Below, piece by piece: positions 1-58,047 of a stretch of 58,047 nucleotides of DNA. This stretch comes from Actinomycetota bacterium (lineage in GTDB: Bacteria; Actinomycetota; Actinomycetes; Nanopelagicales; Nanopelagicaceae): contig CANLHI010000004.1 in the NCBI GenBank assembly GCA_947490845.1, positions 1-58,047 of the forward strand, given 5' to 3'. Position 1 is the first letter of the stretch. Every line of letters starts with the position of its first letter. Position numbers and translations under genes: made by a program. The notes beneath the pieces are model-generated. The model ran no database searches. It was not told where the DNA came from and was given only the letters and a program-made list of their open reading frames with translations.

Positions 1-427
1 GCGGATATGCAGCACCTGAGATATCTGCAAAGTAGCGAACTGCTTTACCAAAGATACGTGCCTGCTCAGTTGTTTGATTTGCACCTGTGCGACGCATTGC
101 AGCAGGGCGATCAGCGGTTATGACAAAGAGTGGAATATTTGAGTGAGATGCCTCTAAAACTGCAGGGTGATAATTAGCAACCGCAGTTCCGCTAGTGCAG
201 ATCACTGGCACTGGACGGTTAGTCGCTTTTGCTAAACCAAGAGCGTAAAAGGCAGCGGTTCTTTCATCGATACGAATATGTAATTTAATTAACTTACGTT
301 CTTGCGCCGCAATTAGGGCGAGAGATAAAGGTGCATTGCGAGATCCGGGTGAAATAACCGCATTAGTTATGCCGGCTTCAATGATCTGACGAACGATGAC
401 GCGAGCCAGCTGAGTTGATTGGCTCAT
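1..427 (-). CDS. menD: MenD, SEPHCHC synthase (partial, N-terminal 142 residues)
   Basis: Thiamine-diphosphate enzyme that joins isochorismate and 2-oxoglutarate in menaquinone synthesis. Only the N-terminus lies in the window; the frame stays open through base 1. The translation begins MSQSTQLARV and carries the MenD hallmark ISPGSRNAPL (residues 25-34), then RIDERTAAFYALGLAKA with Glu55, which matches the glutamate that activates ThDP in this family, then CTSGTAVANYHPAV and ITADRP. The ATG at 427 overlaps the menC stop in an ATGA arrangement, so translation is probably coupled to menC in a menB-menC-menD operon. Confidence 0.95.
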   Translation of the reverse strand, partial: MSQSTQLARVIVRQIIEAGITNAVISPGSRNAPLSLALIAAQERKLIKLHIRIDERTAAFYALGLAKATNRPVPVICTSGTAVANYHPAVLEASHSNIPLFVITADRPAAMRRTGANQTTEQARIFGKAVRYFADISGAAYP

Positions 428-1371
428 GCAATTAGCTCCCAAGTCTTCATAACGTGATTCTTCCACCATTCAATGCGATCGGGTGCCACTTCAAGAGCAC
501 CGAAGTCAGGCTCAAAATCCTTTATTTCAATTTCACCGTTAACAATTGGTAGTTCAGCAACGTTGTCACTTAGTAGTGCGCCAGTGCCAAGGCCGCAATC
601 AAAGTTTAAATCGGCAAATGAAGCCGCTAATTGCAGGCCGTAATTAATACCGACAGCACTTTCTAGCGCGCTAGAAACGACAACTGGAAGTTTGTGGTGC
701 TCTGCCAACTTATGTGCGCGAGCAATTCCGCCGAGTGGCGCAACTTTCAGAGCCAAGATATCTACAGCTCCAGAAAGATCAATTGTAAATGGATCCGCCG
801 CTTTTCGTAAAACTTCATCGCCAGCGATCGGAATATCTAGCTTTAACTTTTCCTTTAGCTCTCTTAATTCTGCGATCGTCGCGCAAGGTTGCTCAACATA
901 TTCCAGCGGTCCAATATTTTCAAAGATTGCCCGCAAGTTTGTGACTGCAGTTGCAACGTTCCAATTACCGTTTACATCGATTCGTAATTTGGCCTTTGGT
1001 GCAAGGGCACGAACCTTTGCCAAGCGCGCAATATCTTCAGGCAGGTTATCGCCAACTTTTACCTTAAAGCTTTGAACGCCCGGAAAAGATTGCACAATAC
1101 TTTCGATCTCTGATGATTCGTTTAAAGAAGGTATTGTGCCGTTAACTTTTACTGAAGTGCGATAAAGCTTTGGACGAGGCTTTGTTGCCGCTTCAATCGC
1201 ACACATCAACCAGGGTGCTGATTCTTCGTATCCGTATTCGAGAAATGGTGAGAACTCTCCCCAACCTTGTGGGCCTTGCATAAGTGCAACTTCGCGCACA
1301 TTGATTCCACGAAAATTGGTGCGCGTAGGAAGGGTGATTACACGAAGTGTTGCAAGGAGGTCATCAAGCAT
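424..1371 (-). CDS. menC: MenC, o-succinylbenzoate synthase
   Basis: Enolase-superfamily enzyme that dehydrates SHCHC to o-succinylbenzoate in menaquinone synthesis. It has 315 residues, a normal length for the short actinobacterial form. Visible active-site elements in order are KVK (Lys103, Lys105, the usual acid/base lysine pair region), IDVNGNW with Asp132 (metal ligand), EYVEQP with Glu160, AGDE with Asp185, and LALKVAPLGG with Lys209. These are the three acidic metal ligands and two catalytic lysines expected for MenC. It lies 5 nt after menB and overlaps menD by 4 nt, so it is the middle gene of a tight operon. Confidence 0.95.
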   Translation of the reverse strand: MLDDLLATLRVITLPTRTNFRGINVREVALMQGPQGWGEFSPFLEYGYEESAPWLMCAIEAATKPRPKLYRTSVKVNGTIPSLNESSEIESIVQSFPGVQSFKVKVGDNLPEDIARLAKVRALAPKAKLRIDVNGNWNVATAVTNLRAIFENIGPLEYVEQPCATIAELRELKEKLKLDIPIAGDEVLRKAADPFTIDLSGAVDILALKVAPLGGIARAHKLAEHHKLPVVVSSALESAVGINYGLQLAASFADLNFDCGLGTGALLSDNVAELPIVNGEIEIKDFEPDFGALEVAPDRIEWWKNHVMKTWELIA

Positions 1372-1376
1372 AAGAG

Positions 1377-2255
1377 CTAAGGACGCTTTGGGAACTTTCC
1401 GAAATCAGGAGCGCGCTTTTCTTTAAAAGCATCACGACCTTCTTGGCCTTCTTCGCTTAAATAAAAGAGCATGGTGGCATCCCCTGCTAGTTGCTGAATA
1501 CCCGCAAGGCCATCATCGGCTGCGTTCATTGAAGATTTAATTAAGCGAAGTGCAAGAGGAGAATTAAGCAGCATCTCGCGACACCAGGAAACTGTTTCTG
1601 CTTCTAGCTCTTTAAGTGGAACAACGGTGTTAACAAGTCCCATAGCGAGCGCTTCTTGCGCATCGTATTGACGAGTCATAAACCAAATCTCGCGCGCTTT
1701 CTTCTGGCCAACACTTGCCGCAAGAAGACCTGATCCATATCCACCATCGAATGAACCAACCTGTGGTCCGGTCTGTCCAAACTTGGCATTCTCTGCCGCA
1801 ATTGTTAGATCGCAGACCACGTGAAGAACATGTCCGCCACCAATCGCCCAACCGGCAACCATGGCAACAACTGGCTTTGGTGTGCGACGAATTTGAATCT
1901 GCAGATCTAAAACATTTAGACGGCCGATGCCTTTTTGCGCCAATGGATCATCGCCGAGGTATCCATCATCACCGCGAACGCTGATGTCACCGCCAGAACA
2001 GAAAGCTTCATCGCCCGTTCCGGTAAAGATAATGACTCCGACTTCTGAGTTATCGCGCGCTAGTGAAAACGCTTCTTGTAATTCAATAATTGTTTGAGGT
2101 CGGAATGCGTTGCGAACTTCTGGACGATTGATTGCAATCTTGGCCATGCCTTCTGCAACTTGGTAGGTGATATCTGTGAATTTTTCTCCGCCCGCACCTT
2201 TTACCCACGCAGGGATGTCACGGTTACCAAATTCACGCTTGATCGGCTTGCTCAC
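1377..2255 (-). CDS. menB: MenB, 1,4-dihydroxy-2-naphthoyl-CoA synthase
   Basis: Crotonase-fold enzyme that closes the naphthoquinone ring from o-succinylbenzoyl-CoA. The 292-residue protein has AFCSGGD (oxyanion-hole region), the MenB-specific [33 protein letters not shown], and a C-terminal [10 protein letters not shown] tail of the kind that swaps between subunits. The start is supported by a GGAGGA Shine-Dalgarno sequence 6 nt before the ATG, unlike most first genes in this window. It is the first gene of the leftward men operon and is divergent from menE across 42 bp. Confidence 0.96.
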
Positions 2256-2297
2256 GATTCCTCCATCTTCGACTTCGAGCGATAGCCTACGCGTGCA

Positions 2298-3392
2298 ATG
2301 GAGCAGACGTCACAACGAGAGATTCGTGCGATCGATCCCACGTGGACCCTCGCCGAGATAATCACGCGCCTTGCCAAAGCGCTGGCCGGCGATGGCCCAG
2401 CCATAGCCCTTTCCTCAATTGCATCTAGCCACGTCCCTTCTGAAATCGCATTAGTTGTTTCAACCAGCGGTTCGACCGGAAGTGCCAAAGAAGTCGGGCT
2501 CTCAACAGATGCGATTCTGACAAGTGCTAAAGCAACTAATAAATACTTAGGTGCAACGCCAGGACAAATCTGGTCACTCTTGCTTCCGCTAACTCATATT
2601 GCAGGCATAAATGTTTTGGCGCGTAGCTTGGAACTTGGAACAACTCCGTTGGACCTGCGACAACATGAAGGTAAGTATCCTGACGCTGATTTCACAGCCG
2701 TAGTTCCTACTCAGTTATTTCGCGCCTTAAATGGTGATAACGAATTACTAGAACATCTCAAATCCGCAAAATCTGTTTTAGTTGGTGGCGCAGCACTTGA
2801 TCCACAACTGCGCAAAGAAGCTAGTACTGCAGGTATTAACGTGATTGAAAGTTATGGCATGACCGAAACTTGTGGCGGATGCGTCTATGACGGTAATCCA
2901 TTGCCTGGTACCAAGATTTTAATTGCTGACTCTGGAATCATTTGGATTTCTACTGGCTCGCTGGCAACAACATATTTAAATGATCCAAAAAGTTGGGATA
3001 ACTTGATTGAAGATGGTTATTTCCAAACCTCGGACAAGGGCGAATTTCGCGACGGTAAATTAATCGTTACGGGACGAAGTGATGACGTGATCATCACAGG
3101 CGGTGAAAACATCTCACTTGCAGCCGTTGAAAAAGTTATTCGCGACACCTTCACTGGTGTTGAATGCGCCGCATTTGCAATCGCAGACAAACAATGGGGG
3201 CAGGTACTTCATTTAGCGATCGCTGGCTCATTAAAGCCAGAGCAAGAAGCAATTAACGAAGTTCTTTCTTCACAGATTAGCGTTGCAGCTAAAATAAAAG
3301 GGTTCTTATTTATTGATAGGTTGCCTCTTACTGCTCTGGATAAAATTGATCGCAAGAGACTCATCGAATTAGCGCTCGGAGACACCAAATGA
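2298..3392 (+). CDS. menE: MenE, o-succinylbenzoate-CoA ligase
   Basis: ANL-superfamily adenylating enzyme that activates o-succinylbenzoate as the CoA thioester, the substrate of the divergent MenB. At 364 residues it is the short actinobacterial form. Motifs in order are the phosphate loop [12 protein letters not shown] (about 55-66), YGMTETCGG (186-194), TSDKGEF, the hinge [15 protein letters not shown] (259-273), and a C-terminal [10 protein letters not shown] with the expected catalytic lysine. A TAGCCT hexamer at 2283-2288 ends 9 nt before the ATG and no Shine-Dalgarno is visible, so the transcript may be leaderless. Its last 4 nt overlap menA. Confidence 0.94.
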
Positions 3393-4243
3393 CTTCTGTA
3401 GGTAAATGGGTGGCCGGTGCGCGCCCACGCACCTTAGTTGCTGCAATTGCGCCAGTAATGGTTGCAACCGCATTTGCTGGAAGTCAGTGGAGCCCCTGGC
3501 GCGCACTGCTGGCGTTAATCGTAAGTTTGGCGTTACAAATCGGAGTTAATTATGCAAATGATTATTCTGATGGAATTCGTGGCACAGATGATTCTCGAAT
3601 TGGTCCAATTAGATTAACTGCCAGCGGCCTTGCTAAACCTGGCGCTGTGAAAGCCGCTGCTGCGATCTCTTTTCTTGTTGCTGCCCTTGCTGGGTTAGCA
3701 CTTGCCAGCATAACGACATGGTGGCTAATTCTTGTCGGAGCCCTGGCCCTTAACGCAGCATGGGGATACACCGGTGGAAATAACCCTTATGGTTATAAAG
3801 GTTTAGGGGAAGTAGCTGTATTTTTATTCTTCGGTGTTGTTGCAACTGTTGGAAGTTATTTCGTGCAGACCGAAAAAATGAATTTACAGGTATTTATCAT
3901 TTCAATTCCGATGGGCGCGCTAGCGTGTGCCATCTTGGCGATAAATAATCTACGCGATCGCGAGCAAGATGAGATTGTTGGCAAAAAAACCGTGGCAGTG
4001 CGCTTAGGTGATAAAGGTGCACGTGGTCTATACATCGCGCTCCTTCTTTCGGCGCATCTCTTCGCGCTCCTTACTTTTGAACCTAGCGCTCTTCTAACTC
4101 TTCTAGCTGCTCCCCTGACGTGGAACTTGGCGCGCGGGGTAATAAGCGGGGTGCAAGGTGCGGAATTAATCCCGTATTTGGCCAAGACTGGTAAGTTGCA
4201 ACTGGCTTTTGCACTTCTTTTTGCACTCGGCTTAATTATCTAA
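3389..4243 (+). CDS. menA: MenA, 1,4-dihydroxy-2-naphthoate polyprenyltransferase
   Basis: Integral membrane UbiA-family prenyltransferase that attaches the isoprenoid tail to dihydroxynaphthoate. The 284 residues form many hydrophobic segments, with the first Asp-rich metal site NDYSD (57-61) followed by GIRGTDDSR and GPIRLTASGLA, and the second site NNLRDREQD followed by GKKTVAVRLGDKGAR. The pattern NYANDYSDG...GPxRLT separates MenA from the related CtaB. The ATG overlaps the menE stop (ATGA), so the two form a small operon. Confidence 0.95.
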   Translation: MTSVGKWVAGARPRTLVAAIAPVMVATAFAGSQWSPWRALLALIVSLALQIGVNYANDYSDGIRGTDDSRIGPIRLTASGLAKPGAVKAAAAISFLVAALAGLALASITTWWLILVGALALNAAWGYTGGNNPYGYKGLGEVAVFLFFGVVATVGSYFVQTEKMNLQVFIISIPMGALACAILAINNLRDREQDEIVGKKTVAVRLGDKGARGLYIALLLSAHLFALLTFEPSALLTLLAAPLTWNLARGVISGVQGAELIPYLAKTGKLQLAFALLFALGLII

Positions 4244-4250
4244 CTTTGGC

Positions 4251-4256
4251 TAGAAT
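4251..4256 (+). promoter_or_regulatory. -10 element of the PLDc_N-like gene
   Basis: TAGAAT ends 6 nt before the ATG at 4263, with no Shine-Dalgarno between them. The spacing predicts transcription starting at or next to the A of the start codon, giving a leaderless mRNA. The element lies in the 19 bases after the menA stop. Confidence 0.55.
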
Positions 4257-4262
4257 AGGGGC

Positions 4263-4523
4263 ATGATTAGGTTGCTAGGCATTATCTCAATAGTCTCACT
4301 GGTTTTGACTCTGTACGCGTTCATCGATTGTGCGCGACGAGATGATTCACTGATAAACAAATTGCCTAAGTGGGGTTGGTTACTACTAATTCTTCTTCTG
4401 ACACCATTTGGAGCAATTGCCTACATTGCTATCGGTCGCGTACGCGGTGAAAGAGGTCCACGTCCACCAAAGCGCCGCATATTGCCACCAGATGATGACC
4501 CAGATTTTCTGCGCAAGATTTAA
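4263..4523 (+). CDS. Small PLDc_N-like membrane protein
   Basis: An 86-residue protein resembling the N-terminal domain found in front of some phospholipase D-type proteins (PLDc_N), here standing alone as is common in Actinobacteria. Two hydrophobic segments (about 3-22 and 39-57) flank FIDCARRDDS and a KWGW turn; the second ends in a TPFGAIAYIAIGR motif typical of PLDc_N. A basic, proline-rich cytoplasmic tail follows (RGPRPPKRR). The stand-alone domain has no assigned function. It converges on ccsB with a gap of only 12 bases. Confidence 0.75.
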   Translation: MIRLLGIISIVSLVLTLYAFIDCARRDDSLINKLPKWGWLLLILLLTPFGAIAYIAIGRVRGERGPRPPKRRILPPDDDPDFLRKI

Positions 4524-4535
4524 TTTACTTAACGA

Positions 4536-5450
4536 CTAAAGGCCGCTGTAAGTGTGCTTTCCGGTTCCCCAGACATTTACATATACATAGTTGAACAAGA
4601 ACGTTGAGCCCGCAAATAAGCAGAGCCAAGCAGCGCGCTTGCCACGCCATCCGATAGTTACGCGAGCATGTAAGTAAGCGGCATATGCCACCCAAGTAAT
4701 AAATGCCCAAGTCTCTTTTGGATCCCATCCCCAATATCTGCCCCACGCACTTTCAGCCCAAATTGCGCCAGCGATAACTGAAAATGTCCAAAGTGGAAAT
4801 ACAAATGCAACTAAGCGATATGAAAGTTGATCTAGCGTTTCTAATTCTGGCAAACGCTTTGCCCATGCCTTTCTTTCACCGCGTGATTCCATGGAATCTA
4901 GATATAGGTATGCGCCAGCGATGACATTTGAAAGTAAGAAAATTCCACCAGAAATAATGGCAGTGACAACGTGAATAACTAGCCAGGTTGATTTCAAGGC
5001 AGGTACTAAAGGAGCGCTATCACGATAGAGAAGTGTTATTGCGGTGCCAAGAGTTAGTAGAACTGAAATTGATACAAATAGACCAAGCCAACGTAGATCA
5101 TATTTACGCAGCGCCGCTAAATAAGCACCAGTGAAAGCAAGTGCGCCAGTTAATGAGAATTCATACATATTCGACCAAGGAACATGCTTGGCAGAAATTC
5201 CACGCGCGATGGTGCCGGCTAATAACAAGAGAAATCCTAAAACCATCAGCGCTGTTGCAATCCGAGCAGCGCGTTCGGTGCGCGTGTAATCCAAAGTCTT
5301 GGTTTTTACAGATCCTTCTTTTCCTTCGCTCTGCTCTGGCGTTCTAACTGCCCAAGCAGTTTCAAAAGCGTGTGCTAAAAAGGAGAGAGCGAATACACCC
5401 ATCGCCGCATAGACCAAGTTATTTGATAGGTAGGCCCAAGTCGTTTGCAT
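4536..5450 (-). CDS. ccsB: CcsB/CcsA-type cytochrome c synthase subunit
   Basis: Polytopic membrane subunit of System II cytochrome c maturation, which carries heme across the membrane and ligates it to apocytochrome together with ResB. The 304 residues include several transmembrane segments and the heme-binding WWD signature WGRYWGWDPKE at about 236-246, with candidate heme-ligand histidines at His89, His160 and His261. It follows resB with no gap (stop of resB at 5451) and is last in the ResA-like/ccdA/resB/ccsB operon. Confidence 0.95.
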   Translation of the reverse strand: MQTTWAYLSNNLVYAAMGVFALSFLAHAFETAWAVRTPEQSEGKEGSVKTKTLDYTRTERAARIATALMVLGFLLLLAGTIARGISAKHVPWSNMYEFSLTGALAFTGAYLAALRKYDLRWLGLFVSISVLLTLGTAITLLYRDSAPLVPALKSTWLVIHVVTAIISGGIFLLSNVIAGAYLYLDSMESRGERKAWAKRLPELETLDQLSYRLVAFVFPLWTFSVIAGAIWAESAWGRYWGWDPKETWAFITWVAYAAYLHARVTIGWRGKRAAWLCLFAGSTFLFNYVYVNVWGTGKHTYSGL

Positions 5451-6926
5451 CTATTTCTCTTTCCTTAAATGGGCGACAATTTTTTCTATCTCAGCAGGTA
5501 AGCCAGGTGCACCATTCTTAGCCAGGCCAGCAACTTCTACAACTCCAGTTGTTGTGATCCGTATCCAAATTCGACGACGGCGACCAAATAGTGATGCAAG
5601 CAACCCCAGGATGGCGGCTATTGCGCCATAGAGCGAATAGGACTTTCCAGGATCATCAACAATCGCCAGGTTTATCCAGGGAGTGAAGGCTTCAAAGGTG
5701 ATTGAACCTTCTGGGTATGAAAATGTTTCACCAGGTTTTAGCGAATCAAGTGCTATCCGCTCCATCTTAGAAGTATCAATACGGTAAACAGATTGCGGAA
5801 TACCAGAATCTAAACCCAGATCGCCTTTCCAAATCGAGAAGAGTAACTTTGGATCAAGGGCTTCAGGGAAAACAGAAATGCCGCCGTTTGCTCCATCTCG
5901 CGCATAAGTCGGCAAGAAGCTAGCTACAAAACCAACTTGAGGATCGGCATCGGGAACTTTAATTGCACCGATTGATCTTAAATTTCCATCTTGTGGCAAA
6001 AATGGAACCGGCCCTTGCAGTGCAACCATTCCTGTGGAATCACGAACTGTAACGATGGGTGAATATCCATTTGCTTGCAGATAAACCCGGGTATTTCCAA
6101 ATGTTAAAGGACTGTTTACTTTTATCGTTTTAATTGTTGAGGTTTTTTCCCCAGCGTTTGTTACTCGAACCGTTGCTGTGTAATCCTGTGGCGCATTGGT
6201 TAGAACATCATATTTAGCAACAAAATCTATAACTTCAATGACGAATGGTTGCAAAGATTCATCATTGCTGAGTTTGCCAAAGGAGAGAGTGTCATACGAA
6301 GTTGGAACGCTAATAAATCGCTCGCCCTTATTGACGATCGCTTCACCGCGCATACCAAATAATGAACCGATGCTCACACCTAGCAGGATAAGAATTAACG
6401 ATAGATGAAAGAGCAGATTGCCGGTCTCGCGCAGATATCCTTTTTCAGCAGAAACGCTCTGGCCTTCAACGCGCACTCTAAAGCGATTTTTCTTAAACCA
6501 CTTTGTGGCTAGCTCTAATTCAGATCCGTTTCCGGCAAATTCTTGGAAGTGTTCCATGCGGGATAGGTTGCGCGGAGTTGCTGGCGGCTGCGCGCGCATT
6601 GCTTCGAAATGCTCCAAAGTGCGCGGCAGAACACAACCAATTAGCGAAATAAATAGCAAGATATAAGTTGCGCTAAACCAAGGCGATGAATAGACCGTAA
6701 ATCCGGAAAGCCTTTCTATCCAGCGCGCTAATTCTGGGCTATCAATAAAGTATTGCCGCACCGCAATTGGGTTTTGAGAGCGCTGTGGGATTAGAGAACC
6801 TGGGATCGCCGCCAGGCCCATCAACATCAGAAGAATAAGTGCGGTGCGCATACTGGTTAATTGGCGCCAGATGAAGCGCAATAAACCAGCAGTGCCTAAT
6901 TGGGGAATATCTACTTCTTGACTCAT
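5451..6926 (-). CDS. resB: ResB/Ccs1, cytochrome c biogenesis protein
   Basis: Partner of CcsB in System II heme ligation. The 491-residue protein has an N-terminal transmembrane pair (about 28-50 and 85-105), a third helix near 170-190, a large extracytoplasmic domain, and a final helix near 430-450 ahead of a basic cytoplasmic tail. RTALILLMLMGLAAIPGS near residue 27 and the RNLSRMEHF and KGYLRETGNLLFHLSLI stretches are ResB-like. Its ATG shares one base with the ccdA stop (TAATG), indicating translational coupling. Confidence 0.93.
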   Translation of the reverse strand: MSQEVDIPQLGTAGLLRFIWRQLTSMRTALILLMLMGLAAIPGSLIPQRSQNPIAVRQYFIDSPELARWIERLSGFTVYSSPWFSATYILLFISLIGCVLPRTLEHFEAMRAQPPATPRNLSRMEHFQEFAGNGSELELATKWFKKNRFRVRVEGQSVSAEKGYLRETGNLLFHLSLILILLGVSIGSLFGMRGEAIVNKGERFISVPTSYDTLSFGKLSNDESLQPFVIEVIDFVAKYDVLTNAPQDYTATVRVTNAGEKTSTIKTIKVNSPLTFGNTRVYLQANGYSPIVTVRDSTGMVALQGPVPFLPQDGNLRSIGAIKVPDADPQVGFVASFLPTYARDGANGGISVFPEALDPKLLFSIWKGDLGLDSGIPQSVYRIDTSKMERIALDSLKPGETFSYPEGSITFEAFTPWINLAIVDDPGKSYSLYGAIAAILGLLASLFGRRRRIWIRITTTGVVEVAGLAKNGAPGLPAEIEKIVAHLRKEK

Positions 6927-7651
6927 TAAATCACCGGTGCGAATTCTGTAATCATTGAGCGAAGTGAAATCATTAAATCATTCCAAAAACCAAGTAGTTG
7001 TGCAATTCCAATTAAAATCAATAGCGCTCCACCGATGGTAGTTATCAAATCTCCGCGCTTAGTTAAGAACCGTCGCAAGCGAGCCGATTTATCTAGATAA
7101 AGTCCTGATGCGATAAATGGTGCACCAAGTCCTATGCAATATCCGAAGGAGAGAATGGCACCACGCGCGGCACTTGATTCTTGAAATGCCAAAGTCTGCA
7201 CAGTTGCAAGTGCGGGCCCGATGCAAGGTGTCCAACCAACTCCAAATAAGAAGCCGAGCAAAGGTGCCCCAATTAGTCCACCGTTCGTCGCCACCTTTGG
7301 TGAGAATGTGCGCATCATAGGAAAGCGCCCCATAAAGATAAGGCCGAGTGCAATTGTTATTACACCCAGAACGCGCGTAATGGTCTCATCGTTAGTTGCG
7401 ATGCGAGAACCGATACCGCCAAAGAGTGCGCCATAGGAAATAAATAGAACACTAAAACCTAATACAAAGAGTATTGAGCCAAGAAAAACCCGACCCTTTG
7501 CCTTCGAATATCCCGCTGCAAATGAAAGGTAACCAGGTACTAACGGAAGTACGCAAGGTGAAACAAATGAGATCAGGCCAGCAAGGATGGCTATTGGGAA
7601 AGCCACCAGTAAGAATCCACCCATTAGCTGGTCCACAATAAAGCTAATCAT
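6926..7651 (-). CDS. ccdA: CcdA, membrane thiol-disulfide transporter
   Basis: Passes electrons from cytoplasmic thioredoxin across the membrane to keep apocytochrome haem-site cysteines reduced. The 241-residue protein has six or so hydrophobic segments and the two redox cysteines expected for CcdA: Cys33 in SFVSPCVLPLVPGY and Cys143 in GVGWTPCIGPAL. It overlaps the ResA-like gene upstream by 4 nt (ATGA) and resB downstream by 1 nt, so it is embedded in the cytochrome maturation operon. Confidence 0.95.
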   Translation of the reverse strand: MISFIVDQLMGGFLLVAFPIAILAGLISFVSPCVLPLVPGYLSFAAGYSKAKGRVFLGSILFVLGFSVLFISYGALFGGIGSRIATNDETITRVLGVITIALGLIFMGRFPMMRTFSPKVATNGGLIGAPLLGFLFGVGWTPCIGPALATVQTLAFQESSAARGAILSFGYCIGLGAPFIASGLYLDKSARLRRFLTKRGDLITTIGGALLILIGIAQLLGFWNDLMISLRSMITEFAPVI

Positions 7652-8196
7652 TCTGCTTCCAGCTTTCTAATTAACTTACTGAGAGATGTCAAAGTTACTT
7701 CACCTGAAATGCGAGCGGCGACATTTCCATTTTTATCTAACAGAACTGTTGAAGGAATGGCATTTGCTGGAAGGGTTGCCTTAAAGCCAATCAATAGCGA
7801 ATCATCGATAAAGGTTGGATATGGCATAGCAAAACGACGAGCGAAAGCTTCGGCGGTTGCGGGATTGTCTCTAGTTAAAATTCCCATAAATTGAACGTCA
7901 GGATATTGTTTTGAAAGTTCAATCAGCGTTGGTATCTCGGCGCGACAAGGTGAGCACCAAGAAGCCCAAACATTTACTACTGCAATTTGGCCCGGATTAA
8001 ATATGAATTCCTTACCGCTTAACGTCATCCCAGATAGTTTTGGGGCAGCGCTACGGTTTGAGTTTTCAATAAAAGTTACGGCGCCACTGCCTTCGATAAA
8101 ACTCTCTTCGGCTGTTGAACTGCCACCGCCACCACATGCGGCTAACAAGGATGCAGAAAGTAGCGCAAGCACAACTAATTTTATTTGCTTGCGCAT
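7648..8196 (-). CDS. ResA/TlpA-like thioredoxin lipoprotein
   Basis: Membrane-anchored extracytoplasmic thiol-disulfide oxidoreductase, expected to accept electrons from CcdA and reduce apocytochrome CXXCH motifs. A signal peptide ends in the lipobox LLAAC (Cys21), followed by a Gly/Ser linker; the thioredoxin domain carries WASWCSPCRAEIP with the redox pair Cys81 and Cys84, and a cis-Pro region near NAIPSTVLLD. It has 182 residues. It lies 7 nt after the histidine phosphatase and leads the System II genes. Confidence 0.92.
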   Translation of the reverse strand: MRKQIKLVVLALLSASLLAACGGGGSSTAEESFIEGSGAVTFIENSNRSAAPKLSGMTLSGKEFIFNPGQIAVVNVWASWCSPCRAEIPTLIELSKQYPDVQFMGILTRDNPATAEAFARRFAMPYPTFIDDSLLIGFKATLPANAIPSTVLLDKNGNVAARISGEVTLTSLSKLIRKLEAE

Positions 8197-8203
8197 ATAT
8201 CCA

Positions 8204-8827
8204 TTACTTCTTTGGTGGTAGTAAGTGTGCTGCAGGTTCTGAATAAGAAAGTCCAGAAATCACACCTTCGTCATCAAAATGAATGCTGGTGACCGAGGCA
8301 AGTGTGCATTCGCGTTTGCGAGGATCGTGCAACATGGAACGACCTTCAATTGCACTTCGGGTAATCCAAATGGGAAGTTGGTGTGAAACAACGATTGCAT
8401 CTTTACCATTTGCCGCTTTATGAGCCGCAAAGATCGCTGCGAACATACGATTTATTTGTTCATCATATGGTTCACCCCAAGATGGTTTCCAAGGATTATA
8501 TAAATGGCGCCATGCGGTGGGATGTTTCAGAATTCCACTACCTGGTTCAAAACTCTTTCCTTCAAAAATATTTCCGGCCTCAATCAGGCGCTCATCAGTT
8601 GTTATCTCAATGCCGTGAGCTTTTGCAATTGGCGCCGCAGTCTCTTGCGCACGTTGCAAAGGTGAAACGTGCAGCGCACCTAAATCAATGCCCTTAGACC
8701 ACTCACCTAATACTTGCGCCATTTGTTGGCCACGCGTTGATAAACGCCAGCCGGGTTGACGGCCATAGAGAATTTTCTGTGGGTTTTCTACTTCACCGTG
8801 ACGTGCTACGTGGACTGTTGAACTCAT
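8204..8827 (-). CDS. Histidine phosphatase family protein (phosphoglycerate mutase-like)
   Basis: Phosphohydrolase or mutase of the branch that forms a phosphohistidine. From the chosen start it has 207 residues, with VARHGE at residues 7-12 (catalytic His10), GWRLSTRGQQMA, SPLQRAQETAAPIA, and the second catalytic histidine in VVSHQLPIW. An ATG 12 nt upstream (8839) is also in frame, but the second ATG is preferred because TATGCT ends exactly 7 nt before it. The substrate cannot be told from sequence. It is first in the transcription unit that continues into the cytochrome maturation genes. Confidence 0.85.
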   Translation of the reverse strand: MSSTVHVARHGEVENPQKILYGRQPGWRLSTRGQQMAQVLGEWSKGIDLGALHVSPLQRAQETAAPIAKAHGIEITTDERLIEAGNIFEGKSFEPGSGILKHPTAWRHLYNPWKPSWGEPYDEQINRMFAAIFAAHKAANGKDAIVVSHQLPIWITRSAIEGRSMLHDPRKRECTLASVTSIHFDDEGVISGLSYSEPAAHLLPPKK

Positions 8828-8834
8828 GGCGCTA

Positions 8835-8840
8835 AGCATA
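8835..8840 (-). promoter_or_regulatory. -10 element of the histidine phosphatase gene
   Basis: TATGCT on the minus strand ends 7 nt before the ATG at 8827. It supports the internal start and a leaderless transcript for the phosphatase/cytochrome maturation unit. Confidence 0.55.
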
Positions 8841-8877
8841 AAGCGTCTGATGGCCCTGCAATATCTGAGTTAATCGC

Positions 8878-8883
8878 TAAGGT
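8878..8883 (+). promoter_or_regulatory. -10 element of the HAD hydrolase gene
   Basis: TAAGGT ends 7 nt before the ATG at 8891; no Shine-Dalgarno is visible. It faces the opposing phosphatase promoter across about 37 bp. Confidence 0.5.
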
Positions 8884-8890
8884 TGAGCCC

Positions 8891-9658
8891 ATGTCACTCA
8901 CGCAGCAACGTGCGGCTTTTTTCGACGTTGATAACACTCTGGTGCGGGGCTCGACCATTTATTTCCTGGGACGCGGCATGTACCAGCGTGGATTTTTCAC
9001 AAAATCCGATATTTCTAGATTTGTACTGGCAAATCTGAGATTTCGCTTAACGGGAACTGAAAAGCAAGATGAGATCAATCGCTTTCAAAAATCAGCCCAA
9101 GATTTTATTGGTGGCCACAATGTCACCGAAATTAATGCCGTTGCCCAGGAAATTTATGATGAATATGTCTCACCTGCACTCTGGGAAGGTACGATTGAAA
9201 TTGCACAACGTCACTTAAATGATGGCGTTGAGGTTTGGCTAGTTACTGCCGCACCCGAAGATATGGCAACGCTAATTGCCGAACGTTTGGGATTTACTGG
9301 AGCACTTGGCAGCAAAGCCGCAATCAAAGATGGTTTCTACACCGGTGAAATGAATGGGCCTTTACTGCACGGTCGCGAAAAAGCAACTGCAATTAAAGAG
9401 TTGGCACGTGAACGTGGTTTCGATCTGGAACACTGCTTTGGGTATTCAGATAGTCACAATGATTTGCCGTTGCTGCTTACCGTTGGGCATCCATCAGCAA
9501 TTAATCCTGATGCCATATTGCGTATTCGTGCACTAAAGGAAAAATGGCCGATTAACGATTTCCGCAGAATGCGCTTCGTTAATCGTTTACTCGGTCCAAT
9601 GGTCTCGCGCGCCGCATGGCTTGGCACGCGGCTTACTCCGCGCCGCAAATCTCGCTAA
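8891..9658 (+). CDS. HAD-IB family hydrolase (SerB-like)
   Basis: Haloacid-dehalogenase superfamily phosphatase of subfamily IB. The 255 residues show motif I FFDVDNTLVRGST (nucleophile Asp12, acid/base Asp14), motif II VTAAPEDMA, motif III lysine in HGREKATAIKEL, and motif IV GYSDSHNDLPLL. The family includes phosphoserine phosphatases and lipid-phosphate phosphatases; a basic C-terminal tail (TRLTPRRKSR) hints at membrane or nucleic acid contact, but the substrate is not evident. Confidence 0.88.
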   Translation: MSLTQQRAAFFDVDNTLVRGSTIYFLGRGMYQRGFFTKSDISRFVLANLRFRLTGTEKQDEINRFQKSAQDFIGGHNVTEINAVAQEIYDEYVSPALWEGTIEIAQRHLNDGVEVWLVTAAPEDMATLIAERLGFTGALGSKAAIKDGFYTGEMNGPLLHGREKATAIKELARERGFDLEHCFGYSDSHNDLPLLLTVGHPSAINPDAILRIRALKEKWPINDFRRMRFVNRLLGPMVSRAAWLGTRLTPRRKSR

Positions 9659-9710
9659 CTTTCTACTCAATTAGCGCAGCGACCTCACTTGCCAGTAATG
9701 TAGGCAAGTT

Positions 9711-11912
9711 ATGGAAACGCGCTCCTTTGCAGATTACTTACGTACCCTGGATGACGCTGCCCTAATTTCGCTCTTTACGCATCGCCCTGATCTGGTAACC
9801 CCAGTTCCACCAGATATTGCATCCCTTGCAGTGCGCGCAACATCTGCGCCAAGTTTGGCTAGGGCAATTGATTCGCTAAATGCTTGGCAATACCAAGTTC
9901 TCGAAGCGTGCGCTGTTGCAGCAGAACCATTTAATGAAAAGCAGATTGCAGCACTAACCGATAAGGCGGCGTTATTTGCACTTCCTGGGCTTATTGAACG
10001 TGGCCTGGTTTATTCAGGAAGAGATGGTTTATATATCCCCACAACACTTCGTGAAGTTCTGGGTAATGAAATTGCTGGCCTTGGCCCGCAGTCAATGGCA
10101 AAACTTTCACTTAAAAAATTAGATGAGGCGCCGGTGCCGGCCCAGAAAGCTTTGGATGCGATGGTTTGGGGTCCGCCTCGTGGAACTGTGGCAGATATTA
10201 AGAAACCTAGCGCCGGAGTTGCCTGGTTGCTCGAAAATGATTTTGTAATTGTTGCTAATTCTCACACCGTGTTGATGCCGCGTGAAGTTGCTATTTATTT
10301 GCGTGGTGGAAAAGTTCATAAAGATTTGGCGATACAAGCACCTAAGATTTCAGGTAGTAAGCGCGATGCAAAAAGTGTTCAGTTAGCGGCTATTGCCAAC
10401 GTTTCAACTTACTTGCGTTGGACTGAAGAGATTCTAAATTTCTGGGCCCAAGAGCCGGCAGATGCGCTACGTTCTGGTGGTCTTGGCGTGCGCGATCTAA
10501 AAAACATTTCTACCCATCTAGGAGTCGATTCAAATTGCGCGGCCTTCGTTGCCGAATTGGCTTATTTGGCGGGTCTACTAACAATTGATGCCGATGATCG
10601 AATTCTTCCATCCAGCCAATTTGATATTTGGCTCACCCAACAACCATCGACTCGTTGGGAATCACTTGTCTCGCAATGGTTAATTACTTCACGCGTCAGT
10701 GGGTTGGTTGGCAAAGAAGAATCAAAAAATGTGGCACCACTTGGCCCTGAACTAGATCGCGTTGCAGCATCTTCCATTAGAAAATTAACGCTACGTTTAT
10801 TGCAAGAAAGCCCTGAGATAGCACCAGACTTTGAGCCGCTTTCGGCACTTGCTAATTGGCATATGCCCGCTAAGCGCAGTGGTGGAATTCAAGTTGATTA
10901 CGTGCAATGGACTTTACGTGAGGCCGAATGGCTTGGTATTACTGGGCAGGGCGCTATCTCTAAATACGGAATTGCCTTGTTGCAGGGTGATGAATTAGAT
11001 GGAATAAACGAGGATCTTCCAAAGCCAGTTGATCACATACTTATTCAGAGTGATCACACTGCAATCGCTCCTGGCCCGCTAGAACATGAAGTTGCCCAAG
11101 AGTTGGCAATCTTGGCGGACATTGAAAGCCGTGGAGGCGCAACTGTTTATCGTTTCAGTGAAGCCACAATTCGCCGAGGATTAGATCATGGTCGCACCGG
11201 TGATGAAATAAAAGCATTCCTAAAGAAAACTTCTAAGACACCGATGCCACAACCGCTGGAATATTTAATTGCAGATGTCGCGAAGAAACATGGAAAGTTG
11301 CGAGTTGGTAACACTTCATCATTTATTCGTTGTGAAGATTCCGCGCTTATCGCCCAAATCATTAGTGATAAACGTTTAGATATTTTGCAGTTGCGCCAGA
11401 TCGCACCTGAGGTTCTTATCTGCCAACATGATGCCGCCGATGCCATGAATATTCTGCGCAGTTTCGGTTACTTGCCAGCCGGTGAAGATTCACAAGGATC
11501 TTTACTTAGCGGCCCACGTATTCAACGTGCCAAATCTAAAGCACGCCCACCACGCATTATCGGAGAATTTGATCGACCAGATGAGTTACAACTCGAGGGC
11601 GCACTGCGCGCTCTGCGCACTGGAGAAAAATCTAGCCACCGCCAAAGTACTTTGCGCAATATTGCAGCCAGCGCCCTCGGTTCACTTCCGCGCACAACTG
11701 CAAATGAAACGCTAGATATTCTGGCGGACTATCTGCAAAATCAACCAGCAACATCTCTTTCAATTGGATATGCCGATAACAATGGCCTTGTTTCACATCG
11801 CATCATCGATCCGCTAAAACTCTCAGCTGGTTCGCTCATCGCCCGAGATCACGCAACCGGTGAGGTGCAGACCTTTAGAATTGCGCGAATTACAGGGGTG
11901 GCTTCAATATGA
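9711..11912 (+). CDS. Helicase-associated protein (XPB/Ssl2 N-terminal-like domain)
   Basis: A 733-residue protein of the family found next to the bacterial XPB helicase in many Actinobacteria (Mycobacterium has a homologous neighbour pair). The N-terminal half is winged-helix-like (FADYLRTLDDAALISLFTHR at 5-24), and the region IQSDHTAIAPGPLEHEVAQE near 445 resembles the helicase_C_3/XPB N-terminal domain. No Walker motifs are present, so it is not itself an ATPase; a DNA-binding or regulatory partner role for XPB is inferred. TAATGT ends 9 nt before the ATG. The stop overlaps the M20 peptidase start by 4 nt. Confidence 0.85.
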   Translation: METRSFADYLRTLDDAALISLFTHRPDLVTPVPPDIASLAVRATSAPSLARAIDSLNAWQYQVLEACAVAAEPFNEKQIAALTDKAALFALPGLIERGLVYSGRDGLYIPTTLREVLGNEIAGLGPQSMAKLSLKKLDEAPVPAQKALDAMVWGPPRGTVADIKKPSAGVAWLLENDFVIVANSHTVLMPREVAIYLRGGKVHKDLAIQAPKISGSKRDAKSVQLAAIANVSTYLRWTEEILNFWAQEPADALRSGGLGVRDLKNISTHLGVDSNCAAFVAELAYLAGLLTIDADDRILPSSQFDIWLTQQPSTRWESLVSQWLITSRVSGLVGKEESKNVAPLGPELDRVAASSIRKLTLRLLQESPEIAPDFEPLSALANWHMPAKRSGGIQVDYVQWTLREAEWLGITGQGAISKYGIALLQGDELDGINEDLPKPVDHILIQSDHTAIAPGPLEHEVAQELAILADIESRGGATVYRFSEATIRRGLDHGRTGDEIKAFLKKTSKTPMPQPLEYLIADVAKKHGKLRVGNTSSFIRCEDSALIAQIISDKRLDILQLRQIAPEVLICQHDAADAMNILRSFGYLPAGEDSQGSLLSGPRIQRAKSKARPPRIIGEFDRPDELQLEGALRALRTGEKSSHRQSTLRNIAASALGSLPRTTANETLDILADYLQNQPATSLSIGYADNNGLVSHRIIDPLKLSAGSLIARDHATGEVQTFRIARITGVASI

Positions 11913-13018
11913 CGAGCACGAAAGAGGCTACATACGGCAGACTTGACCCTATGTTGGCGGCGATTGAAGCTTTAGTTAGATGTGAATCACCTAGCGAAGA
12001 TTTAGCTGCCTGCCAGAACGTGGTGCGACTAGCAAGTGATATCGCAACTCGCGTACTTGGAACACCAGCCCAAATAAAAGAAGTTGAAGGCCGTCCGGTC
12101 TTTTGGTGGGGTGCGAACGCACCTGAAATTTTATTGCTAGCTCACCTCGACACCGTTTGGCCTCATGGTTCCTACTCTCCACTTTGGGAAGTAAACGGTG
12201 ATGTAGTCCGCGGCCCAGGTGTATTTGATATGAAGGCTGGCTTTGTGCAGGCGCTCTTTGCTCTTAAAGATATTGATGGCGCCGCAGATCGCGTGGCGCT
12301 GGTTGCAACAACTGATGAAGAAATTGGATCTTTTACATCACGTAAATTAATTATGGATCTCTCTGCCAAAGCCAAGGCTGTCTTAGTACTTGAAGCTTCC
12401 CTTGGCGGCAAAGTTAAGACCGGGCGTAAAGGCACGGCGATGTACAAAATTAACGTCCACGGTTTAGCCGCACATGCTGGGCTCGAACCCGAAAAAGGCG
12501 TAAATGCCACCGTGGAAATCGCACACATTATTTTGCAACTTTCGGCGCTAGAAAACACTCAGCATGGAACAACAGTTGTTCCAACATTATTAAAATCCGG
12601 AAATAGCGCCAATACTGTTCCTGATTTGGCAGTGCTTGAAATTGATGCTCGCTCATTTGCGCAGTCTGAGCTCGAAAGAATAGATGCAGCAGTTAAAGCA
12701 ATTAAGCCAACTATTACTGGTGCGCGCTTAGAAATTACTGGAGGTCTTAATCGACCACCGCTTCAGCCATCATCGACGAAAGAATTGTATGAACAAATTG
12801 AAAGAGTTGCTAAAGAGATCGGCATGGCACCTCTTGGATGCGCTGAAGTAGGCGGTGCCAGCGATGGAAACTTTGCAGCAGCAGCGGGTGCGCAAGTTCT
12901 AGATGGTTTGGGTGCAATTGGTGGCGGAGCGCATGCACCAAGTGAATGGTTGAGTCTGAAATCTGTTGAAGAACGAAGTGCACTTCTGCATGCCTTTATA
13001 AAGGATCTACTTAAATGA
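11909..13018 (+). CDS. M20 family metallopeptidase (carboxypeptidase G2/ArgE-like)
   Basis: Cytoplasmic zinc amidohydrolase or peptidase of 369 residues; no signal peptide is seen. Motifs are AHLDTVWP (His79 ligand, Asp81), RGPGVFDMKAG (bridging Asp107), TTDEEIGS (catalytic Glu137, Glu138), and C-terminal GGAHAPSEWL with a zinc histidine. The HTDTV/GPGV..MK pattern places it with the glutamate carboxypeptidase/ArgE branch. It is coupled on both sides by ATGA overlaps between the helicase-associated gene and XPB, an unusual site for a peptidase. The substrate is unknown. Confidence 0.88.
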   Translation: MTSTKEATYGRLDPMLAAIEALVRCESPSEDLAACQNVVRLASDIATRVLGTPAQIKEVEGRPVFWWGANAPEILLLAHLDTVWPHGSYSPLWEVNGDVVRGPGVFDMKAGFVQALFALKDIDGAADRVALVATTDEEIGSFTSRKLIMDLSAKAKAVLVLEASLGGKVKTGRKGTAMYKINVHGLAAHAGLEPEKGVNATVEIAHIILQLSALENTQHGTTVVPTLLKSGNSANTVPDLAVLEIDARSFAQSELERIDAAVKAIKPTITGARLEITGGLNRPPLQPSSTKELYEQIERVAKEIGMAPLGCAEVGGASDGNFAAAAGAQVLDGLGAIGGGAHAPSEWLSLKSVEERSALLHAFIKDLLK

Positions 13019-14664
13019 GCGAAGGTCCACTAATCGTCCAGAGCGATAAAACGCTATTGCTAGATATTGACCATCCGAATTCCACTGAATGTCGCCGCGC
13101 TATTGCACCCTTTGCTGAACTAGAGCGATCACCAGAACATATTCACACTTATCGCTTAACAAATTTGGGGCTCTGGAATGCGCGCGCTGCCGGCCACGAT
13201 GCCGAGTTAGTAATTGACACTCTTATTAAATATTCACGTTACGCGGTTCCACATTCTTTATTAGTCGATGTTGCCGAAACTATGTCTCGCTATGGCCGCC
13301 TGCGCTTAGAGGCGGATCCCGTCCATGGACTTATCTTGATCACAACCGATGTTGGCGTTCTAGAAGAAGTTATCCGTGCCAAGAAGATTGCTCCCCTGCT
13401 TGGTGTGCGCATCGATCCTGAAACTATTGCAGTACATCCCAGCCAACGTGGTGCGATTAAACAATCACTGTTGCGCTTGGGCTGGCCGGCTGAAGATTTT
13501 GCAGGTTACGTAGATGGCCAGGCACATGAGATTTCGTTAAAACAAGAAGACTGGAAAATTCGCCCGTATCAAGAGTTGGCAGCCGAAGGCTTTTGGCACG
13601 GTGGTTCTGGTGTGGTTGTTCTCCCCTGCGGTGCTGGAAAAACAATTGTCGGCGCCGCCGCAATGGCACACGCCAAAGCAACAACTTTAATTTTGGTTAC
13701 CAACACAATCGCTGCTCGTCAGTGGCGCGAAGAATTATTGCGTCGCACAACTTTAAATGAAGATGAAATTGGCGAATATTCAGGTGCGAAGAAAGAGATT
13801 CGCCCCGTAACAATTGCTACCTACCAAGTTATGACTAAGAAGAAAAATGGTGTCTATTCCCACCTTGATCTCTTCGACACCCATGACTGGGGGCTAATCA
13901 TTTATGACGAAGTGCATTTGCTGCCTGCGCCAATTTTCCGCTTCACCGCCGATATCCAATCACGCCGCCGCTTGGGCCTTACTGCGACCTTGGTTCGTGA
14001 AGATGGCATGGAAGGCGAAGTTTTCTCACTGATCGGACCAAAGCGTTTTGATGTTCCTTGGAAAGAAATTGAAGCTCAGGGATATATCGCACCGGCTGAA
14101 TGTATTGAAGTAAGAGTGAATTTAACTGAGGCTGAACGGCTGGAATATGCAACGGCCGAACCAGAAGAGCGTTATCGCAAATGTGCAACTACCCGCACCA
14201 AACGCGATGTAGTTGAAGAGCTAGTTGGATTACACGCCGGTGAGCAAATATTGGTGATCGGCCAATACATTGATCAACTAGATGATCTTTCTGCAACGCT
14301 GGGTGTTCCCGTAATCAAAGGTGAAACGCCTATAAAGGAGCGCGAACAGTTATTTGCCGCTTTCCGTACTGGTGAAATCACCTGCCTAGTTGTTTCAAAA
14401 GTTGCTAACTTCTCAATTGATCTACCGGAAGCCACAATTGCGATTCAGGTATCCGGGGCATTTGGTTCACGCCAAGAAGAAGCACAAAGACTTGGTCGAA
14501 TCGTGCGCCCAAAGGCTGATGGACGTGGTGCAAAGTTTTATTCAGTTGTCTCGCGAGACACTATTGACCAAGATTTTGCGCAAAATCGCCAACGCTTCCT
14601 GGCAGAGCAAGGTTATTCGTATCGAATTATTGATGCTGACGATGTTTTTCAAGGCAAGATCTAA
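13015..14664 (+). CDS. XPB-type DNA repair helicase
   Basis: Superfamily 2 3'-5' DNA helicase homologous to eukaryotic XPB/Rad25, inferred to act in repair or transcription-coupled processes. The 549 residues include an N-terminal damage-recognition-like region (about 40-160), Walker A LPCGAGKT (203-210), DEVH box (298-301), motif III TAT (323-325), the XPB-specific RED motif (328-330), and motif VI QEEAQRLGRIVRPK. The ATG overlaps the M20 stop by 4 nt. The 3' end overlaps the convergent glutaredoxin-like gene by 38 nt. Confidence 0.95.
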   Translation: MSEGPLIVQSDKTLLLDIDHPNSTECRRAIAPFAELERSPEHIHTYRLTNLGLWNARAAGHDAELVIDTLIKYSRYAVPHSLLVDVAETMSRYGRLRLEADPVHGLILITTDVGVLEEVIRAKKIAPLLGVRIDPETIAVHPSQRGAIKQSLLRLGWPAEDFAGYVDGQAHEISLKQEDWKIRPYQELAAEGFWHGGSGVVVLPCGAGKTIVGAAAMAHAKATTLILVTNTIAARQWREELLRRTTLNEDEIGEYSGAKKEIRPVTIATYQVMTKKKNGVYSHLDLFDTHDWGLIIYDEVHLLPAPIFRFTADIQSRRRLGLTATLVREDGMEGEVFSLIGPKRFDVPWKEIEAQGYIAPAECIEVRVNLTEAERLEYATAEPEERYRKCATTRTKRDVVEELVGLHAGEQILVIGQYIDQLDDLSATLGVPVIKGETPIKEREQLFAAFRTGEITCLVVSKVANFSIDLPEATIAIQVSGAFGSRQEEAQRLGRIVRPKADGRGAKFYSVVSRDTIDQDFAQNRQRFLAEQGYSYRIIDADDVFQGKI

Positions 14665-14881
14665 ATCTTTCCGGATCCACTTTATAGAAATCGTGATGTT
14701 CTCCATCTATATGGATAACAGGTACCTCGTGCCCATAAAGTTTCTCTAATTGGGCATCGCTATCAATAAATTTAATCTCTATCTCAAAATCTAATTCTGC
14801 TTTTAAAGTCTCAAGGGTTGCTTCTGCAACTTCGCAGAGATGACAACCATGGCGTGAATAAACCGTAATTAGGTTTTTCAC
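14627..14881 (-). CDS. Glutaredoxin-like protein (DUF836 type)
   Basis: Small 84-residue thioredoxin-fold protein with the redox pair Cys13-X-X-Cys16 in YSRHGCHLCEVA and a cis-proline in EVPVIHIDG (about 51-59). This matches the stand-alone glutaredoxin family protein (DUF836) common in Actinobacteria. It starts with GTG overlapping the stop of the upstream unknown gene (GTGA), so the two are coupled. Its end runs 38 nt into the end of the XPB gene on the other strand. Confidence 0.85.
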   Translation of the reverse strand: MKNLITVYSRHGCHLCEVAEATLETLKAELDFEIEIKFIDSDAQLEKLYGHEVPVIHIDGEHHDFYKVDPERFRSCLEKHRQHQ

Positions 14882-15222
14882 TTTTTCTTTGGGCTCTTAG
14901 CCGTCTTTGATGTGAATGCTCGGTCTACTAGCTCTTGAATTACCAGAGTGGCATCACCTTTGGCGCGATACAAGTTTTCTTCAGCGTTCTTCAATAAAGT
15001 TTCCGCAGTTGTTTTTGAAACAGTACCAACCAGTGGACCATACTTCTTTGAGAAAATCATGTGAGCGATCTGTCCAATTGAGTCTGCAAGTTCGGTTCTT
15101 GCTTCATCAAGGGTTGGTTCAGGTCGAGCGCTAATAGATGAGAAATTAAGAACTATTGGACGCTCTGATTTCATGCGCGCAATTGCACCTGCTATCCCAG
15201 CATCTGCACTATTTGGTGACAT
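14878..15222 (-). CDS. Unknown 114-residue soluble protein
   Basis: I do not recognise a family. The protein is soluble and helix-rich by eye, with no cysteines, no membrane segment, and a lysine-rich tail (TSKTAKSPKKK). The middle reads DSIGQIAHMIFSKKYGPLVG. Reasons to accept it as real are the GTGA coupling to the glutaredoxin gene, the divergent position opposite the secreted metalloprotease across 35 bp, and a GAGAAT hexamer (15229-15234) ending 6 nt before its ATG. A later in-frame ATG (residue 17) is possible. Confidence 0.6.
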   Translation of the reverse strand: MSPNSADAGIAGAIARMKSERPIVLNFSSISARPEPTLDEARTELADSIGQIAHMIFSKKYGPLVGTVSKTTAETLLKNAEENLYRAKGDATLVIQELVDRAFTSKTAKSPKKK

Positions 15223-15257
15223 GGATACATTCTCGCACCCTGATAGCGTTAGGCGCT

Positions 15258-17639
15258 ATGGCAAGGAAAAATCCTAGGTATCTCGCGCGAAACTTCGCGA
15301 TATCCACACTTTTTGCCACTTTACTTATTGGTTTTCTGACTCCAATTTCTGCAGACGCCTTAATTCTGGTTCGCCCAGCAACTCAATGGGGTTATGTCTA
15401 TGCCGGACCCGCATCCAGTGCAAACCAGACTGCTAAACCTAAGGTTGCAAATCTAGAAAAGAAATCAAAGATTGTTGTTAAGTACAACAATTTTCCAGAG
15501 TGGACCAAGGTACAGGTGCAAGCAGCGGTAGATGTTTGGGCTGCAAATTTCGAATCTAAAGTTCCAATCTATATCGATGCCACATGGGGACGTTCTTCAT
15601 CATTTAGTGTTTTAGGTAGTGCGCGCGCGGGCAGTTACTTTGCAAATTTTCCAGGCGCTCCTGATTCCAGCCTCTGGTATCCATCTGCGCTAGCAAATGC
15701 GCTAGCTGGAAAAGATTTAGATGGCGATAACCCCGAAATGATTATCACCGTTAATTCATTGGCTAGTTGGTATAGCGGTACCGGCGTTGGCCCAAGTAAA
15801 ACTGAATACGATCTGCAATCAGTTATCTTGCACGAAATGGCACACGGTTTGGGTTTTCTATCTACCGATAGTTATGACAGTTTTTTTGGATATGGATCGA
15901 TAGATCAACCAACACCATACGATGCCTATGTTCAGACTGGTGATGGGCGACGTTTATCTGATCTACCTTCACCTTCACTAGAACTCGGTGAGGCGTTAAC
16001 TTCAAAGTTAGTTTGGTCAGGACAGCAGGGAATCGCAGCTAATGGTGGTGTTAAACCACTTCTTTATACGCCAAAGAAATACGAAGATGGATCTTCGGTA
16101 AGCCATTTAGATGAAGCAACTTTCTCCAAGGCTGGCCCTGATGCGGTTATGTCGCCAAATTTAGATGCGGGAGAAATTTTTCATCAGCCTGGCCCACTTT
16201 TGCTCGCCATGATGCAAGATCTACGCGCAAAGCCGCCGGTTGGAATAGCAGTTGGTATTCCACAAACGGTGCGCAATGCCCAAGCTCTGGTCTCTGATTC
16301 AGGGGCAATAATTAAATTTGATCCGCCAGCAAATGCGCGCGCTGCTCAGATAACTAGTTATACGGTTAAAAACGATAAGACTGGCGCCGAAAAAAGCTTT
16401 ACTTCAAGTCCTGCCACGCTAACTGGCTTAAAGAATGGCACTAGTTACACCTTCTCTATTACTGCGCTAAATTCTTTGGGTTCCTCCGACCCAGTTACAA
16501 CTAATTCCATAACCCCACAAGCCTCATGGAAGAAGACTGTTATTGATCCGCTTGCCGATGCTCGCAACCTAACTACGGTTACCTTCAACACCAATCCTGC
16601 AATTATTTATCAGGATGTAATAAACGGTGCCTTGAAGGTTGCACTTTGGAACGGCAAGATTTGGAATAAGTTAACTGTCGATGGAAGAGGCGGATCTGCT
16701 GGCCGTACTCGCAATGCAATATCTGGCAAAGTCTCTGCATGCGTTAGCGGCTTCGGCAAAGCACAGACATTACATATTTTCTATGCTGATTCTGTAGATA
16801 AAGATCTGAGATATGCCACCTATGATGGCAAGGCTTTCAAATATGAAATAGTTGATGGCAACGGGGCGGCAATTAATAGCTATGAAGACCCGATCCGCGT
16901 GCGCACTGCCAGTGATGTCAGTGTTTCAAATGCCTGTTCAGTGAGTTCAGCAGGGGTGCAAGTTTTTTATCGCGATGAATCACAAGGAATTCTGCTTGGC
17001 GCAGTTCGCGCCAAGGGCTCTCCTGATTGGCGATACGAGCTAGTTGATGGCGATCGCAAAACAGATGATCGAACCACTGGCGATGTTGCATTCCACTTAG
17101 ATGCTCTCTTTGATGGCAAAGATACAATTTTGCTATATGACTCTGTCTTAACAATTAATCAACGCAAAGAAGCTACCTCTGGCGCCATTCGCGTAGCCCA
17201 GCGCAATGGCTTGAGTGCTACTGCTTGGAAATATCAGACCCTTGATACATCAGGCGGTCCAATTGCGGTTGTGGGCTATGACGTTGCTCTGCAAAAAGGT
17301 GCACGTGGCATCCTTGCTACCTGGCTCACCTCATCAACGCTTAGCCTGCCGAATGCGGATCAAATTCGATGGGCTTATCTAGCAACTCCAACAATTTTTA
17401 AAACTTTTGCTACAACTGGTTATGGAACGCCAAGTAAATTCTTGAGTAGCGATGGAGCAACCAGCGTCTTTAACTGCCAAAGCCGCCTCTGCGCAGTAGA
17501 TGTTGCAAAGGGAACCCTCTCTCTGGTTGCCAAAGAACAGAGCTTAGATGGATTTGATTCCGCCTGGATAGTCCTTAATAAGGTGCGATATTTAATATCT
17601 GGAGTTAAGAACCAATTGGTTTCACTGCGACCGCTGTAA
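15258..17639 (+). CDS. Secreted matrixin-like metalloprotease with fibronectin type III domain
   Basis: A 793-residue exported protein. A signal peptide of about 34 residues (RNFAISTLFATLLIGFL, then ISADA) precedes a metalloprotease domain with LHEMAHGLGF (zinc His192, Glu193, His196). An Fn3-like domain follows at about 340-430 (ITSYTVKNDKTGAEKSF, LKNGTSYTFSITALN), then a 350-residue repetitive beta-rich region, perhaps a propeller. The usual third zinc ligand of HEXXHXXGXXH is replaced by Ser. The open frame extends 34 codons upstream, but TAGCGT ends 8 nt before this ATG and the signal peptide begins here. The target is unknown. Confidence 0.8.
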   Translation: MARKNPRYLARNFAISTLFATLLIGFLTPISADALILVRPATQWGYVYAGPASSANQTAKPKVANLEKKSKIVVKYNNFPEWTKVQVQAAVDVWAANFESKVPIYIDATWGRSSSFSVLGSARAGSYFANFPGAPDSSLWYPSALANALAGKDLDGDNPEMIITVNSLASWYSGTGVGPSKTEYDLQSVILHEMAHGLGFLSTDSYDSFFGYGSIDQPTPYDAYVQTGDGRRLSDLPSPSLELGEALTSKLVWSGQQGIAANGGVKPLLYTPKKYEDGSSVSHLDEATFSKAGPDAVMSPNLDAGEIFHQPGPLLLAMMQDLRAKPPVGIAVGIPQTVRNAQALVSDSGAIIKFDPPANARAAQITSYTVKNDKTGAEKSFTSSPATLTGLKNGTSYTFSITALNSLGSSDPVTTNSITPQASWKKTVIDPLADARNLTTVTFNTNPAIIYQDVINGALKVALWNGKIWNKLTVDGRGGSAGRTRNAISGKVSACVSGFGKAQTLHIFYADSVDKDLRYATYDGKAFKYEIVDGNGAAINSYEDPIRVRTASDVSVSNACSVSSAGVQVFYRDESQGILLGAVRAKGSPDWRYELVDGDRKTDDRTTGDVAFHLDALFDGKDTILLYDSVLTINQRKEATSGAIRVAQRNGLSATAWKYQTLDTSGGPIAVVGYDVALQKGARGILATWLTSSTLSLPNADQIRWAYLATPTIFKTFATTGYGTPSKFLSSDGATSVFNCQSRLCAVDVAKGTLSLVAKEQSLDGFDSAWIVLNKVRYLISGVKNQLVSLRPL

Positions 17640-17640
17640 T

Positions 17641-18837
17641 TTAACTATTTGATACTTGCAAGATCTTTCCATCGCCAGTTAGCAAAAATAAACCAGCAGT
17701 ACTTGAATACGTTGATGAAATAGCCGAAGTTAATTCTGATGAAGTAAAGGCGCTGATCAGTAAGCCTTTGCTATCAAATTGCAATACAACCGATTGTCCT
17801 TTGATTGCTTTAAACCCAGTCACGCCTTTGATTGCCGAAGTTGGTTCAAGAATTGCATAGAACGAACCTTTCGCACCGCTCGATGCCAATGTTCTGCCAG
17901 TTGAAGGGATTCGAGTTGTCCATGAAGGTATAAATGAAGAGTTGAATTTAGTTAGCGCACTCTCAACAGTTGTTCCGCTTCTTACTGAGCCAGTTACAAA
18001 GAGTGAACTTGTTGTGCTCTGCCAATCACGAATTCCTTTGGGCGCACTACTGCGAACGACGCCAGTTATAGATCCAGTCTTAGCAACCTTGATCAAGGCT
18101 CCATCTACCCTGCCCACCAACTTCTTGCCGCCGAGTGTTTCACTGCTAGATCCAAATAAATAAGTTGTCCCATCGCCGCTGCGCGTTATGGCACTTATCT
18201 TTGTCTTTGCGCTACCAATCTTTAACTCTTTTGAGAACTTGCCTTCAGCGAGCGTTATTAAGAAAGGTTCGCTATCGCGAGAGGCCAATATCGAAAGCCC
18301 GGATGTACTAACCGAAATAGCATCTATCAAGGCCACCGTTGCAATTGAGCTCTGGCCAATCACTTCGCCAGTTGCGCTGATCTGCCAGACTGAAATGTTT
18401 TTCATATCAGCACGCAGCGGTGGAATATTTTCAACTTCAATCCCATCAGGATTTAGTGCCCCTGTTACAACTGTTACTGATTCGGGTTGTGGGGCAATAG
18501 CGATATTTCCAACCAGCCAAAGTGTTCCCTGTGAATCAATGGCCATTGCCGTTGCTAGCTCATCTAAGCCAGAATCAACTGTTTTCGACCAGATTTCAGT
18601 ACCAGCGAAATCAAATGCCCGAACCTTAATATCAGCGTTACCCCCCATGATATTTTCGTAAGTAAAAATCGCCTTGCTGTTTGCAACAATGGCTTCAGCG
18701 CTAGAACTTTGACTAAATACTTTAAGCGGCTTTATAGAAACTGATTTAGGCGCGCCTTGCGCAACGCTGGTCATCGCAAGGCAGGCAATGACTGCAGATA
18801 CTAGATATTTTCTAAGCAAGTTCTTGCGAGCGATCAC
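17641..18837 (-). CDS. Secreted repeat protein, PQQ/beta-propeller-like
   Basis: A 398-residue protein with an N-terminal signal peptide (LLRKYLVSAVIACLAMTSVAQG) and a body of short beta-strand repeats such as VRAFDFAGTEIWSKTVDSG and TLWLVGNIAIA, which suggest a PQQ-like propeller. No catalytic motif is recognisable. GTG at 18837 lies inside the end of proC (26 nt overlap), so it is probably translated from the proC transcript. Its stop codon is one base away from the stop of the convergent metalloprotease gene. A role at the cell surface is inferred only from the signal peptide. Confidence 0.7.
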   Translation of the reverse strand: MIARKNLLRKYLVSAVIACLAMTSVAQGAPKSVSIKPLKVFSQSSSAEAIVANSKAIFTYENIMGGNADIKVRAFDFAGTEIWSKTVDSGLDELATAMAIDSQGTLWLVGNIAIAPQPESVTVVTGALNPDGIEVENIPPLRADMKNISVWQISATGEVIGQSSIATVALIDAISVSTSGLSILASRDSEPFLITLAEGKFSKELKIGSAKTKISAITRSGDGTTYLFGSSSETLGGKKLVGRVDGALIKVAKTGSITGVVRSSAPKGIRDWQSTTSSLFVTGSVRSGTTVESALTKFNSSFIPSWTTRIPSTGRTLASSGAKGSFYAILEPTSAIKGVTGFKAIKGQSVVLQFDSKGLLISAFTSSELTSAISSTYSSTAGLFLLTGDGKILQVSNS

Positions 18838-19621
18838 GAGCGGCCTTCATCGCTTTTGCAACAACACCCGAGATATCGGAATCGTTAAATGAATTTAGCG
18901 CTGCAAATGTTGTTCCATTAGGACTGGTTACCTTCTCACGCAACGTAGTTGGGGTGTCACCTGAATGATCAAGGAGTTTGGCGGCCCCAACAATGGTTTG
19001 AATTGTCAGCGTGGTTGCGTCGGCGTGAGATAGCCCAAGTGCAACTGCGCCATCGACCATCGCTTCTACAAATCTAAAGAAATAGGCTGGCCCCGATCCG
19101 CTGGTGGCAGTGACTGCATCTTGCAGATCCTCATCTACCTCAATGACTTTACCGACTGCGCCAAGAAACCCCATGGTGAATTCACGTTGCTCTGAGGTGA
19201 CTAGTCCGCAGCAAGAGATCGCAGACATGCCCGCTCCAACCAACGCCGGAGTATTTGGCATAACCCGAATAACTGGGTTAGCGCTAGTTCCAATTTGATC
19301 GGCAATATTGCTGATCTGCTTTCCTGCAACAAATGAGATGACCAAGACGCCCTTGCGAATTGCAGTTTTAACTTCGGCCAAAACCGTTGCCATATCTTGA
19401 GGCTTAACAACTAAGAGAATCAGATCACTTTTAGCTACGTTTTCCGGTAACTCGGCGTTCGATACTATATATCGAGTGATTAATTCTGCAGCTCGTTCGG
19501 CACGCTTTTCAGAGATAGTGATTGCAGATGGGGAAATCCCATAAGTTATTAGGGCAGAGATCAGGGCTTCGCCCATGACACCTGCACCAATGACTGCGAC
19601 CTGTTTTTCTGAATTAGCCAT
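18812..19621 (-). CDS. proC: ProC, pyrroline-5-carboxylate reductase
   Basis: Last step of proline synthesis, NAD(P)H-dependent reduction of pyrroline-5-carboxylate. The 269 residues show the Rossmann motif VIGAGVMGEALISAL (10-24), LLVVKPQDMATVL, RVMPNTPALVGAGMSA, and the family signature region EKVTSPNGTTFAALNSF near the C-terminus. A minus-strand TACTCT (19628-19633) ends 6 nt before the ATG, so a leaderless transcript is likely. It is divergent from the Cys-rich protein gene across only 30 bp. Confidence 0.95.
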   Translation of the reverse strand: MANSEKQVAVIGAGVMGEALISALITYGISPSAITISEKRAERAAELITRYIVSNAELPENVAKSDLILLVVKPQDMATVLAEVKTAIRKGVLVISFVAGKQISNIADQIGTSANPVIRVMPNTPALVGAGMSAISCCGLVTSEQREFTMGFLGAVGKVIEVDEDLQDAVTATSGSGPAYFFRFVEAMVDGAVALGLSHADATTLTIQTIVGAAKLLDHSGDTPTTLREKVTSPNGTTFAALNSFNDSDISGVVAKAMKAARDRSQELA

Positions 19622-19627
19622 AGCGAA

Positions 19628-19633
19628 AGAGTA
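19628..19633 (-). promoter_or_regulatory. -10 element of proC
   Basis: TACTCT on the minus strand ends 6 nt before the proC ATG. It lies only 4 bp from the opposing -10 hexamer of the gene at 19652, so the two promoters cannot easily be occupied together. Confidence 0.55.
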
Positions 19634-19637
19634 CGCG

Positions 19638-19643
19638 TAGGCT
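19638..19643 (+). promoter_or_regulatory. -10 element of the Cys-rich protein gene
   Basis: TAGGCT ends 8 nt before the ATG at 19652; no Shine-Dalgarno is present. Any -35 contact would fall inside the first codons of proC. Confidence 0.5.
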
Positions 19644-19651
19644 CTGCGACT

Positions 19652-20461
19652 ATGTCCGAAGTTAAGCCAGGTTTTGCACGCGATTGGGTGGAATTCACCG
19701 ACCCTAACGATCCCGAAGAAATCTTCAAATGCGACCTAACTTGGCTCACCTCTTACTGGACTTGTATTTATGGCGATGGTTGCCAAGGTGTATTTAATGA
19801 TCGCCCGAACGCTGGATGTTGCACCGAAGGTGCGATGTATTCCGATGAAGACGATGAAATACGTGTACGTAAAGCAGCCGCAGATTTAACTCCCGAAATG
19901 TGGCAGTTCTTTGAACAGGCGCAGCCAAAGAAGCAAAATGGTCAACTTCGAATTTCAGATCTTGATGAAGATAAAGAACGCAAGACCCGCACAGTCGATG
20001 ATGGATGTATATTCTTAAATCGTAAAGGTTATGAAGCGCCCGGCTTTACTGGATCATTTGGTTGCGTGCTTCACCACTTGGCACAGAAGGAGAACCGCCA
20101 CTTTGTAGATACAAAGCCAGATGTATGTTGGCAACTTCCACTTCGCCGCAGTTTTGAAACTCGTGAAGTTGGCGAGCGCGAATATTCAATCACTGTAATT
20201 GGTGAGTACGAACGCCTGGCATGGGGCGATGGCGGAGATGATTTCGATTGGTACTGCACAAGCAACACTGATGCACACATCGGCAACGAACCTGTTTACA
20301 TCTCTAACCGCACCGAACTGCAAGCTTTGATGGGTGAGGCTGCCTACGCAGTTCTTGCCGAGCACTGCGATAAGCGCGTAAAGGGAATTAACGATGCTAA
20401 AGCGCGCTCACTTCCACTCTTTGTTATCCAACACCCAGCAACGATCGCCGCTGGGAAGTAG
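19652..20461 (+). CDS. Cysteine-rich protein, possible metal or Fe-S cluster binder
   Basis: A soluble protein of 269 residues with clustered cysteines: Cys27, Cys38, Cys44, Cys56-Cys57, Cys119, Cys138 and Cys159. The spacing recalls the YkgJ/DUF3109 cysteine-cluster proteins, which are thought to bind zinc or an iron-sulfur centre, but I cannot confirm membership. Motifs include NAGCCTEGAMY, DDGCIFLNRKG and SFGCVLHHLA. It sits between divergent proC and radA, each with its own close promoter, so context does not give its role. Confidence 0.7.
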   Translation: MSEVKPGFARDWVEFTDPNDPEEIFKCDLTWLTSYWTCIYGDGCQGVFNDRPNAGCCTEGAMYSDEDDEIRVRKAAADLTPEMWQFFEQAQPKKQNGQLRISDLDEDKERKTRTVDDGCIFLNRKGYEAPGFTGSFGCVLHHLAQKENRHFVDTKPDVCWQLPLRRSFETREVGEREYSITVIGEYERLAWGDGGDDFDWYCTSNTDAHIGNEPVYISNRTELQALMGEAAYAVLAEHCDKRVKGINDAKARSLPLFVIQHPATIAAGK

Positions 20462-20475
20462 TCACCCCTACGCTC

Positions 20476-20481
20476 TAGAGT
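20476..20481 (+). promoter_or_regulatory. -10 element of radA
   Basis: TAGAGT ends 6 nt before the radA ATG at 20488. The same hexamer with the same spacing precedes tilS and the SpoU methyltransferase gene. Confidence 0.6.
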
Positions 20482-20487
20482 TGGCCC

Positions 20488-21861
20488 ATGGCTAAAGTCG
20501 AGAAGGATCCATTTCGCTGCGCCGAATGCGGTTGGACATCCCAAAAATGGGTGGGCCGTTGCGGTGAATGCCAAGCATGGGGAAGCGTTGAAGAGATCGC
20601 TGCACCGAAGAAACTTTCGCTTGTTCCTGGAAAAGTTACACATGCCGCAACACCTATTGGCGATGTAGACCTTTCATCTGCGCGCGCTCGTCCGACAGGT
20701 GTCTCTGAACTAGATCGCGTGCTTGGTGGCGGCCTTGTTCCGGGTGCTGCAATTCTTCTCGCTGGTGAACCGGGTGTTGGAAAATCAACACTTCTTCTCT
20801 CTGTTGCGGCGCAAACGGCGGCCAAGGGACTTGCTGCTCTATATATAAGCGGTGAAGAGTCAGCATCACAAGTTCGTCTGCGCGCTGAAAGAATTAACGC
20901 AGTTGATCCAAAATTATTCCTAGCATCAGAGACAGATCTGGGCGCAGTCATTGCACATATTGATTCGGTTAAGCCTGAACTAGTAATTATCGATAGCGTT
21001 CAAACAATTGGTTCATCGGCTGCAGATGGTTCACCTGGCGGCGTCACACAAGTTCGCGAAGTTGCTGGCGCGCTAATTCGTATCTGTAAAGATCGCGATA
21101 TCACTTTGTTATTAGTTGGTCACGTAACCAAAGATGGCTCAATCGCAGGCCCGCGTTTGCTTGAACACATTGTTGATGTCGTTCTGCAATTTGAAGGTGA
21201 ACGCCATTCCAGACTTCGCTTAATCCGCGCAATTAAAAATCGTTTTGGGGCATCTGATGAAGTTGGTTGCTTTGATTTAAGTGATACGGGAATCGAAAGC
21301 GTTCTTGATCCAACTGGGCTATTTACTTCCCGTCACGCCGAACCTGTTCCAGGAACTTGCGTGACAGTTACTTTAGAAGGTCGACGTCCACTGCTCGCTG
21401 AAATTCAAGCACTTGTCAGTCAAGGGCGTGAAAACGATTTCGGCAATGCCCGTCGCGTTACAAGTGGCCTTGATTCTGCCCGCACATCAATGACTCTGGC
21501 AGTACTTGAACTACGTGCCAATATTCGCGTTGGTGGTCGCGATGTTTATGCCGCAACGGTTGGTGGAATGAAGATGTCTGAACCTGCTGCTGACCTAGCA
21601 CTTGCTTTGGCTGTGGCATCGGCTGCAAAAGGTCTGGCACTTCCTGCAGATTTAGTTGCAATTGGTGAAGTTGGTTTAGCAGGTGAAATTCGCAAAATAA
21701 GCGGAGTATCTCGTCGCTTAGCTGAGGCGCACCGTTTAGGTTTTAAGCGCGCACTTGTTCCATCTGGTAGTGATGTGAAGATCGATGGCATGGAGATATT
21801 CGAAGTCTCGCGCCTTGATCAAGCTCTGCAACGTGTGAAAATTACCGGGGCAGACTCATGA
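20488..21861 (+). CDS. radA: RadA/Sms, DNA recombination and repair ATPase
   Basis: RecA-related branch-migration helicase. The 457 residues contain an N-terminal C4 zinc finger (Cys11, Cys14, Cys25, Cys28), Walker A GEPGVGKST (93-101), Walker B region LVIIDSVQT, the RadA-specific KNRFG motif (250-254), and a C-terminal Lon-protease-like domain (about 280-455) with GLAGEIRKISGVSRRL. The end overlaps the FAD oxidase start by 4 nt. In many Actinobacteria and Firmicutes radA is followed by disA; here it is not. Confidence 0.96.
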   Translation: MAKVEKDPFRCAECGWTSQKWVGRCGECQAWGSVEEIAAPKKLSLVPGKVTHAATPIGDVDLSSARARPTGVSELDRVLGGGLVPGAAILLAGEPGVGKSTLLLSVAAQTAAKGLAALYISGEESASQVRLRAERINAVDPKLFLASETDLGAVIAHIDSVKPELVIIDSVQTIGSSAADGSPGGVTQVREVAGALIRICKDRDITLLLVGHVTKDGSIAGPRLLEHIVDVVLQFEGERHSRLRLIRAIKNRFGASDEVGCFDLSDTGIESVLDPTGLFTSRHAEPVPGTCVTVTLEGRRPLLAEIQALVSQGRENDFGNARRVTSGLDSARTSMTLAVLELRANIRVGGRDVYAATVGGMKMSEPAADLALALAVASAAKGLALPADLVAIGEVGLAGEIRKISGVSRRLAEAHRLGFKRALVPSGSDVKIDGMEIFEVSRLDQALQRVKITGADS

Positions 21862-23210
21862 GTCATTTCGCCGCCCTTTCCAAACTGTTGGGATCAGATG
21901 CATCGCTAATATCCGATCCTTATATCACCGCTTCATATTCACGTGATCAGGCACCGTTTGCATCTGCTGCCGCACCTTTTGCCGTTCTGCTAGCACGTAG
22001 CGCATCTGAAATTTCAATCGCGCTGAAATATGCCAATGAAAATTCGATTCCAGTTGTGACCCGCGGCGCTGGCAGCGGACTTTCAGGTGGCGCAAATTCC
22101 ACAGCCGATTCGCTAGTCATTTCACTTGAAAAGATGAACCAGATAATCAAAATTGATTCCGCTAACCAAATAGCGCGCGTTCAAGCAGGTGTGATCAATC
22201 TTGATTTAGATAATGCAGCTAAAGAATTTGGTCTGGCCTACCTGCCTGATCCGGCAAGTCGTGACTGGTCATCTTTGGGGGGAAATGCAGCAACAAATGC
22301 TGGTGGCATGTGCTGCGTTAAATACGGTGTAACTAGTGCACATGTGCGCGCCATGCAGGTTGTTTTAGCCAGTGGTGAAATTATCGAATTAGGTAAGGCC
22401 ACTAAGAAATCAGTGACTACCTATAACTTGCTGCATCTATTTATTGGCTCCGAAGGAACTCTTGGCATAATTACCGAACTAACGCTTAACTTAGAAATTC
22501 GTCCTGCTGCCCCATCAACGCTAATTGCGACTTTCCCAAGTGTTTCTAAAGCAGCCGCTGCTGCTGTGGCGCTACGACAGTATCGCCCGTCGATGTTAGA
22601 AATTATTGATCAGACGACCTTAAAAGCGGTGGAAGCTTGGCATCCACTTGGCTTTGAAGTCGCAGGTTCAGTTTTACTTATGCAATTAGATGAGAATCAT
22701 TCACTCTGTGAAGCAGCGCTAGAAACGTGTAAGCAATTTGATTTAATCGATGGTGTTTACTCTGATGATCCAGCTGATGCTGCAGATTTAATCCGGGTGC
22801 GCAAACTTGCTTATCCAGCGTTAGAGCGCATGGGGGCGACGCTGCTCGATGATGTGGCTTTGCCAATTACTAAAATTGCTGAGTTTGTAGAACGAGTTGA
22901 GAAGTTAAGTGCTGAAGTAAATCTAACTATCGGAATCTTCGGCCATGCTGGTGATGGAAATATGCACCCAACAATCGTGCACAACCATGGTGATGTTGCG
23001 GCAGCAGAGCGCGCGCAGAAAGCCTTTGGTCAGATTGTCGAAATTGCGCAATCACTTGGCGGCACAGCAAGTGGTGAACATGGAATTGGTTCGATTAAGC
23101 CAGGCTTTGTATCCAAAGAGATTTCAAAGACCGTGATCGATTTGCAGCGAGCAGTTAAAAAGGTATTTGACCCGAATTCAATACTGAATCCAGGAAAGAA
23201 AATTCCTTAA
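21858..23210 (+). CDS. FAD-linked oxidase, GlcD/D-lactate dehydrogenase-like
   Basis: Flavoprotein of the vanillyl-alcohol-oxidase/PCMH fold, 450 residues, likely oxidising a 2-hydroxy acid such as glycolate or D-lactate. The N-terminal FAD domain has [17 protein letters not shown] (about 55-71) and [18 protein letters not shown]; the C-terminal domain ends with the family signatures [13 protein letters not shown] and [11 protein letters not shown]. The electron acceptor is not evident; no GlcE or GlcF gene follows. The ATG overlaps the radA stop (ATGA), and the stop overlaps the convergent clpC by 4 nt. Confidence 0.88.
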
Positions 23211-25705
23211 TTCGCAGCTTCTGCTAGATCCTCTGGTGAGTCAGGCATGGTTTCCTTTGTGGCTCCTGCAAAGGTGAACTTCGCCTCCGCCGCCTCGCCT
23301 TCAACATCTACGACAATGATTTCGCCAGCCTTTAGCTCACCGAAGAGAATTCGTTCTGAGAGTGAATCTTCGATCTCACGTTGAATTACGCGACGAAGTG
23401 GACGCGCGCCGAGAAGTGGATCGTAACCGCGCGCAGCAAGAAGATCCTTCGCTGCCTGAGTTAGTTCGATGCCCATATCTTTAGCCTTCAAGCGATCATC
23501 AAGGTTTGCGATCATTAGATCAACGATCTGAATAATCTGATCCTTAGTTAACTGATGGAAGACGATTACGTCATCGATACGGTTAAGAAATTCTGGACGG
23601 AAGTGGTTCTTAAGTTCGTCTTGAACCTTGCCCTTCATACGATCGTAATTAGTTAGATCATCATCAATATTGGCAAAACCAAGCCCGAGGCTCTTTGAAA
23701 TATCGCGTGTTCCAAGGTTGGTGGTCATGATGATCACGGTGTTCTTAAAGTCAACGGTGCGCCCTTGTGCATCTGTCAGGCGACCATCTTCTAGAACTTG
23801 TAGAAGTGAGTTAAAGATATCTGGGTGCGCTTTTTCGATCTCATCAAATAGCACAACTGAGAATGGACGACGTCGAACCTTTTCAGTTAATTGTCCACCT
23901 TCGTCATAACCAACATAGCCCGGAGGTGCACCGAATAAACGTGAGGCTGTGTGACGTTCTGAATATTCAGACATATCAAGTTGAATTAGCGCGGTCTCAT
24001 CACCGAATAAGAATGATGCAAGTGTGCGAGAAAGTTCTGTCTTACCAACACCGGATGGGCCGGCAAAGATAAATGAACCACCAGGACGCTTTGGATCTTT
24101 CAGACCTGCGCGTGTGCGACGAATTGCTTGGGAAAGTGCCTTGATAGCTTGATCTTGACCGATAACACGGCGATGAAGTTCATCTTCCATGCGAAGCAAA
24201 CGTGCAGTTTCTTCTTCGGTCAACTTAAAGACTGGAATACCAGTTGATGCAGAAAGTACCTGTGCAATAAGTTCTTCATCAACTTCTGTGACCTTATCTA
24301 GGTCAGTGGCTTTCCAATGCTTTTCAGCCTCTACCTTTTCAGCGATTAAAGTTTTTTCTTTATCGCGAAGTGAGGCAGCGCCTTCAAAATCTTGGCCATC
24401 AATTGCTGACTCTTTTGCCTTGCGAGCTTCTGCAATTTTGTCATCGAATTCACGAAGTTCGGCAGGTGCTGTCATGCGCTTGATACGCAGACGTGAACCA
24501 GCCTCATCGATTAGGTCGATAGCTTTATCTGGCAAGAAACGATCTGAAATATAGCGATCGGCCATATTTGCAGCAGCTGAAAGGGCACCATCTGTAATCG
24601 TTACGCGGTGATGTGTTTCGTAGCGATCACGTAGACCCTTAAGAATTTCAATTGTGTGTGCAACAGATGGCTCTTTAACCTGAATAGGTTGGAAGCGACG
24701 TTCAAGTGCAGCATCTTTTTCAACATGCTTGCGATATTCATCAAGAGTTGTGGCACCGATTGTCTGTAGTTCACCACGAGCTAACATTGGCTTAAGAATG
24801 CTGGCTGCATCTATGGCACCTTCTGCAGCGCCTGCGCCAACTAGTGTGTGGATTTCATCAATGAACAAAATAATATCGCCACGAGTTTTAATCTCTTTCA
24901 AAACTTTCTTTAGGCGTTCTTCGAAATCACCACGGTAGCGGCTACCGGCAACGAGAGCGCCGAGATCGAGTGAGTAAACCTGCTTATCTTTAAGAGTTTC
25001 AGGTACATCATTCTTATAGATTGCTTGAGCTAAACCTTCTACAACTGCTGTCTTTCCCACACCTGGTTCGCCAATTAAAACTGGGTTATTTTTTGTGCGA
25101 CGTGAAAGAACTTGCATGACACGTTCAATTTCAGTTTCGCGTCCGATTACTGGATCAAGTTTTCCTTCGCGCGCAGCCTGGGTTAGGTTACGGCCAAATT
25201 GATCAAGTACTAAAGATGTAGATGGTGTGCCTTCTGCTGGACCACTTGATGTGGCAGCTTCTTTTCCTTGATAGCCAGAGAGAAGTTGAATAACTTGCTG
25301 ACGTACCCGATTTAAATCTGCGCCAAGTTTCACAAGTACTTGTGCGGCAACGCCTTCGCCTTCACGGATAAGTCCAAGCAAAATATGTTCTGTGCCAATG
25401 TAGTTATGACCAAGTTGCAACGCTTCGCGAAGTGAAAGTTCTAGGACTTTCTTAGCGCGTGGAGTAAATGGAATGTGACCACTAGGAGCTTGTTGTCCTT
25501 GGCCAATAATTTCTTCAACTTGAGCGCGGACGCCTTCCAGGGAAATGCCGAGCGCTTCCAAGCCTTTAGCGGCGACGCCTTCACCTTCGTGGATGAGTCC
25601 AAGCAGAATATGTTCGGTGCCGATGTAATTGTGATTGAGCATGCGTGCTTCTTCTTGAGCCAAGACAACTACTCGTCGGGCTCGATCGGTAAAGCGCTCA
25701 AACAT
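23207..25705 (-). CDS. clpC: ClpC, ATP-dependent Clp protease ATPase subunit
   Basis: AAA+ unfoldase of the ClpCP protease. The 832 residues comprise two N-terminal Clp_N repeats ([28 protein letters not shown] and a second copy about 75 residues later, shown here only by position), first Walker A GEPGVGKT, a UVR-type middle region near 425-460, second Walker A GPSGVGKT, Walker [12 protein letters not shown], and a D2-small domain. A GAGGAG-type Shine-Dalgarno (about 9 nt upstream) marks the start. It is last of the long leftward block. Confidence 0.97.
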
Positions 25706-25845
25706 CGGCTATCTCCTCTTAATTTCGTTTCTTGCTTGCGGTAAGCCTATAACCGAAGGCCTACAAGGCGCGAGGTGGTTGGCTAATGGTCAGTAGAACC
25801 CCAGATTTAGGGGCGATATTCCCGAGAAAATCTAGCGGTAGGGCC
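25706..25845. other. Intergenic region between argA and clpC
   Basis: This 140-base gap holds the clpC ribosome-binding site and a plausible minus-strand -10 TATAGG at 25746-25751, about 40 nt before the clpC start. A small inverted repeat CCCC-N7-GGGG at 25799-25813 lacks a clear T-tract and is only a weak terminator candidate for argA. No small gene such as lsr2 is present here. Confidence 0.35.
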
Positions 25846-26340
25846 TTAAAGGGTAAGGAGCATCCGCGTGTTGCCGAGGGTGTTGGGCTTGGCCGCTTCT
25901 AGATCTAAGAACTCGGCGACACCGGCATCGTATGAACGAAGTAGCTGTTGATAAACATCAGGTGCGACAGGGGTGCCTTCGATTTCTACAAAACCATGGC
26001 TTCCAAAAAATTCAGTACGGAAAGTTAGACAAAAAATACGTTCTACGCCGACTTCGCGGGCGCGCTCAATAATTCTTTCTAAGATTAAATGTCCAATGCC
26101 TTTATTGTGCAAATTCTTTTCAACCGCAACGGTGCGAACTTCGGCTAAGTCTTCCCAAAGAACGTGGAGCCCACCACATCCCACAACTTTTCCATCAATT
26201 TCGGCAACTGTAAATTCTTGAACGCTTTCATACAAAGTTACTGTCTCTTTGCTCAGCATCTGTCCTGGTGCGGCATAAGAATCCACTAATTGGCGGATTG
26301 CCTTTATATCGCTAGTTTTTGCGGGACGAATTATGGTCAT
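25846..26340 (-). CDS. argA: Amino-acid N-acetyltransferase, actinobacterial ArgA type (GNAT)
   Basis: GNAT-fold acetyltransferase that resembles the short Mycobacterium-type glutamate/glutamine N-acetyltransferase of arginine synthesis. The 164 residues begin IIRPAKTSDIKAIRQLVDSY; the middle has VTLYESVQEFTVAE, CGGLHVLWEDLAEVRTVAV, the acetyl-CoA loop LHNKGIGHLILERII (77-91), and FFGSHGFVEI. The VLWEDLAEVRTVAV pattern is what separates it from generic GNATs. It lies 2 nt after lysS, in the place where many relatives have lsr2. Confidence 0.82.
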   Translation of the reverse strand: MTIIRPAKTSDIKAIRQLVDSYAAPGQMLSKETVTLYESVQEFTVAEIDGKVVGCGGLHVLWEDLAEVRTVAVEKNLHNKGIGHLILERIIERAREVGVERIFCLTFRTEFFGSHGFVEIEGTPVAPDVYQQLLRSYDAGVAEFLDLEAAKPNTLGNTRMLLTL

Positions 26341-26342
26341 GG

Positions 26343-27857
26343 TTACTCGACTTCAGGTTTTACCAACGGGAACAAGATTGTTTCGCGAATTCCTAAACCG
26401 GTAAGTGCCATGAGCAAGCGATCAACGCCCATTCCCATTCCACCTGTCGGTGGCATTGCAAATTCCATTGCGCGCAAGAAATCTTCATCTACTTGCATCG
26501 CTTCTAAATCGCCTTTCGCGCCGAGAGTCGCTTGTTCGATTAAACGTTCGCGCTGTACAACTGGATCGATTAATTCGGAGTATCCAGTTGCAAGTTCAAA
26601 CCCATCAATGTAGAGATCCCATTTTTCGGCAACGCCAGGTAATTCACGGTGGGCACGCACCAACGGTGAAGTATCGACTGGGAAGCCCATCACAAATGTA
26701 GGCTCAATTAATTGGTCTTTAGCAACGTGCTCAAATATTTCTTCAGCAAGTTTGCCGGTTATCCACTTTGGGTCGATCTTCATGCTCAACTTTGTGGCAA
26801 TTTTCTTCAAATCTTCGATCGAAGTAAGGGCCGTTACGGTCTCTCCCACACCTTGTGAAATCGCTTCGTATAACGAAATCTCTTTCCATGGTCCGCCCAA
26901 ATCGGCTTGGCGACCATCATGATGGGTAACAACGTGTGAACCAGCAACTGCCATCGCTGCGTTTTGCACAAGTGAACGAGTTAAATCTGCAATTGAGCGC
27001 CAGTCACCATATGCCTGATAGCTCTCGATCATCGCAAATTCGGGTGAGTGAGAAGAATCGGCGCCTTCGTTGCGGAAATTTCGGTTGATTTCAAATACTC
27101 GCTCAATGCCACCGACTACGCAACGCTTTAAGAATAGTTCTGGTGCGATGCGCAGATAAAGATCCATATCGTAGGCATTGCTAAATGATTTAAAGGGACG
27201 CGCTGCTGCCCCACCATGCATCACTTGCAACATTGGAGTTTCAACTTCAATAAAGTTTTCGGCGCTAAATGTCTCACGTAGAGATTTCATTACTGCCGGA
27301 CGTAAACGAGCATTGGAGCGCGCTTCATCGCGGACAATTAAATCCACGTAGCGCATACGAACGCGAGTTTCCTCAGACATCGGTTTGTGATCATTTGGCA
27401 ATGGGCGAAGTGACTTTGCAGCCATGGCATAACTATTTGCCAGAATTGATAGTTCACCGCGTTTGGATGTAATTATTTCGCCAGTAACGCTAACAATGTC
27501 ACCTAGATCGATATCACTTTTCCATGAATCAAGAACTTCTTGACCTACTTTGTCCAGAGATAGCATCGCTTGTAGTTCGGTGCCATCGCCTTCACGTAGC
27601 GTTGCAAAACAGAGTTTTCCAGTATCGCGTTTAAAGATAACGCGACCGGTAAGGCTTTGGATATCACCTGTTGCAGTATCGGTTTCAAGAGCTGCGTATT
27701 TGGTGCGTATTTCTAAAAGGGATGCGGTGCGCGCAACTGCAACTGGATAAGGCTCAATTCCGCGCTCAATTAGACCGGCGCGCTTTTCGCGGCGGATACG
27801 TAATTGCTCTGGCAGATCTTCTTCGACCGGCGCTGCGGGCTCTTTTTCGTTACTCAT
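26343..27857 (-). CDS. lysS: LysS, lysyl-tRNA synthetase (class II)
   Basis: Charges tRNA-Lys. The 504 residues have an N-terminal OB-fold anticodon-binding domain (about 60-165, SLTGRVIFKRDTGKLCFATL) and a class II catalytic core: motif 1 near residue 190, motif 2 in FEINRNFRNEGADSSHSPEF, and motif 3 in GGMGMGVDRLLMALTG. TAGACT on the minus strand (27867-27872) ends 9 nt before the ATG. A tRNA-Lys(TTT) gene is at 48044-48116. Confidence 0.96.
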   Translation of the reverse strand: MSNEKEPAAPVEEDLPEQLRIRREKRAGLIERGIEPYPVAVARTASLLEIRTKYAALETDTATGDIQSLTGRVIFKRDTGKLCFATLREGDGTELQAMLSLDKVGQEVLDSWKSDIDLGDIVSVTGEIITSKRGELSILANSYAMAAKSLRPLPNDHKPMSEETRVRMRYVDLIVRDEARSNARLRPAVMKSLRETFSAENFIEVETPMLQVMHGGAAARPFKSFSNAYDMDLYLRIAPELFLKRCVVGGIERVFEINRNFRNEGADSSHSPEFAMIESYQAYGDWRSIADLTRSLVQNAAMAVAGSHVVTHHDGRQADLGGPWKEISLYEAISQGVGETVTALTSIEDLKKIATKLSMKIDPKWITGKLAEEIFEHVAKDQLIEPTFVMGFPVDTSPLVRAHRELPGVAEKWDLYIDGFELATGYSELIDPVVQRERLIEQATLGAKGDLEAMQVDEDFLRAMEFAMPPTGGMGMGVDRLLMALTGLGIRETILFPLVKPEVE

Positions 27858-27876
27858 GATGGCGAGAGTCTACCTA

Positions 27877-28641
27877 TTAGATATTTCGCTCGTGGATAAG
27901 GCGCAGTCCAATCAGCGTGAGATCAGGCTCATGCTCATCAATAGTTTCAGCAACGCCAATGATTAGTGGTGCAAGTCCACCAGTGGCAATAACCGTTGGC
28001 GTTCCTTCATAACTCTGCGCTAATTCGGCCACAATACGATCGACCAAGCCATCCACTTGTCCGGCAAATCCAAAGATTGTGCCTGATTGCAGAGCTTCAA
28101 CAGTGTTCTTACCAATTACATTTTTAGGTCGAATTAATTCAACTTTGCGAAGTTGCGCAGCCCGTGCCGCCAGCGCATCAACTGAGATTTCAATTCCTGG
28201 TGCAAGTGCGCCACCTAAGAATTCGCCCTTAGGTGAGACAACATCAAGGTTTGTAGATGTTCCGAAGTCAACAACGATTGCTGGGCCGCCATATAAAGTG
28301 TGAGCAGCCAAAGTATTTACTATGCGATCTGCGCCAATTTCCTTTGGGTTATCAACTAATAGTGGAACACCTGTCTTTGTGCCCGGTTCAACAATCGTTG
28401 TTGGGATGTTAGAAAAATAAGTCGCGATCATGGTGCGCAATTCCCGCAATGTTGCTGGGACTGTTGAACAAATAGAAAGTCCAGTTACTTCATATCCAGC
28501 AACAAGTGCGTGATATTGCAACCAAAGCTCGTCGGCAGTTGTGCGGGGATCTGTCTTAACTCGCCAAGAACGAATTAACTCATTGCCTTCGAAAATTCCC
28601 AATACCGTGTTGGTATTTCCCACATCTACTGTCAGCAACAT
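27877..28641 (-). CDS. coaX: CoaX, type III pantothenate kinase
   Basis: First step of CoA synthesis from pantothenate, ASKHA fold. The 254 residues show VDVGNTNTVLGIFEG (5-19), the catalytic-Asp region VVDFGTSTNLDVV, GGALAPGIEISVDALAARAAQL, and GTIFGFAGQVDGL. It follows nadC with a 2-nt gap and lies downstream of panC in the same block, linking pantothenate formation to its phosphorylation. Confidence 0.95.
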   Translation of the reverse strand: MLLTVDVGNTNTVLGIFEGNELIRSWRVKTDPRTTADELWLQYHALVAGYEVTGLSICSTVPATLRELRTMIATYFSNIPTTIVEPGTKTGVPLLVDNPKEIGADRIVNTLAAHTLYGGPAIVVDFGTSTNLDVVSPKGEFLGGALAPGIEISVDALAARAAQLRKVELIRPKNVIGKNTVEALQSGTIFGFAGQVDGLVDRIVAELAQSYEGTPTVIATGGLAPLIIGVAETIDEHEPDLTLIGLRLIHERNI

Positions 28642-28643
28642 AA

Positions 28644-29468
28644 TTACTCCGTTCTCAGATCTAGGCCAATATCAAAAATTGGAGCCGAATGTGTCAGCGC
28701 CCCAATTGCGATGTAATCAACTCCTGATTGTGCATAGGCGCGAGCATTGGCAATTGAGATTCCACCCGATGCTTCAAGTTTGCACTTTCCATTAACTAGC
28801 GCGACCGCTTGTGCGCACACTTCCGGGCTCATATTATCGAGCAGAATTAAATCTGGATTCAGCGGCAAGACTTCTTTAAGTTGCTCCAAAGTATCTACTT
28901 CTATCTCGATTTCAGCTTTTGGATAGGCACTTCTTACCTTTGCAAAGGCGGCAACCGCGCCACCGGCGGCGGCGATGTGATTATCTTTAATCAAAGCAGC
29001 ATCGCTCAAACTCATGCGGTGGTTTACTCCCCCGCCCATGCGCACGGCATATTTCTCAATAACGCGCATTCCAGGTGTTGTCTTTCGGGTATCGCGCACC
29101 TGACACTTAGTTCCTGATACTTCCTTTACCCACTTACTGGTAAGCGTTGCGATTCCACTTAGATGGCCAAAAAAATTAAGCGCGGTACGTTCGGCTAATA
29201 ATATTGCTCGAGTATTTCCGCGCACGGTAATTAAAATATCGCCAGCCTTTACAGAGTCTCCATCTTTCTTAAGTTGAGTTACATCTGTAATACCAACTTC
29301 TGCCAAGACAGCATGGGCAATGTTCGAACCAGCAATTACCCCATCCATGCGTGCTACAAAATCCGCCGAAGAATTTGCTTCAGTAGAAATAGTTGCCTCT
29401 GAAGTTATATCGGCGCCACCTGCTAGATCTTCGGCTAGCGCTGCTTTAATTAACTCTTTTTCATTCAT
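28644..29468 (-). CDS. nadC: NadC, quinolinate phosphoribosyltransferase
   Basis: Converts quinolinate and PRPP to nicotinate mononucleotide in de novo NAD synthesis. The 274 residues contain TALNFFGHLSGIAT, the substrate-binding DTRKTTPGMRVIEKYAV, GGGVNHRMSLSDAALIKDNH, and the barrel glycines in LEASGGIS. The ATG overlaps the nadB stop by 4 nt (ATGA), as expected for coupled quinolinate enzymes. Confidence 0.96.
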   Translation of the reverse strand: MNEKELIKAALAEDLAGGADITSEATISTEANSSADFVARMDGVIAGSNIAHAVLAEVGITDVTQLKKDGDSVKAGDILITVRGNTRAILLAERTALNFFGHLSGIATLTSKWVKEVSGTKCQVRDTRKTTPGMRVIEKYAVRMGGGVNHRMSLSDAALIKDNHIAAAGGAVAAFAKVRSAYPKAEIEIEVDTLEQLKEVLPLNPDLILLDNMSPEVCAQAVALVNGKCKLEASGGISIANARAYAQSGVDYIAIGALTHSAPIFDIGLDLRTE

Positions 29469-31078
29469 CGCCCGTCAACCTCCTGATAAGAAGTAATCCA
29501 GTTACCTTTGCTATCTAATTGCTGAACGATTCGTTTGCGCCAATTACCTTCAGTTTTGGGGAAATCTTCACGCCAATGTGAACCACGTGTCTCTTGACGA
29601 ATTAAGGAAGCTTTTAGGATCGCCTGCGCCAATTGAAATAGATTCGTTGTCTCCCATGCTTCAACACATGGATTAGTACTAGTTCGATCTTGAATGCGTG
29701 TTAAGTCAGCACTGGTCTGCAGAAGTGAATCAGAAGAGCGCAACACACCCGCGCCACGGCTCATACTTAACTGTAATTCTCGGCGAGTAAGTGGATCCAA
29801 CAAAATAGAACGTGAATCATCTGCAACTGGTTCTGATTGTTTCGGTAAATTTGCAGCGATATCTGCAGCAATTCGGGCGCTAAAGACCAGGCCTTCTAAA
29901 AGTGAATTAGATGCCAGGCGATTGGCCCCGTGCACGCCAGAACATGCAGTTTCCCCACATGCATAAAGTCCAGTAACGCTGGTGCGCCCATTTAAATCAA
30001 CTCGCACGCCACCAGATGCGTAATGCGATGCCGGAGCAACCGGAATTAGATCTTTCGCAGGATTAATACCGTGAGCAATACAAGATGAATAAATTGTTGG
30101 AAAACGATTTTCGAAGCCCGAAAGGTGGCGAACATCTAGCCAAACATGATGCGCGCCAGATTTATTCATATGGCGCATGGAAGCGATTGCAACGACATCG
30201 CGTGGTGCGAGCTCTGCCAATTGGTGTTCAGAGACCATAAAACGTTTGCCTTCATCATCAACTAAATATGCACCTTCACCGCGCACCGCTTCGCTAATTA
30301 GCGGTTGCTGACCTTGGGTGTTATCACCTAACCATAAAACAGTTGGATGGAATTGAATGAATTCAACATCTGCCACTTTTGCACCAGCACGCAAAGCAAG
30401 TGCGACGCCATCACCTGTAGAAACTGAAGGATTTGTAGTTTGTGCAAATACTTGACCTAAGCCACCTGTTGCTAAAACAACTGCCTTGCCCAATGCGCGA
30501 CCTACGCCATCGCGACTACCGGCACCGATTACGTGCAAGGTAACTCCACACACAGCACCGCTAGCATTTTTTATCGCATCTAAGACAAGCGCATCTTCAA
30601 CAACTTCGATTTCGGGGTCATCGTGTACTGCAGCTAGAAGTGCACGCGATACTTCAGCACCAGTGGCATCTCCACCTGCATGCAAAATTCTGTTACGTAA
30701 ATGCCCACCTTCGCGCGTTAGTGAAATTTCACCAGTCTCTTCTGTGTCAAAAATCGCTCCGCGTTCAATCAATTTACGAACTGCAGCAGGTCCCTCAGTT
30801 ACAAGTACGCGAACCGCTTCAGCATCACATAAATCAGCGCCTGCAACCAAGGTGTCTTTTAAATGCTGGTCAGGTGTATCACCGGGGCCAAGTGCGGCAG
30901 CGATTCCACCCTGTGCCCATTTGGTAGAACCTTCATCGACTTTAGATTTGGTAACTATTAATACTGATAAGCCATAAGTGCGCGCTTGCAGCGCAGTTGT
31001 TAAACCAGCAATTCCCGAACCAACCACAATCACATCTGCAGTTGCAGTCCATCCTGGGGCAGGTGCAAGTAGCTTCAT
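29465..31078 (-). CDS. nadB: NadB, L-aspartate oxidase
   Basis: FAD enzyme that makes iminoaspartate, which NadA condenses to quinolinate. The 537 residues show the dinucleotide fold VVGSGIAGLTTAL (about 19-31), STKWAQGGIAAAL, the active-site region EGGHLRNRILHAGGDATG, FIQFHPTVLW, and the succinate dehydrogenase-like capping domain ending in a helical C-terminus. nadA is not in the cluster. It overlaps panC upstream and nadC downstream by 4 nt each. Confidence 0.96.
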   Translation of the reverse strand: MKLLAPAPGWTATADVIVVGSGIAGLTTALQARTYGLSVLIVTKSKVDEGSTKWAQGGIAAALGPGDTPDQHLKDTLVAGADLCDAEAVRVLVTEGPAAVRKLIERGAIFDTEETGEISLTREGGHLRNRILHAGGDATGAEVSRALLAAVHDDPEIEVVEDALVLDAIKNASGAVCGVTLHVIGAGSRDGVGRALGKAVVLATGGLGQVFAQTTNPSVSTGDGVALALRAGAKVADVEFIQFHPTVLWLGDNTQGQQPLISEAVRGEGAYLVDDEGKRFMVSEHQLAELAPRDVVAIASMRHMNKSGAHHVWLDVRHLSGFENRFPTIYSSCIAHGINPAKDLIPVAPASHYASGGVRVDLNGRTSVTGLYACGETACSGVHGANRLASNSLLEGLVFSARIAADIAANLPKQSEPVADDSRSILLDPLTRRELQLSMSRGAGVLRSSDSLLQTSADLTRIQDRTSTNPCVEAWETTNLFQLAQAILKASLIRQETRGSHWREDFPKTEGNWRKRIVQQLDSKGNWITSYQEVDGR

Positions 31079-31872
31079 CTCAAGCCACCTGTCGTCATCT
31101 GCATATTGTCGATCAAACGCACCCCATTAAGCCAACCAGCGATAATCGCACGCGAATTGAGCGTGGAATCTGTAGCGATCGAGAAGTCCTGCTCGTCAAT
31201 GACTTCGGCATAATCTAATTTAAAGAGCGGTTGCGTGGCGCAGACTTTACGCATCTGATTGTGCGCTTCTTGCACATTGAGTGAAGTCTTTGCTGCGATT
31301 AGAGCTTCATAGATAACTGATGCGACAGCTCGGCTCTCTTTATCTAAGCGAACATTACGTGATGACATGGCAAGACCATCTGATTCACGTACAGTTGGGG
31401 CAGCAATTATTTTGACACCTTTTGCAATTGCTCTAATCAACGTTAGTTGCTGAAAATCTTTCTCACCGAAAATTGCAGCCTCTGGTTTCAATAATTCGAA
31501 TAACCTCGAAACCACAGTTACAACGCCATCAAAATGCCCAGAACGATTTGCACCTTCATATATATTTCCTAAATCCCCGGCGCTAATTTTCTCAACTTGC
31601 GAAGGATAAATTTCTTTTTCTGTAGGCAGCCACAAGTGTGTGACTCCAGATTCGGCGGCGATTTCAATATCACGATCTGGCGTGCGGGGATAGTTTGCAA
31701 GATCCTGCGCATCATCGAATTGCAGTGGATTTACAAAGATGCTGGCAACTACAAAGTCACTTTTCGCTTTGGCTAATTTAAATAGCGAGGCATGTCCAGC
31801 ATGAAGTGCGCCCATAGTTGGCACAAAAGTGCAGCCGCCATCGATTTCTGATGCGCTGGTAACAATCTTCAT
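31075..31872 (-). CDS. panC: PanC, pantothenate synthetase
   Basis: ATP-dependent condensation of pantoate and beta-alanine. The 265-residue protein has FVPTMGALHAGHASL (16-30) with the HXGH ATP-binding pair His24/His27, SIFVNPLQFDD, GEKDFQQL and the KMSKS-equivalent MSSRNVRLD. A GGAG Shine-Dalgarno lies just upstream, and a minus-strand TATATT at about 31895-31900 may be a promoter inside the folK-panC gap. Neither panD nor panB is present nearby. Confidence 0.95.
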   Translation of the reverse strand: MKIVTSASEIDGGCTFVPTMGALHAGHASLFKLAKAKSDFVVASIFVNPLQFDDAQDLANYPRTPDRDIEIAAESGVTHLWLPTEKEIYPSQVEKISAGDLGNIYEGANRSGHFDGVVTVVSRLFELLKPEAAIFGEKDFQQLTLIRAIAKGVKIIAAPTVRESDGLAMSSRNVRLDKESRAVASVIYEALIAAKTSLNVQEAHNQMRKVCATQPLFKLDYAEVIDEQDFSIATDSTLNSRAIIAGWLNGVRLIDNMQMTTGGLR

Positions 31873-31926
31873 ATCTGGCTCCAGTCCTTTCAGGTACCGG
31901 GCGGTGATGAATATAAGTTTAGAGCC

Positions 31927-32373
31927 TTAAAGCATTTGCTCCAAAAGCTCAGATATATGGCCGTGAGTGAGCAAAATTGCATCAGGATCTATGGAATGCC
32001 AGGGCTCAATCACAAATCGGCGCTCATGTGCGCGTGGATGAGGCAGGGTTAATTCATCTGCCGAACTTAAGAGAGTTCCGTATTGAATCAAATCCAAATC
32101 TATTGTGCGCGGGCCCCATTTTTCGTTGCGCTCTCGGCCCAAAGTTTTTTCAATTCCTTGCAAAAGCGCCAGCAGATCAAGTGCGGGCAGATCACTTTCC
32201 ACAATACAGACCGCATTTAAGTAATCTGGCTGAGGGATATCGCTGATGGGCTTGGTGGAAAAATACTTTGAAACAGCTTGGAAATCAGTTGCTTCGCGCA
32301 GCATTGCTACTGCTAAATCCATCTGTTCTTTAGGGTTTCCTATATTTGCACCGAGTGCGATTATCGCTCTCAT
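31927..32373 (-). CDS. folK: FolK, HPPK (6-hydroxymethyl-dihydropterin pyrophosphokinase)
   Basis: Pyrophosphorylates hydroxymethyl-dihydropterin in folate synthesis. The 148 residues begin MRAIIALGANIGNPKEQM and include PQPDYLNAVC, the ATP/metal loop RNEKWGPRTIDLDLIQYG, and LPHPRAHERRFV, all HPPK signatures. Its ATG overlaps the folB stop by 4 nt; it ends the folE-folP-folB-folK run. Confidence 0.95.
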   Translation of the reverse strand: MRAIIALGANIGNPKEQMDLAVAMLREATDFQAVSKYFSTKPISDIPQPDYLNAVCIVESDLPALDLLALLQGIEKTLGRERNEKWGPRTIDLDLIQYGTLLSSADELTLPHPRAHERRFVIEPWHSIDPDAILLTHGHISELLEQML

Positions 32374-32726
32374 CGATTTATAGTTACCGATATATCTTTG
32401 ACTTCAGCGTTAACCGGGGCTTGTGGCTTGTGAACTGTTACCGATATGGCGGCTGCTTGCGGATATGTAGCCTTGATTCGATCTGCAATATTTCCGGCAA
32501 GTTTTTCAATCAAAGAAACTGGGGCGCCGGTAATCTCTTTAATAACTAAATCTGTAACTTCCGCATAATTAATTGTGTCAGCAACGTCATCTGAGACGCT
32601 GGCGCGAGTTAGATCAACTTCCAGCACCACATCTACGTAGAAATCTTGGCCAGTGGTCTTCTCGCTTTCAAAGACACCGTGATATCCAAAAGATCTAATT
32701 CCTTTAATTTCAATTAAGTCAGCCAT
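32370..32726 (-). CDS. folB: FolB, dihydroneopterin aldolase
   Basis: Retro-aldol cleavage of dihydroneopterin to hydroxymethyl-dihydropterin. With ATG at 32726 the protein is 118 residues; a TTG two codons upstream is also open, but the ATG falls in an ATGGCTGA overlap with the folP stop typical of coupled genes. Motifs are GIRSFGYHGVFESEK, QDFYVDVVLEVDL, NYAEVTDLV, and LIEKLAGNIADRI with the conserved lysine. Confidence 0.94.
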   Translation of the reverse strand: MADLIEIKGIRSFGYHGVFESEKTTGQDFYVDVVLEVDLTRASVSDDVADTINYAEVTDLVIKEITGAPVSLIEKLAGNIADRIKATYPQAAAISVTVHKPQAPVNAEVKDISVTINR

Positions 32727-33480
32727 TTGCAATTACCAATTTCTTATGTGGAGCCACGCTATGAACTCTAACTGCCCAAATCTTTTTATCAAGGAGTGAA
32801 CTGGTCAAATCTATGGTTGCCACTTCGCGTTCGTCAGGACTTTGACCACCCAGAAAACGTTTCCGTGAGCCTCCAATTAATACTGGATATCCCAAATCAG
32901 TGATCTCATCGATACGGCGCAAGATCTCCCAGTTATGTTCACTTTCTTTTGCAAAGCCCAAGCCTGGATCGATTATCAAATTGTTGCGGGCGATTCCGCT
33001 GCGTAGAGCTTTATCAATTTGAACTCTAATTTCTGCAATCACTTCTTTCACGACATCTTTATATACAGCGCGCGAATTCATATCTGCTGAGTGGCCCCGC
33101 CAATGCATCAAAATGTAAGGGCAGCCAAGTTCGGCAACTCTTTCATGCATCTCTTCATCTGCTAATCCACCGCTCACATCATTTACGATGCTCGCTCCTG
33201 CGGCAACCGCCGCATCTGCCGTTTCTGCACGCATGGTGTCAATGCTTATTGGAATTCCGGTTTGTGACAACTTTTCAATTACTGGGATAACGCGTGCTTG
33301 TTCTTCTTGGGCACTTACTCGCTCGGCACCGGGACGCGTGGATTCACCACCAATATCGATTATGTCTACACCTTCAGAAATCATTTCCAGGCCGCGAGCG
33401 ACCGCTTTTTCATAGGTATCGTGTCGACCACCATCTGCAAATGAATCTGGTGTGATATTTAAAATGCCCATAATTTTCAT
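32719..33480 (-). CDS. folP: FolP, dihydropteroate synthase
   Basis: Condenses hydroxymethyl-dihydropterin pyrophosphate with p-aminobenzoate; the sulfonamide target. The barrel protein starts MKIMGILNITPDSFADGG (253 residues from this ATG), then DIGGESTRPGAERVS, ISIDTMRAETAD, NDVSGG, LMHWRG, IDPGLGFAK and GGSRKRFLG. A TTG five codons upstream (33495) is an alternative start; neither has a strong Shine-Dalgarno. Confidence 0.95.
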   Translation of the reverse strand: MKIMGILNITPDSFADGGRHDTYEKAVARGLEMISEGVDIIDIGGESTRPGAERVSAQEEQARVIPVIEKLSQTGIPISIDTMRAETADAAVAAGASIVNDVSGGLADEEMHERVAELGCPYILMHWRGHSADMNSRAVYKDVVKEVIAEIRVQIDKALRSGIARNNLIIDPGLGFAKESEHNWEILRRIDEITDLGYPVLIGGSRKRFLGGQSPDEREVATIDLTSSLLDKKIWAVRVHSVAPHKKLVIANG

Positions 33481-33500
33481 AGCAGAACCAGACAATTTAA

Positions 33501-34112
33501 CTAGCCCTTTGTAATTAGGCTAATAGCTTCGGCGCGAGTTGTGGGATCTCGCAAAACACCGCGAACCGCACTTGTTGTAGTTCGGGCGCGTGATTTGCGA
33601 ACTCCGCGCATTGACATACAAAGGTGTTCGCAATCAATAATTACAATCACACCCATTGGATTAAGTATCTGCACCATTGCATCTGCAATTTGTGTGGTTA
33701 GTCGCTCTTGCACTTGTGGGCGTCGCGCAAATAGATCTACTAAACGAGCAACTTTGGAAAGTCCAGTTATCTTCCCACTTGGGATATATCCAACGTGAGC
33801 AACTCCGTGAAATGGAGTTAAGTGATGTTCGCAATGTGAGAAAACTTCAATATCGCGAATGATGACTAACTCTTCATGGCCAATATCAAATGTTGTTGTT
33901 AGAACGTCTTCAGGTGATTTCCATAACCCTTCAAAATTCTCTTTGAAGGCGCGTGCCACGCGTGCAGGAGTCTCTTTTAACCCTTCGCGATCTGGATTTT
34001 CACCTAACGCCAATAACAATTCGCGCACCGCAGCGGTTGCGCGTGCTTCATCGAATGGATGCAGCGCGCGGCCATCTTCTGGCCCCATTGAAACTGGCGT
34101 TACATCACTCAC
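33501..34112 (-). CDS. folE: FolE, GTP cyclohydrolase I
   Basis: First enzyme of tetrahydrofolate synthesis. The 203-residue protein has [24 protein letters not shown] with zinc ligands Cys94 and His97, [18 protein letters not shown], and [10 protein letters not shown] with the third zinc ligand Cys165, so it is the zinc-dependent FolE1 type. It starts with GTG overlapping the ftsH stop (GTGA). Confidence 0.96.
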
Positions 34113-36190
34113 TCGTCAGAGCCATCTTTCTTGCCACTTTTCTTAACGCGCGCTGGCTTCTTTGCATTTGCTGGTTCCACGACGATTCTCTCCGGAACAG
34201 CAACTGGTGGTTGCTGTGAAGGAATACGAGTTGCTGAACCCGTCCAAGCCGGACGTCTTGGCCAAGAATTTACTTTGGTAAAGATTGCTGAAATTTCCTC
34301 TTTATTCAACGTTTCTCTCTCAAGTAATTGCAGAACCATCGCATCGAGCGTTGCCCGATTATCAACCAAAATATCGAAAGCCTCTTGATGAGCAGTTTCA
34401 ATTAAATTGCGGATTTCAGCATCCACTTTTGCAGCAACGCTTTCAGAATAATCACGCTGATGTCCATAATCGCGCCCCATAAATGGCTCTGAAGCATCCG
34501 TTCCTAACTTAATCGCACCAATTGATTCAGTCATTCCATATTGCGTGACCATCGCTCGGGCAAGTGCTGTGGCCTTTTCAATATCATTTGATGCACCAGT
34601 TGATGGATCATGGAAAATCAATTCTTCTGCAGCACGTCCGCCAAGTGAATACGCCAACTGATCAAGTAATTGATTACGCGTTGTTGAATACTTGTCATCA
34701 TCTGGCAGAACCATTGTGTAACCAAGGGCGCGACCGCGCGGCATAATCGTAATTTTGTGAACTGGATCTGTATGTGGAAGTGCGTGCGCAACGAGTGCGT
34801 GTCCAGCCTCGTGATAGGCAGTTACACGACGCTCATCATCGGACATAATTCGCGATTTACGTTGTGGCCCAGCCATTACGCGATCAATTGCTTCATCAAT
34901 TTGCAGATTAGAAATAACTTTTTTGCCTTCGCGGGCGGCAAGTAGCGCTGCTTCATTTAGGACATTCGCTAGATCAGCACCTGTGAAACCGGGTGTGCGA
35001 CGGGCATATGTAAGCAGTTCAACTTCATCGGAAAGTGGCTTTGTTTTAGCGTGGACTTTTAGAATTTCTTCACGTCCCTTTAGATCAGGGCGATCTACTG
35101 CTATCTGACGATCAAAGCGACCCGGACGCAATAGTGCAGGATCTAAAACATCTGGTCGGTTTGTGGCAGCGATCAAAATAACTTGCCCGCCTGATTCAAA
35201 ACCATCCATTTCAACAAGTAATTGGTTAAGAGTTTGTTCACGTTCATCGTGTCCGCCACCCATACCGGCACCGCGTTGGCAACCGACTGCATCTATCTCA
35301 TCTCCGAAAACGATTGCTGGAGCATTGGCTTTTGCTTGCGCAAAGAGATCGCGTACGCGAGCAGCACCGACGCCAACAAACATTTCGACGAAGTCAGAAC
35401 CTGAGATCGAATAGAAAGGTACTTGGGCTTCACCGGCAACGGCGCGCGCTAATAAAGTTTTACCAGTTCCGGGAGGACCATAAAGCAGAACGCCTTTTGG
35501 AATCTTGGCACCGAGAAGTGCGTACTTTGGTGGATTGGCTAAGAAATCTTTGATCTCTTCAAGTTCGGCGATAGCTTCATCAGCACCTGCCACATCAGAA
35601 AAAGTATTCTGCGGAACATCGTTATCTTGCAGCTTGGCGCGAGATTTTCCAAAGGAAAAGACTTTGTTTCCACCTTGTGCATTGCTCATTAGGAAGAAGA
35701 ATAAGAATCCAATTAATAAAATGGGTGCGATTGAGAATAAGAAAGATACGAAGAGTGATTGCTTTGGAACATCGACATTCCAACCCTTAACAGGTGGATT
35801 TCCAGTGAGCGCATCAACAATTGTTGGCTCTTGGCGGATTACATAAGATGCTTCTACTTTGCTAGAGCCGTTGATAAGGCTGCCTGGCTTGAGAATTAAC
35901 TGTAATTTCTGAGATTTATCAATAAGAAGTGCTGACTCCACTTTGGATTGCGCAATCGCATCGAGTGCTTGAGAAGTGCCGATCTCTGTGTAGCGATTGC
36001 CAGCGCTAGTGATTTGTCCAAAGATGCTCACGCCAAGGATTGCAACGATTATCCAGAGAAGTGGTCCACGCATAATCCGTCCTGCGCGAGTTGTTGGCAC
36101 TTTCTTGGCAGGCTTTTTTACACCAGAATTTTTTGCCGCTGGTTTTTTCTTAAAAAAGTTTTTCTTTTCCATTTTATTCGCCGCACCCAC
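34109..36190 (-). CDS. ftsH: FtsH, membrane-bound AAA+ zinc protease
   Basis: Membrane protein quality-control protease of 693 residues. Two transmembrane segments (about 43-60 and 148-168) flank an extracytoplasmic domain; Walker A GPPGTGKT is at 238-245, Walker B Asp297-Glu298, the SRH region near 341-360, and zinc motif HEAGH at 460-464. Two residues next to Walker B differ from usual actinobacterial FtsH: Gly296 where a bulky hydrophobic is normal, and Cys304 where Arg is normal. GTG at 36190 shares a base with the hpt stop; ATG at 36172 is an alternative. The C-terminal tail is basic. Confidence 0.95.
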
Positions 36191-36741
36191 TATGAATACA
36201 TGTGCTTAGCCAGCACGCCTACGAAGGAAAGGTTGCGATACTTTTCATTAAAATCCAGACCATAACCGACTACGAAATCAGTTGGAATATCAAAGCCAAC
36301 ATACTTGCATTCAACTTCTACTTTGGCTGCTTCTGGCTTTCGAAGAATTGCCAAAATCTCAACGGATGCAGCGCCACGTGACATTAAATTTGCACGGAGC
36401 CAGGAAAGTGTTAATCCTGAGTCAACGATATCTTCGACAATTAAAATATTGCGCCCTGTGATATCGCGATCTAAATCTTTAAGGATGCGAACAACTCCGC
36501 TGGATTTTGTACCGGAACCGTAAGATGAAACCGCCATCCAATCCATATCGATATGACGCTGCATGGCGCGAGTTAAATCAGCCATCGCCATGATTGCGCC
36601 TTTAAGAACTCCAACTAAAAGAAGGTCACGATCTTTGTAATCAACATCAATGCGCGCTGCTAGTTCTGCAACCTTTGATCGCAATTGTTCTTCAGTAACA
36701 ATCACGCGTTCTACATCTGTGCCGACAGCAGCTAGATCCAC
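36190..36741 (-). CDS. hpt: Hpt, hypoxanthine phosphoribosyltransferase
   Basis: Purine salvage, forming IMP or GMP from hypoxanthine or guanine plus PRPP. The 183 residues show LLVGVLKGAIMAMADL, the PRPP-binding loop ILIVEDIVDSGLTLSWL, and DFVVGYGLDFNEKYRNL at the C-terminus. It starts with GTG behind an AAGGAG Shine-Dalgarno (7-nt spacing), between tilS and ftsH as in other Actinobacteria. Confidence 0.95.
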   Translation of the reverse strand: MDLAAVGTDVERVIVTEEQLRSKVAELAARIDVDYKDRDLLLVGVLKGAIMAMADLTRAMQRHIDMDWMAVSSYGSGTKSSGVVRILKDLDRDITGRNILIVEDIVDSGLTLSWLRANLMSRGAASVEILAILRKPEAAKVEVECKYVGFDIPTDFVVGYGLDFNEKYRNLSFVGVLAKHMYS

Positions 36742-36778
36742 TTAGGGACTCCTTTTAAGTTTAAATCTCGAGGGAGAT

Positions 36779-37741
36779 TTAGGGACGGGCTAAGAGCGAA
36801 AGTCTGCCCGAAATTCGGGCTACCTTCACACCACCCGGCAGGCTCGCCTCCCCTTGGCCATGCCAAGAAGTGACCAGCGACTCAACTGCCGCGAGGTGAT
36901 CTGCGCTCAGTGTGCCGTTGGGGGCACCTGCGGCATAGATCGCAGCCCGTAAGACGCGAGATCGAATCGCTCGCGGCAGCTCAGCAAGTGCTGCGCAATC
37001 AAGGTCTCTTAGGTCCACCCGTGAAATAACTGCTTGTGCCATCTCATCCAGGGCATCGGCGTCATCGCGCAAGATCGCAGCACTGCGTGCAAGAGCTGCT
37101 GCGATACCTGGACCGATTTCGGATTCCATAACCGGCAACACAGAGTTTCTTACACGCACACGCGAAAATTTTGCATTCTCATTATGTGGATCATTCCAAG
37201 GATTCAACTTTGCCTCTTGGCAGGCCTGAACTGTTTGTTCGCGAGTTAATTGCAAAAATGGCCGTGCGTATTTGCCATTTATAACTGCCATCCCGGCAAG
37301 TGAGCGGGTTCCCGAACCGCGTGCCAGGCCTAACAGAACTGTCTCGGCTTGATCATCTCTTGTGTGTCCTAAGAAGACTTGAGTTGCGCCATAAGCGTGT
37401 GCGACTGCATCGAGTGCGGCATATCTTGCAGTACGCGCATCTGCTTCAAGCCCTGATTTTTCTTTGACGCTAACTTTTTCGATAATGACTTCTTGATATC
37501 CCATCGCCTTTAACTCGGCTTGAACTTTTGCTGCTTGATCTGCTGAGCCACTTTGCAATTGATGATCAATGGTTACGGCAATTAAATTAATTGCCAGATC
37601 TGGCGCTTCTTTAATTAAGGCATAGGCCAGCGCTAATGAATCAGCGCCTCCTGAAACTGCAACCAATGCGCAATCGCCGGCAGTTAAATTCTCAAGAAAA
37701 GGGCGCACCGCATTGCGAAGTTCAAGCAGAGCCGTTGACAT
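36779..37741 (-). CDS. tilS: TilS, tRNA(Ile)-lysidine synthase
   Basis: Modifies C34 of the CAU-anticodon isoleucine tRNA to lysidine so that it reads AUA codons. The 320 residues carry the PP-loop SGGADS (30-35), FLGHTRDDQAETVLLGLARGSG, and RPFLQLTREQ, with a short C-terminal domain as usual in Actinobacteria. TAGAGT on the minus strand ends 6 nt before the ATG. It heads the tilS-hpt-ftsH-fol block. Confidence 0.94.
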   Translation of the reverse strand: MSTALLELRNAVRPFLENLTAGDCALVAVSGGADSLALAYALIKEAPDLAINLIAVTIDHQLQSGSADQAAKVQAELKAMGYQEVIIEKVSVKEKSGLEADARTARYAALDAVAHAYGATQVFLGHTRDDQAETVLLGLARGSGTRSLAGMAVINGKYARPFLQLTREQTVQACQEAKLNPWNDPHNENAKFSRVRVRNSVLPVMESEIGPGIAAALARSAAILRDDADALDEMAQAVISRVDLRDLDCAALAELPRAIRSRVLRAAIYAAGAPNGTLSADHLAAVESLVTSWHGQGEASLPGGVKVARISGRLSLLARP

Positions 37742-37747
37742 GCGCTA

Positions 37748-37753
37748 ACTCTA
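37748..37753 (-). promoter_or_regulatory. -10 element of tilS
   Basis: TAGAGT on the minus strand ends 6 nt before the tilS ATG, the same hexamer and spacing as at radA and the SpoU methyltransferase gene. It could drive the downstream hpt-ftsH-fol genes as well. Confidence 0.6.
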
Positions 37754-37776
37754 GACCCGAGTTGGCTTAGGTGTCG

Positions 37777-38580
37777 CTAGTTGGCTACATCTCGTCTTGT
37801 AAATAGGACCGTTGCAATTACCAAGGCGATACCAACATAAAGCCCTGAAAGGGAAAGTGCATGCGTATAACTGACGGATTCAGTTCCACCTACTGCAATC
37901 GTTCCCAATTGATTTCCGGGTAGCCATTGGAGGGTGCTGGATTTAACGGCGCCGACAATATTCTCCACGATTAGCAGCCAGAGAACTCCCAAAGAAATTG
38001 AACTAATTGGTGAACGCAAGAGAATGCCGAGCACCATGCCAATGATTCCAAAACCAAGAATGGATATAAAGACGTTAAGTAAAGTCTTGGCAATTTCAAG
38101 GCGACCATCAGAATTAAACCAGAGCGTGGTATTTACATCTTTACCACCGGCTAGCGCATAAGAAACACCGATTGAGATCACAGCACTGACTAGAGTCATA
38201 ATGATTGCAAAGACCTTCATTGAGGCAAGCTTTCCAACCAGTAAACGAATCCGACCTGGTTGGCGAACTAATAAATTGCGTAGCGTGCCAAGTGAATACT
38301 CTTGTGCAGTTTGGGCTGCGAAAACGCAGAGCGCAATAATGCCAAGTAAGTTACCAATACTTGAAAAGGCTTGAGTTGCTCCACTTGGAAGCGAGAGCAT
38401 TTCTCTAGTTATGCGAATTCCGCGATCACCATTTCCGTTTGGTGAGTCAATCATTAGGAAAAGCAGCGACGAAACGAGGATGCTAAAAAAGGCAACTGCG
38501 CCAAGGGTTCCGAGCAGCAGTGTTGGTCTGCGCAATTTTCGCCATTCTGCAAAGAAGATGCGTGTAATGCTGCGGATCAT
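37777..38580 (-). CDS. ABC-2 type transporter permease
   Basis: Membrane permease of 267 residues with about six hydrophobic segments: near 25-45, 75-92, 122-145, 170-190, 197-215 and 240-258. EYSLGTLRNLLVRQPGRIRLLVGKL (about 92-116, given by position) is the typical ABC-2 segment after the second helix. The start overlaps the stop of the ATPase gene by 4 nt, so the two form one exporter. The substrate is unknown; relatives export antibiotics or lipids, or lack known cargo. Confidence 0.88.
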   Translation of the reverse strand: MIRSITRIFFAEWRKLRRPTLLLGTLGAVAFFSILVSSLLFLMIDSPNGNGDRGIRITREMLSLPSGATQAFSSIGNLLGIIALCVFAAQTAQEYSLGTLRNLLVRQPGRIRLLVGKLASMKVFAIIMTLVSAVISIGVSYALAGGKDVNTTLWFNSDGRLEIAKTLLNVFISILGFGIIGMVLGILLRSPISSISLGVLWLLIVENIVGAVKSSTLQWLPGNQLGTIAVGGTESVSYTHALSLSGLYVGIALVIATVLFTRRDVAN

Positions 38581-39485
38581 TTCTGTTCCCCTGTCATTTC
38601 AAAGAATGTCTCTTCCAGGTTTGGTAGTTGTGGCGAAAGTTGAGTCAAGAGAATTCCAGCCTCGAATGCCAATTTATTTAAGGTGCCAGCCCAATCGGCA
38701 GGACCTTCAATATGCGCTGCACCATCTCGAATGTGTGCGTGATGACCTGCGCTCTGTGCGATCGTCATGATTTTCTCTAGATCGCCAATATTTTCAGTCT
38801 TTACAATCATATAAGGCTGTTGCTGATCAAATAATTCTTGGATTGGTCCAGCAAATACAACTTCACCTTTACGTAACATAACGATGTACTCGCTGATTAA
38901 TTCGAGTTCGGATAATAAATGTGAAGAGACAAATACTGTTGTTCCATTATCTGCAAGCGAGCGAAGTAATTGACGAATCTCTTGAATGCCTTCTGGATCA
39001 AGTCCATTGGTTGGTTCATCAAGCATTAAAATCTTTGGATCTGGAAGTAGCGCCGCAGCAATACCTAAACGCTGTTTCATACCAAGTGAATAAGTTTTAT
39101 ATTTAGATTTGCCACGGTCGGCTAATCCAACTTGTTGCAGCAGTTGATCAACTCGTTCTTGTGGGAAACCACCCAAGGTTGCCAGTACTCGTAAATTTTC
39201 CGCACCTGATAGCGCCGGATAAAAAGCTGGGCCTTCGATCATCGCTCCGACTTGTGGCAAATATTTTTCTGGAGATGTAATTGACTCCCCCAAGATTTGA
39301 CCAGTGCCTCCCGTTGGAGTGATCAGGCCGAGCAACATGCGAATAGTTGTTGTCTTGCCTGCCCCATTTGGGCCAACGAATCCACAGATAGTCCCAAGTG
39401 GAACCTGGAAATTCGTATGTGAGACGGCAAGGGCGGCACCATATTTCTTGCTCAGATCAGTTACTGAGATAGCGAGATTGGACAT
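38577..39485 (-). CDS. ABC transporter ATP-binding protein
   Basis: ATPase of the exporter with the neighbouring permease. From this ATG it has 302 residues: Walker A GPNGAGKTT near 38-46, signature YSLGMKQRLGIAAALL, Walker B ILMLDEPTNGLDPEG and the switch histidine in VFVSSHLLSE. A C-terminal domain of about 80 residues follows, as in multidrug-type ATPases. A longer frame begins at 39530, but it would overlap metZ, and TATATT ends 6 nt before this ATG. Confidence 0.92.
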   Translation of the reverse strand: MSNLAISVTDLSKKYGAALAVSHTNFQVPLGTICGFVGPNGAGKTTTIRMLLGLITPTGGTGQILGESITSPEKYLPQVGAMIEGPAFYPALSGAENLRVLATLGGFPQERVDQLLQQVGLADRGKSKYKTYSLGMKQRLGIAAALLPDPKILMLDEPTNGLDPEGIQEIRQLLRSLADNGTTVFVSSHLLSELELISEYIVMLRKGEVVFAGPIQELFDQQQPYMIVKTENIGDLEKIMTIAQSAGHHAHIRDGAAHIEGPADWAGTLNKLAFEAGILLTQLSPQLPNLEETFFEMTGEQK

Positions 39486-39491
39486 GTATTG

Positions 39492-39497
39492 AATATA
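39492..39497 (-). promoter_or_regulatory. -10 element of the ABC transporter operon
   Basis: TATATT on the minus strand ends 6 nt before the ATG at 39485. It is back to back with the metZ -10 hexamer, 12 bp away. Confidence 0.6.
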
Positions 39498-39509
39498 GCA
39501 ATTGCGCCT

Positions 39510-39515
39510 TAAGAT
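39510..39515 (+). promoter_or_regulatory. -10 element of metZ
   Basis: TAAGAT ends 7 nt before a GTG at 39523. The match in spacing to other genes here is the main reason to take that GTG as the start. Confidence 0.55.
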
Positions 39516-39522
39516 TATCTGT

Positions 39523-40746
39523 GTGAGCAAAGAGACCTGGGGTTATCAACCGCGTAAAAATCGCCCTGCACCTGATTGGGATGTAAACCCACAGACTGAT
39601 GCGGTACGCGCTGGGCTTGCTCGCTCAGGTTTTGGTGAAACTTCCGAAGCGCTTTTTTTGAATAGTGGGTTCACATATTCATCTGCGCAAGAAGCCTTTG
39701 ATTCATTCACCGATGAAACAGATCATTTCCTATATAGCCGCTTCCACAATCCAACAGTTCAAATGTTTGAAAAGCGTTTGGCTGCAATAGAAGGCGCCGA
39801 ATATTGCGTTGCAACTAGTTCTGGTATGTCCGCTATGTTCGCATCGGTTGCATGCTTGGCTGTAGCAGGTGATCACGTCGTTGCTTCAGCTGCGATGTTT
39901 AGTTCATGCCATGTTGTTCTTACTGAGATTCTGCCAAAGTGGGGAGTAACAGTTGAACTTGTTAAGGGCAATGACCCTGCTATTTGGGCAGCTGCGTTAA
40001 GCAAGCCAACTAAAATTGTTTTTATCGAATCCCCCAGCAATCCTCTGATGGAGATAGTTGATATTCGCATGGTTAGCGACTTGGCACACAAAGTGGGCGC
40101 CACAGTTATTGTCGATAACGTAATGGCGTCTCCGGTATTGCAAAAACCACTTGAGCTTGGAGCTGACGTTGTTATGTACTCAGCAACTAAACATATTGAT
40201 GGACAGGGCCGCGTACTTGGTGGCGCCATCCTTGGTTCCTTCTCATATATGCACGAATATTTAATTCCATTTACGCGTCACACAGGTCCATCACTAAGCC
40301 CGTTTAGCGCCTGGGTACTTTTAAAGTCACTTGAAACAATGGAGATGCGCGTGCGCCGTATGTGTGAAAATGCGCAAGCAATTGCCGAATTCTTTGAAAC
40401 CCGTAAAGAAATTAAATCTGTGAGATATCCAGGTCTAAAGTCGCACCCCGATTTTGCAATATTTAAGAAACAGATGACCGGCGGCGGCAGCACTATTGGT
40501 ATTGAATTTGCTGGCTCACAAAAGGATGCATTTGCCTTTATGGATGCCCTACGAATTATTGATATCTCCAATAACTTGGGCGATAGCAAGTCACTTATTA
40601 CTCATCCATCTTCAACAACTCATCGTCGCTTATCTCCTGAAGTTCAGGCAGAGATGGGAATTACGCCTTCCGTGCTTCGCTTATCAGTTGGTTTAGAACA
40701 CGTGGATGACTTGATTAAAGATCTAAATCAAGCCTTTAATAACTGA
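39523..40746 (+). CDS. metZ: MetZ, O-succinylhomoserine sulfhydrylase-like PLP enzyme
   Basis: Cys/Met metabolism PLP enzyme inferred to make homocysteine from an activated homoserine and sulfide. With GTG at 39523 it has 407 residues. Features are QTDAVRAGLARSGFGETSEA near the start, YSRFHNPT, the cofactor-stacking region ATSSGMSAM, VDNVMASPVLQ, and the PLP lysine in YSATKHIDGQGRVLGG. The RSGFGETSEALF N-terminus favours MetZ over MetB or MetY. A TTG at 39502 is an alternative start. The 3' end overlaps ctaB by 19 nt. Confidence 0.88.
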   Translation: MSKETWGYQPRKNRPAPDWDVNPQTDAVRAGLARSGFGETSEALFLNSGFTYSSAQEAFDSFTDETDHFLYSRFHNPTVQMFEKRLAAIEGAEYCVATSSGMSAMFASVACLAVAGDHVVASAAMFSSCHVVLTEILPKWGVTVELVKGNDPAIWAAALSKPTKIVFIESPSNPLMEIVDIRMVSDLAHKVGATVIVDNVMASPVLQKPLELGADVVMYSATKHIDGQGRVLGGAILGSFSYMHEYLIPFTRHTGPSLSPFSAWVLLKSLETMEMRVRRMCENAQAIAEFFETRKEIKSVRYPGLKSHPDFAIFKKQMTGGGSTIGIEFAGSQKDAFAFMDALRIIDISNNLGDSKSLITHPSSTTHRRLSPEVQAEMGITPSVLRLSVGLEHVDDLIKDLNQAFNN

Positions 40747-41624
40747 GCCACAACCAGTATGACTGAGAGCAAGCTCAAATAAGTTATTGACCATTGAAAA
40801 ATCTTTCCCGCAGTCTTTTCGTAGTTTTCAGATTTTTCATCTAGGCCTCGGAGCTGTGCGGCAAAGATCAATCCAAGTACAACTGTTAGCACCATCGCCC
40901 AATTCTGCAATTTCGCATTAACGATTAGAGCAACAGAAGATGCAATCATGGCAATTGTGTAAACCCACATTTGTCGCAATAAATGAGTTTTACTTACGAC
41001 GACCGGCAGCATTGGAATGCGAGCGGCTGCGTAATCATCTTTATACTTAATTGCCAAAGCCCAGAAATGTGGCGGTGTCCAGAAGAAAATAACTAAGAAG
41101 AATGACCAGGCGGTAACTGAAAGAGAGTTTGTCACAGCGGCCCAACCAATAAGTGCTGGCATACATCCGGCGGCACCACCCCAAACAATATTTTGTGAGG
41201 TGCGCTTTTTCAACAAAATTGTGTAAACCCAAACATAAAATACTATTGCGATCGCAGTCAAGATAGTTGCGAGGTTGGTTGTATAAACTTGAAATATAAC
41301 TAGGGAAATAACGCCTATTGCAGTTGCAAAAATTATCGCTTGGCTTTTAGTTAATAGACCAGTTGCCAGTGGTCGTTTAGCAGTTCGTTTCATTAACTTA
41401 TCTGATTCAGACTCAATCACCATATTAAAAGCATTTGCACTGCCAGCAGCCAAGGTTCCACCAAGTAAAGTTGCGACAGTCAATGAAAGTGAAGGTAATC
41501 CGCCTTCGGCTAAAACCATTGCTGGCAAAGTGGAAACCAATAAGAGTTCAACAACGCGCAATTTCATTAGGTCAACGAAACCGCGGACCTTTACAGAGAC
41601 ATTTACGCGTGAATTAACGGACAC
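40728..41624 (-). CDS. ctaB: CtaB, protoheme IX farnesyltransferase (heme O synthase)
   Basis: UbiA-family membrane enzyme that farnesylates heme B to heme O for terminal oxidases. The 298 residues have several hydrophobic helices, a KLRVVELLLVSTLPAM start, the first metal site NMVIESESDKLMKRT followed by AKRPLATG, and the second region YKDDYAAARIPMLPVV. In the first site the usual NXXXDXXXD reads NXXXEXXXD. It starts with GTG; TAATCT on the minus strand ends 6 nt before it. Confidence 0.93.
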   Translation of the reverse strand: MSVNSRVNVSVKVRGFVDLMKLRVVELLLVSTLPAMVLAEGGLPSLSLTVATLLGGTLAAGSANAFNMVIESESDKLMKRTAKRPLATGLLTKSQAIIFATAIGVISLVIFQVYTTNLATILTAIAIVFYVWVYTILLKKRTSQNIVWGGAAGCMPALIGWAAVTNSLSVTAWSFFLVIFFWTPPHFWALAIKYKDDYAAARIPMLPVVVSKTHLLRQMWVYTIAMIASSVALIVNAKLQNWAMVLTVVLGLIFAAQLRGLDEKSENYEKTAGKIFQWSITYLSLLSVILVVAQLLKA

Positions 41625-41630
41625 AGGGCA

Positions 41631-41636
41631 AGATTA
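41631..41636 (-). promoter_or_regulatory. -10 element of ctaB
   Basis: TAATCT on the minus strand ends 6 nt before the GTG start at 41624, with no Shine-Dalgarno between. Confidence 0.6.
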
Positions 41637-41823
41637 CTCAGCATTAATGAGTCGTGTTCTCATGCTCGTCAAAGGAGGGCCGCCTATCGTGCGTAATAGA
41701 GCCAAATCCTTCTAATCAAGATAGGGATATGACAAAGGACACTTCCAAATATGCTCGAATGGATGGACTTTGCGGATGTGGGCGATCGTGAAAACGCTGA
41801 GGTTCACGACTAAATTTCAACTG
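41637..41823. other. Intergenic region upstream of ctaB and the propeller gene
   Basis: The ctaB/propeller gap is 213 bases, the largest gene-free stretch in the window. It holds two overlapping short frames on the plus strand. One runs 41729-41791 (20 residues, MTKDTSKYAR then MDGLCGCGRS) with CAAGAT ending 6 nt before its ATG. The other runs 41751-41813 (20 residues, MLEWMDFADVGDRENAEVHD). Either may be chance. An AAAGGAGGG stretch at about 41670-41678 is not placed correctly for either. In many relatives a transketolase gene is divergent to ctaB; none is seen. Confidence 0.3.
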
Positions 41824-41837
41824 TAAACTCACTCTCT

Positions 41838-42917
41838 ATGAAGACCAAGAGAGTGAGTTTGCTATTTTCTGCAATGTTAATTCTCGCCACTCTGATTAAC
41901 CCTGCAAATGCAACCACCGATCAGACAAAGATGGTTCTTCTTAATACGATTAATGGAGCAATCAGTCCAAAATCTGTCTCAGCTTCGAATAGCGGTTTAG
42001 TCAGCGCACACAACATGATGTATCGCCACAGCGTCACTCTTTACGATGCTCAAACTATGGAACTTAAAGCAACTGTTTCAGACTCGGTGCAACTATCTGA
42101 CTTTGGTTATGCAAAATACCCAGGCAACTACAAAGGCGCCCCTGTCGAAGGAGCATTTTCACCGGATGGAAAATATCTATATTTCTCTAATTATGCGATG
42201 TACGGAAAAGGATTTACCAAAGAAGGTCATGACACCTGCTCGCCAGCATCTGGCTATGACACTAGCTTTCTCTCCAGAATTAACTTAGAAAATAATAAGA
42301 TTGATGCAGTTTATCCAGTTGGATCTGTACCAAAAGTTGTGAAGGTAACACCTGATAATAAATATATATTGGTATCAAATTGGTGTTCATACACCGTGAC
42401 CATAATTTCAGTTGAGACACAGAAAACTGTTAAGTCAATCAAGATAGGCCGTTACCCGCGAGGCATTTCAATCTCCAGCGATAGCCAATTTGCATACGTT
42501 GCCGAAATGGGTGGAAGCCGAATTCATCGCATTTCCTTAGAAGATTTCTCAGTTCAACATATCCCCATTGGATCTAACCCACGCGCGATTGAACTTTCAC
42601 CCGATAATACAAAACTTTATGCAACTCTAAATATTTCAGGCAAAGTAATCGCTTGGGACCTAGAAGCCAACAAGGCGATTAAAACTGTGGCGACTGGAAA
42701 ATCCGCTCGTAGTCTGGCTATTTCTTCAGATGGCTCTTCTTTGTTCGTCGTGAACTTTCGTAGTGGAACTCTCTCAAAAGTTAGAACTTCAGATATGAAA
42801 GTGATTCAAAATATTAAAGTTTGTGTCGAACCAATTGGTGTTACCTATGACTCCGAGACATCTCGCACATGGGTTGCTTGCTACGGCGGATCAATTAAGG
42901 TGTTTGAGAACCAGTAA
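41838..42917 (+). CDS. Secreted YVTN-type beta-propeller protein
   Basis: A 359-residue exported protein. The signal peptide (VSLLFSAMLILATLINPANA) is followed by repeats of about 42 residues typical of YVTN/lactonase-like propellers, for example VVKVTPDNKYILVSNWCS, RGISISSDSQFAYVAEMG, RAIELSPDNTKLYATLN and RSLAISSDGSSLFVVNF. Such proteins often act in surface binding or as structural propellers, and no catalytic residues stand out. TAAACT (41824-41829) ends 8 nt before the ATG. The 3' end overlaps convergent dacB by 23 nt. Confidence 0.82.
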   Translation: MKTKRVSLLFSAMLILATLINPANATTDQTKMVLLNTINGAISPKSVSASNSGLVSAHNMMYRHSVTLYDAQTMELKATVSDSVQLSDFGYAKYPGNYKGAPVEGAFSPDGKYLYFSNYAMYGKGFTKEGHDTCSPASGYDTSFLSRINLENNKIDAVYPVGSVPKVVKVTPDNKYILVSNWCSYTVTIISVETQKTVKSIKIGRYPRGISISSDSQFAYVAEMGGSRIHRISLEDFSVQHIPIGSNPRAIELSPDNTKLYATLNISGKVIAWDLEANKAIKTVATGKSARSLAISSDGSSLFVVNFRSGTLSKVRTSDMKVIQNIKVCVEPIGVTYDSETSRTWVACYGGSIKVFENQ

Positions 42918-44085
42918 CTACGGTTGCGGTATCAACTACTGGTGCCAATAGTGGAGCAGCAATTTTCGCCAAATATCTATCCAACGTTTTGCGTGCCTGC
43001 TCACTGGCAGAGTTAGTTCGCCTAATCTTGTCCGCAATTACAACGAAGGCATATTCGCGTTCACCTGATTGAACATAACCAGCCAAACTAACTGTTCCGG
43101 TGAGCGTTCCTGTCTTAGCTTTAACTAGTCCAACAGCATCCGGTGCGGTCTCCACATACCGGCGACGCAAAGTACCTGATTCACCGCCGACTGGTAGGCC
43201 ATCAATAAGAGTTGCAAGTAATGGATCTGAATGAATTTTATAGAGAAGCTTAGCCATCACATTTGCTGTCACTTTATTCTCACGAGATAGACCACTGGCA
43301 TCTTTAACAACAATATTTGATGGGTCAATTCCCATTTCTATCAATTGTGTTGCAAAGGTTATTGCCACGCCTTTATCATTAAATTCATTACCCGATGCCT
43401 TTGCGGCTAAGCGAGCCATACGCTCGGAAAGTAAGTTATCGCTCCAGAGAAGAAACCAATCCATGATCTCTTTAACTGTTGGAGAAACGGAATAAACGAC
43501 TTCTTCGCTAGAGAGACTGACTGCCTTCTCTTCGCTCACCTTTATGAATGTTGCTGTAACACCGCGTTTCTTATAGAACGCCTTAAAGGTTGCAACTTCA
43601 TTGGAATATAGATCGTTGTAGTAAACCTTTAATTTCTTAACTGATCCACCTGATTTTTTCTTAGCCGCACTCAGGCCATTAAATGCCAACCTGGGGAAAG
43701 AAGTTCTCTTCATCTTGGTTGCAGTCCTGTGATCCATGGAAATCCAAGGATCATATTCTCCATTTACCACCAGAGAATCTGGCACGGTTCCAAGTGAGAC
43801 TGTTGTTGTGAAGACTTGAGATGGATTTAGATACTTCAGAGTTGCGACTGCAGATAAGAGTTTCATCGTTGATGCAGGTTTGCGTTGCGAGAAAGCATTT
43901 GATTCAAAAACTATTTCTCCAGTGCTCAAATCAAGCAGTGAAACTGATGGGTTTCCCATCTCTGGTTCTGCTGCAAGACGAGCAAAAACATTGGCAGCCG
44001 AAACTGGATCGAAGGCTGAAGCGCTTGGATTGGCTAACAAGCTTGCCGACAGCAAGGCAGCGCCAAACCCCAATAACTTATTCAT
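42895..44085 (-). CDS. dacB: DacB-type D-Ala-D-Ala carboxypeptidase (PBP4 family)
   Basis: Class C low-molecular-mass penicillin-binding protein acting on peptidoglycan outside the membrane. The 396 residues have a signal peptide (FGAALLSASLLANPSASA), the catalytic SXXK as Ser72-Thr-Met-Lys75, SDN at 215-217 and KTG at 324-326 with KAKTGTLTGTVSLAGYV. In many Actinobacteria dacB lies next to tilS; here about 5 kb separates them. No Shine-Dalgarno or well-spaced -10 precedes the ATG, so the start is less certain. Confidence 0.92.
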   Translation of the reverse strand: MNKLLGFGAALLSASLLANPSASAFDPVSAANVFARLAAEPEMGNPSVSLLDLSTGEIVFESNAFSQRKPASTMKLLSAVATLKYLNPSQVFTTTVSLGTVPDSLVVNGEYDPWISMDHRTATKMKRTSFPRLAFNGLSAAKKKSGGSVKKLKVYYNDLYSNEVATFKAFYKKRGVTATFIKVSEEKAVSLSSEEVVYSVSPTVKEIMDWFLLWSDNLLSERMARLAAKASGNEFNDKGVAITFATQLIEMGIDPSNIVVKDASGLSRENKVTANVMAKLLYKIHSDPLLATLIDGLPVGGESGTLRRRYVETAPDAVGLVKAKTGTLTGTVSLAGYVQSGEREYAFVVIADKIRRTNSASEQARKTLDRYLAKIAAPLLAPVVDTATVVTGSQTP

Positions 44086-44128
44086 ATTTTAGAATTCAGC
44101 CTTTCTAGCGTTTATCCGTTCTTAAGTT

Positions 44129-44134
44129 TAGAGT
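44129..44134 (+). promoter_or_regulatory. -10 element of the SpoU methyltransferase gene
   Basis: TAGAGT ends 6 nt before the ATG at 44141, identical in sequence and spacing to the radA and tilS elements. Confidence 0.6.
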
Positions 44135-44140
44135 GCGCAC

Positions 44141-44785
44141 ATGGAAATAAATACACCTGCCACGATCGGACCAGGCGAATTCTTTCCAGTAGTAGGCGTG
44201 GGGCCTCATGAAAAACCATGGCCTACAGGTGAGCAATATGACTCTGAATTACTTGAAAATGGTGATCGAAGAAACGTTCTAGATCACTATAGATATTGGT
44301 CAGTTGAAGCAATTGTTGCCGACTTAAACACCAAACGCCATAAGTTGCAGATTGCAATCGAGAATTGGCAGCACGATTTAAATATTGGTTCAGTGGTAAG
44401 AACTGCAAATGCTTTCAACGTTTCTGCGGTGCACATTGTTGGAAAGCGCGATTGGAATAAGCGTGGCGCCATGGTTACGGATAAATACTTAACAGTTATT
44501 CACCATCCCACAATTGCTGACTTTGCGACATGGTGTAAAGAGAATAATTTGCCAATTATTGGAATTGATAATGTGCCATCTTCTAAACAGCTTGAAAGCG
44601 CTGCACTTCCTGAAACTTGCGTTCTTCTCTTTGGCCAGGAAGGCGCAGGAATGTCTGATGAGGGAATCGCGGTCTGTGAAGTTCTATATGAAATTAACCA
44701 ATACGGATCAACGCGTTCTATGAACGCATCAGCGGCCGGCGCAATTGCGATGTACCACTGGGCGCTACAGCACCTGCCAAGATAA
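44141..44785 (+). CDS. TrmH/SpoU family RNA methyltransferase
   Basis: SPOUT-fold 2'-O-methyltransferase, acting on tRNA or rRNA with S-adenosylmethionine. The 214 residues contain motif 1 NWQHDLNIGSVVRTANAFNV (with the catalytic Arg), motif 2 LLFGQEGAGMSDE, and motif 3 YGSTRSMNASAAGAIAMYHW, which forms the trefoil knot. Actinobacteria have several paralogues, so the target nucleotide cannot be assigned. Confidence 0.9.
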   Translation: MEINTPATIGPGEFFPVVGVGPHEKPWPTGEQYDSELLENGDRRNVLDHYRYWSVEAIVADLNTKRHKLQIAIENWQHDLNIGSVVRTANAFNVSAVHIVGKRDWNKRGAMVTDKYLTVIHHPTIADFATWCKENNLPIIGIDNVPSSKQLESAALPETCVLLFGQEGAGMSDEGIAVCEVLYEINQYGSTRSMNASAAGAIAMYHWALQHLPR

Positions 44786-44788
44786 AGA

Positions 44789-44805
44789 AGGCGGCTTAGT
44801 CGCCT
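44789..44805. terminator. Candidate bidirectional terminator hairpin
   Basis: A 7-bp stem (AGGCGGC against GTCGCCT, one G-T pair) with a TTA loop lies between the ends of the SpoU gene and the TPR gene. The loop is the complement of the TPR stop codon. The following T-rich run is weak on both strands, so the call is tentative. Confidence 0.35.
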
Positions 44806-45749
44806 AAATCTTCTGAAACTGGCACATCTTCCATAGCTTCATGGACTGCAATCAACCGACGATCAATCTCGTCGGCCTCATCCATACGACCTAAGCCGCG
44901 AAGTACTGTGGACATGCGGGTTTCGATATCGATTATCAATTCAAAGTCTTTTGGTTCATCCTCGGAAATGATCTGCAGCACGCCATCAAGAGTAAGCAGA
45001 CCATCATCTAACTTTCCAAGAATTACTTCTGCTTTGCCGTATTCGAATAGCGCAAATGTCTCACGGCGGTGATCGTGTCCGGTTTCAAATACATCTATCG
45101 CTTTACGCGCTGCCTCTAAGGCTTTTTCACCATCTCCGAGCTCAACATAACAAGATGCGATTTTTTGATCGCAACGAGCAACCTGAATTACCTCTTTCTC
45201 GGTCTTAAAAATTAGCCTTGCTTCCTTAAATGTAGTAATCGCTAATTCAAATTGCTTTAACTCACGATAAGCACATCCAAGTAAATGAAGATCATTGGCT
45301 GCGCCAATTTGATTGCCGTCTACTAAATGCTCTTGGGCACATTCGTGCATAATCTCTACAACTTTTTCAAAATTCTTTGATGCATACCACCACTCGCCAA
45401 GGGTGCAGGCAAGTTCTAATGAGAGAGGTGATTTATTCTCACGCAAGATTTCAACTGCCTTACTCATCGCAGTTGCTGCCTCGTCCATACGCTTTAGTTG
45501 GTTTAAGTTATAACCAATTGCAGAATATGCCTGCGCTAAACCTTCACTGGAGTCTGTGTGGCCAAGTTCTGAAAAAATATCTCGTGCAGTCTCGGCGAGC
45601 GCAAGCGCTTCGTCATATTGACCACGAGCAAAGATTCGGGCAGAGAGTTCGTAATAAGTATTAGCGCGATCGGCGCCATGTACTTCCGGAATTCGATCCC
45701 AGAGCATTTCCTCCGTTACGAGATCGTCTTGGCCTTCATCTTCGCTCAT
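44796..45749 (-). CDS. TPR-repeat protein
   Basis: A soluble 317-residue protein made of tetratricopeptide repeats, for example YYELSARIFARGQYDEALALAE (32-53), LAQAYSAIGYNLNQLKRMDEA and HLLGCAYRELKQFELAITTF. The N-terminus is acidic (MSEDEGQDDL). TPR proteins serve as scaffolds and no partner is indicated. A GGAGGT Shine-Dalgarno lies 5 nt before the ATG. An 11-bp palindrome TCAACAGTTGA at 45774-45784 lies just upstream and could be an operator. Confidence 0.8.
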   Translation of the reverse strand: MSEDEGQDDLVTEEMLWDRIPEVHGADRANTYYELSARIFARGQYDEALALAETARDIFSELGHTDSSEGLAQAYSAIGYNLNQLKRMDEAATAMSKAVEILRENKSPLSLELACTLGEWWYASKNFEKVVEIMHECAQEHLVDGNQIGAANDLHLLGCAYRELKQFELAITTFKEARLIFKTEKEVIQVARCDQKIASCYVELGDGEKALEAARKAIDVFETGHDHRRETFALFEYGKAEVILGKLDDGLLTLDGVLQIISEDEPKDFELIIDIETRMSTVLRGLGRMDEADEIDRRLIAVHEAMEDVPVSEDLGD

Positions 45750-45837
45750 TGATACCTCCGCTGGCAGGGTAGTTCAACAGTTGATCATGCAGTTGCCGAT
45801 CGGGGAATGAGCGTGACACTACTCCCAAAGATTTAAG

Positions 45838-45958
45838 AAGGGGCGTGATTTAAAGTAAACGCCTGGGGCTAATTTCGCGTGGACAGGCTCAACTGGCCTC
45901 GGTTACCCTTGGCTTCTTGCGAGTCATTTGCATCTAGGAAAAGCCCACAGGGAGAGTC
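45838..45958 (+). promoter_or_regulatory. Possible structured leader of the Ni/Co transporter gene
   Basis: Two short stems share bases and exclude each other: GGCGT (45842-45846) with ACGCC (45859-45863), and GCCTG (45861-45865) with CAGGC (45884-45888). A GGGAGAG Shine-Dalgarno lies just before the ATG at 45959, in contrast to the leaderless style elsewhere. This may be a metal-responsive leader, but I see no clear match to the cobalamin riboswitch or the NiCo motif. Transcription may also start downstream of it. Confidence 0.3.
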
Positions 45959-47146
45959 ATGAACAAGATCGTTATCGATATTCCGCGCATTCCCCTGCGC
46001 GAGCGACTAACCCGCGATGAGTGGCGCCGTATGGCTGCCATGTTTGGCTTTATAGCTTTCTTACACGTTGCTGGTGTCTTGTTAATGTGGCAAGCAACTA
46101 GCGGTAGATATGAATTATCCGATGGCACGCTCTTTGGTTGGGGCACAGCAGTGCTCGCATACACCTTAGGTATGCGCCATGCATTCGATGCTGATCACAT
46201 AAGCGCGATAGATAACACCACTCGTAAATTAATGTCGGAAGGCCAGCGCCCACTGGCCGTTGGATTCTTCTTCTCGCTGGGCCACTCATCAGTGGTGGCT
46301 GCTTTAGCAATCCTTCTCAACTTCGGAATTAAAGCGCTCGGCTCTCAACTTAAAGATGAAGATTCAGATCTGCATCATTACACCAGCCTGATCGGGTTAA
46401 CAGTTTCAGGTACTTTCTTGATGTTGATTGCAATCTTAAACTTAGTTATTTTGATATCAATCGTTGGTGTTTTCTTACAGATGCGTAAAGGTCTTTATAA
46501 CGAAGAAGAACTTGAAAAGCACCTTAACTCTCGCGGCTTGTTGATGCGCTTCTTTGGACCAATCGCTCGTCGCATCGATAAGAGTTGGAAGATGTATCCG
46601 CTTGGAATCCTCTTTGGATTAGGTTTTGATACCGCAACCGAAATTGGATTACTGGTACTTGCAGGTTCATCAGTTATTGCCGGACTTCCGTGGTGGGCAG
46701 TTCTTTCGCTGCCATTCTTCTTTGCAGCTGGCATGAGTTTATTAGACACAATCGATGGTTCATTTATGAACTTTGCTTACGGTTGGGCTTTTTCTAAACC
46801 AGTTCGCAAGGTTTACTACAACATCATCATCACTGGATTATCTGTTGCTGTCGCGCTCTTTGTTGGCGGTTTAGAAATTTGCCAAGTAATCGCACAACAA
46901 CTGAATTTAACCGGTGGATTCTGGGATTATGCGTTGGCCTTTAACCTAAATAGCGCTGGCTATTTCATTGTTGGTGCCTTCGTAGTGGTGTGGAGCGTTG
47001 GTTTGCTGCTCTGGAAATATGGAAAAATCGAAGAGCGTTGGCACAATCACGCCCACGATGCACAGATGGCACGAGGTGAAGTTAGCAATCACGCTGCCGC
47101 TGGTGTTGATCTTGGGCCGATCAATGATGGCTGGAAGATCGACTAA
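45959..47146 (+). CDS. NiCoT family nickel/cobalt permease
   Basis: High-affinity secondary transporter of Ni2+ and/or Co2+ in the membrane (HoxN/NixA/NicT family). The 395 residues form about eight hydrophobic helices. The helix II signature RHAFDADHI at 73-81 holds the metal-selective His/Asp residues, and LGFDTATEIGLL marks the later motif. The C-terminus has a His-containing tail (HNHAHDAQMARG). The preference between nickel and cobalt is not visible; neither urease nor cobalamin genes are nearby. Its end overlaps the convergent DMT gene by 4 nt. Confidence 0.93.
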   Translation: MNKIVIDIPRIPLRERLTRDEWRRMAAMFGFIAFLHVAGVLLMWQATSGRYELSDGTLFGWGTAVLAYTLGMRHAFDADHISAIDNTTRKLMSEGQRPLAVGFFFSLGHSSVVAALAILLNFGIKALGSQLKDEDSDLHHYTSLIGLTVSGTFLMLIAILNLVILISIVGVFLQMRKGLYNEEELEKHLNSRGLLMRFFGPIARRIDKSWKMYPLGILFGLGFDTATEIGLLVLAGSSVIAGLPWWAVLSLPFFFAAGMSLLDTIDGSFMNFAYGWAFSKPVRKVYYNIIITGLSVAVALFVGGLEICQVIAQQLNLTGGFWDYALAFNLNSAGYFIVGAFVVVWSVGLLLWKYGKIEERWHNHAHDAQMARGEVSNHAAAGVDLGPINDGWKID

Positions 47147-48042
47147 TTAAATTTGATTCTATTCTGACCAATCGCTGCCCCAAGCAAAACAATCAGAGCA
47201 CCGACAGGTTCATGCCAAAATAAATCCTCTTGCAAAAATATTAACCCCACGATTACTGCAACAACTGGTGTCAAGTAAGTCACGCTGCTAGCAATAGCAC
47301 TTCCCGCGATCGCCATGACTTTAAAGTTCCAGATATAGGCAAATCCACTACCAAAGACACCTAGGGCAAGCATCGCTAGAACTGGACCCGGGCGATATTC
47401 ATCTTTGGCTATTCCATCAAATAGAAAGAACGGAAGCAGCGTGAGTGCACCAGTTGTTACCTGCGCCGCCGCAATTGATTCAGGTGGCAACTTGTGAGGA
47501 ATTATAAATCGACGAGAGTACGGAAAAGAAAAACCGTAACAAGTGACGGCAAATAACAATATTAAAATTGCCCACAGTGGATTATCGCCAAGGCCTTTCC
47601 AGGCGCCCAAGACAGTTAAGACTCCGACAAAACCAATTGCGATTCCGAGTACTTGATAAAACTTAGGCTTTTCTTCACGAGTAACAACCATGATTGCGAT
47701 TAGAGTCATGAGCGGTGTTACCGCATTAATGATTCCTGCCAAAATCGAAGTGACTTCGGTTTGGGCAAGAGCGAATAAAACGCCAGGAACAACGTTAAGT
47801 AACATCGAGACCACCCATAGGTGTGCCCATAAACGTTTTGATGTCGGAAGCGAAATTCTTTTATATCTTGCCCAAGCTAGCAAGGTCAGTGCGCCAAGTG
47901 CACAGCGGCCAAAAGCAACACCGAATGGAGTTAGAAATTCCAAGCCCATTTTTATGAAGATAAATGAGCATCCCCAGACGACACCGAGGGCGAGATAGAT
48001 TGGTAACCAAGATTGATCTTTACCCTTGGCTATTTCTGACAC
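47143..48042 (-). CDS. EamA/DMT family transporter
   Basis: Drug/metabolite transporter superfamily exporter of 299 residues, with ten hydrophobic helices in two EamA halves (PIYLALGVVWGCSFIFIKMG at the start of the first, ILILLFAVTCYGFSFPYSRR at the second). The open frame extends to 48075, but those bases are the tRNA-Lys 3' half. The first start beyond the tRNA is GTG at 48042, one base after the mature tRNA 3' end. The substrate is unknown. Confidence 0.8.
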   Translation of the reverse strand: MSEIAKGKDQSWLPIYLALGVVWGCSFIFIKMGLEFLTPFGVAFGRCALGALTLLAWARYKRISLPTSKRLWAHLWVVSMLLNVVPGVLFALAQTEVTSILAGIINAVTPLMTLIAIMVVTREEKPKFYQVLGIAIGFVGVLTVLGAWKGLGDNPLWAILILLFAVTCYGFSFPYSRRFIIPHKLPPESIAAAQVTTGALTLLPFFLFDGIAKDEYRPGPVLAMLALGVFGSGFAYIWNFKVMAIAGSAIASSVTYLTPVVAVIVGLIFLQEDLFWHEPVGALIVLLGAAIGQNRIKFN

Positions 48043-48043
48043 G

Positions 48044-48116
48044 TGGGCCCTGTCGGGCTCGAACCGACGACCCACGGATTAAAAGTCCGTTGCTCTACCG
48101 ACTGAGCTAAAGGCCC
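48044..48116 (-). tRNA. tRNA-Lys(TTT)
   Basis: A 73-nt cloverleaf on the minus strand. The acceptor stem GGGCCTT pairs with AGGGCCC, followed by discriminator A; D arm GCTC/GAGC; anticodon loop CTTTTAA with anticodon TTT; T arm with GTTCGAGC-type loop. CCA is not encoded. It lies between the Sua5 gene upstream and the DMT gene downstream on the same strand. Confidence 0.95.
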
Positions 48117-48169
48117 CACTGTATTTAAGCAAAATCTGCGCCAAATACTCGCCGTATCTTAGCGGAGTT

Positions 48170-49135
48170 TTATCGCCCTTTGGACGCTCGCATTAAGCGG
48201 TCACGGATCGCAAGGGCCAAGCCATCTCCGGCTGGCTCTGCAACAACAACTGAATTAAGACCTTTTGCATCCGCATCTCGAAGTGCGGAATACATGACAC
48301 GAGCAAACTCGTCAACGTTTTTTGGTGATGCCAAACGAATTACCTTTTCAGGTGTTTGGATTTCTGCAAGTGCGATGAATCCTTCACCGGCAATTGGTAT
48401 GCGATTTAGATTCACGATTGCACTTGGTGCATAGTGATTTTCCAAGGATCCACTTACCCGAATATCTGTTTCGATAGTTGAAACTTTTAATCCAGTTGAT
48501 TCTTCAACCATTTGAATGGTGATTGCGCCAGGGCGCAAAATACGTGGGGCTTCCGTTGTGCAGTCGATGATGGTTGATTCAACGCCAACATTTGATGGAC
48601 CGCCATCTAAAATCTGATCTTTGCCTTCAAGATATTCGCCGAGTTCCTCTTGCACTGCTTGAGCAGTTGTCGGTGAGACGTGGCCAAAACGATTGGCACT
48701 GGGTGCTGCGATTCCTTGGCCGCCTATATTTTCAAAGGCTGCTAAAAGTGCGAGTGCAACTGCGTGACCTGGAACGCGCAATCCAACAGTTGGCTGTCCC
48801 CCCGTAACAAAATCTTCAGCCAGGATCGAACGCTTTAATACCAAAGTCATCGGCCCAGGCCAGAAATCACGAGCTAGCGAAATTGCGTAACTTGGAATCT
48901 CATCTGCCCAATCACCAAGTGATTGCATCGAATAGATATGAACGATTAGCGGATGATCTGCTGGGCGCCCTTTAACTTTATAAATACGGGCAACCGCGCT
49001 TGAGTTTGTGGCATCTGCGCCAAGTCCATAAACAGTCTCTGTCGGCAGAGCGACCAAGCCACCATCTTTAAGTAATTGGGCTACCCGCGCCAGCGAATCA
49101 GCGGTGCACTGAGATACGAATTCACCACTGCTCAT
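48170..49135 (-). CDS. Sua5/YwlC, threonylcarbamoyl-AMP synthase
   Basis: Makes threonylcarbamoyl-AMP for t6A37 of ANN-reading tRNAs. From this ATG it has 321 residues, with a YrdC domain (LKDGGLVALPTETVYGLGAD near 22-41, KGRPADHPLIVHI, SANRFGHVSPTTA) and a C-terminal Sua5 domain (about 225-321), so it is the long Sua5 form. A start at 49174 is open, but GATAAT (minus strand, 49143-49148) ends 7 nt before 49135 and the divergent glycosyltransferase needs this space. Confidence 0.93.
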   Translation of the reverse strand: MSSGEFVSQCTADSLARVAQLLKDGGLVALPTETVYGLGADATNSSAVARIYKVKGRPADHPLIVHIYSMQSLGDWADEIPSYAISLARDFWPGPMTLVLKRSILAEDFVTGGQPTVGLRVPGHAVALALLAAFENIGGQGIAAPSANRFGHVSPTTAQAVQEELGEYLEGKDQILDGGPSNVGVESTIIDCTTEAPRILRPGAITIQMVEESTGLKVSTIETDIRVSGSLENHYAPSAIVNLNRIPIAGEGFIALAEIQTPEKVIRLASPKNVDEFARVMYSALRDADAKGLNSVVVAEPAGDGLALAIRDRLMRASKGR

Positions 49136-49174
49136 GTGCGCAATTATCGCGCCTTTTTGCGAGAAGATAACCAC

Positions 49175-50305
49175 ATGGCCGCACCGGTAAAGGTAATGCA
49201 GATAATCGCCCGCATGAATGTGGGTGGTCCTGCTGTGATCGTGGCCGAACTTATGCGCGGCTTAGATAAGTCAGCCTTCGAGCAAATTTTGGTCACTGGT
49301 TATTGTGATGAAAATGAAGCAGATTATTTAGACACTGTCGCAACGGATCTCAAAGCAACCCGTATTGCAGGCTTGGGACGTTCAGTGTCGTTAGTCGCAG
49401 ACCTGAAGGCGTTCTTCGGTTTGGTATCACTAATTCGTAAATACAAACCAGATGTGATTCATACACATACTGCTAAGGCTGGTGTCTTAGGCCGATTAGC
49501 ATCACTTCTCGCCGGTCGTGGCGCAGTTCGTGTTCACACTTTCCATGGACATTTACTTCATGGCTATTTCAGTAACACGGTTACCAAGTTAGTTATTTTG
49601 ATCGAAAAAATCTTGGCAGCGCGTACTAGTGTTTTAATCGCGATCGGCAGCAAGGTGCGAGATGACTTGGTTGCCGCTGGCATCGGCCGCGCTGATAAAT
49701 ATCGCGTTTTCTTTCCGGGACTTCCAGCACCAAAGGTAATTACTAAAGCTGCGGCACAAAGCGCTCTTGGAATTAGTACTGAAACTTTATATATAACTTT
49801 CGTTGGGCGATTGACCCAGATCAAAAGACCTGATCGCTTATTAGATGTTACTTTGGAATGTAAAGTGCGTGGTTTAGACCTGCGTTTCTTAGTTGCAGGC
49901 GAAGGTGAACTCTTTGAGAGTTCAAAGGCGCGCTGCCTACAAGAACAATTAAACGTTACTTTCTTCGGCTGGCGCAACGATATTGATCAAATATTCACCG
50001 CAAGTGACATTGCAATTCTGACTTCAGATAACGAAGGAATTCCACTGACTTTAATTCAGGCAGCCCAAGCAGGTTTGCCGATAGTGGCAACAAACGTTGG
50101 CTCTATCTCAGATATCGTCATAAATGAAAGCACGGGCTATCTAACGCAAACAACGGCACCAGCAATGGCAGATGCGATTGAAAAGTTAGTACGAGATGCT
50201 CAGTTGCGAAAGATCATGGGTGAGGCTGGAAAGGCTCGTGCAGCGCAGTATTTCTCACTCGATCCCATGATTAAAGATCACGCCGATCTATATCGCTCGC
50301 TTTAA
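49175..50305 (+). CDS. Glycosyltransferase family 4 (GT-B fold)
   Basis: A sugar-nucleotide glycosyltransferase of 376 residues. N-terminal features are VMQIIARMNVGGPAVIVAEL (about 7-26) and HTHTAKAGVLGRLAS; the C-terminal nucleotide-binding half contains FVGRLTQIKRPDRLLD, SDNEGIPLTLIQAAQAG with the EX7E glutamates, and VATNVGSISDIV. This is the pattern of GT4 enzymes used for cell wall, capsule or lipid sugars; the acceptor is unknown. The start is inferred from divergence with Sua5 (39 bp); ATG at 49196 is an alternative. Confidence 0.87.
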   Translation: MAAPVKVMQIIARMNVGGPAVIVAELMRGLDKSAFEQILVTGYCDENEADYLDTVATDLKATRIAGLGRSVSLVADLKAFFGLVSLIRKYKPDVIHTHTAKAGVLGRLASLLAGRGAVRVHTFHGHLLHGYFSNTVTKLVILIEKILAARTSVLIAIGSKVRDDLVAAGIGRADKYRVFFPGLPAPKVITKAAAQSALGISTETLYITFVGRLTQIKRPDRLLDVTLECKVRGLDLRFLVAGEGELFESSKARCLQEQLNVTFFGWRNDIDQIFTASDIAILTSDNEGIPLTLIQAAQAGLPIVATNVGSISDIVINESTGYLTQTTAPAMADAIEKLVRDAQLRKIMGEAGKARAAQYFSLDPMIKDHADLYRSL

Positions 50306-50366
50306 ATCACATAATTTTCACAGAACCATCACAGCCACAAATAACTAAATAGGAGATACTTATCCC

Positions 50367-51092
50367 ATGACTACAACACGTTTTCGCAAGATCGCAGCCA
50401 TCGCAATCGCTCTGACTCTGCTTGGAGGTGCGGCGCTATCTCTTCCTGCCAACGCAGCAACAACTGCTACGCGTTATGTGACAGTTAACTCGGAGGGAAC
50501 GATCAAGGTAACCCCTGATGCGGTGCGCTTGAACGCCAATGTTTCTGTTGTGGCTGGATCAAATAAGGATGCACTAGCTAAGGCTTCCACTGCAGCTGCG
50601 GCAGTTCGTGCGGCGCTGACCAAGGCGGGAATTTTAAAAGGCGATATCGCAACCCAGAGCATTACCGTTTATCCCGAATATAACTACACCCAAGATAAAG
50701 GTTCGGTTCTAATTGGTTACCGTGGTTCCCAAGGTTTTGTTGTAACAATTAAGAACGCTGAGAATGCAGGCGTAGTTGTCGATGCCGTTGTTGCCGCAGG
50801 CGGTGATGATCTGCAGATTCAAGGAGTTACTCCTTTCGTTCTCGATTCATCAGCGTCAACTGAATCTGCGCGCGCAAATGCTGTTAAAAACGCGAAAGCG
50901 AAGGCGACTTCATATGCCAAGTTGTTAGGTGCAAAACTTGGTCGTGTTAATTACTTAGTAGAAAATTCAAGCCCGATTAGTTATCCACCTGTAATGGCGA
51001 TGGCAAAGGCTGCTGATTCGGAAGCAACTGTTGTTGATCTAGGTCAGCAAGATGTCACTGTTTCAATAACTATTCAGTGGGCGCTTCTCTAA
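50367..51092 (+). CDS. Secreted SIMPL (DUF541) domain protein
   Basis: An exported 241-residue protein. The signal peptide (IAAIAIALTLLGGAALSLPANA) is followed by a SIMPL domain: RYVTVNSEGTIKVTPDAVRL, VYPEYNYTQDKGSVLIGYRG, GVVVDAVVAAGGDDLQIQGV and ARANAVKNAKAKATSYAKLLG. The DUF541 family folds into periplasmic or surface beta-alpha domains of poorly known role, sometimes linked to oxidative stress. GATACT (50355-50360) ends 6 nt before the ATG, while an AGGAG lies 11 nt upstream, so the start mode is ambiguous. Confidence 0.88.
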   Translation: MTTTRFRKIAAIAIALTLLGGAALSLPANAATTATRYVTVNSEGTIKVTPDAVRLNANVSVVAGSNKDALAKASTAAAAVRAALTKAGILKGDIATQSITVYPEYNYTQDKGSVLIGYRGSQGFVVTIKNAENAGVVVDAVVAAGGDDLQIQGVTPFVLDSSASTESARANAVKNAKAKATSYAKLLGAKLGRVNYLVENSSPISYPPVMAMAKAADSEATVVDLGQQDVTVSITIQWALL

Positions 51093-51136
51093 ATCACCTT
51101 GCTTTCTGCCATTTCTGGGCAGGCAAATAACCGATT

Positions 51137-51165
51137 TTGGTTAGCACCCCTCTAGAAGGTACGAT
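51137..51165 (+). promoter_or_regulatory. Promoter of tRNA-Glu
   Basis: TTGGTT (51137-51142) and TACGAT (51160-51165) are separated by 17 nt, a standard housekeeping promoter arrangement. The tRNA begins 16 nt after the -10. Confidence 0.55.
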
Positions 51166-51180
51166 TTGCGAGCCTCAAAC

Positions 51181-51253
51181 GTCCCCATCGTCTAGGGGCC
51201 TAGGACATCGCCCTTTCACGGCGGTAACACGGGTTCGAATCCCGTTGGGGGCA
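51181..51253 (+). tRNA. tRNA-Glu(TTC)
   Basis: A 73-nt cloverleaf. Acceptor GTCCCCA pairs with TGGGGGC, discriminator A; anticodon loop CTTTCAC with anticodon TTC; T arm CGGGTTCGAATCCCG. CCA is not encoded. Confidence 0.96.
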
Positions 51254-51292
51254 CGCAAGGCCGAATTCATTCGGTATAAAGGCTTTAAGGTG

Positions 51293-51314
51293 ACATAAGA
51301 GCCACTTATGTTTT
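51293..51314 (+). terminator. Candidate terminator after tRNA-Glu
   Basis: A perfect 7-bp stem, ACATAAG (51293-51299) with CTTATGT (51305-51311), is followed by a short T-run. The stem is AT-rich, so termination may be partial, and tRNA-Asp could be co-transcribed. Confidence 0.4.
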
Positions 51315-51324
51315 CATTCTTTAA

Positions 51325-51398
51325 GGCCCGGTAGCGCAGTTGGTTAGCGCGCCGCCCTGTCACGGCGGAGGTCGCGGGTTCAAGTCCCGTCCGGGTCG
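51325..51398 (+). tRNA. tRNA-Asp(GTC)
   Basis: A 74-nt cloverleaf. Acceptor GGCCCGG pairs with CCGGGTC, discriminator G; anticodon loop CTGTCAC with anticodon GTC; T arm GCGGGTTCAAGTCCCGT. CCA is not encoded. Confidence 0.96.
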
Positions 51399-51401
51399 CG
51401 A

Positions 51402-51433
51402 GATGGGAGTGTCCACACACTCTCATCTTTTTT
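51402..51433 (+). terminator. Rho-independent terminator after tRNA-Asp
   Basis: An 11-bp stem, GATGGGAGTGT (51402-51412) with ACACTCTCATC (51417-51427), has one G-T pair and a CCAC loop, then six T residues. This is the clearest intrinsic terminator in the window and separates tRNA-Asp from tRNA-Phe. Confidence 0.85.
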
Positions 51434-51470
51434 AATCATTAAATAAATATTTAATTCACAAATAAATATT

Positions 51471-51544
51471 GGCTCGGTAGCTCAGTTGGTACGAGCGCGC
51501 GACTGAAAATCGTGAGGTCGACAGTTCGATCCTGTCCCGAGCCA
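51471..51544 (+). tRNA. tRNA-Phe(GAA)
   Basis: A 74-nt cloverleaf. Acceptor GGCTCGG pairs with CCGAGCC, discriminator A; anticodon loop CTGAAAA with anticodon GAA; T arm ACAGTTCGATCCTGT. The 37 bases before it are very AT-rich and probably include its promoter. Confidence 0.96.
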
Positions 51545-51577
51545 CAAGCGTTACTTTTGAATTAGTTACAAAAAGAA

Positions 51578-51766
51578 TTAACCAGCAGATCCTGAACCAG
51601 AAGGACCTGCCTTACGTTGCACCTGAGGTGCTCCACCACTGCGTTGGCCGCCACGAATCTTGGAACCGCCTTCTGCATGTGTCTGCGTTCCAGGTGCACC
51701 CTTTTTACCTTTTTTTGCTTCAAGTGCTGCGAGCATTCTCGCTTTTACATCATCGTTATTAGCCAT
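51578..51766 (-). CDS. DUF5302 family small protein
   Basis: A 62-residue basic, Gly-rich, probably disordered protein: an N-terminal helix (VKARMLAALEAKKGKK, 7-22) and a tail with GGSKIRGGQRSGGAPQ. This layout matches the small actinobacterial DUF5302 family, which has no known function. TAGACT on the minus strand ends 6 nt before the ATG, which supports a real, independently expressed gene. Confidence 0.75.
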   Translation of the reverse strand: MANNDDVKARMLAALEAKKGKKGAPGTQTHAEGGSKIRGGQRSGGAPQVQRKAGPSGSGSAG

Positions 51767-51772
51767 GTCCCT

Positions 51773-51778
51773 AGTCTA
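51773..51778 (-). promoter_or_regulatory. -10 element of the DUF5302 gene, overlapping an upstream stop codon
   Basis: TAGACT on the minus strand ends 6 nt before the ATG at 51766. Its first three bases are the TAG stop codon of the WecA/MraY-like gene. Confidence 0.6.
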
Positions 51779-52816
51779 CCCCTCAGATGGAATTCGTAAG
51801 AAGTAAACCAACTTAAATAACCAAGCAGCAGCGCCAATCGCCATTAATTCATATCCAGCTGAATCTGGCCAGGTGTAAATGGAAAGCGCCAACGCACCAT
51901 AAAAGGCGGCCAGACCCCACAAAGTAAAAGCGGTTAAACGACGAGTTAGTCCAACGCGCATTAAACGGTGTGAGAGATGATCGGTTCCACCTTGAAAGGG
52001 CGATATTCCACGATAAATACGCGATGTCACTGCAACCGTTGTATCGAGAATTGGAATAGCCATTAATGCCAATGGAATAGCAAATGATTTGATCTGCGGA
52101 ACAACGCCTGGGCTTAAACGAATAGTAAGCACCGAGATAATGATGCCTAGAAAGAGTGCGCCGGCATCTCCCATATAAATCTTGGCTGGGGCACGGTTCC
52201 ACATAAGAAATCCCGCTGTGGCACCTGCTGTAACAATGGCAAGGGCGCTAACTAATATTTGCTGGCGATCATAGGCAATAAAGAATAGGAAAAAGGTAAT
52301 TACTGCAACTGTGCCAGCAGCGCCGCCGTCTAAATTATCGAAGAAATTAATTGAGTTGCAGACTCCGACTATCCAAAAAACCGAGATGGCATAGTTTAAA
52401 TATGTATTTCCGAAGGCAACTCCCATAGTGTCAGTTGATGTCAGGATTACCGCCACGATAACGCCGGTCAGGGTCTGCGCAATCAAACGCGGCCATGGTT
52501 GCAGACCGCGTAAATCATCAACTAGCCCCATTGCTGAAATCGCCATAGCTGGAACTAGAACAAAACTCGCCAGGCGGAAAGTTTCCATAGAAAAATCAAC
52601 TGCCAAGAGTGAGCCGTATGAAGCACCGACAACGCCGAGTGCGATTGCGACACCACCTAAATATGGCACCGGCGTCTTTTGAACTTTGCGTGCCAAATTT
52701 GGGGCATCAACTGCGCCAATACTTAACGCCAACTTGCGCATCAGTGGCGTGATCGCGCCAACAAAGATGAATGTAAGCGCACCAAGAAGAAAGAATTGCA
52801 GTACTGAATATTCCAT
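51776..52816 (-). CDS. WecA/MraY-like polyprenyl-phosphate sugar-1-phosphate transferase
   Basis: Membrane enzyme that moves a sugar-1-phosphate (probably GlcNAc-1-P) from UDP to a polyprenyl phosphate, starting a cell-envelope glycan. From this ATG it has 346 residues and about ten hydrophobic helices. Motifs are KVQKTPVPYLGGVA, GLVDDLRGL, NSINFFDNLDGGAAG, KIYMGDAGALFLG and TDHLSHRL. The HLSHRL loop and lack of a peptide-binding pattern favour WecA/TagO over MraY. A longer frame to 52900 would overlap bldC. Confidence 0.88.
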   Translation of the reverse strand: MEYSVLQFFLLGALTFIFVGAITPLMRKLALSIGAVDAPNLARKVQKTPVPYLGGVAIALGVVGASYGSLLAVDFSMETFRLASFVLVPAMAISAMGLVDDLRGLQPWPRLIAQTLTGVIVAVILTSTDTMGVAFGNTYLNYAISVFWIVGVCNSINFFDNLDGGAAGTVAVITFFLFFIAYDRQQILVSALAIVTAGATAGFLMWNRAPAKIYMGDAGALFLGIIISVLTIRLSPGVVPQIKSFAIPLALMAIPILDTTVAVTSRIYRGISPFQGGTDHLSHRLMRVGLTRRLTAFTLWGLAAFYGALALSIYTWPDSAGYELMAIGAAAWLFKLVYFLRIPSEG

Positions 52817-52823
52817 TGATTTG

Positions 52824-53024
52824 TTACTTGTTATCTGTCTTAAAATAATTGTTGCGCAGATCATCAACTTCAGATTTGCGGAAACGACGATGTCCACCAA
52901 GTGTTCGAATCGAAGTTAACTTGCCGGCCTTAGCCCATCGCGTAACAGTCTTTGGATCAACGCCAAAAAGATCGGCGACTTCTCGCGGAGTGAGCAAGAT
53001 TTCCGCATCTGGCAGACGGTTCAT
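52824..53024 (-). CDS. bldC: BldC-family MerR-like DNA-binding protein
   Basis: A 66-residue single-domain winged-helix regulator. LLTPREVADLFGVDPKTV (10-27), TRWAKAGKLTSIRTLGG and HRRFRKSEVDDL match Streptomyces BldC almost residue for residue in the core. BldC binds direct repeats cooperatively and delays differentiation in Streptomyces; a non-sporulating host must use it otherwise. A GGTGAG Shine-Dalgarno precedes the ATG. It is 7 nt upstream of the WecA-like gene, and the nearby pur genes match the streptomycete neighbourhood. Confidence 0.93.
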   Translation of the reverse strand: MNRLPDAEILLTPREVADLFGVDPKTVTRWAKAGKLTSIRTLGGHRRFRKSEVDDLRNNYFKTDNK

Positions 53025-53141
53025 GGCTCACCTTTTTCATCTTTCTTAGTCGGGCAAATTAAATGTCCGATTTGTAACGAGTGTCGGAAGTATCCGCCAA
53101 AGTGAGCACAAATAGCAAGAGTTGATCAGAGTTACGATCGA

Positions 53142-53963
53142 TCAAATCGCAGATTCAAATCCCTGCACGATGCGCCAACGGCTAACCAGCCTTTCATAAC
53201 CCTGCCCAGCCATCTGGCCATCACCGGCGGCTAACCCTGAAAGTGAGAGCAAAACATCTTCGACAGATGTGTCGGCTTCGATTCCTTCTTCACCTGCCAA
53301 GCGGAGTCCAAAATCTAAATAATTTGCCAAGCCGCCGTAATCTAATTCGACAAGTGATTTGTTATGGAACATATCTAGCCATTCGAGTAAATGTTCGATT
53401 TCAGCTTCGACAGATCCTTCACCGAATGCACCACGAACTGTTTGATGTGCAACTTCGGTACGCGCTTTGGCATCTGCAATGTTGGTGCGCATGATGCAGA
53501 AAATTCCATCTTCATCTTCACCGCGGATGCGCTCTTGCGCCATAAAGATTGAGAACCAGCGTGGTGGAATTACCCAATTTTCAGTCAAGATGTGTGGCAC
53601 GCGATCTTCCATTAAATCAACACCTGCAGTAATTACATCTTCTAAGGATTGCGGCAAGAAAAATGGAGTAACCGATGAGGGGAGTGAATCTTTAAAGTCA
53701 TCTAGGGCTGCCCAGCAACGAGTTGCGGTCGACCAAGGAGAGATGTAACGAACTCCATCGATATCAAGAATGTGTGCACCATCAGGGCGACCTGCCGGCG
53801 GTTCTGGGAAAACTAAGCGGCGCAGCGCAAGTTCTTGTTCTTCACGTTTTGAATTTTCATTTGCGGCAACACCTTGCCAACGCAAGCGATCTGCTGGTTC
53901 AAATGCGGAAAGTGGTTCATAGATACGAAGGGAGGCAACGTAAGGAGTTGGTCTCACAGCCAT
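53142..53963 (-). CDS. Conserved actinobacterial protein of unknown function
   Basis: A soluble 273-residue protein, acidic overall. It begins AVRPTPYVASLRIYEPLSAF and contains RLRWQGVAANENSKREEQEL, ISPWSTATRCWAALDDF, NWVIPPRWFSIFMAQER and CIMRTNIADAKARTEVAHQT. I recognise no catalytic motif. The position between bldC and DUF3073-purM is one where Actinobacteria commonly have a hypothetical protein of this size. TTG at 53966 is an alternative start. The 117 bases between it and bldC hold only the bldC leader and an inverted repeat (TCCGA-N13-TCGGA). Confidence 0.7.
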   Translation of the reverse strand: MAVRPTPYVASLRIYEPLSAFEPADRLRWQGVAANENSKREEQELALRRLVFPEPPAGRPDGAHILDIDGVRYISPWSTATRCWAALDDFKDSLPSSVTPFFLPQSLEDVITAGVDLMEDRVPHILTENWVIPPRWFSIFMAQERIRGEDEDGIFCIMRTNIADAKARTEVAHQTVRGAFGEGSVEAEIEHLLEWLDMFHNKSLVELDYGGLANYLDFGLRLAGEEGIEADTSVEDVLLSLSGLAAGDGQMAGQGYERLVSRWRIVQGFESAI

Positions 53964-53981
53964 CAACTTACACGTGCAATA

Positions 53982-54158
53982 TTAGGCACGAGGGATGTAA
54001 TTGCCCTCAGCAAATGGATCATCCTCATCGCGTGACTTACTTGATGAATCTTCACCATGTAATTCTTTGGCAAGACGATCAAGATCCATCTCTTGCGAGT
54101 TGTACTTGAGATCTCTTGCTACTTTTGTCTGTTTAGCTTTTGCACGGCCGCGACCCAT
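53982..54158 (-). CDS. DUF3073 family small protein
   Basis: A 58-residue protein: MGRGRAKAKQTKVARDLKYN, then MDLDRLAKELHG and an acidic tail ending EGNYIPRA. The MGRGRAKAKQTKVAR start is the hallmark of DUF3073, a small actinobacterial family found next to purM. A GGAGGT Shine-Dalgarno lies 7 nt before the ATG. The function is unknown; the basic head suggests nucleic acid or ribosome contact (inference). Confidence 0.92.
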   Translation of the reverse strand: MGRGRAKAKQTKVARDLKYNSQEMDLDRLAKELHGEDSSSKSRDEDDPFAEGNYIPRA

Positions 54159-54203
54159 TGGGCGACCTCCTTACCAATAACTGTTTTCGTCAAGACGCGT
54201 AGG

Positions 54204-55259
54204 TTATCGCGTCAGGTAGGTACCTTCCAAAGTAGCCACTCCTGGGCCACTTTGAGCGTGGATTGAGCCTGCCACCCAAGCTTTCATGCCTCGTGCAGCC
54301 AAGGATTTGATGCTCAGATCGGCAATTGATGGGTCGACTATCGCAACCATGCCAATGCCACAGTTCCACGTTCTCTCCATATCGTGTTGTGGAACACCAG
54401 AAACTTCTGCCATAAATTTCATCTCCGCAGGTAGCGCCCACGTTGTTCGATCATATTTGGCAATTAAGCCATCAGGAATAACGCGCGCAGTGTTATCGGC
54501 TAATCCACCACCGGTTATGTGAGAGAAGGTACGAATTTTTTCTTGCTGCGCTCTTATTAGGGCTAGACAATCAAGTGTGTAAATTTCAGTTGGGGTAAGA
54601 AGTATTTCACCCAAGGTTTTATCAAAGCCTTCATATATTTTATGTAAGTCCAATTTTTGATTAGCCAAGATATGTCGTACAAGTGAATACCCATTTGCGT
54701 GAAATCCACTTGCTGGCATTGCGATAATTACATCTCCCGCTTTAACAAGATGTGACCCAAGTTGTTTATCAGCATCAACAACACCGGTCGCTGCTCCTGC
54801 AATATCAAATTCATCATCTTTAAGTAAACCAGGATGTTCAGCAGTTTCTCCACCAATTAAAGCGGTATTAGCCTTTACGCATCCACTTGCAATTCCTTTT
54901 ACGATCTCTGCAATGCGTTCTGAAATTACTTTGCCAACTGCGATGTAATCGGTCATAAACAAAGGTTCGGCTCCACAAACTACTAGATCGTCTACGACCA
55001 TGGCAACTAAATCTTCACCGATGGTGTTATAGATTCCCATTTGGCGAGCGATTTCAGTTTTAGTTCCAACCCCATCGGTGGAAGTTGCCAATAAAGGTTT
55101 ATTCATTTTCTTTAAAGCACTGGCATCGAACAAACCTGCAAATCCACCAATACCGCCCATAACTTCGGGGCGCGTTGCTTTGGCAATTGAAGCTTTCATT
55201 AATTCGACTGCACGATCTCCGGCATCGATATCGACGCCAGCATCTTTATATGTGCTCAT
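54204..55259 (-). CDS. purM: PurM, phosphoribosylformylglycinamidine cyclo-ligase (AIR synthetase)
   Basis: Fifth step of purine synthesis. The 351 residues begin with YKDAGVDIDAGDRAVEL and include GGFAGLFDAS, STDGVGTKTEIARQMG, DLVVCGAEPLFMTDYIAVGK, GGETAEHPG, MPASGFHANGYSLVR and HITGGGLADNTARV. All are AIR synthetase signatures. Its start overlaps purF by 14 nt. A DUF3073 gene follows. Confidence 0.97.
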   Translation of the reverse strand: MSTYKDAGVDIDAGDRAVELMKASIAKATRPEVMGGIGGFAGLFDASALKKMNKPLLATSTDGVGTKTEIARQMGIYNTIGEDLVAMVVDDLVVCGAEPLFMTDYIAVGKVISERIAEIVKGIASGCVKANTALIGGETAEHPGLLKDDEFDIAGAATGVVDADKQLGSHLVKAGDVIIAMPASGFHANGYSLVRHILANQKLDLHKIYEGFDKTLGEILLTPTEIYTLDCLALIRAQQEKIRTFSHITGGGLADNTARVIPDGLIAKYDRTTWALPAEMKFMAEVSGVPQHDMERTWNCGIGMVAIVDPSIADLSIKSLAARGMKAWVAGSIHAQSGPGVATLEGTYLTR

Positions 55260-56733
55260 GGCTATTTATCTTTTCAGTAATTTCCAAACGCATCTTGCCT
55301 TCTGACATATCAGTCGGCACAGAAATGGGATAAGTGCCTGTAAAACAAGCGGTGCAGAGCTTATCTTCGGCAATTGTGGTCGCCGCGATCAGGCCTTCCA
55401 TCGAAACATAATTGAGTGAATCTGCGCCAATAGATCGACGAATTTCTTCAACTTCTAACCCGCTGGCGATTAATTCAGCGCGCGAGGCAAAATCGATTCC
55501 GTAATAGCAAGGCCATTCAACTGGAGGACTAGAAATACGAACGTGAATTTCGCGTGCACCGGCTTCTCGCAACATGCGAACGATAGCGCGGTGGGTATTT
55601 CCACGGACAATTGAATCATCCACAACAATTATGCGCTTGCCCTCAATAATCTCACGCAGTGGATTTAACTTTAAGCGAATACCTAACTGACGGATAGTTT
55701 GTGAAGGCTGAATAAATGTTCGACCAACATATGAGTTTTTCACCAAGCCAAGACCATAAGGAATTCCAGATTGTTGCGCATAACCAATTGCCGCTGGAGT
55801 TCCTGACTCAGGAACTGGAATCACAAGATCTGCTTCAACTGGTGCTTCAATCGCTAAACGCTTGCCAATTCGAACTCGAGTTGCGTGCACGCCTTGTCCG
55901 GCAATTGTTGTATCTGGCCGCGCTAGGTAAACATATTCGAAGATACATCCCTTGGGATCCGGTGTTGCCCACATTTGTGAGCGAATTCCATCTTCGTTAA
56001 TTGCTAGGAATTCACCTGGTTCAACTTCGCGCACGAAGGCGGCACCGACAATATCGAGCGCCGCGGTCTCTGATGCAACAACCCAACCGCGGTCTAGTTT
56101 TCCAATAACTAGTGGGCGCACGCCATGACGATCGCGCGCGGCATATAAAGTCTTTTCATCCATAAAGACCAACGAGAAAGCACCCTCAAGTTTAGGAAGT
56201 ACCGCAATTACGCTAGCTTCCACATTTTTCTCATCTTGCAGCCCAATTAAAGCGGTCATAATTTCGGTATCAGTCGTTGCACCGCGATCGCTCTTTGCAA
56301 CAGCTCCCTCAAGTTTTTGAACCATCTCGGCAAGATCACCAGTATTAGTCAGATTTCCATTGTGGGCCAAGGCCAAAGTGCCGTATTTAGTTGGTCTTAG
56401 CGTTGGTTGGGCATTAACCCAAGTGCTTGATCCAGTTGTGCTGTAACGGCAATGTCCAATTGCTAAATCACCAGTCAAGCTTGCTAGATCGGTTTCAGTG
56501 AAAACTTGTGAAACCAAACCCATATCTTTGTAAATTAGAATTCGCTCGCCATCACTTGCGGCAATTCCTGCTGATTCTTGTCCGCGATGTTGCAGGGCGT
56601 AGAGTCCGTAGAAGGTTAATTTGGCAACTTCTTCTTGCGGTGCCCAGACACCAAATACTCCACAGGCATCTTGCGGTGCCTTATCGTCATCTAAGACGTT
56701 ATGGTTTAAAAGTCCATCGGGGCGGCGCGTCAT
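55246..56733 (-). CDS. purF: PurF, amidophosphoribosyltransferase
   Basis: Committed step of purine synthesis, making phosphoribosylamine from PRPP and glutamine. The 495 residues start with a short propeptide before the catalytic Cys24 in DACGVFGVWAP. The Ntn domain is followed by the PRPP motif IIVVDDSIVRGNT, and cysteines in PCYYGIDF and KLCTACFTG that would bind the Fe-S cluster of the Bacillus-type enzyme. The propeptide should be cleaved to free Cys24. It overlaps the SCP-like gene by 4 nt. Confidence 0.96.
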   Translation of the reverse strand: MTRRPDGLLNHNVLDDDKAPQDACGVFGVWAPQEEVAKLTFYGLYALQHRGQESAGIAASDGERILIYKDMGLVSQVFTETDLASLTGDLAIGHCRYSTTGSSTWVNAQPTLRPTKYGTLALAHNGNLTNTGDLAEMVQKLEGAVAKSDRGATTDTEIMTALIGLQDEKNVEASVIAVLPKLEGAFSLVFMDEKTLYAARDRHGVRPLVIGKLDRGWVVASETAALDIVGAAFVREVEPGEFLAINEDGIRSQMWATPDPKGCIFEYVYLARPDTTIAGQGVHATRVRIGKRLAIEAPVEADLVIPVPESGTPAAIGYAQQSGIPYGLGLVKNSYVGRTFIQPSQTIRQLGIRLKLNPLREIIEGKRIIVVDDSIVRGNTHRAIVRMLREAGAREIHVRISSPPVEWPCYYGIDFASRAELIASGLEVEEIRRSIGADSLNYVSMEGLIAATTIAEDKLCTACFTGTYPISVPTDMSEGKMRLEITEKINSHEHI

Positions 56734-57026
56734 GGCTTAATCCTAATCGGCAGAAGATCAGTTAAATCTGCACGAGCACCAGATGCGCTTATGAGTCCTT
56801 GCGACATCGCATCGGCCCAAGTGCGCTCACCATTTGCTAGAGCTAGCCAAGTATCCGCATCCAGCTCAATGACATTGGCCGGCGTACCGCGAGTGTGAGT
56901 TGGTCCAGCCCCACATTGCACAGCGGCATATGGCGGAATACGAACTTCGATAGCGCGACCTGGCGAACGTTCCACAAGAGCAGCCAAGGTCTGCTTGACC
57001 GCTGCTAATACTTCAGGATCGCGCAT
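56730..57026 (-). CDS. Sterol carrier protein-like small protein
   Basis: A 98-residue protein of the actinobacterial family, called sterol-carrier-like, that sits between purL and purF (Mycobacterium has one in the same place). It reads VLAAVKQTLAALVERSPGR, EVRIPPYAAVQCGAGP and ELDADTWLALANGERTW. The SCP2-type fold is inferred from the last motif. Why it belongs with purine genes is not known. It lies 3 nt after purL and overlaps purF by 4 nt, so it is co-translated with them. Confidence 0.82.
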   Translation of the reverse strand: MRDPEVLAAVKQTLAALVERSPGRAIEVRIPPYAAVQCGAGPTHTRGTPANVIELDADTWLALANGERTWADAMSQGLISASGARADLTDLLPIRIKP

Positions 57027-57029
57027 CTT

Positions 57030-58047
57030 TTATCCAAATAACTTCGGGAAGGTTTCGGTGTGTGCGGTGCGCAATTCGTTAAGGGGAATGACTGAGCCAT
57101 TGATAACCAAATCGTTACCACCAGTTGTGCCAATTTTGGTGATTGCAATATCTTGTTTTCTCGCCAGCGCCAATAGTTGTTTTGACTTTGCGGGATCAAT
57201 TGCAACGATTACACGTCCCGGTGATTCAGAAATCAGCGCGACTTCTACATTTGCAATAGTGATATTAGCTCCAACGTTATGACGAAGAACCATTTCGGTA
57301 AGGGAGGCGCTAAGTCCACCTTGGCTTAGATCGTGCGCTGCTGTGAAAATCTGTGAAGTCCGGCCCGCCACAAGTAATTCAATAAGACGCATTTCACGCT
57401 GTAAATCAGCCACTGGTGCGCATCCGCCACGTTGCCCGTGCATATATGCCCATTCGCTGCCCGCGACATCATCGCCAGTTTCACCAAGTAAATAAAGCTC
57501 TAGGCCGGCGCGATCAAAACTCATGGGAGTTCTGGTGCGCACATCATCAATTACACCTAGTACACCGATCACTGGCGTCGGCAGAATAGCAACAGCGCCA
57601 GTTTGATTATAGAAAGAAACATTTCCGCCAGTTACTGGTAAGCCCATCTCTAAGCAACCATCTGCTAAGCCCCTTACTGACTCTGCAAATTGCCACATTA
57701 CACCTGGATCTTCGGGAGAACCAAAGTTAAGACAGTTGGTAACAGCTAAAGGCTTAGCGCCGGCAGTTGCAATGTTGCGCGCTGCTTCGGCCAGAGCCAA
57801 CTTCGCGCCTTCATATGGATTTAAGTACGACCAGTTTGCATTGGCATCAGTTGCAATTGCAACGCCCAAATGTGTTTTTTCATCAATGCGAACCATTCCC
57901 GAATCATCTGGTTGCGATTGAATTGTGTTTCCTTGTACATAGCGATCGTATTGCGATGTGACCCAAGATTTATCGGCCAAGTTTGGTGTTGCAGCTAATT
58001 TTAAAACTGTCGATTTAATTTCATCTGCTGTGCTTGGTCGAGGCACA
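57030..58047 (-). CDS. purL: PurL, phosphoribosylformylglycinamidine synthase II (partial, C-terminal part)
   Basis: ATP-dependent subunit of FGAM synthase, the fourth purine step. Only about 339 C-terminal residues lie in the window and the frame continues past the right edge. A GTG at 58046 is in frame but is internal, since relatives are about twice as long. Visible motifs include VTSQYDRYVQGNT, AIATDANANWSYLNPYEGAK, NCLNFGSPEDPGVMWQFAES, GLPVTGGNVSFYNQTG, and HDLSQGGLSASLTEM. These are the second AIRS-like half with its nucleotide-binding Gly-rich loop. Confidence 0.96.
   Translation of the reverse strand, partial: VPRPSTADEIKSTVLKLAATPNLADKSWVTSQYDRYVQGNTIQSQPDDSGMVRIDEKTHLGVAIATDANANWSYLNPYEGAKLALAEAARNIATAGAKPLAVTNCLNFGSPEDPGVMWQFAESVRGLADGCLEMGLPVTGGNVSFYNQTGAVAILPTPVIGVLGVIDDVRTRTPMSFDRAGLELYLLGETGDDVAGSEWAYMHGQRGGCAPVADLQREMRLIELLVAGRTSQIFTAAHDLSQGGLSASLTEMVLRHNVGANITIANVEVALISESPGRVIVAIDPAKSKQLLALARKQDIAITKIGTTGGNDLVINGSVIPLNELRTAHTETFPKLFG

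Follow-up and report, generated by a model that had tools for sequence, protein, structure and literature searches.

The window analysed here, a 58,047-nucleotide stretch of DNA from a Nanopelagicales genome, contains at positions 15258-17639 of the forward strand an open frame of 793 amino acids, whose translation near relatives align with from the identical start methionine. The Nanopelagicales, also known as acI, are among the most abundant lake bacteria. The frame is a real gene: whole-genome searches matched its product in 147 of 151 order genomes, and its dN/dS ratio over the full gene against a near relative (L070) is 0.078. The features assigned to it are the following, all on the forward strand:

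15258-17639, forward: whole gene, 793-residue secreted metalloprotease (predicted), from the frame, the order-wide matches and the shared start
15258-15359, forward: putative Sec-type signal peptide, residues 1-34, ending in SADA, from hydropathy and the list of Cys residues
15453-16247, forward: predicted zinc protease domain, residues 66-330, from a sub-cut-off match to NF038122 and from a model and its fold match to leishmanolysin
15831-15857, forward: HEMAHGLGF, residues 192-200, with putative ligands His192 and His196, putative catalytic Glu193, and Gly199, conserved in 83 of 83 order rows
15858-16103, forward: roughly 80 inserted residues separating the helix motif from the predicted third ligand, from the alignment and a His196-His283 spacing of 87 in 75 of 81 order rows
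16089-16112, forward: GSSVSHLD, residues 278-285, in which codon 16104-16106 encodes His283, the predicted third zinc ligand, conserved in all 81 order rows that reach it
16149-16151, forward: Met298, probable Met-turn (VMSPNL), in 81 of 82 order rows
16287-16499, forward: Fn3 domain, residues 344-414, Pfam PF00041, E 2e-7
16527-17636, forward: predicted C-terminal seven-bladed beta-propeller, residues 424-793 (370 residues), from a model with pLDDT mostly 65-90 and a fold match to PLL2

Near the N-terminus, residues 13-27 are strongly hydrophobic (Kyte-Doolittle mean 2.24) and are followed by SADA, a pattern that suggests export through a Sec signal; the first Cys of the protein is residue 495, and there is therefore no lipobox. 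The Fn3 domain scores 31.6 bits against a cut-off of 25 over residues 344-414 and is the sole Pfam match above cut-off, with nothing at that level on the protease domain or the propeller in either Pfam or NCBIfam.

Immediately downstream, the reverse-strand frame at 17641-18837 converges on the protease gene and terminates one base away from its stop codon; the product of this frame has a signal-like N-terminus and weak propeller-like matches (Reg_prop, E 0.2; an SBBP lipoprotein family, 3.2e-5, far under cut-off). This protein evolves faster than the protease (identity of 56% versus 85% in L004 and of 23% versus 52% in L086), and it could be a binding partner of the protease. On the other side, a small reverse-strand gene at 14878-15222 begins 35 bases ahead of the protease start and matches no family above cut-off, and the forward-strand frames at 9711-11912 and 13015-14664 comprise an XPB-type DNA repair helicase (847 bits) and, upstream of it, a gene with a weak XPB match (25 bits) that perhaps encodes a paired accessory protein.

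Zinc site and protease fold

The segment LHEMAHGLGFLSTD spans residues 191-204 of the protein, with HExxH beginning at residue 192. A previous interpretation of the same DNA, made from the letters alone (hereafter the sequence-only reading), had correctly observed that HEMAHGLGF is followed by Ser at the third-ligand position of the HExxHxxGxx[H/D] pattern and by Asp two residues on (Ser202 and Asp204), and had taken the zinc motif to be non-standard, with Ser in place of the third ligand. We counted conservation over 85 distinct order rows, which include the protein of the window and several near-identical ones; five rows whose BLAST range was too short (L093, an N-terminal fragment, and L099, L100, L101 and L103) were left out, and L090, L091, L107 and L109 are uncounted at positions that they do not reach. 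His192, Glu193, His196 and Gly199 are invariant in all 83 order rows reaching these positions, so that the HExxHxxG helix motif of metzincins is present throughout. His283, located 87 residues downstream of His196 in the context GSS-x-SH-[LIV]-D and followed by Met298, is likewise invariant in the 81 order rows that reach it, with the spacing of 87 residues kept in 75 of them, and Met298 is found in 81 of 82 rows, with Leu in its place in L051 alone. His192, His196 and His283 are also the only invariant His residues when 22 rows of the protease domain are aligned. Outside the order, all nine aligned rows (seven distinct proteins, since L068 and L069 repeat parts of L094 and L095) carry all three His together with the Glu and the Met, and visual inspection shows the distant His also in the four outside rows left out of the count (L099, L100, L101 and L103).

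As candidates for the third ligand, Ser202 (kept in 81 of 83 order rows) and Asp204 (kept in 55 of 83) are contradicted by the invariance of His283 (81 of 81). The third zinc ligand is thus predicted to be His283, behind an insertion of about 80 residues, and the site, once this residue is found, would be an ordinary one, with a third His after the Gly and a Met-turn Met further downstream, as in metzincins (clan MA(M)). The claim of a non-standard motif accordingly falls, and by the very observation that the sequence-only reading had named as contrary to it, a standard third ligand aligned elsewhere. This ligand assignment rests on conservation because the model is of low confidence around His283. 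Zinc binding and peptidase activity would be expected of a protein with these residues. Separately, the most divergent order homologue (L051, from genome G130; 33% identity) combines the Leu at the Met-turn with a motif end altered to GIISGAS and is possibly drifting in function.

Structural predictions were obtained for the protease domain alone (22 rows; mean pLDDT 59, pTM 0.64, with the His283 stretch below 50) and for the full-length protein (16 rows), in which the protease half mostly lies below a pLDDT of 50 and only the Fn3 and C-terminal domains are good. The top VIA-align 2 match of the protease model (pLDDT 59) was leishmanolysin (1lml; Z 11.1, with 180 residues aligned at rmsd 3.6 and 17% identity), in a superposition that spans residues 105-367 of the chain and includes the ligands H264, H268 and H334. 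Stromelysin-3 and karilysin followed with Z 8.5 (121 residues), and matrixins with Z 8.5 and below; Foldseek results on the same model were weak, with karilysin as the best match (E 2.3e-3). A leishmanolysin-like fold is thus tentatively predicted, and the large secreted protease with an Fn3 domain that the sequence-only reading had proposed is supported, as a metzincin, by the length of 793 residues, the NF038122 and Fn3 matches and this fold match.

Leishmanolysin has a cysteine-switch propeptide and disulfides in its protease domain. The protein of the window, in contrast, has no Cys before residue 495, and therefore neither a cysteine-switch propeptide nor disulfides in the protease domain, and it carries the additional Fn3 and propeller domains. 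In both proteins, a long insertion separates the metzincin HExxHxxG motif from the third His, but the His-to-His distance is 66 residues in leishmanolysin (gp63, family M8) and 87 here, identity is only 17%, and the leishmanolysin profile (PF01457, Peptidase_M8) has zero matches in the whole genome of the window even at E 10. PMC4580569 gives H264, E265, H268 and H334 for leishmanolysin and places an insertion after the Gly, ahead of the third His.

The only curated family match on the protease is NF038122 ('metallo_LGF'; 49.7 bits, E 4.9e-13), which covers residues 137-306 and hence both HExxH and His283, but which stays under its cut-off of 80 bits; over the phylum, this family gave weak matches in 19 of 246 genomes, none of them above cut-off, and a literature search found no paper naming it. 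A sequence search of the PDB returned nothing credible with the protease profile and essentially Fn3 domains only with the full protein. We therefore propose that the protein would work as a leishmanolysin-type metzincin, judging from the alignments and models, and we assign it neither to M8 nor to NF038122, since PF01457 is without a match and NF038122 reaches 49.7 of 80 bits.

C-terminal propeller

The model of residues 421-793 superposed best on the lectins of the PLL/PHL type from Photorhabdus (Z 27-28, rmsd 2.4-2.5 over about 285 residues), with PLL2 as the top match (VIA-align Z 28.0, rmsd 2.4, 285 residues), at only 9-10% identity. By strand count, the domain has seven blades, with strand 424-430 closing the last and one blade lacking a fourth strand in the list, and the seven-bladed fold of PLL-type proteins is thus predicted for it. 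The WD40 propeller Ski8 scored nearly as high (Z 26.9, rmsd 3.6), and the PLL match therefore shows fold, not function. Furthermore, profile searches found neither a Pfam match nor a credible sequence relative of the propeller in the PDB. Excerpts of PMC6943638 describe PLL3 as an L-fucose-binding lectin, PLL proteins as also interacting with O-methylated sugars, and PLL-type lectins as having sugar-binding pockets with a stacking Trp between blades. The models support the propeller fold, and they weakly support a lectin function; binding of a glycan or surface polymer may be supposed.

The long repetitive C-terminal region of the sequence-only reading is therefore recognizable as a 370-residue domain with blade-like repeats, a predicted beta-propeller and not a low-complexity tract. 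The structure prediction that it had recommended for locating the third ligand and defining this domain delivered the second, as the predicted propeller, but left the ligand geometry unseen, with the His283 stretch below a pLDDT of 50.

Distribution, selection and locus conservation

The 147 matched genomes cover 15 of 15 genera of the order, in which genome sizes range from 1.0 to 2.2 Mb. Among the better genomes (completeness of 90% or more, contamination of 5% or less), the gene was present in 104 of 104, and the four order genomes without a match are 79-86% complete. A scan in which each species was represented by a single genome found 24 loci, including Candidatus Planktophila lacus MMS-21-148 (NZ_CP016769.1, 83% identity) as well as loci from other actinobacterial genomes, many of them titled as lake isolates or MAGs. 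By these matches, the window most likely belongs to a Ca. Planktophila. Some MAG records titled 'Bifidobacterium breve' or 'Streptomycetaceae bacterium' (L084, L085, L092, L074) carry the Nanopelagicales locus, and their labels look wrong.

In a class-level sample of 296 genomes, 100 were matched; among the matches listed, most of those outside the order cover the Fn3 stretch only, and the full-length ones come from the 28 order genomes. The C-terminal domain profile was found once in the genome of the window and, among 197 class genomes, in 16, which are exactly the order members of that sample, and the protease profile matched 4 of 246 genomes over the phylum, one of them through a weak 60-residue match. 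Outside the order, the protease domain alone occurs in at least nine genomes (G308, G299, G171, G407, G153, G362, G414, G298 and G197). These actinobacterial relatives have a homologous protease domain (about 26-38% identity) that shares HExxH, the distant His and the Met, but it is combined with Fn3 arrays in frames of more than 2,000 residues, with Fn3 and other modules (Fn3 being present in G308, G299 and G171), or with an N-terminal extension and a C-terminal hydrophobic-Arg tail. The Fn3 arrays and the hydrophobic-Arg tail point to surface-held or exported enzymes. Among the matches listed and in the propeller profile search, none of these relatives has this propeller, and the protease-Fn3-propeller architecture was seen only in Nanopelagicales. 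Plasmid records gave no match to the protein, and none of 105 pattern matches in viral contigs was a relative.

Substitution rates differ along the gene. Against L070, dN/dS is 0.059 in the protease domain, 0.079 in the propeller and 0.182 in the signal and linker, and against L076, where synonymous changes are near saturation, the corresponding values are 0.038, 0.079 and 0.270. By these ratios, the gene is under purifying selection, and the comparative analyses show this together with the conserved putative ligands, the Fn3 domain and near-universality in the order. We also compared the locus in 65 different genomes of the order, and for each neighbor we counted only the loci with enough flanking sequence. 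The convergent propeller-like gene is kept in 58 of 63 loci, the XPB helicase and a glutaredoxin gene in 57 of 63 each, and proC in 38 of 40; the small gene at 14878-15222 is kept in 23 of 63. The locus thus looks like a vertically inherited core and not like a mobile gene.

The order was also searched for two classical families of secreted proteases, with positive controls included. Subtilases (PF00082) were patchy, occurring in 12 of 61 order genomes and not in that of the window, and thermolysin-type (M4) proteases (PF02868) were found in 0 of 61. Some of the order subtilases (e.g. in G004, G008 and G060) lie in frames of more than 1,000 residues.

Literature searches on the organism listed no description of the protein; an earlier mention elsewhere is possible. 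A term search of two acI genome papers returned no 'protease' and two 'peptidase' passages in PMC5574706, and none of the terms in PMC5301498. The protein thus seems not to have been described before.

Proposed function and competing readings

We propose, with a probability of roughly 60%, that the gene encodes an exported metzincin-type zinc endopeptidase with a leishmanolysin-like site, an Fn3 spacer and a surface-binding propeller, serving in peptide supply. In this proposal, His192 and His196 of HEMAH and the distant His283 would hold the zinc, Glu193 would activate the water and Met298 would form the Met-turn. The Fn3 spacer would join the enzyme to the seven-bladed propeller, whose most likely ligand is a glycan or surface polymer, and the protease would thus act at a surface instead of diffusing freely. 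The released peptides would be used by the acI cell, a consumer of amino acids and peptides, and a surface-kept protease would supply them without loss to the water. Passages of PMC5574706 describe acI as reliant on peptides and saccharides, with peptide and amino-acid transporters expressed. More generally, surface-targeted proteolysis, for peptide supply or for envelope maintenance, would be the most likely role, and the suggestion in the sequence-only reading that the protein acts on polymers or at the cell surface is plausible.

The strongest competitor, to which we assign a substantial but smaller chance, is envelope housekeeping, in which the protease processes or trims the cell's own surface proteins while the propeller docks on its own wall or a surface polymer, with no role in feeding. 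A universal single-locus gene could equally encode such an enzyme: the gene is near-universal at a conserved chromosomal position (all 104 better genomes, with the XPB helicase, glutaredoxin and convergent genes kept in 57, 57 and 58 of 63 loci) and under strong purifying selection, and two outside relatives (L097 and L098) end in a hydrophobic stretch and an Arg cluster, an ending seen in proteins held at the surface or in the membrane. However, the neighboring genes serve DNA repair, glutaredoxin and proline synthesis functions, and no obvious substrate gene is linked to the locus.

A catalytically dead relative retained as an adhesin or binding protein is another reading, given that a secreted protease seems expensive for small, free-living acI cells; the remark in the sequence-only reading that the protein is a large investment for a streamlined cell is indeed apt for a gene near-universal in genomes of this size. 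Nevertheless, every putative catalytic residue is invariant, and the protease is the most constrained part of the protein against both L070 and L076, making a dead enzyme very improbable. The same holds for a conventional matrixin (M10) or HEIGH (M57) peptidase whose motif has diverged: Matrixin (PF00413) is the best weak Pfam match (20 of 22 rows, best E 0.0021) and MMPs occupy the lower rows of the fold list, but PF00413 reaches 13.1 bits on the protein against a curated cut-off of 24, leishmanolysin stands clearly higher (Z 11.1 over 180 residues versus 8.5 over 121), and the HExxHxxGxxH spacing of M10, with the third His directly inside the motif, is absent here, where Ser202 takes that place and the third His is distant. 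The term matrixin-like from the sequence-only reading thus holds loosely, for the metzincin core fold shared with matrixins and karilysin, and not for the family. Finally, a non-standard site using Ser202, Asp204 or two His only is barely credible, since Ser is not a usual zinc ligand, however frequent Ser202 may be, Asp204 varies, and an invariant His and a Met-turn lie downstream as in leishmanolysin.

A bolder form of our proposal, which we consider doubtful, is that Nanopelagicales universally have one secreted protease-lectin fusion, with a leishmanolysin-like enzyme held by its propeller on glycan-coated surfaces (their own, or algal and cyanobacterial polymers) and obligate for amino-acid acquisition. 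If this were true, an order regarded as small-molecule uptakers would depend on a secreted protease-lectin for its amino acids. With Fn3 as its only Pfam match above cut-off, the protein would probably be labelled a hypothetical or Fn3 protein, and surveys of metagenomes for extracellular proteases would then miss it; the named putative catalytic residues make it directly testable. Taken together, its presence in every better genome, the purifying selection on it and the patchiness or absence of two classical protease families make this gene a strong candidate for a central, unrecognized function of the Nanopelagicales, which may lie in protein turnover in lakes or in the upkeep of the cell surface.
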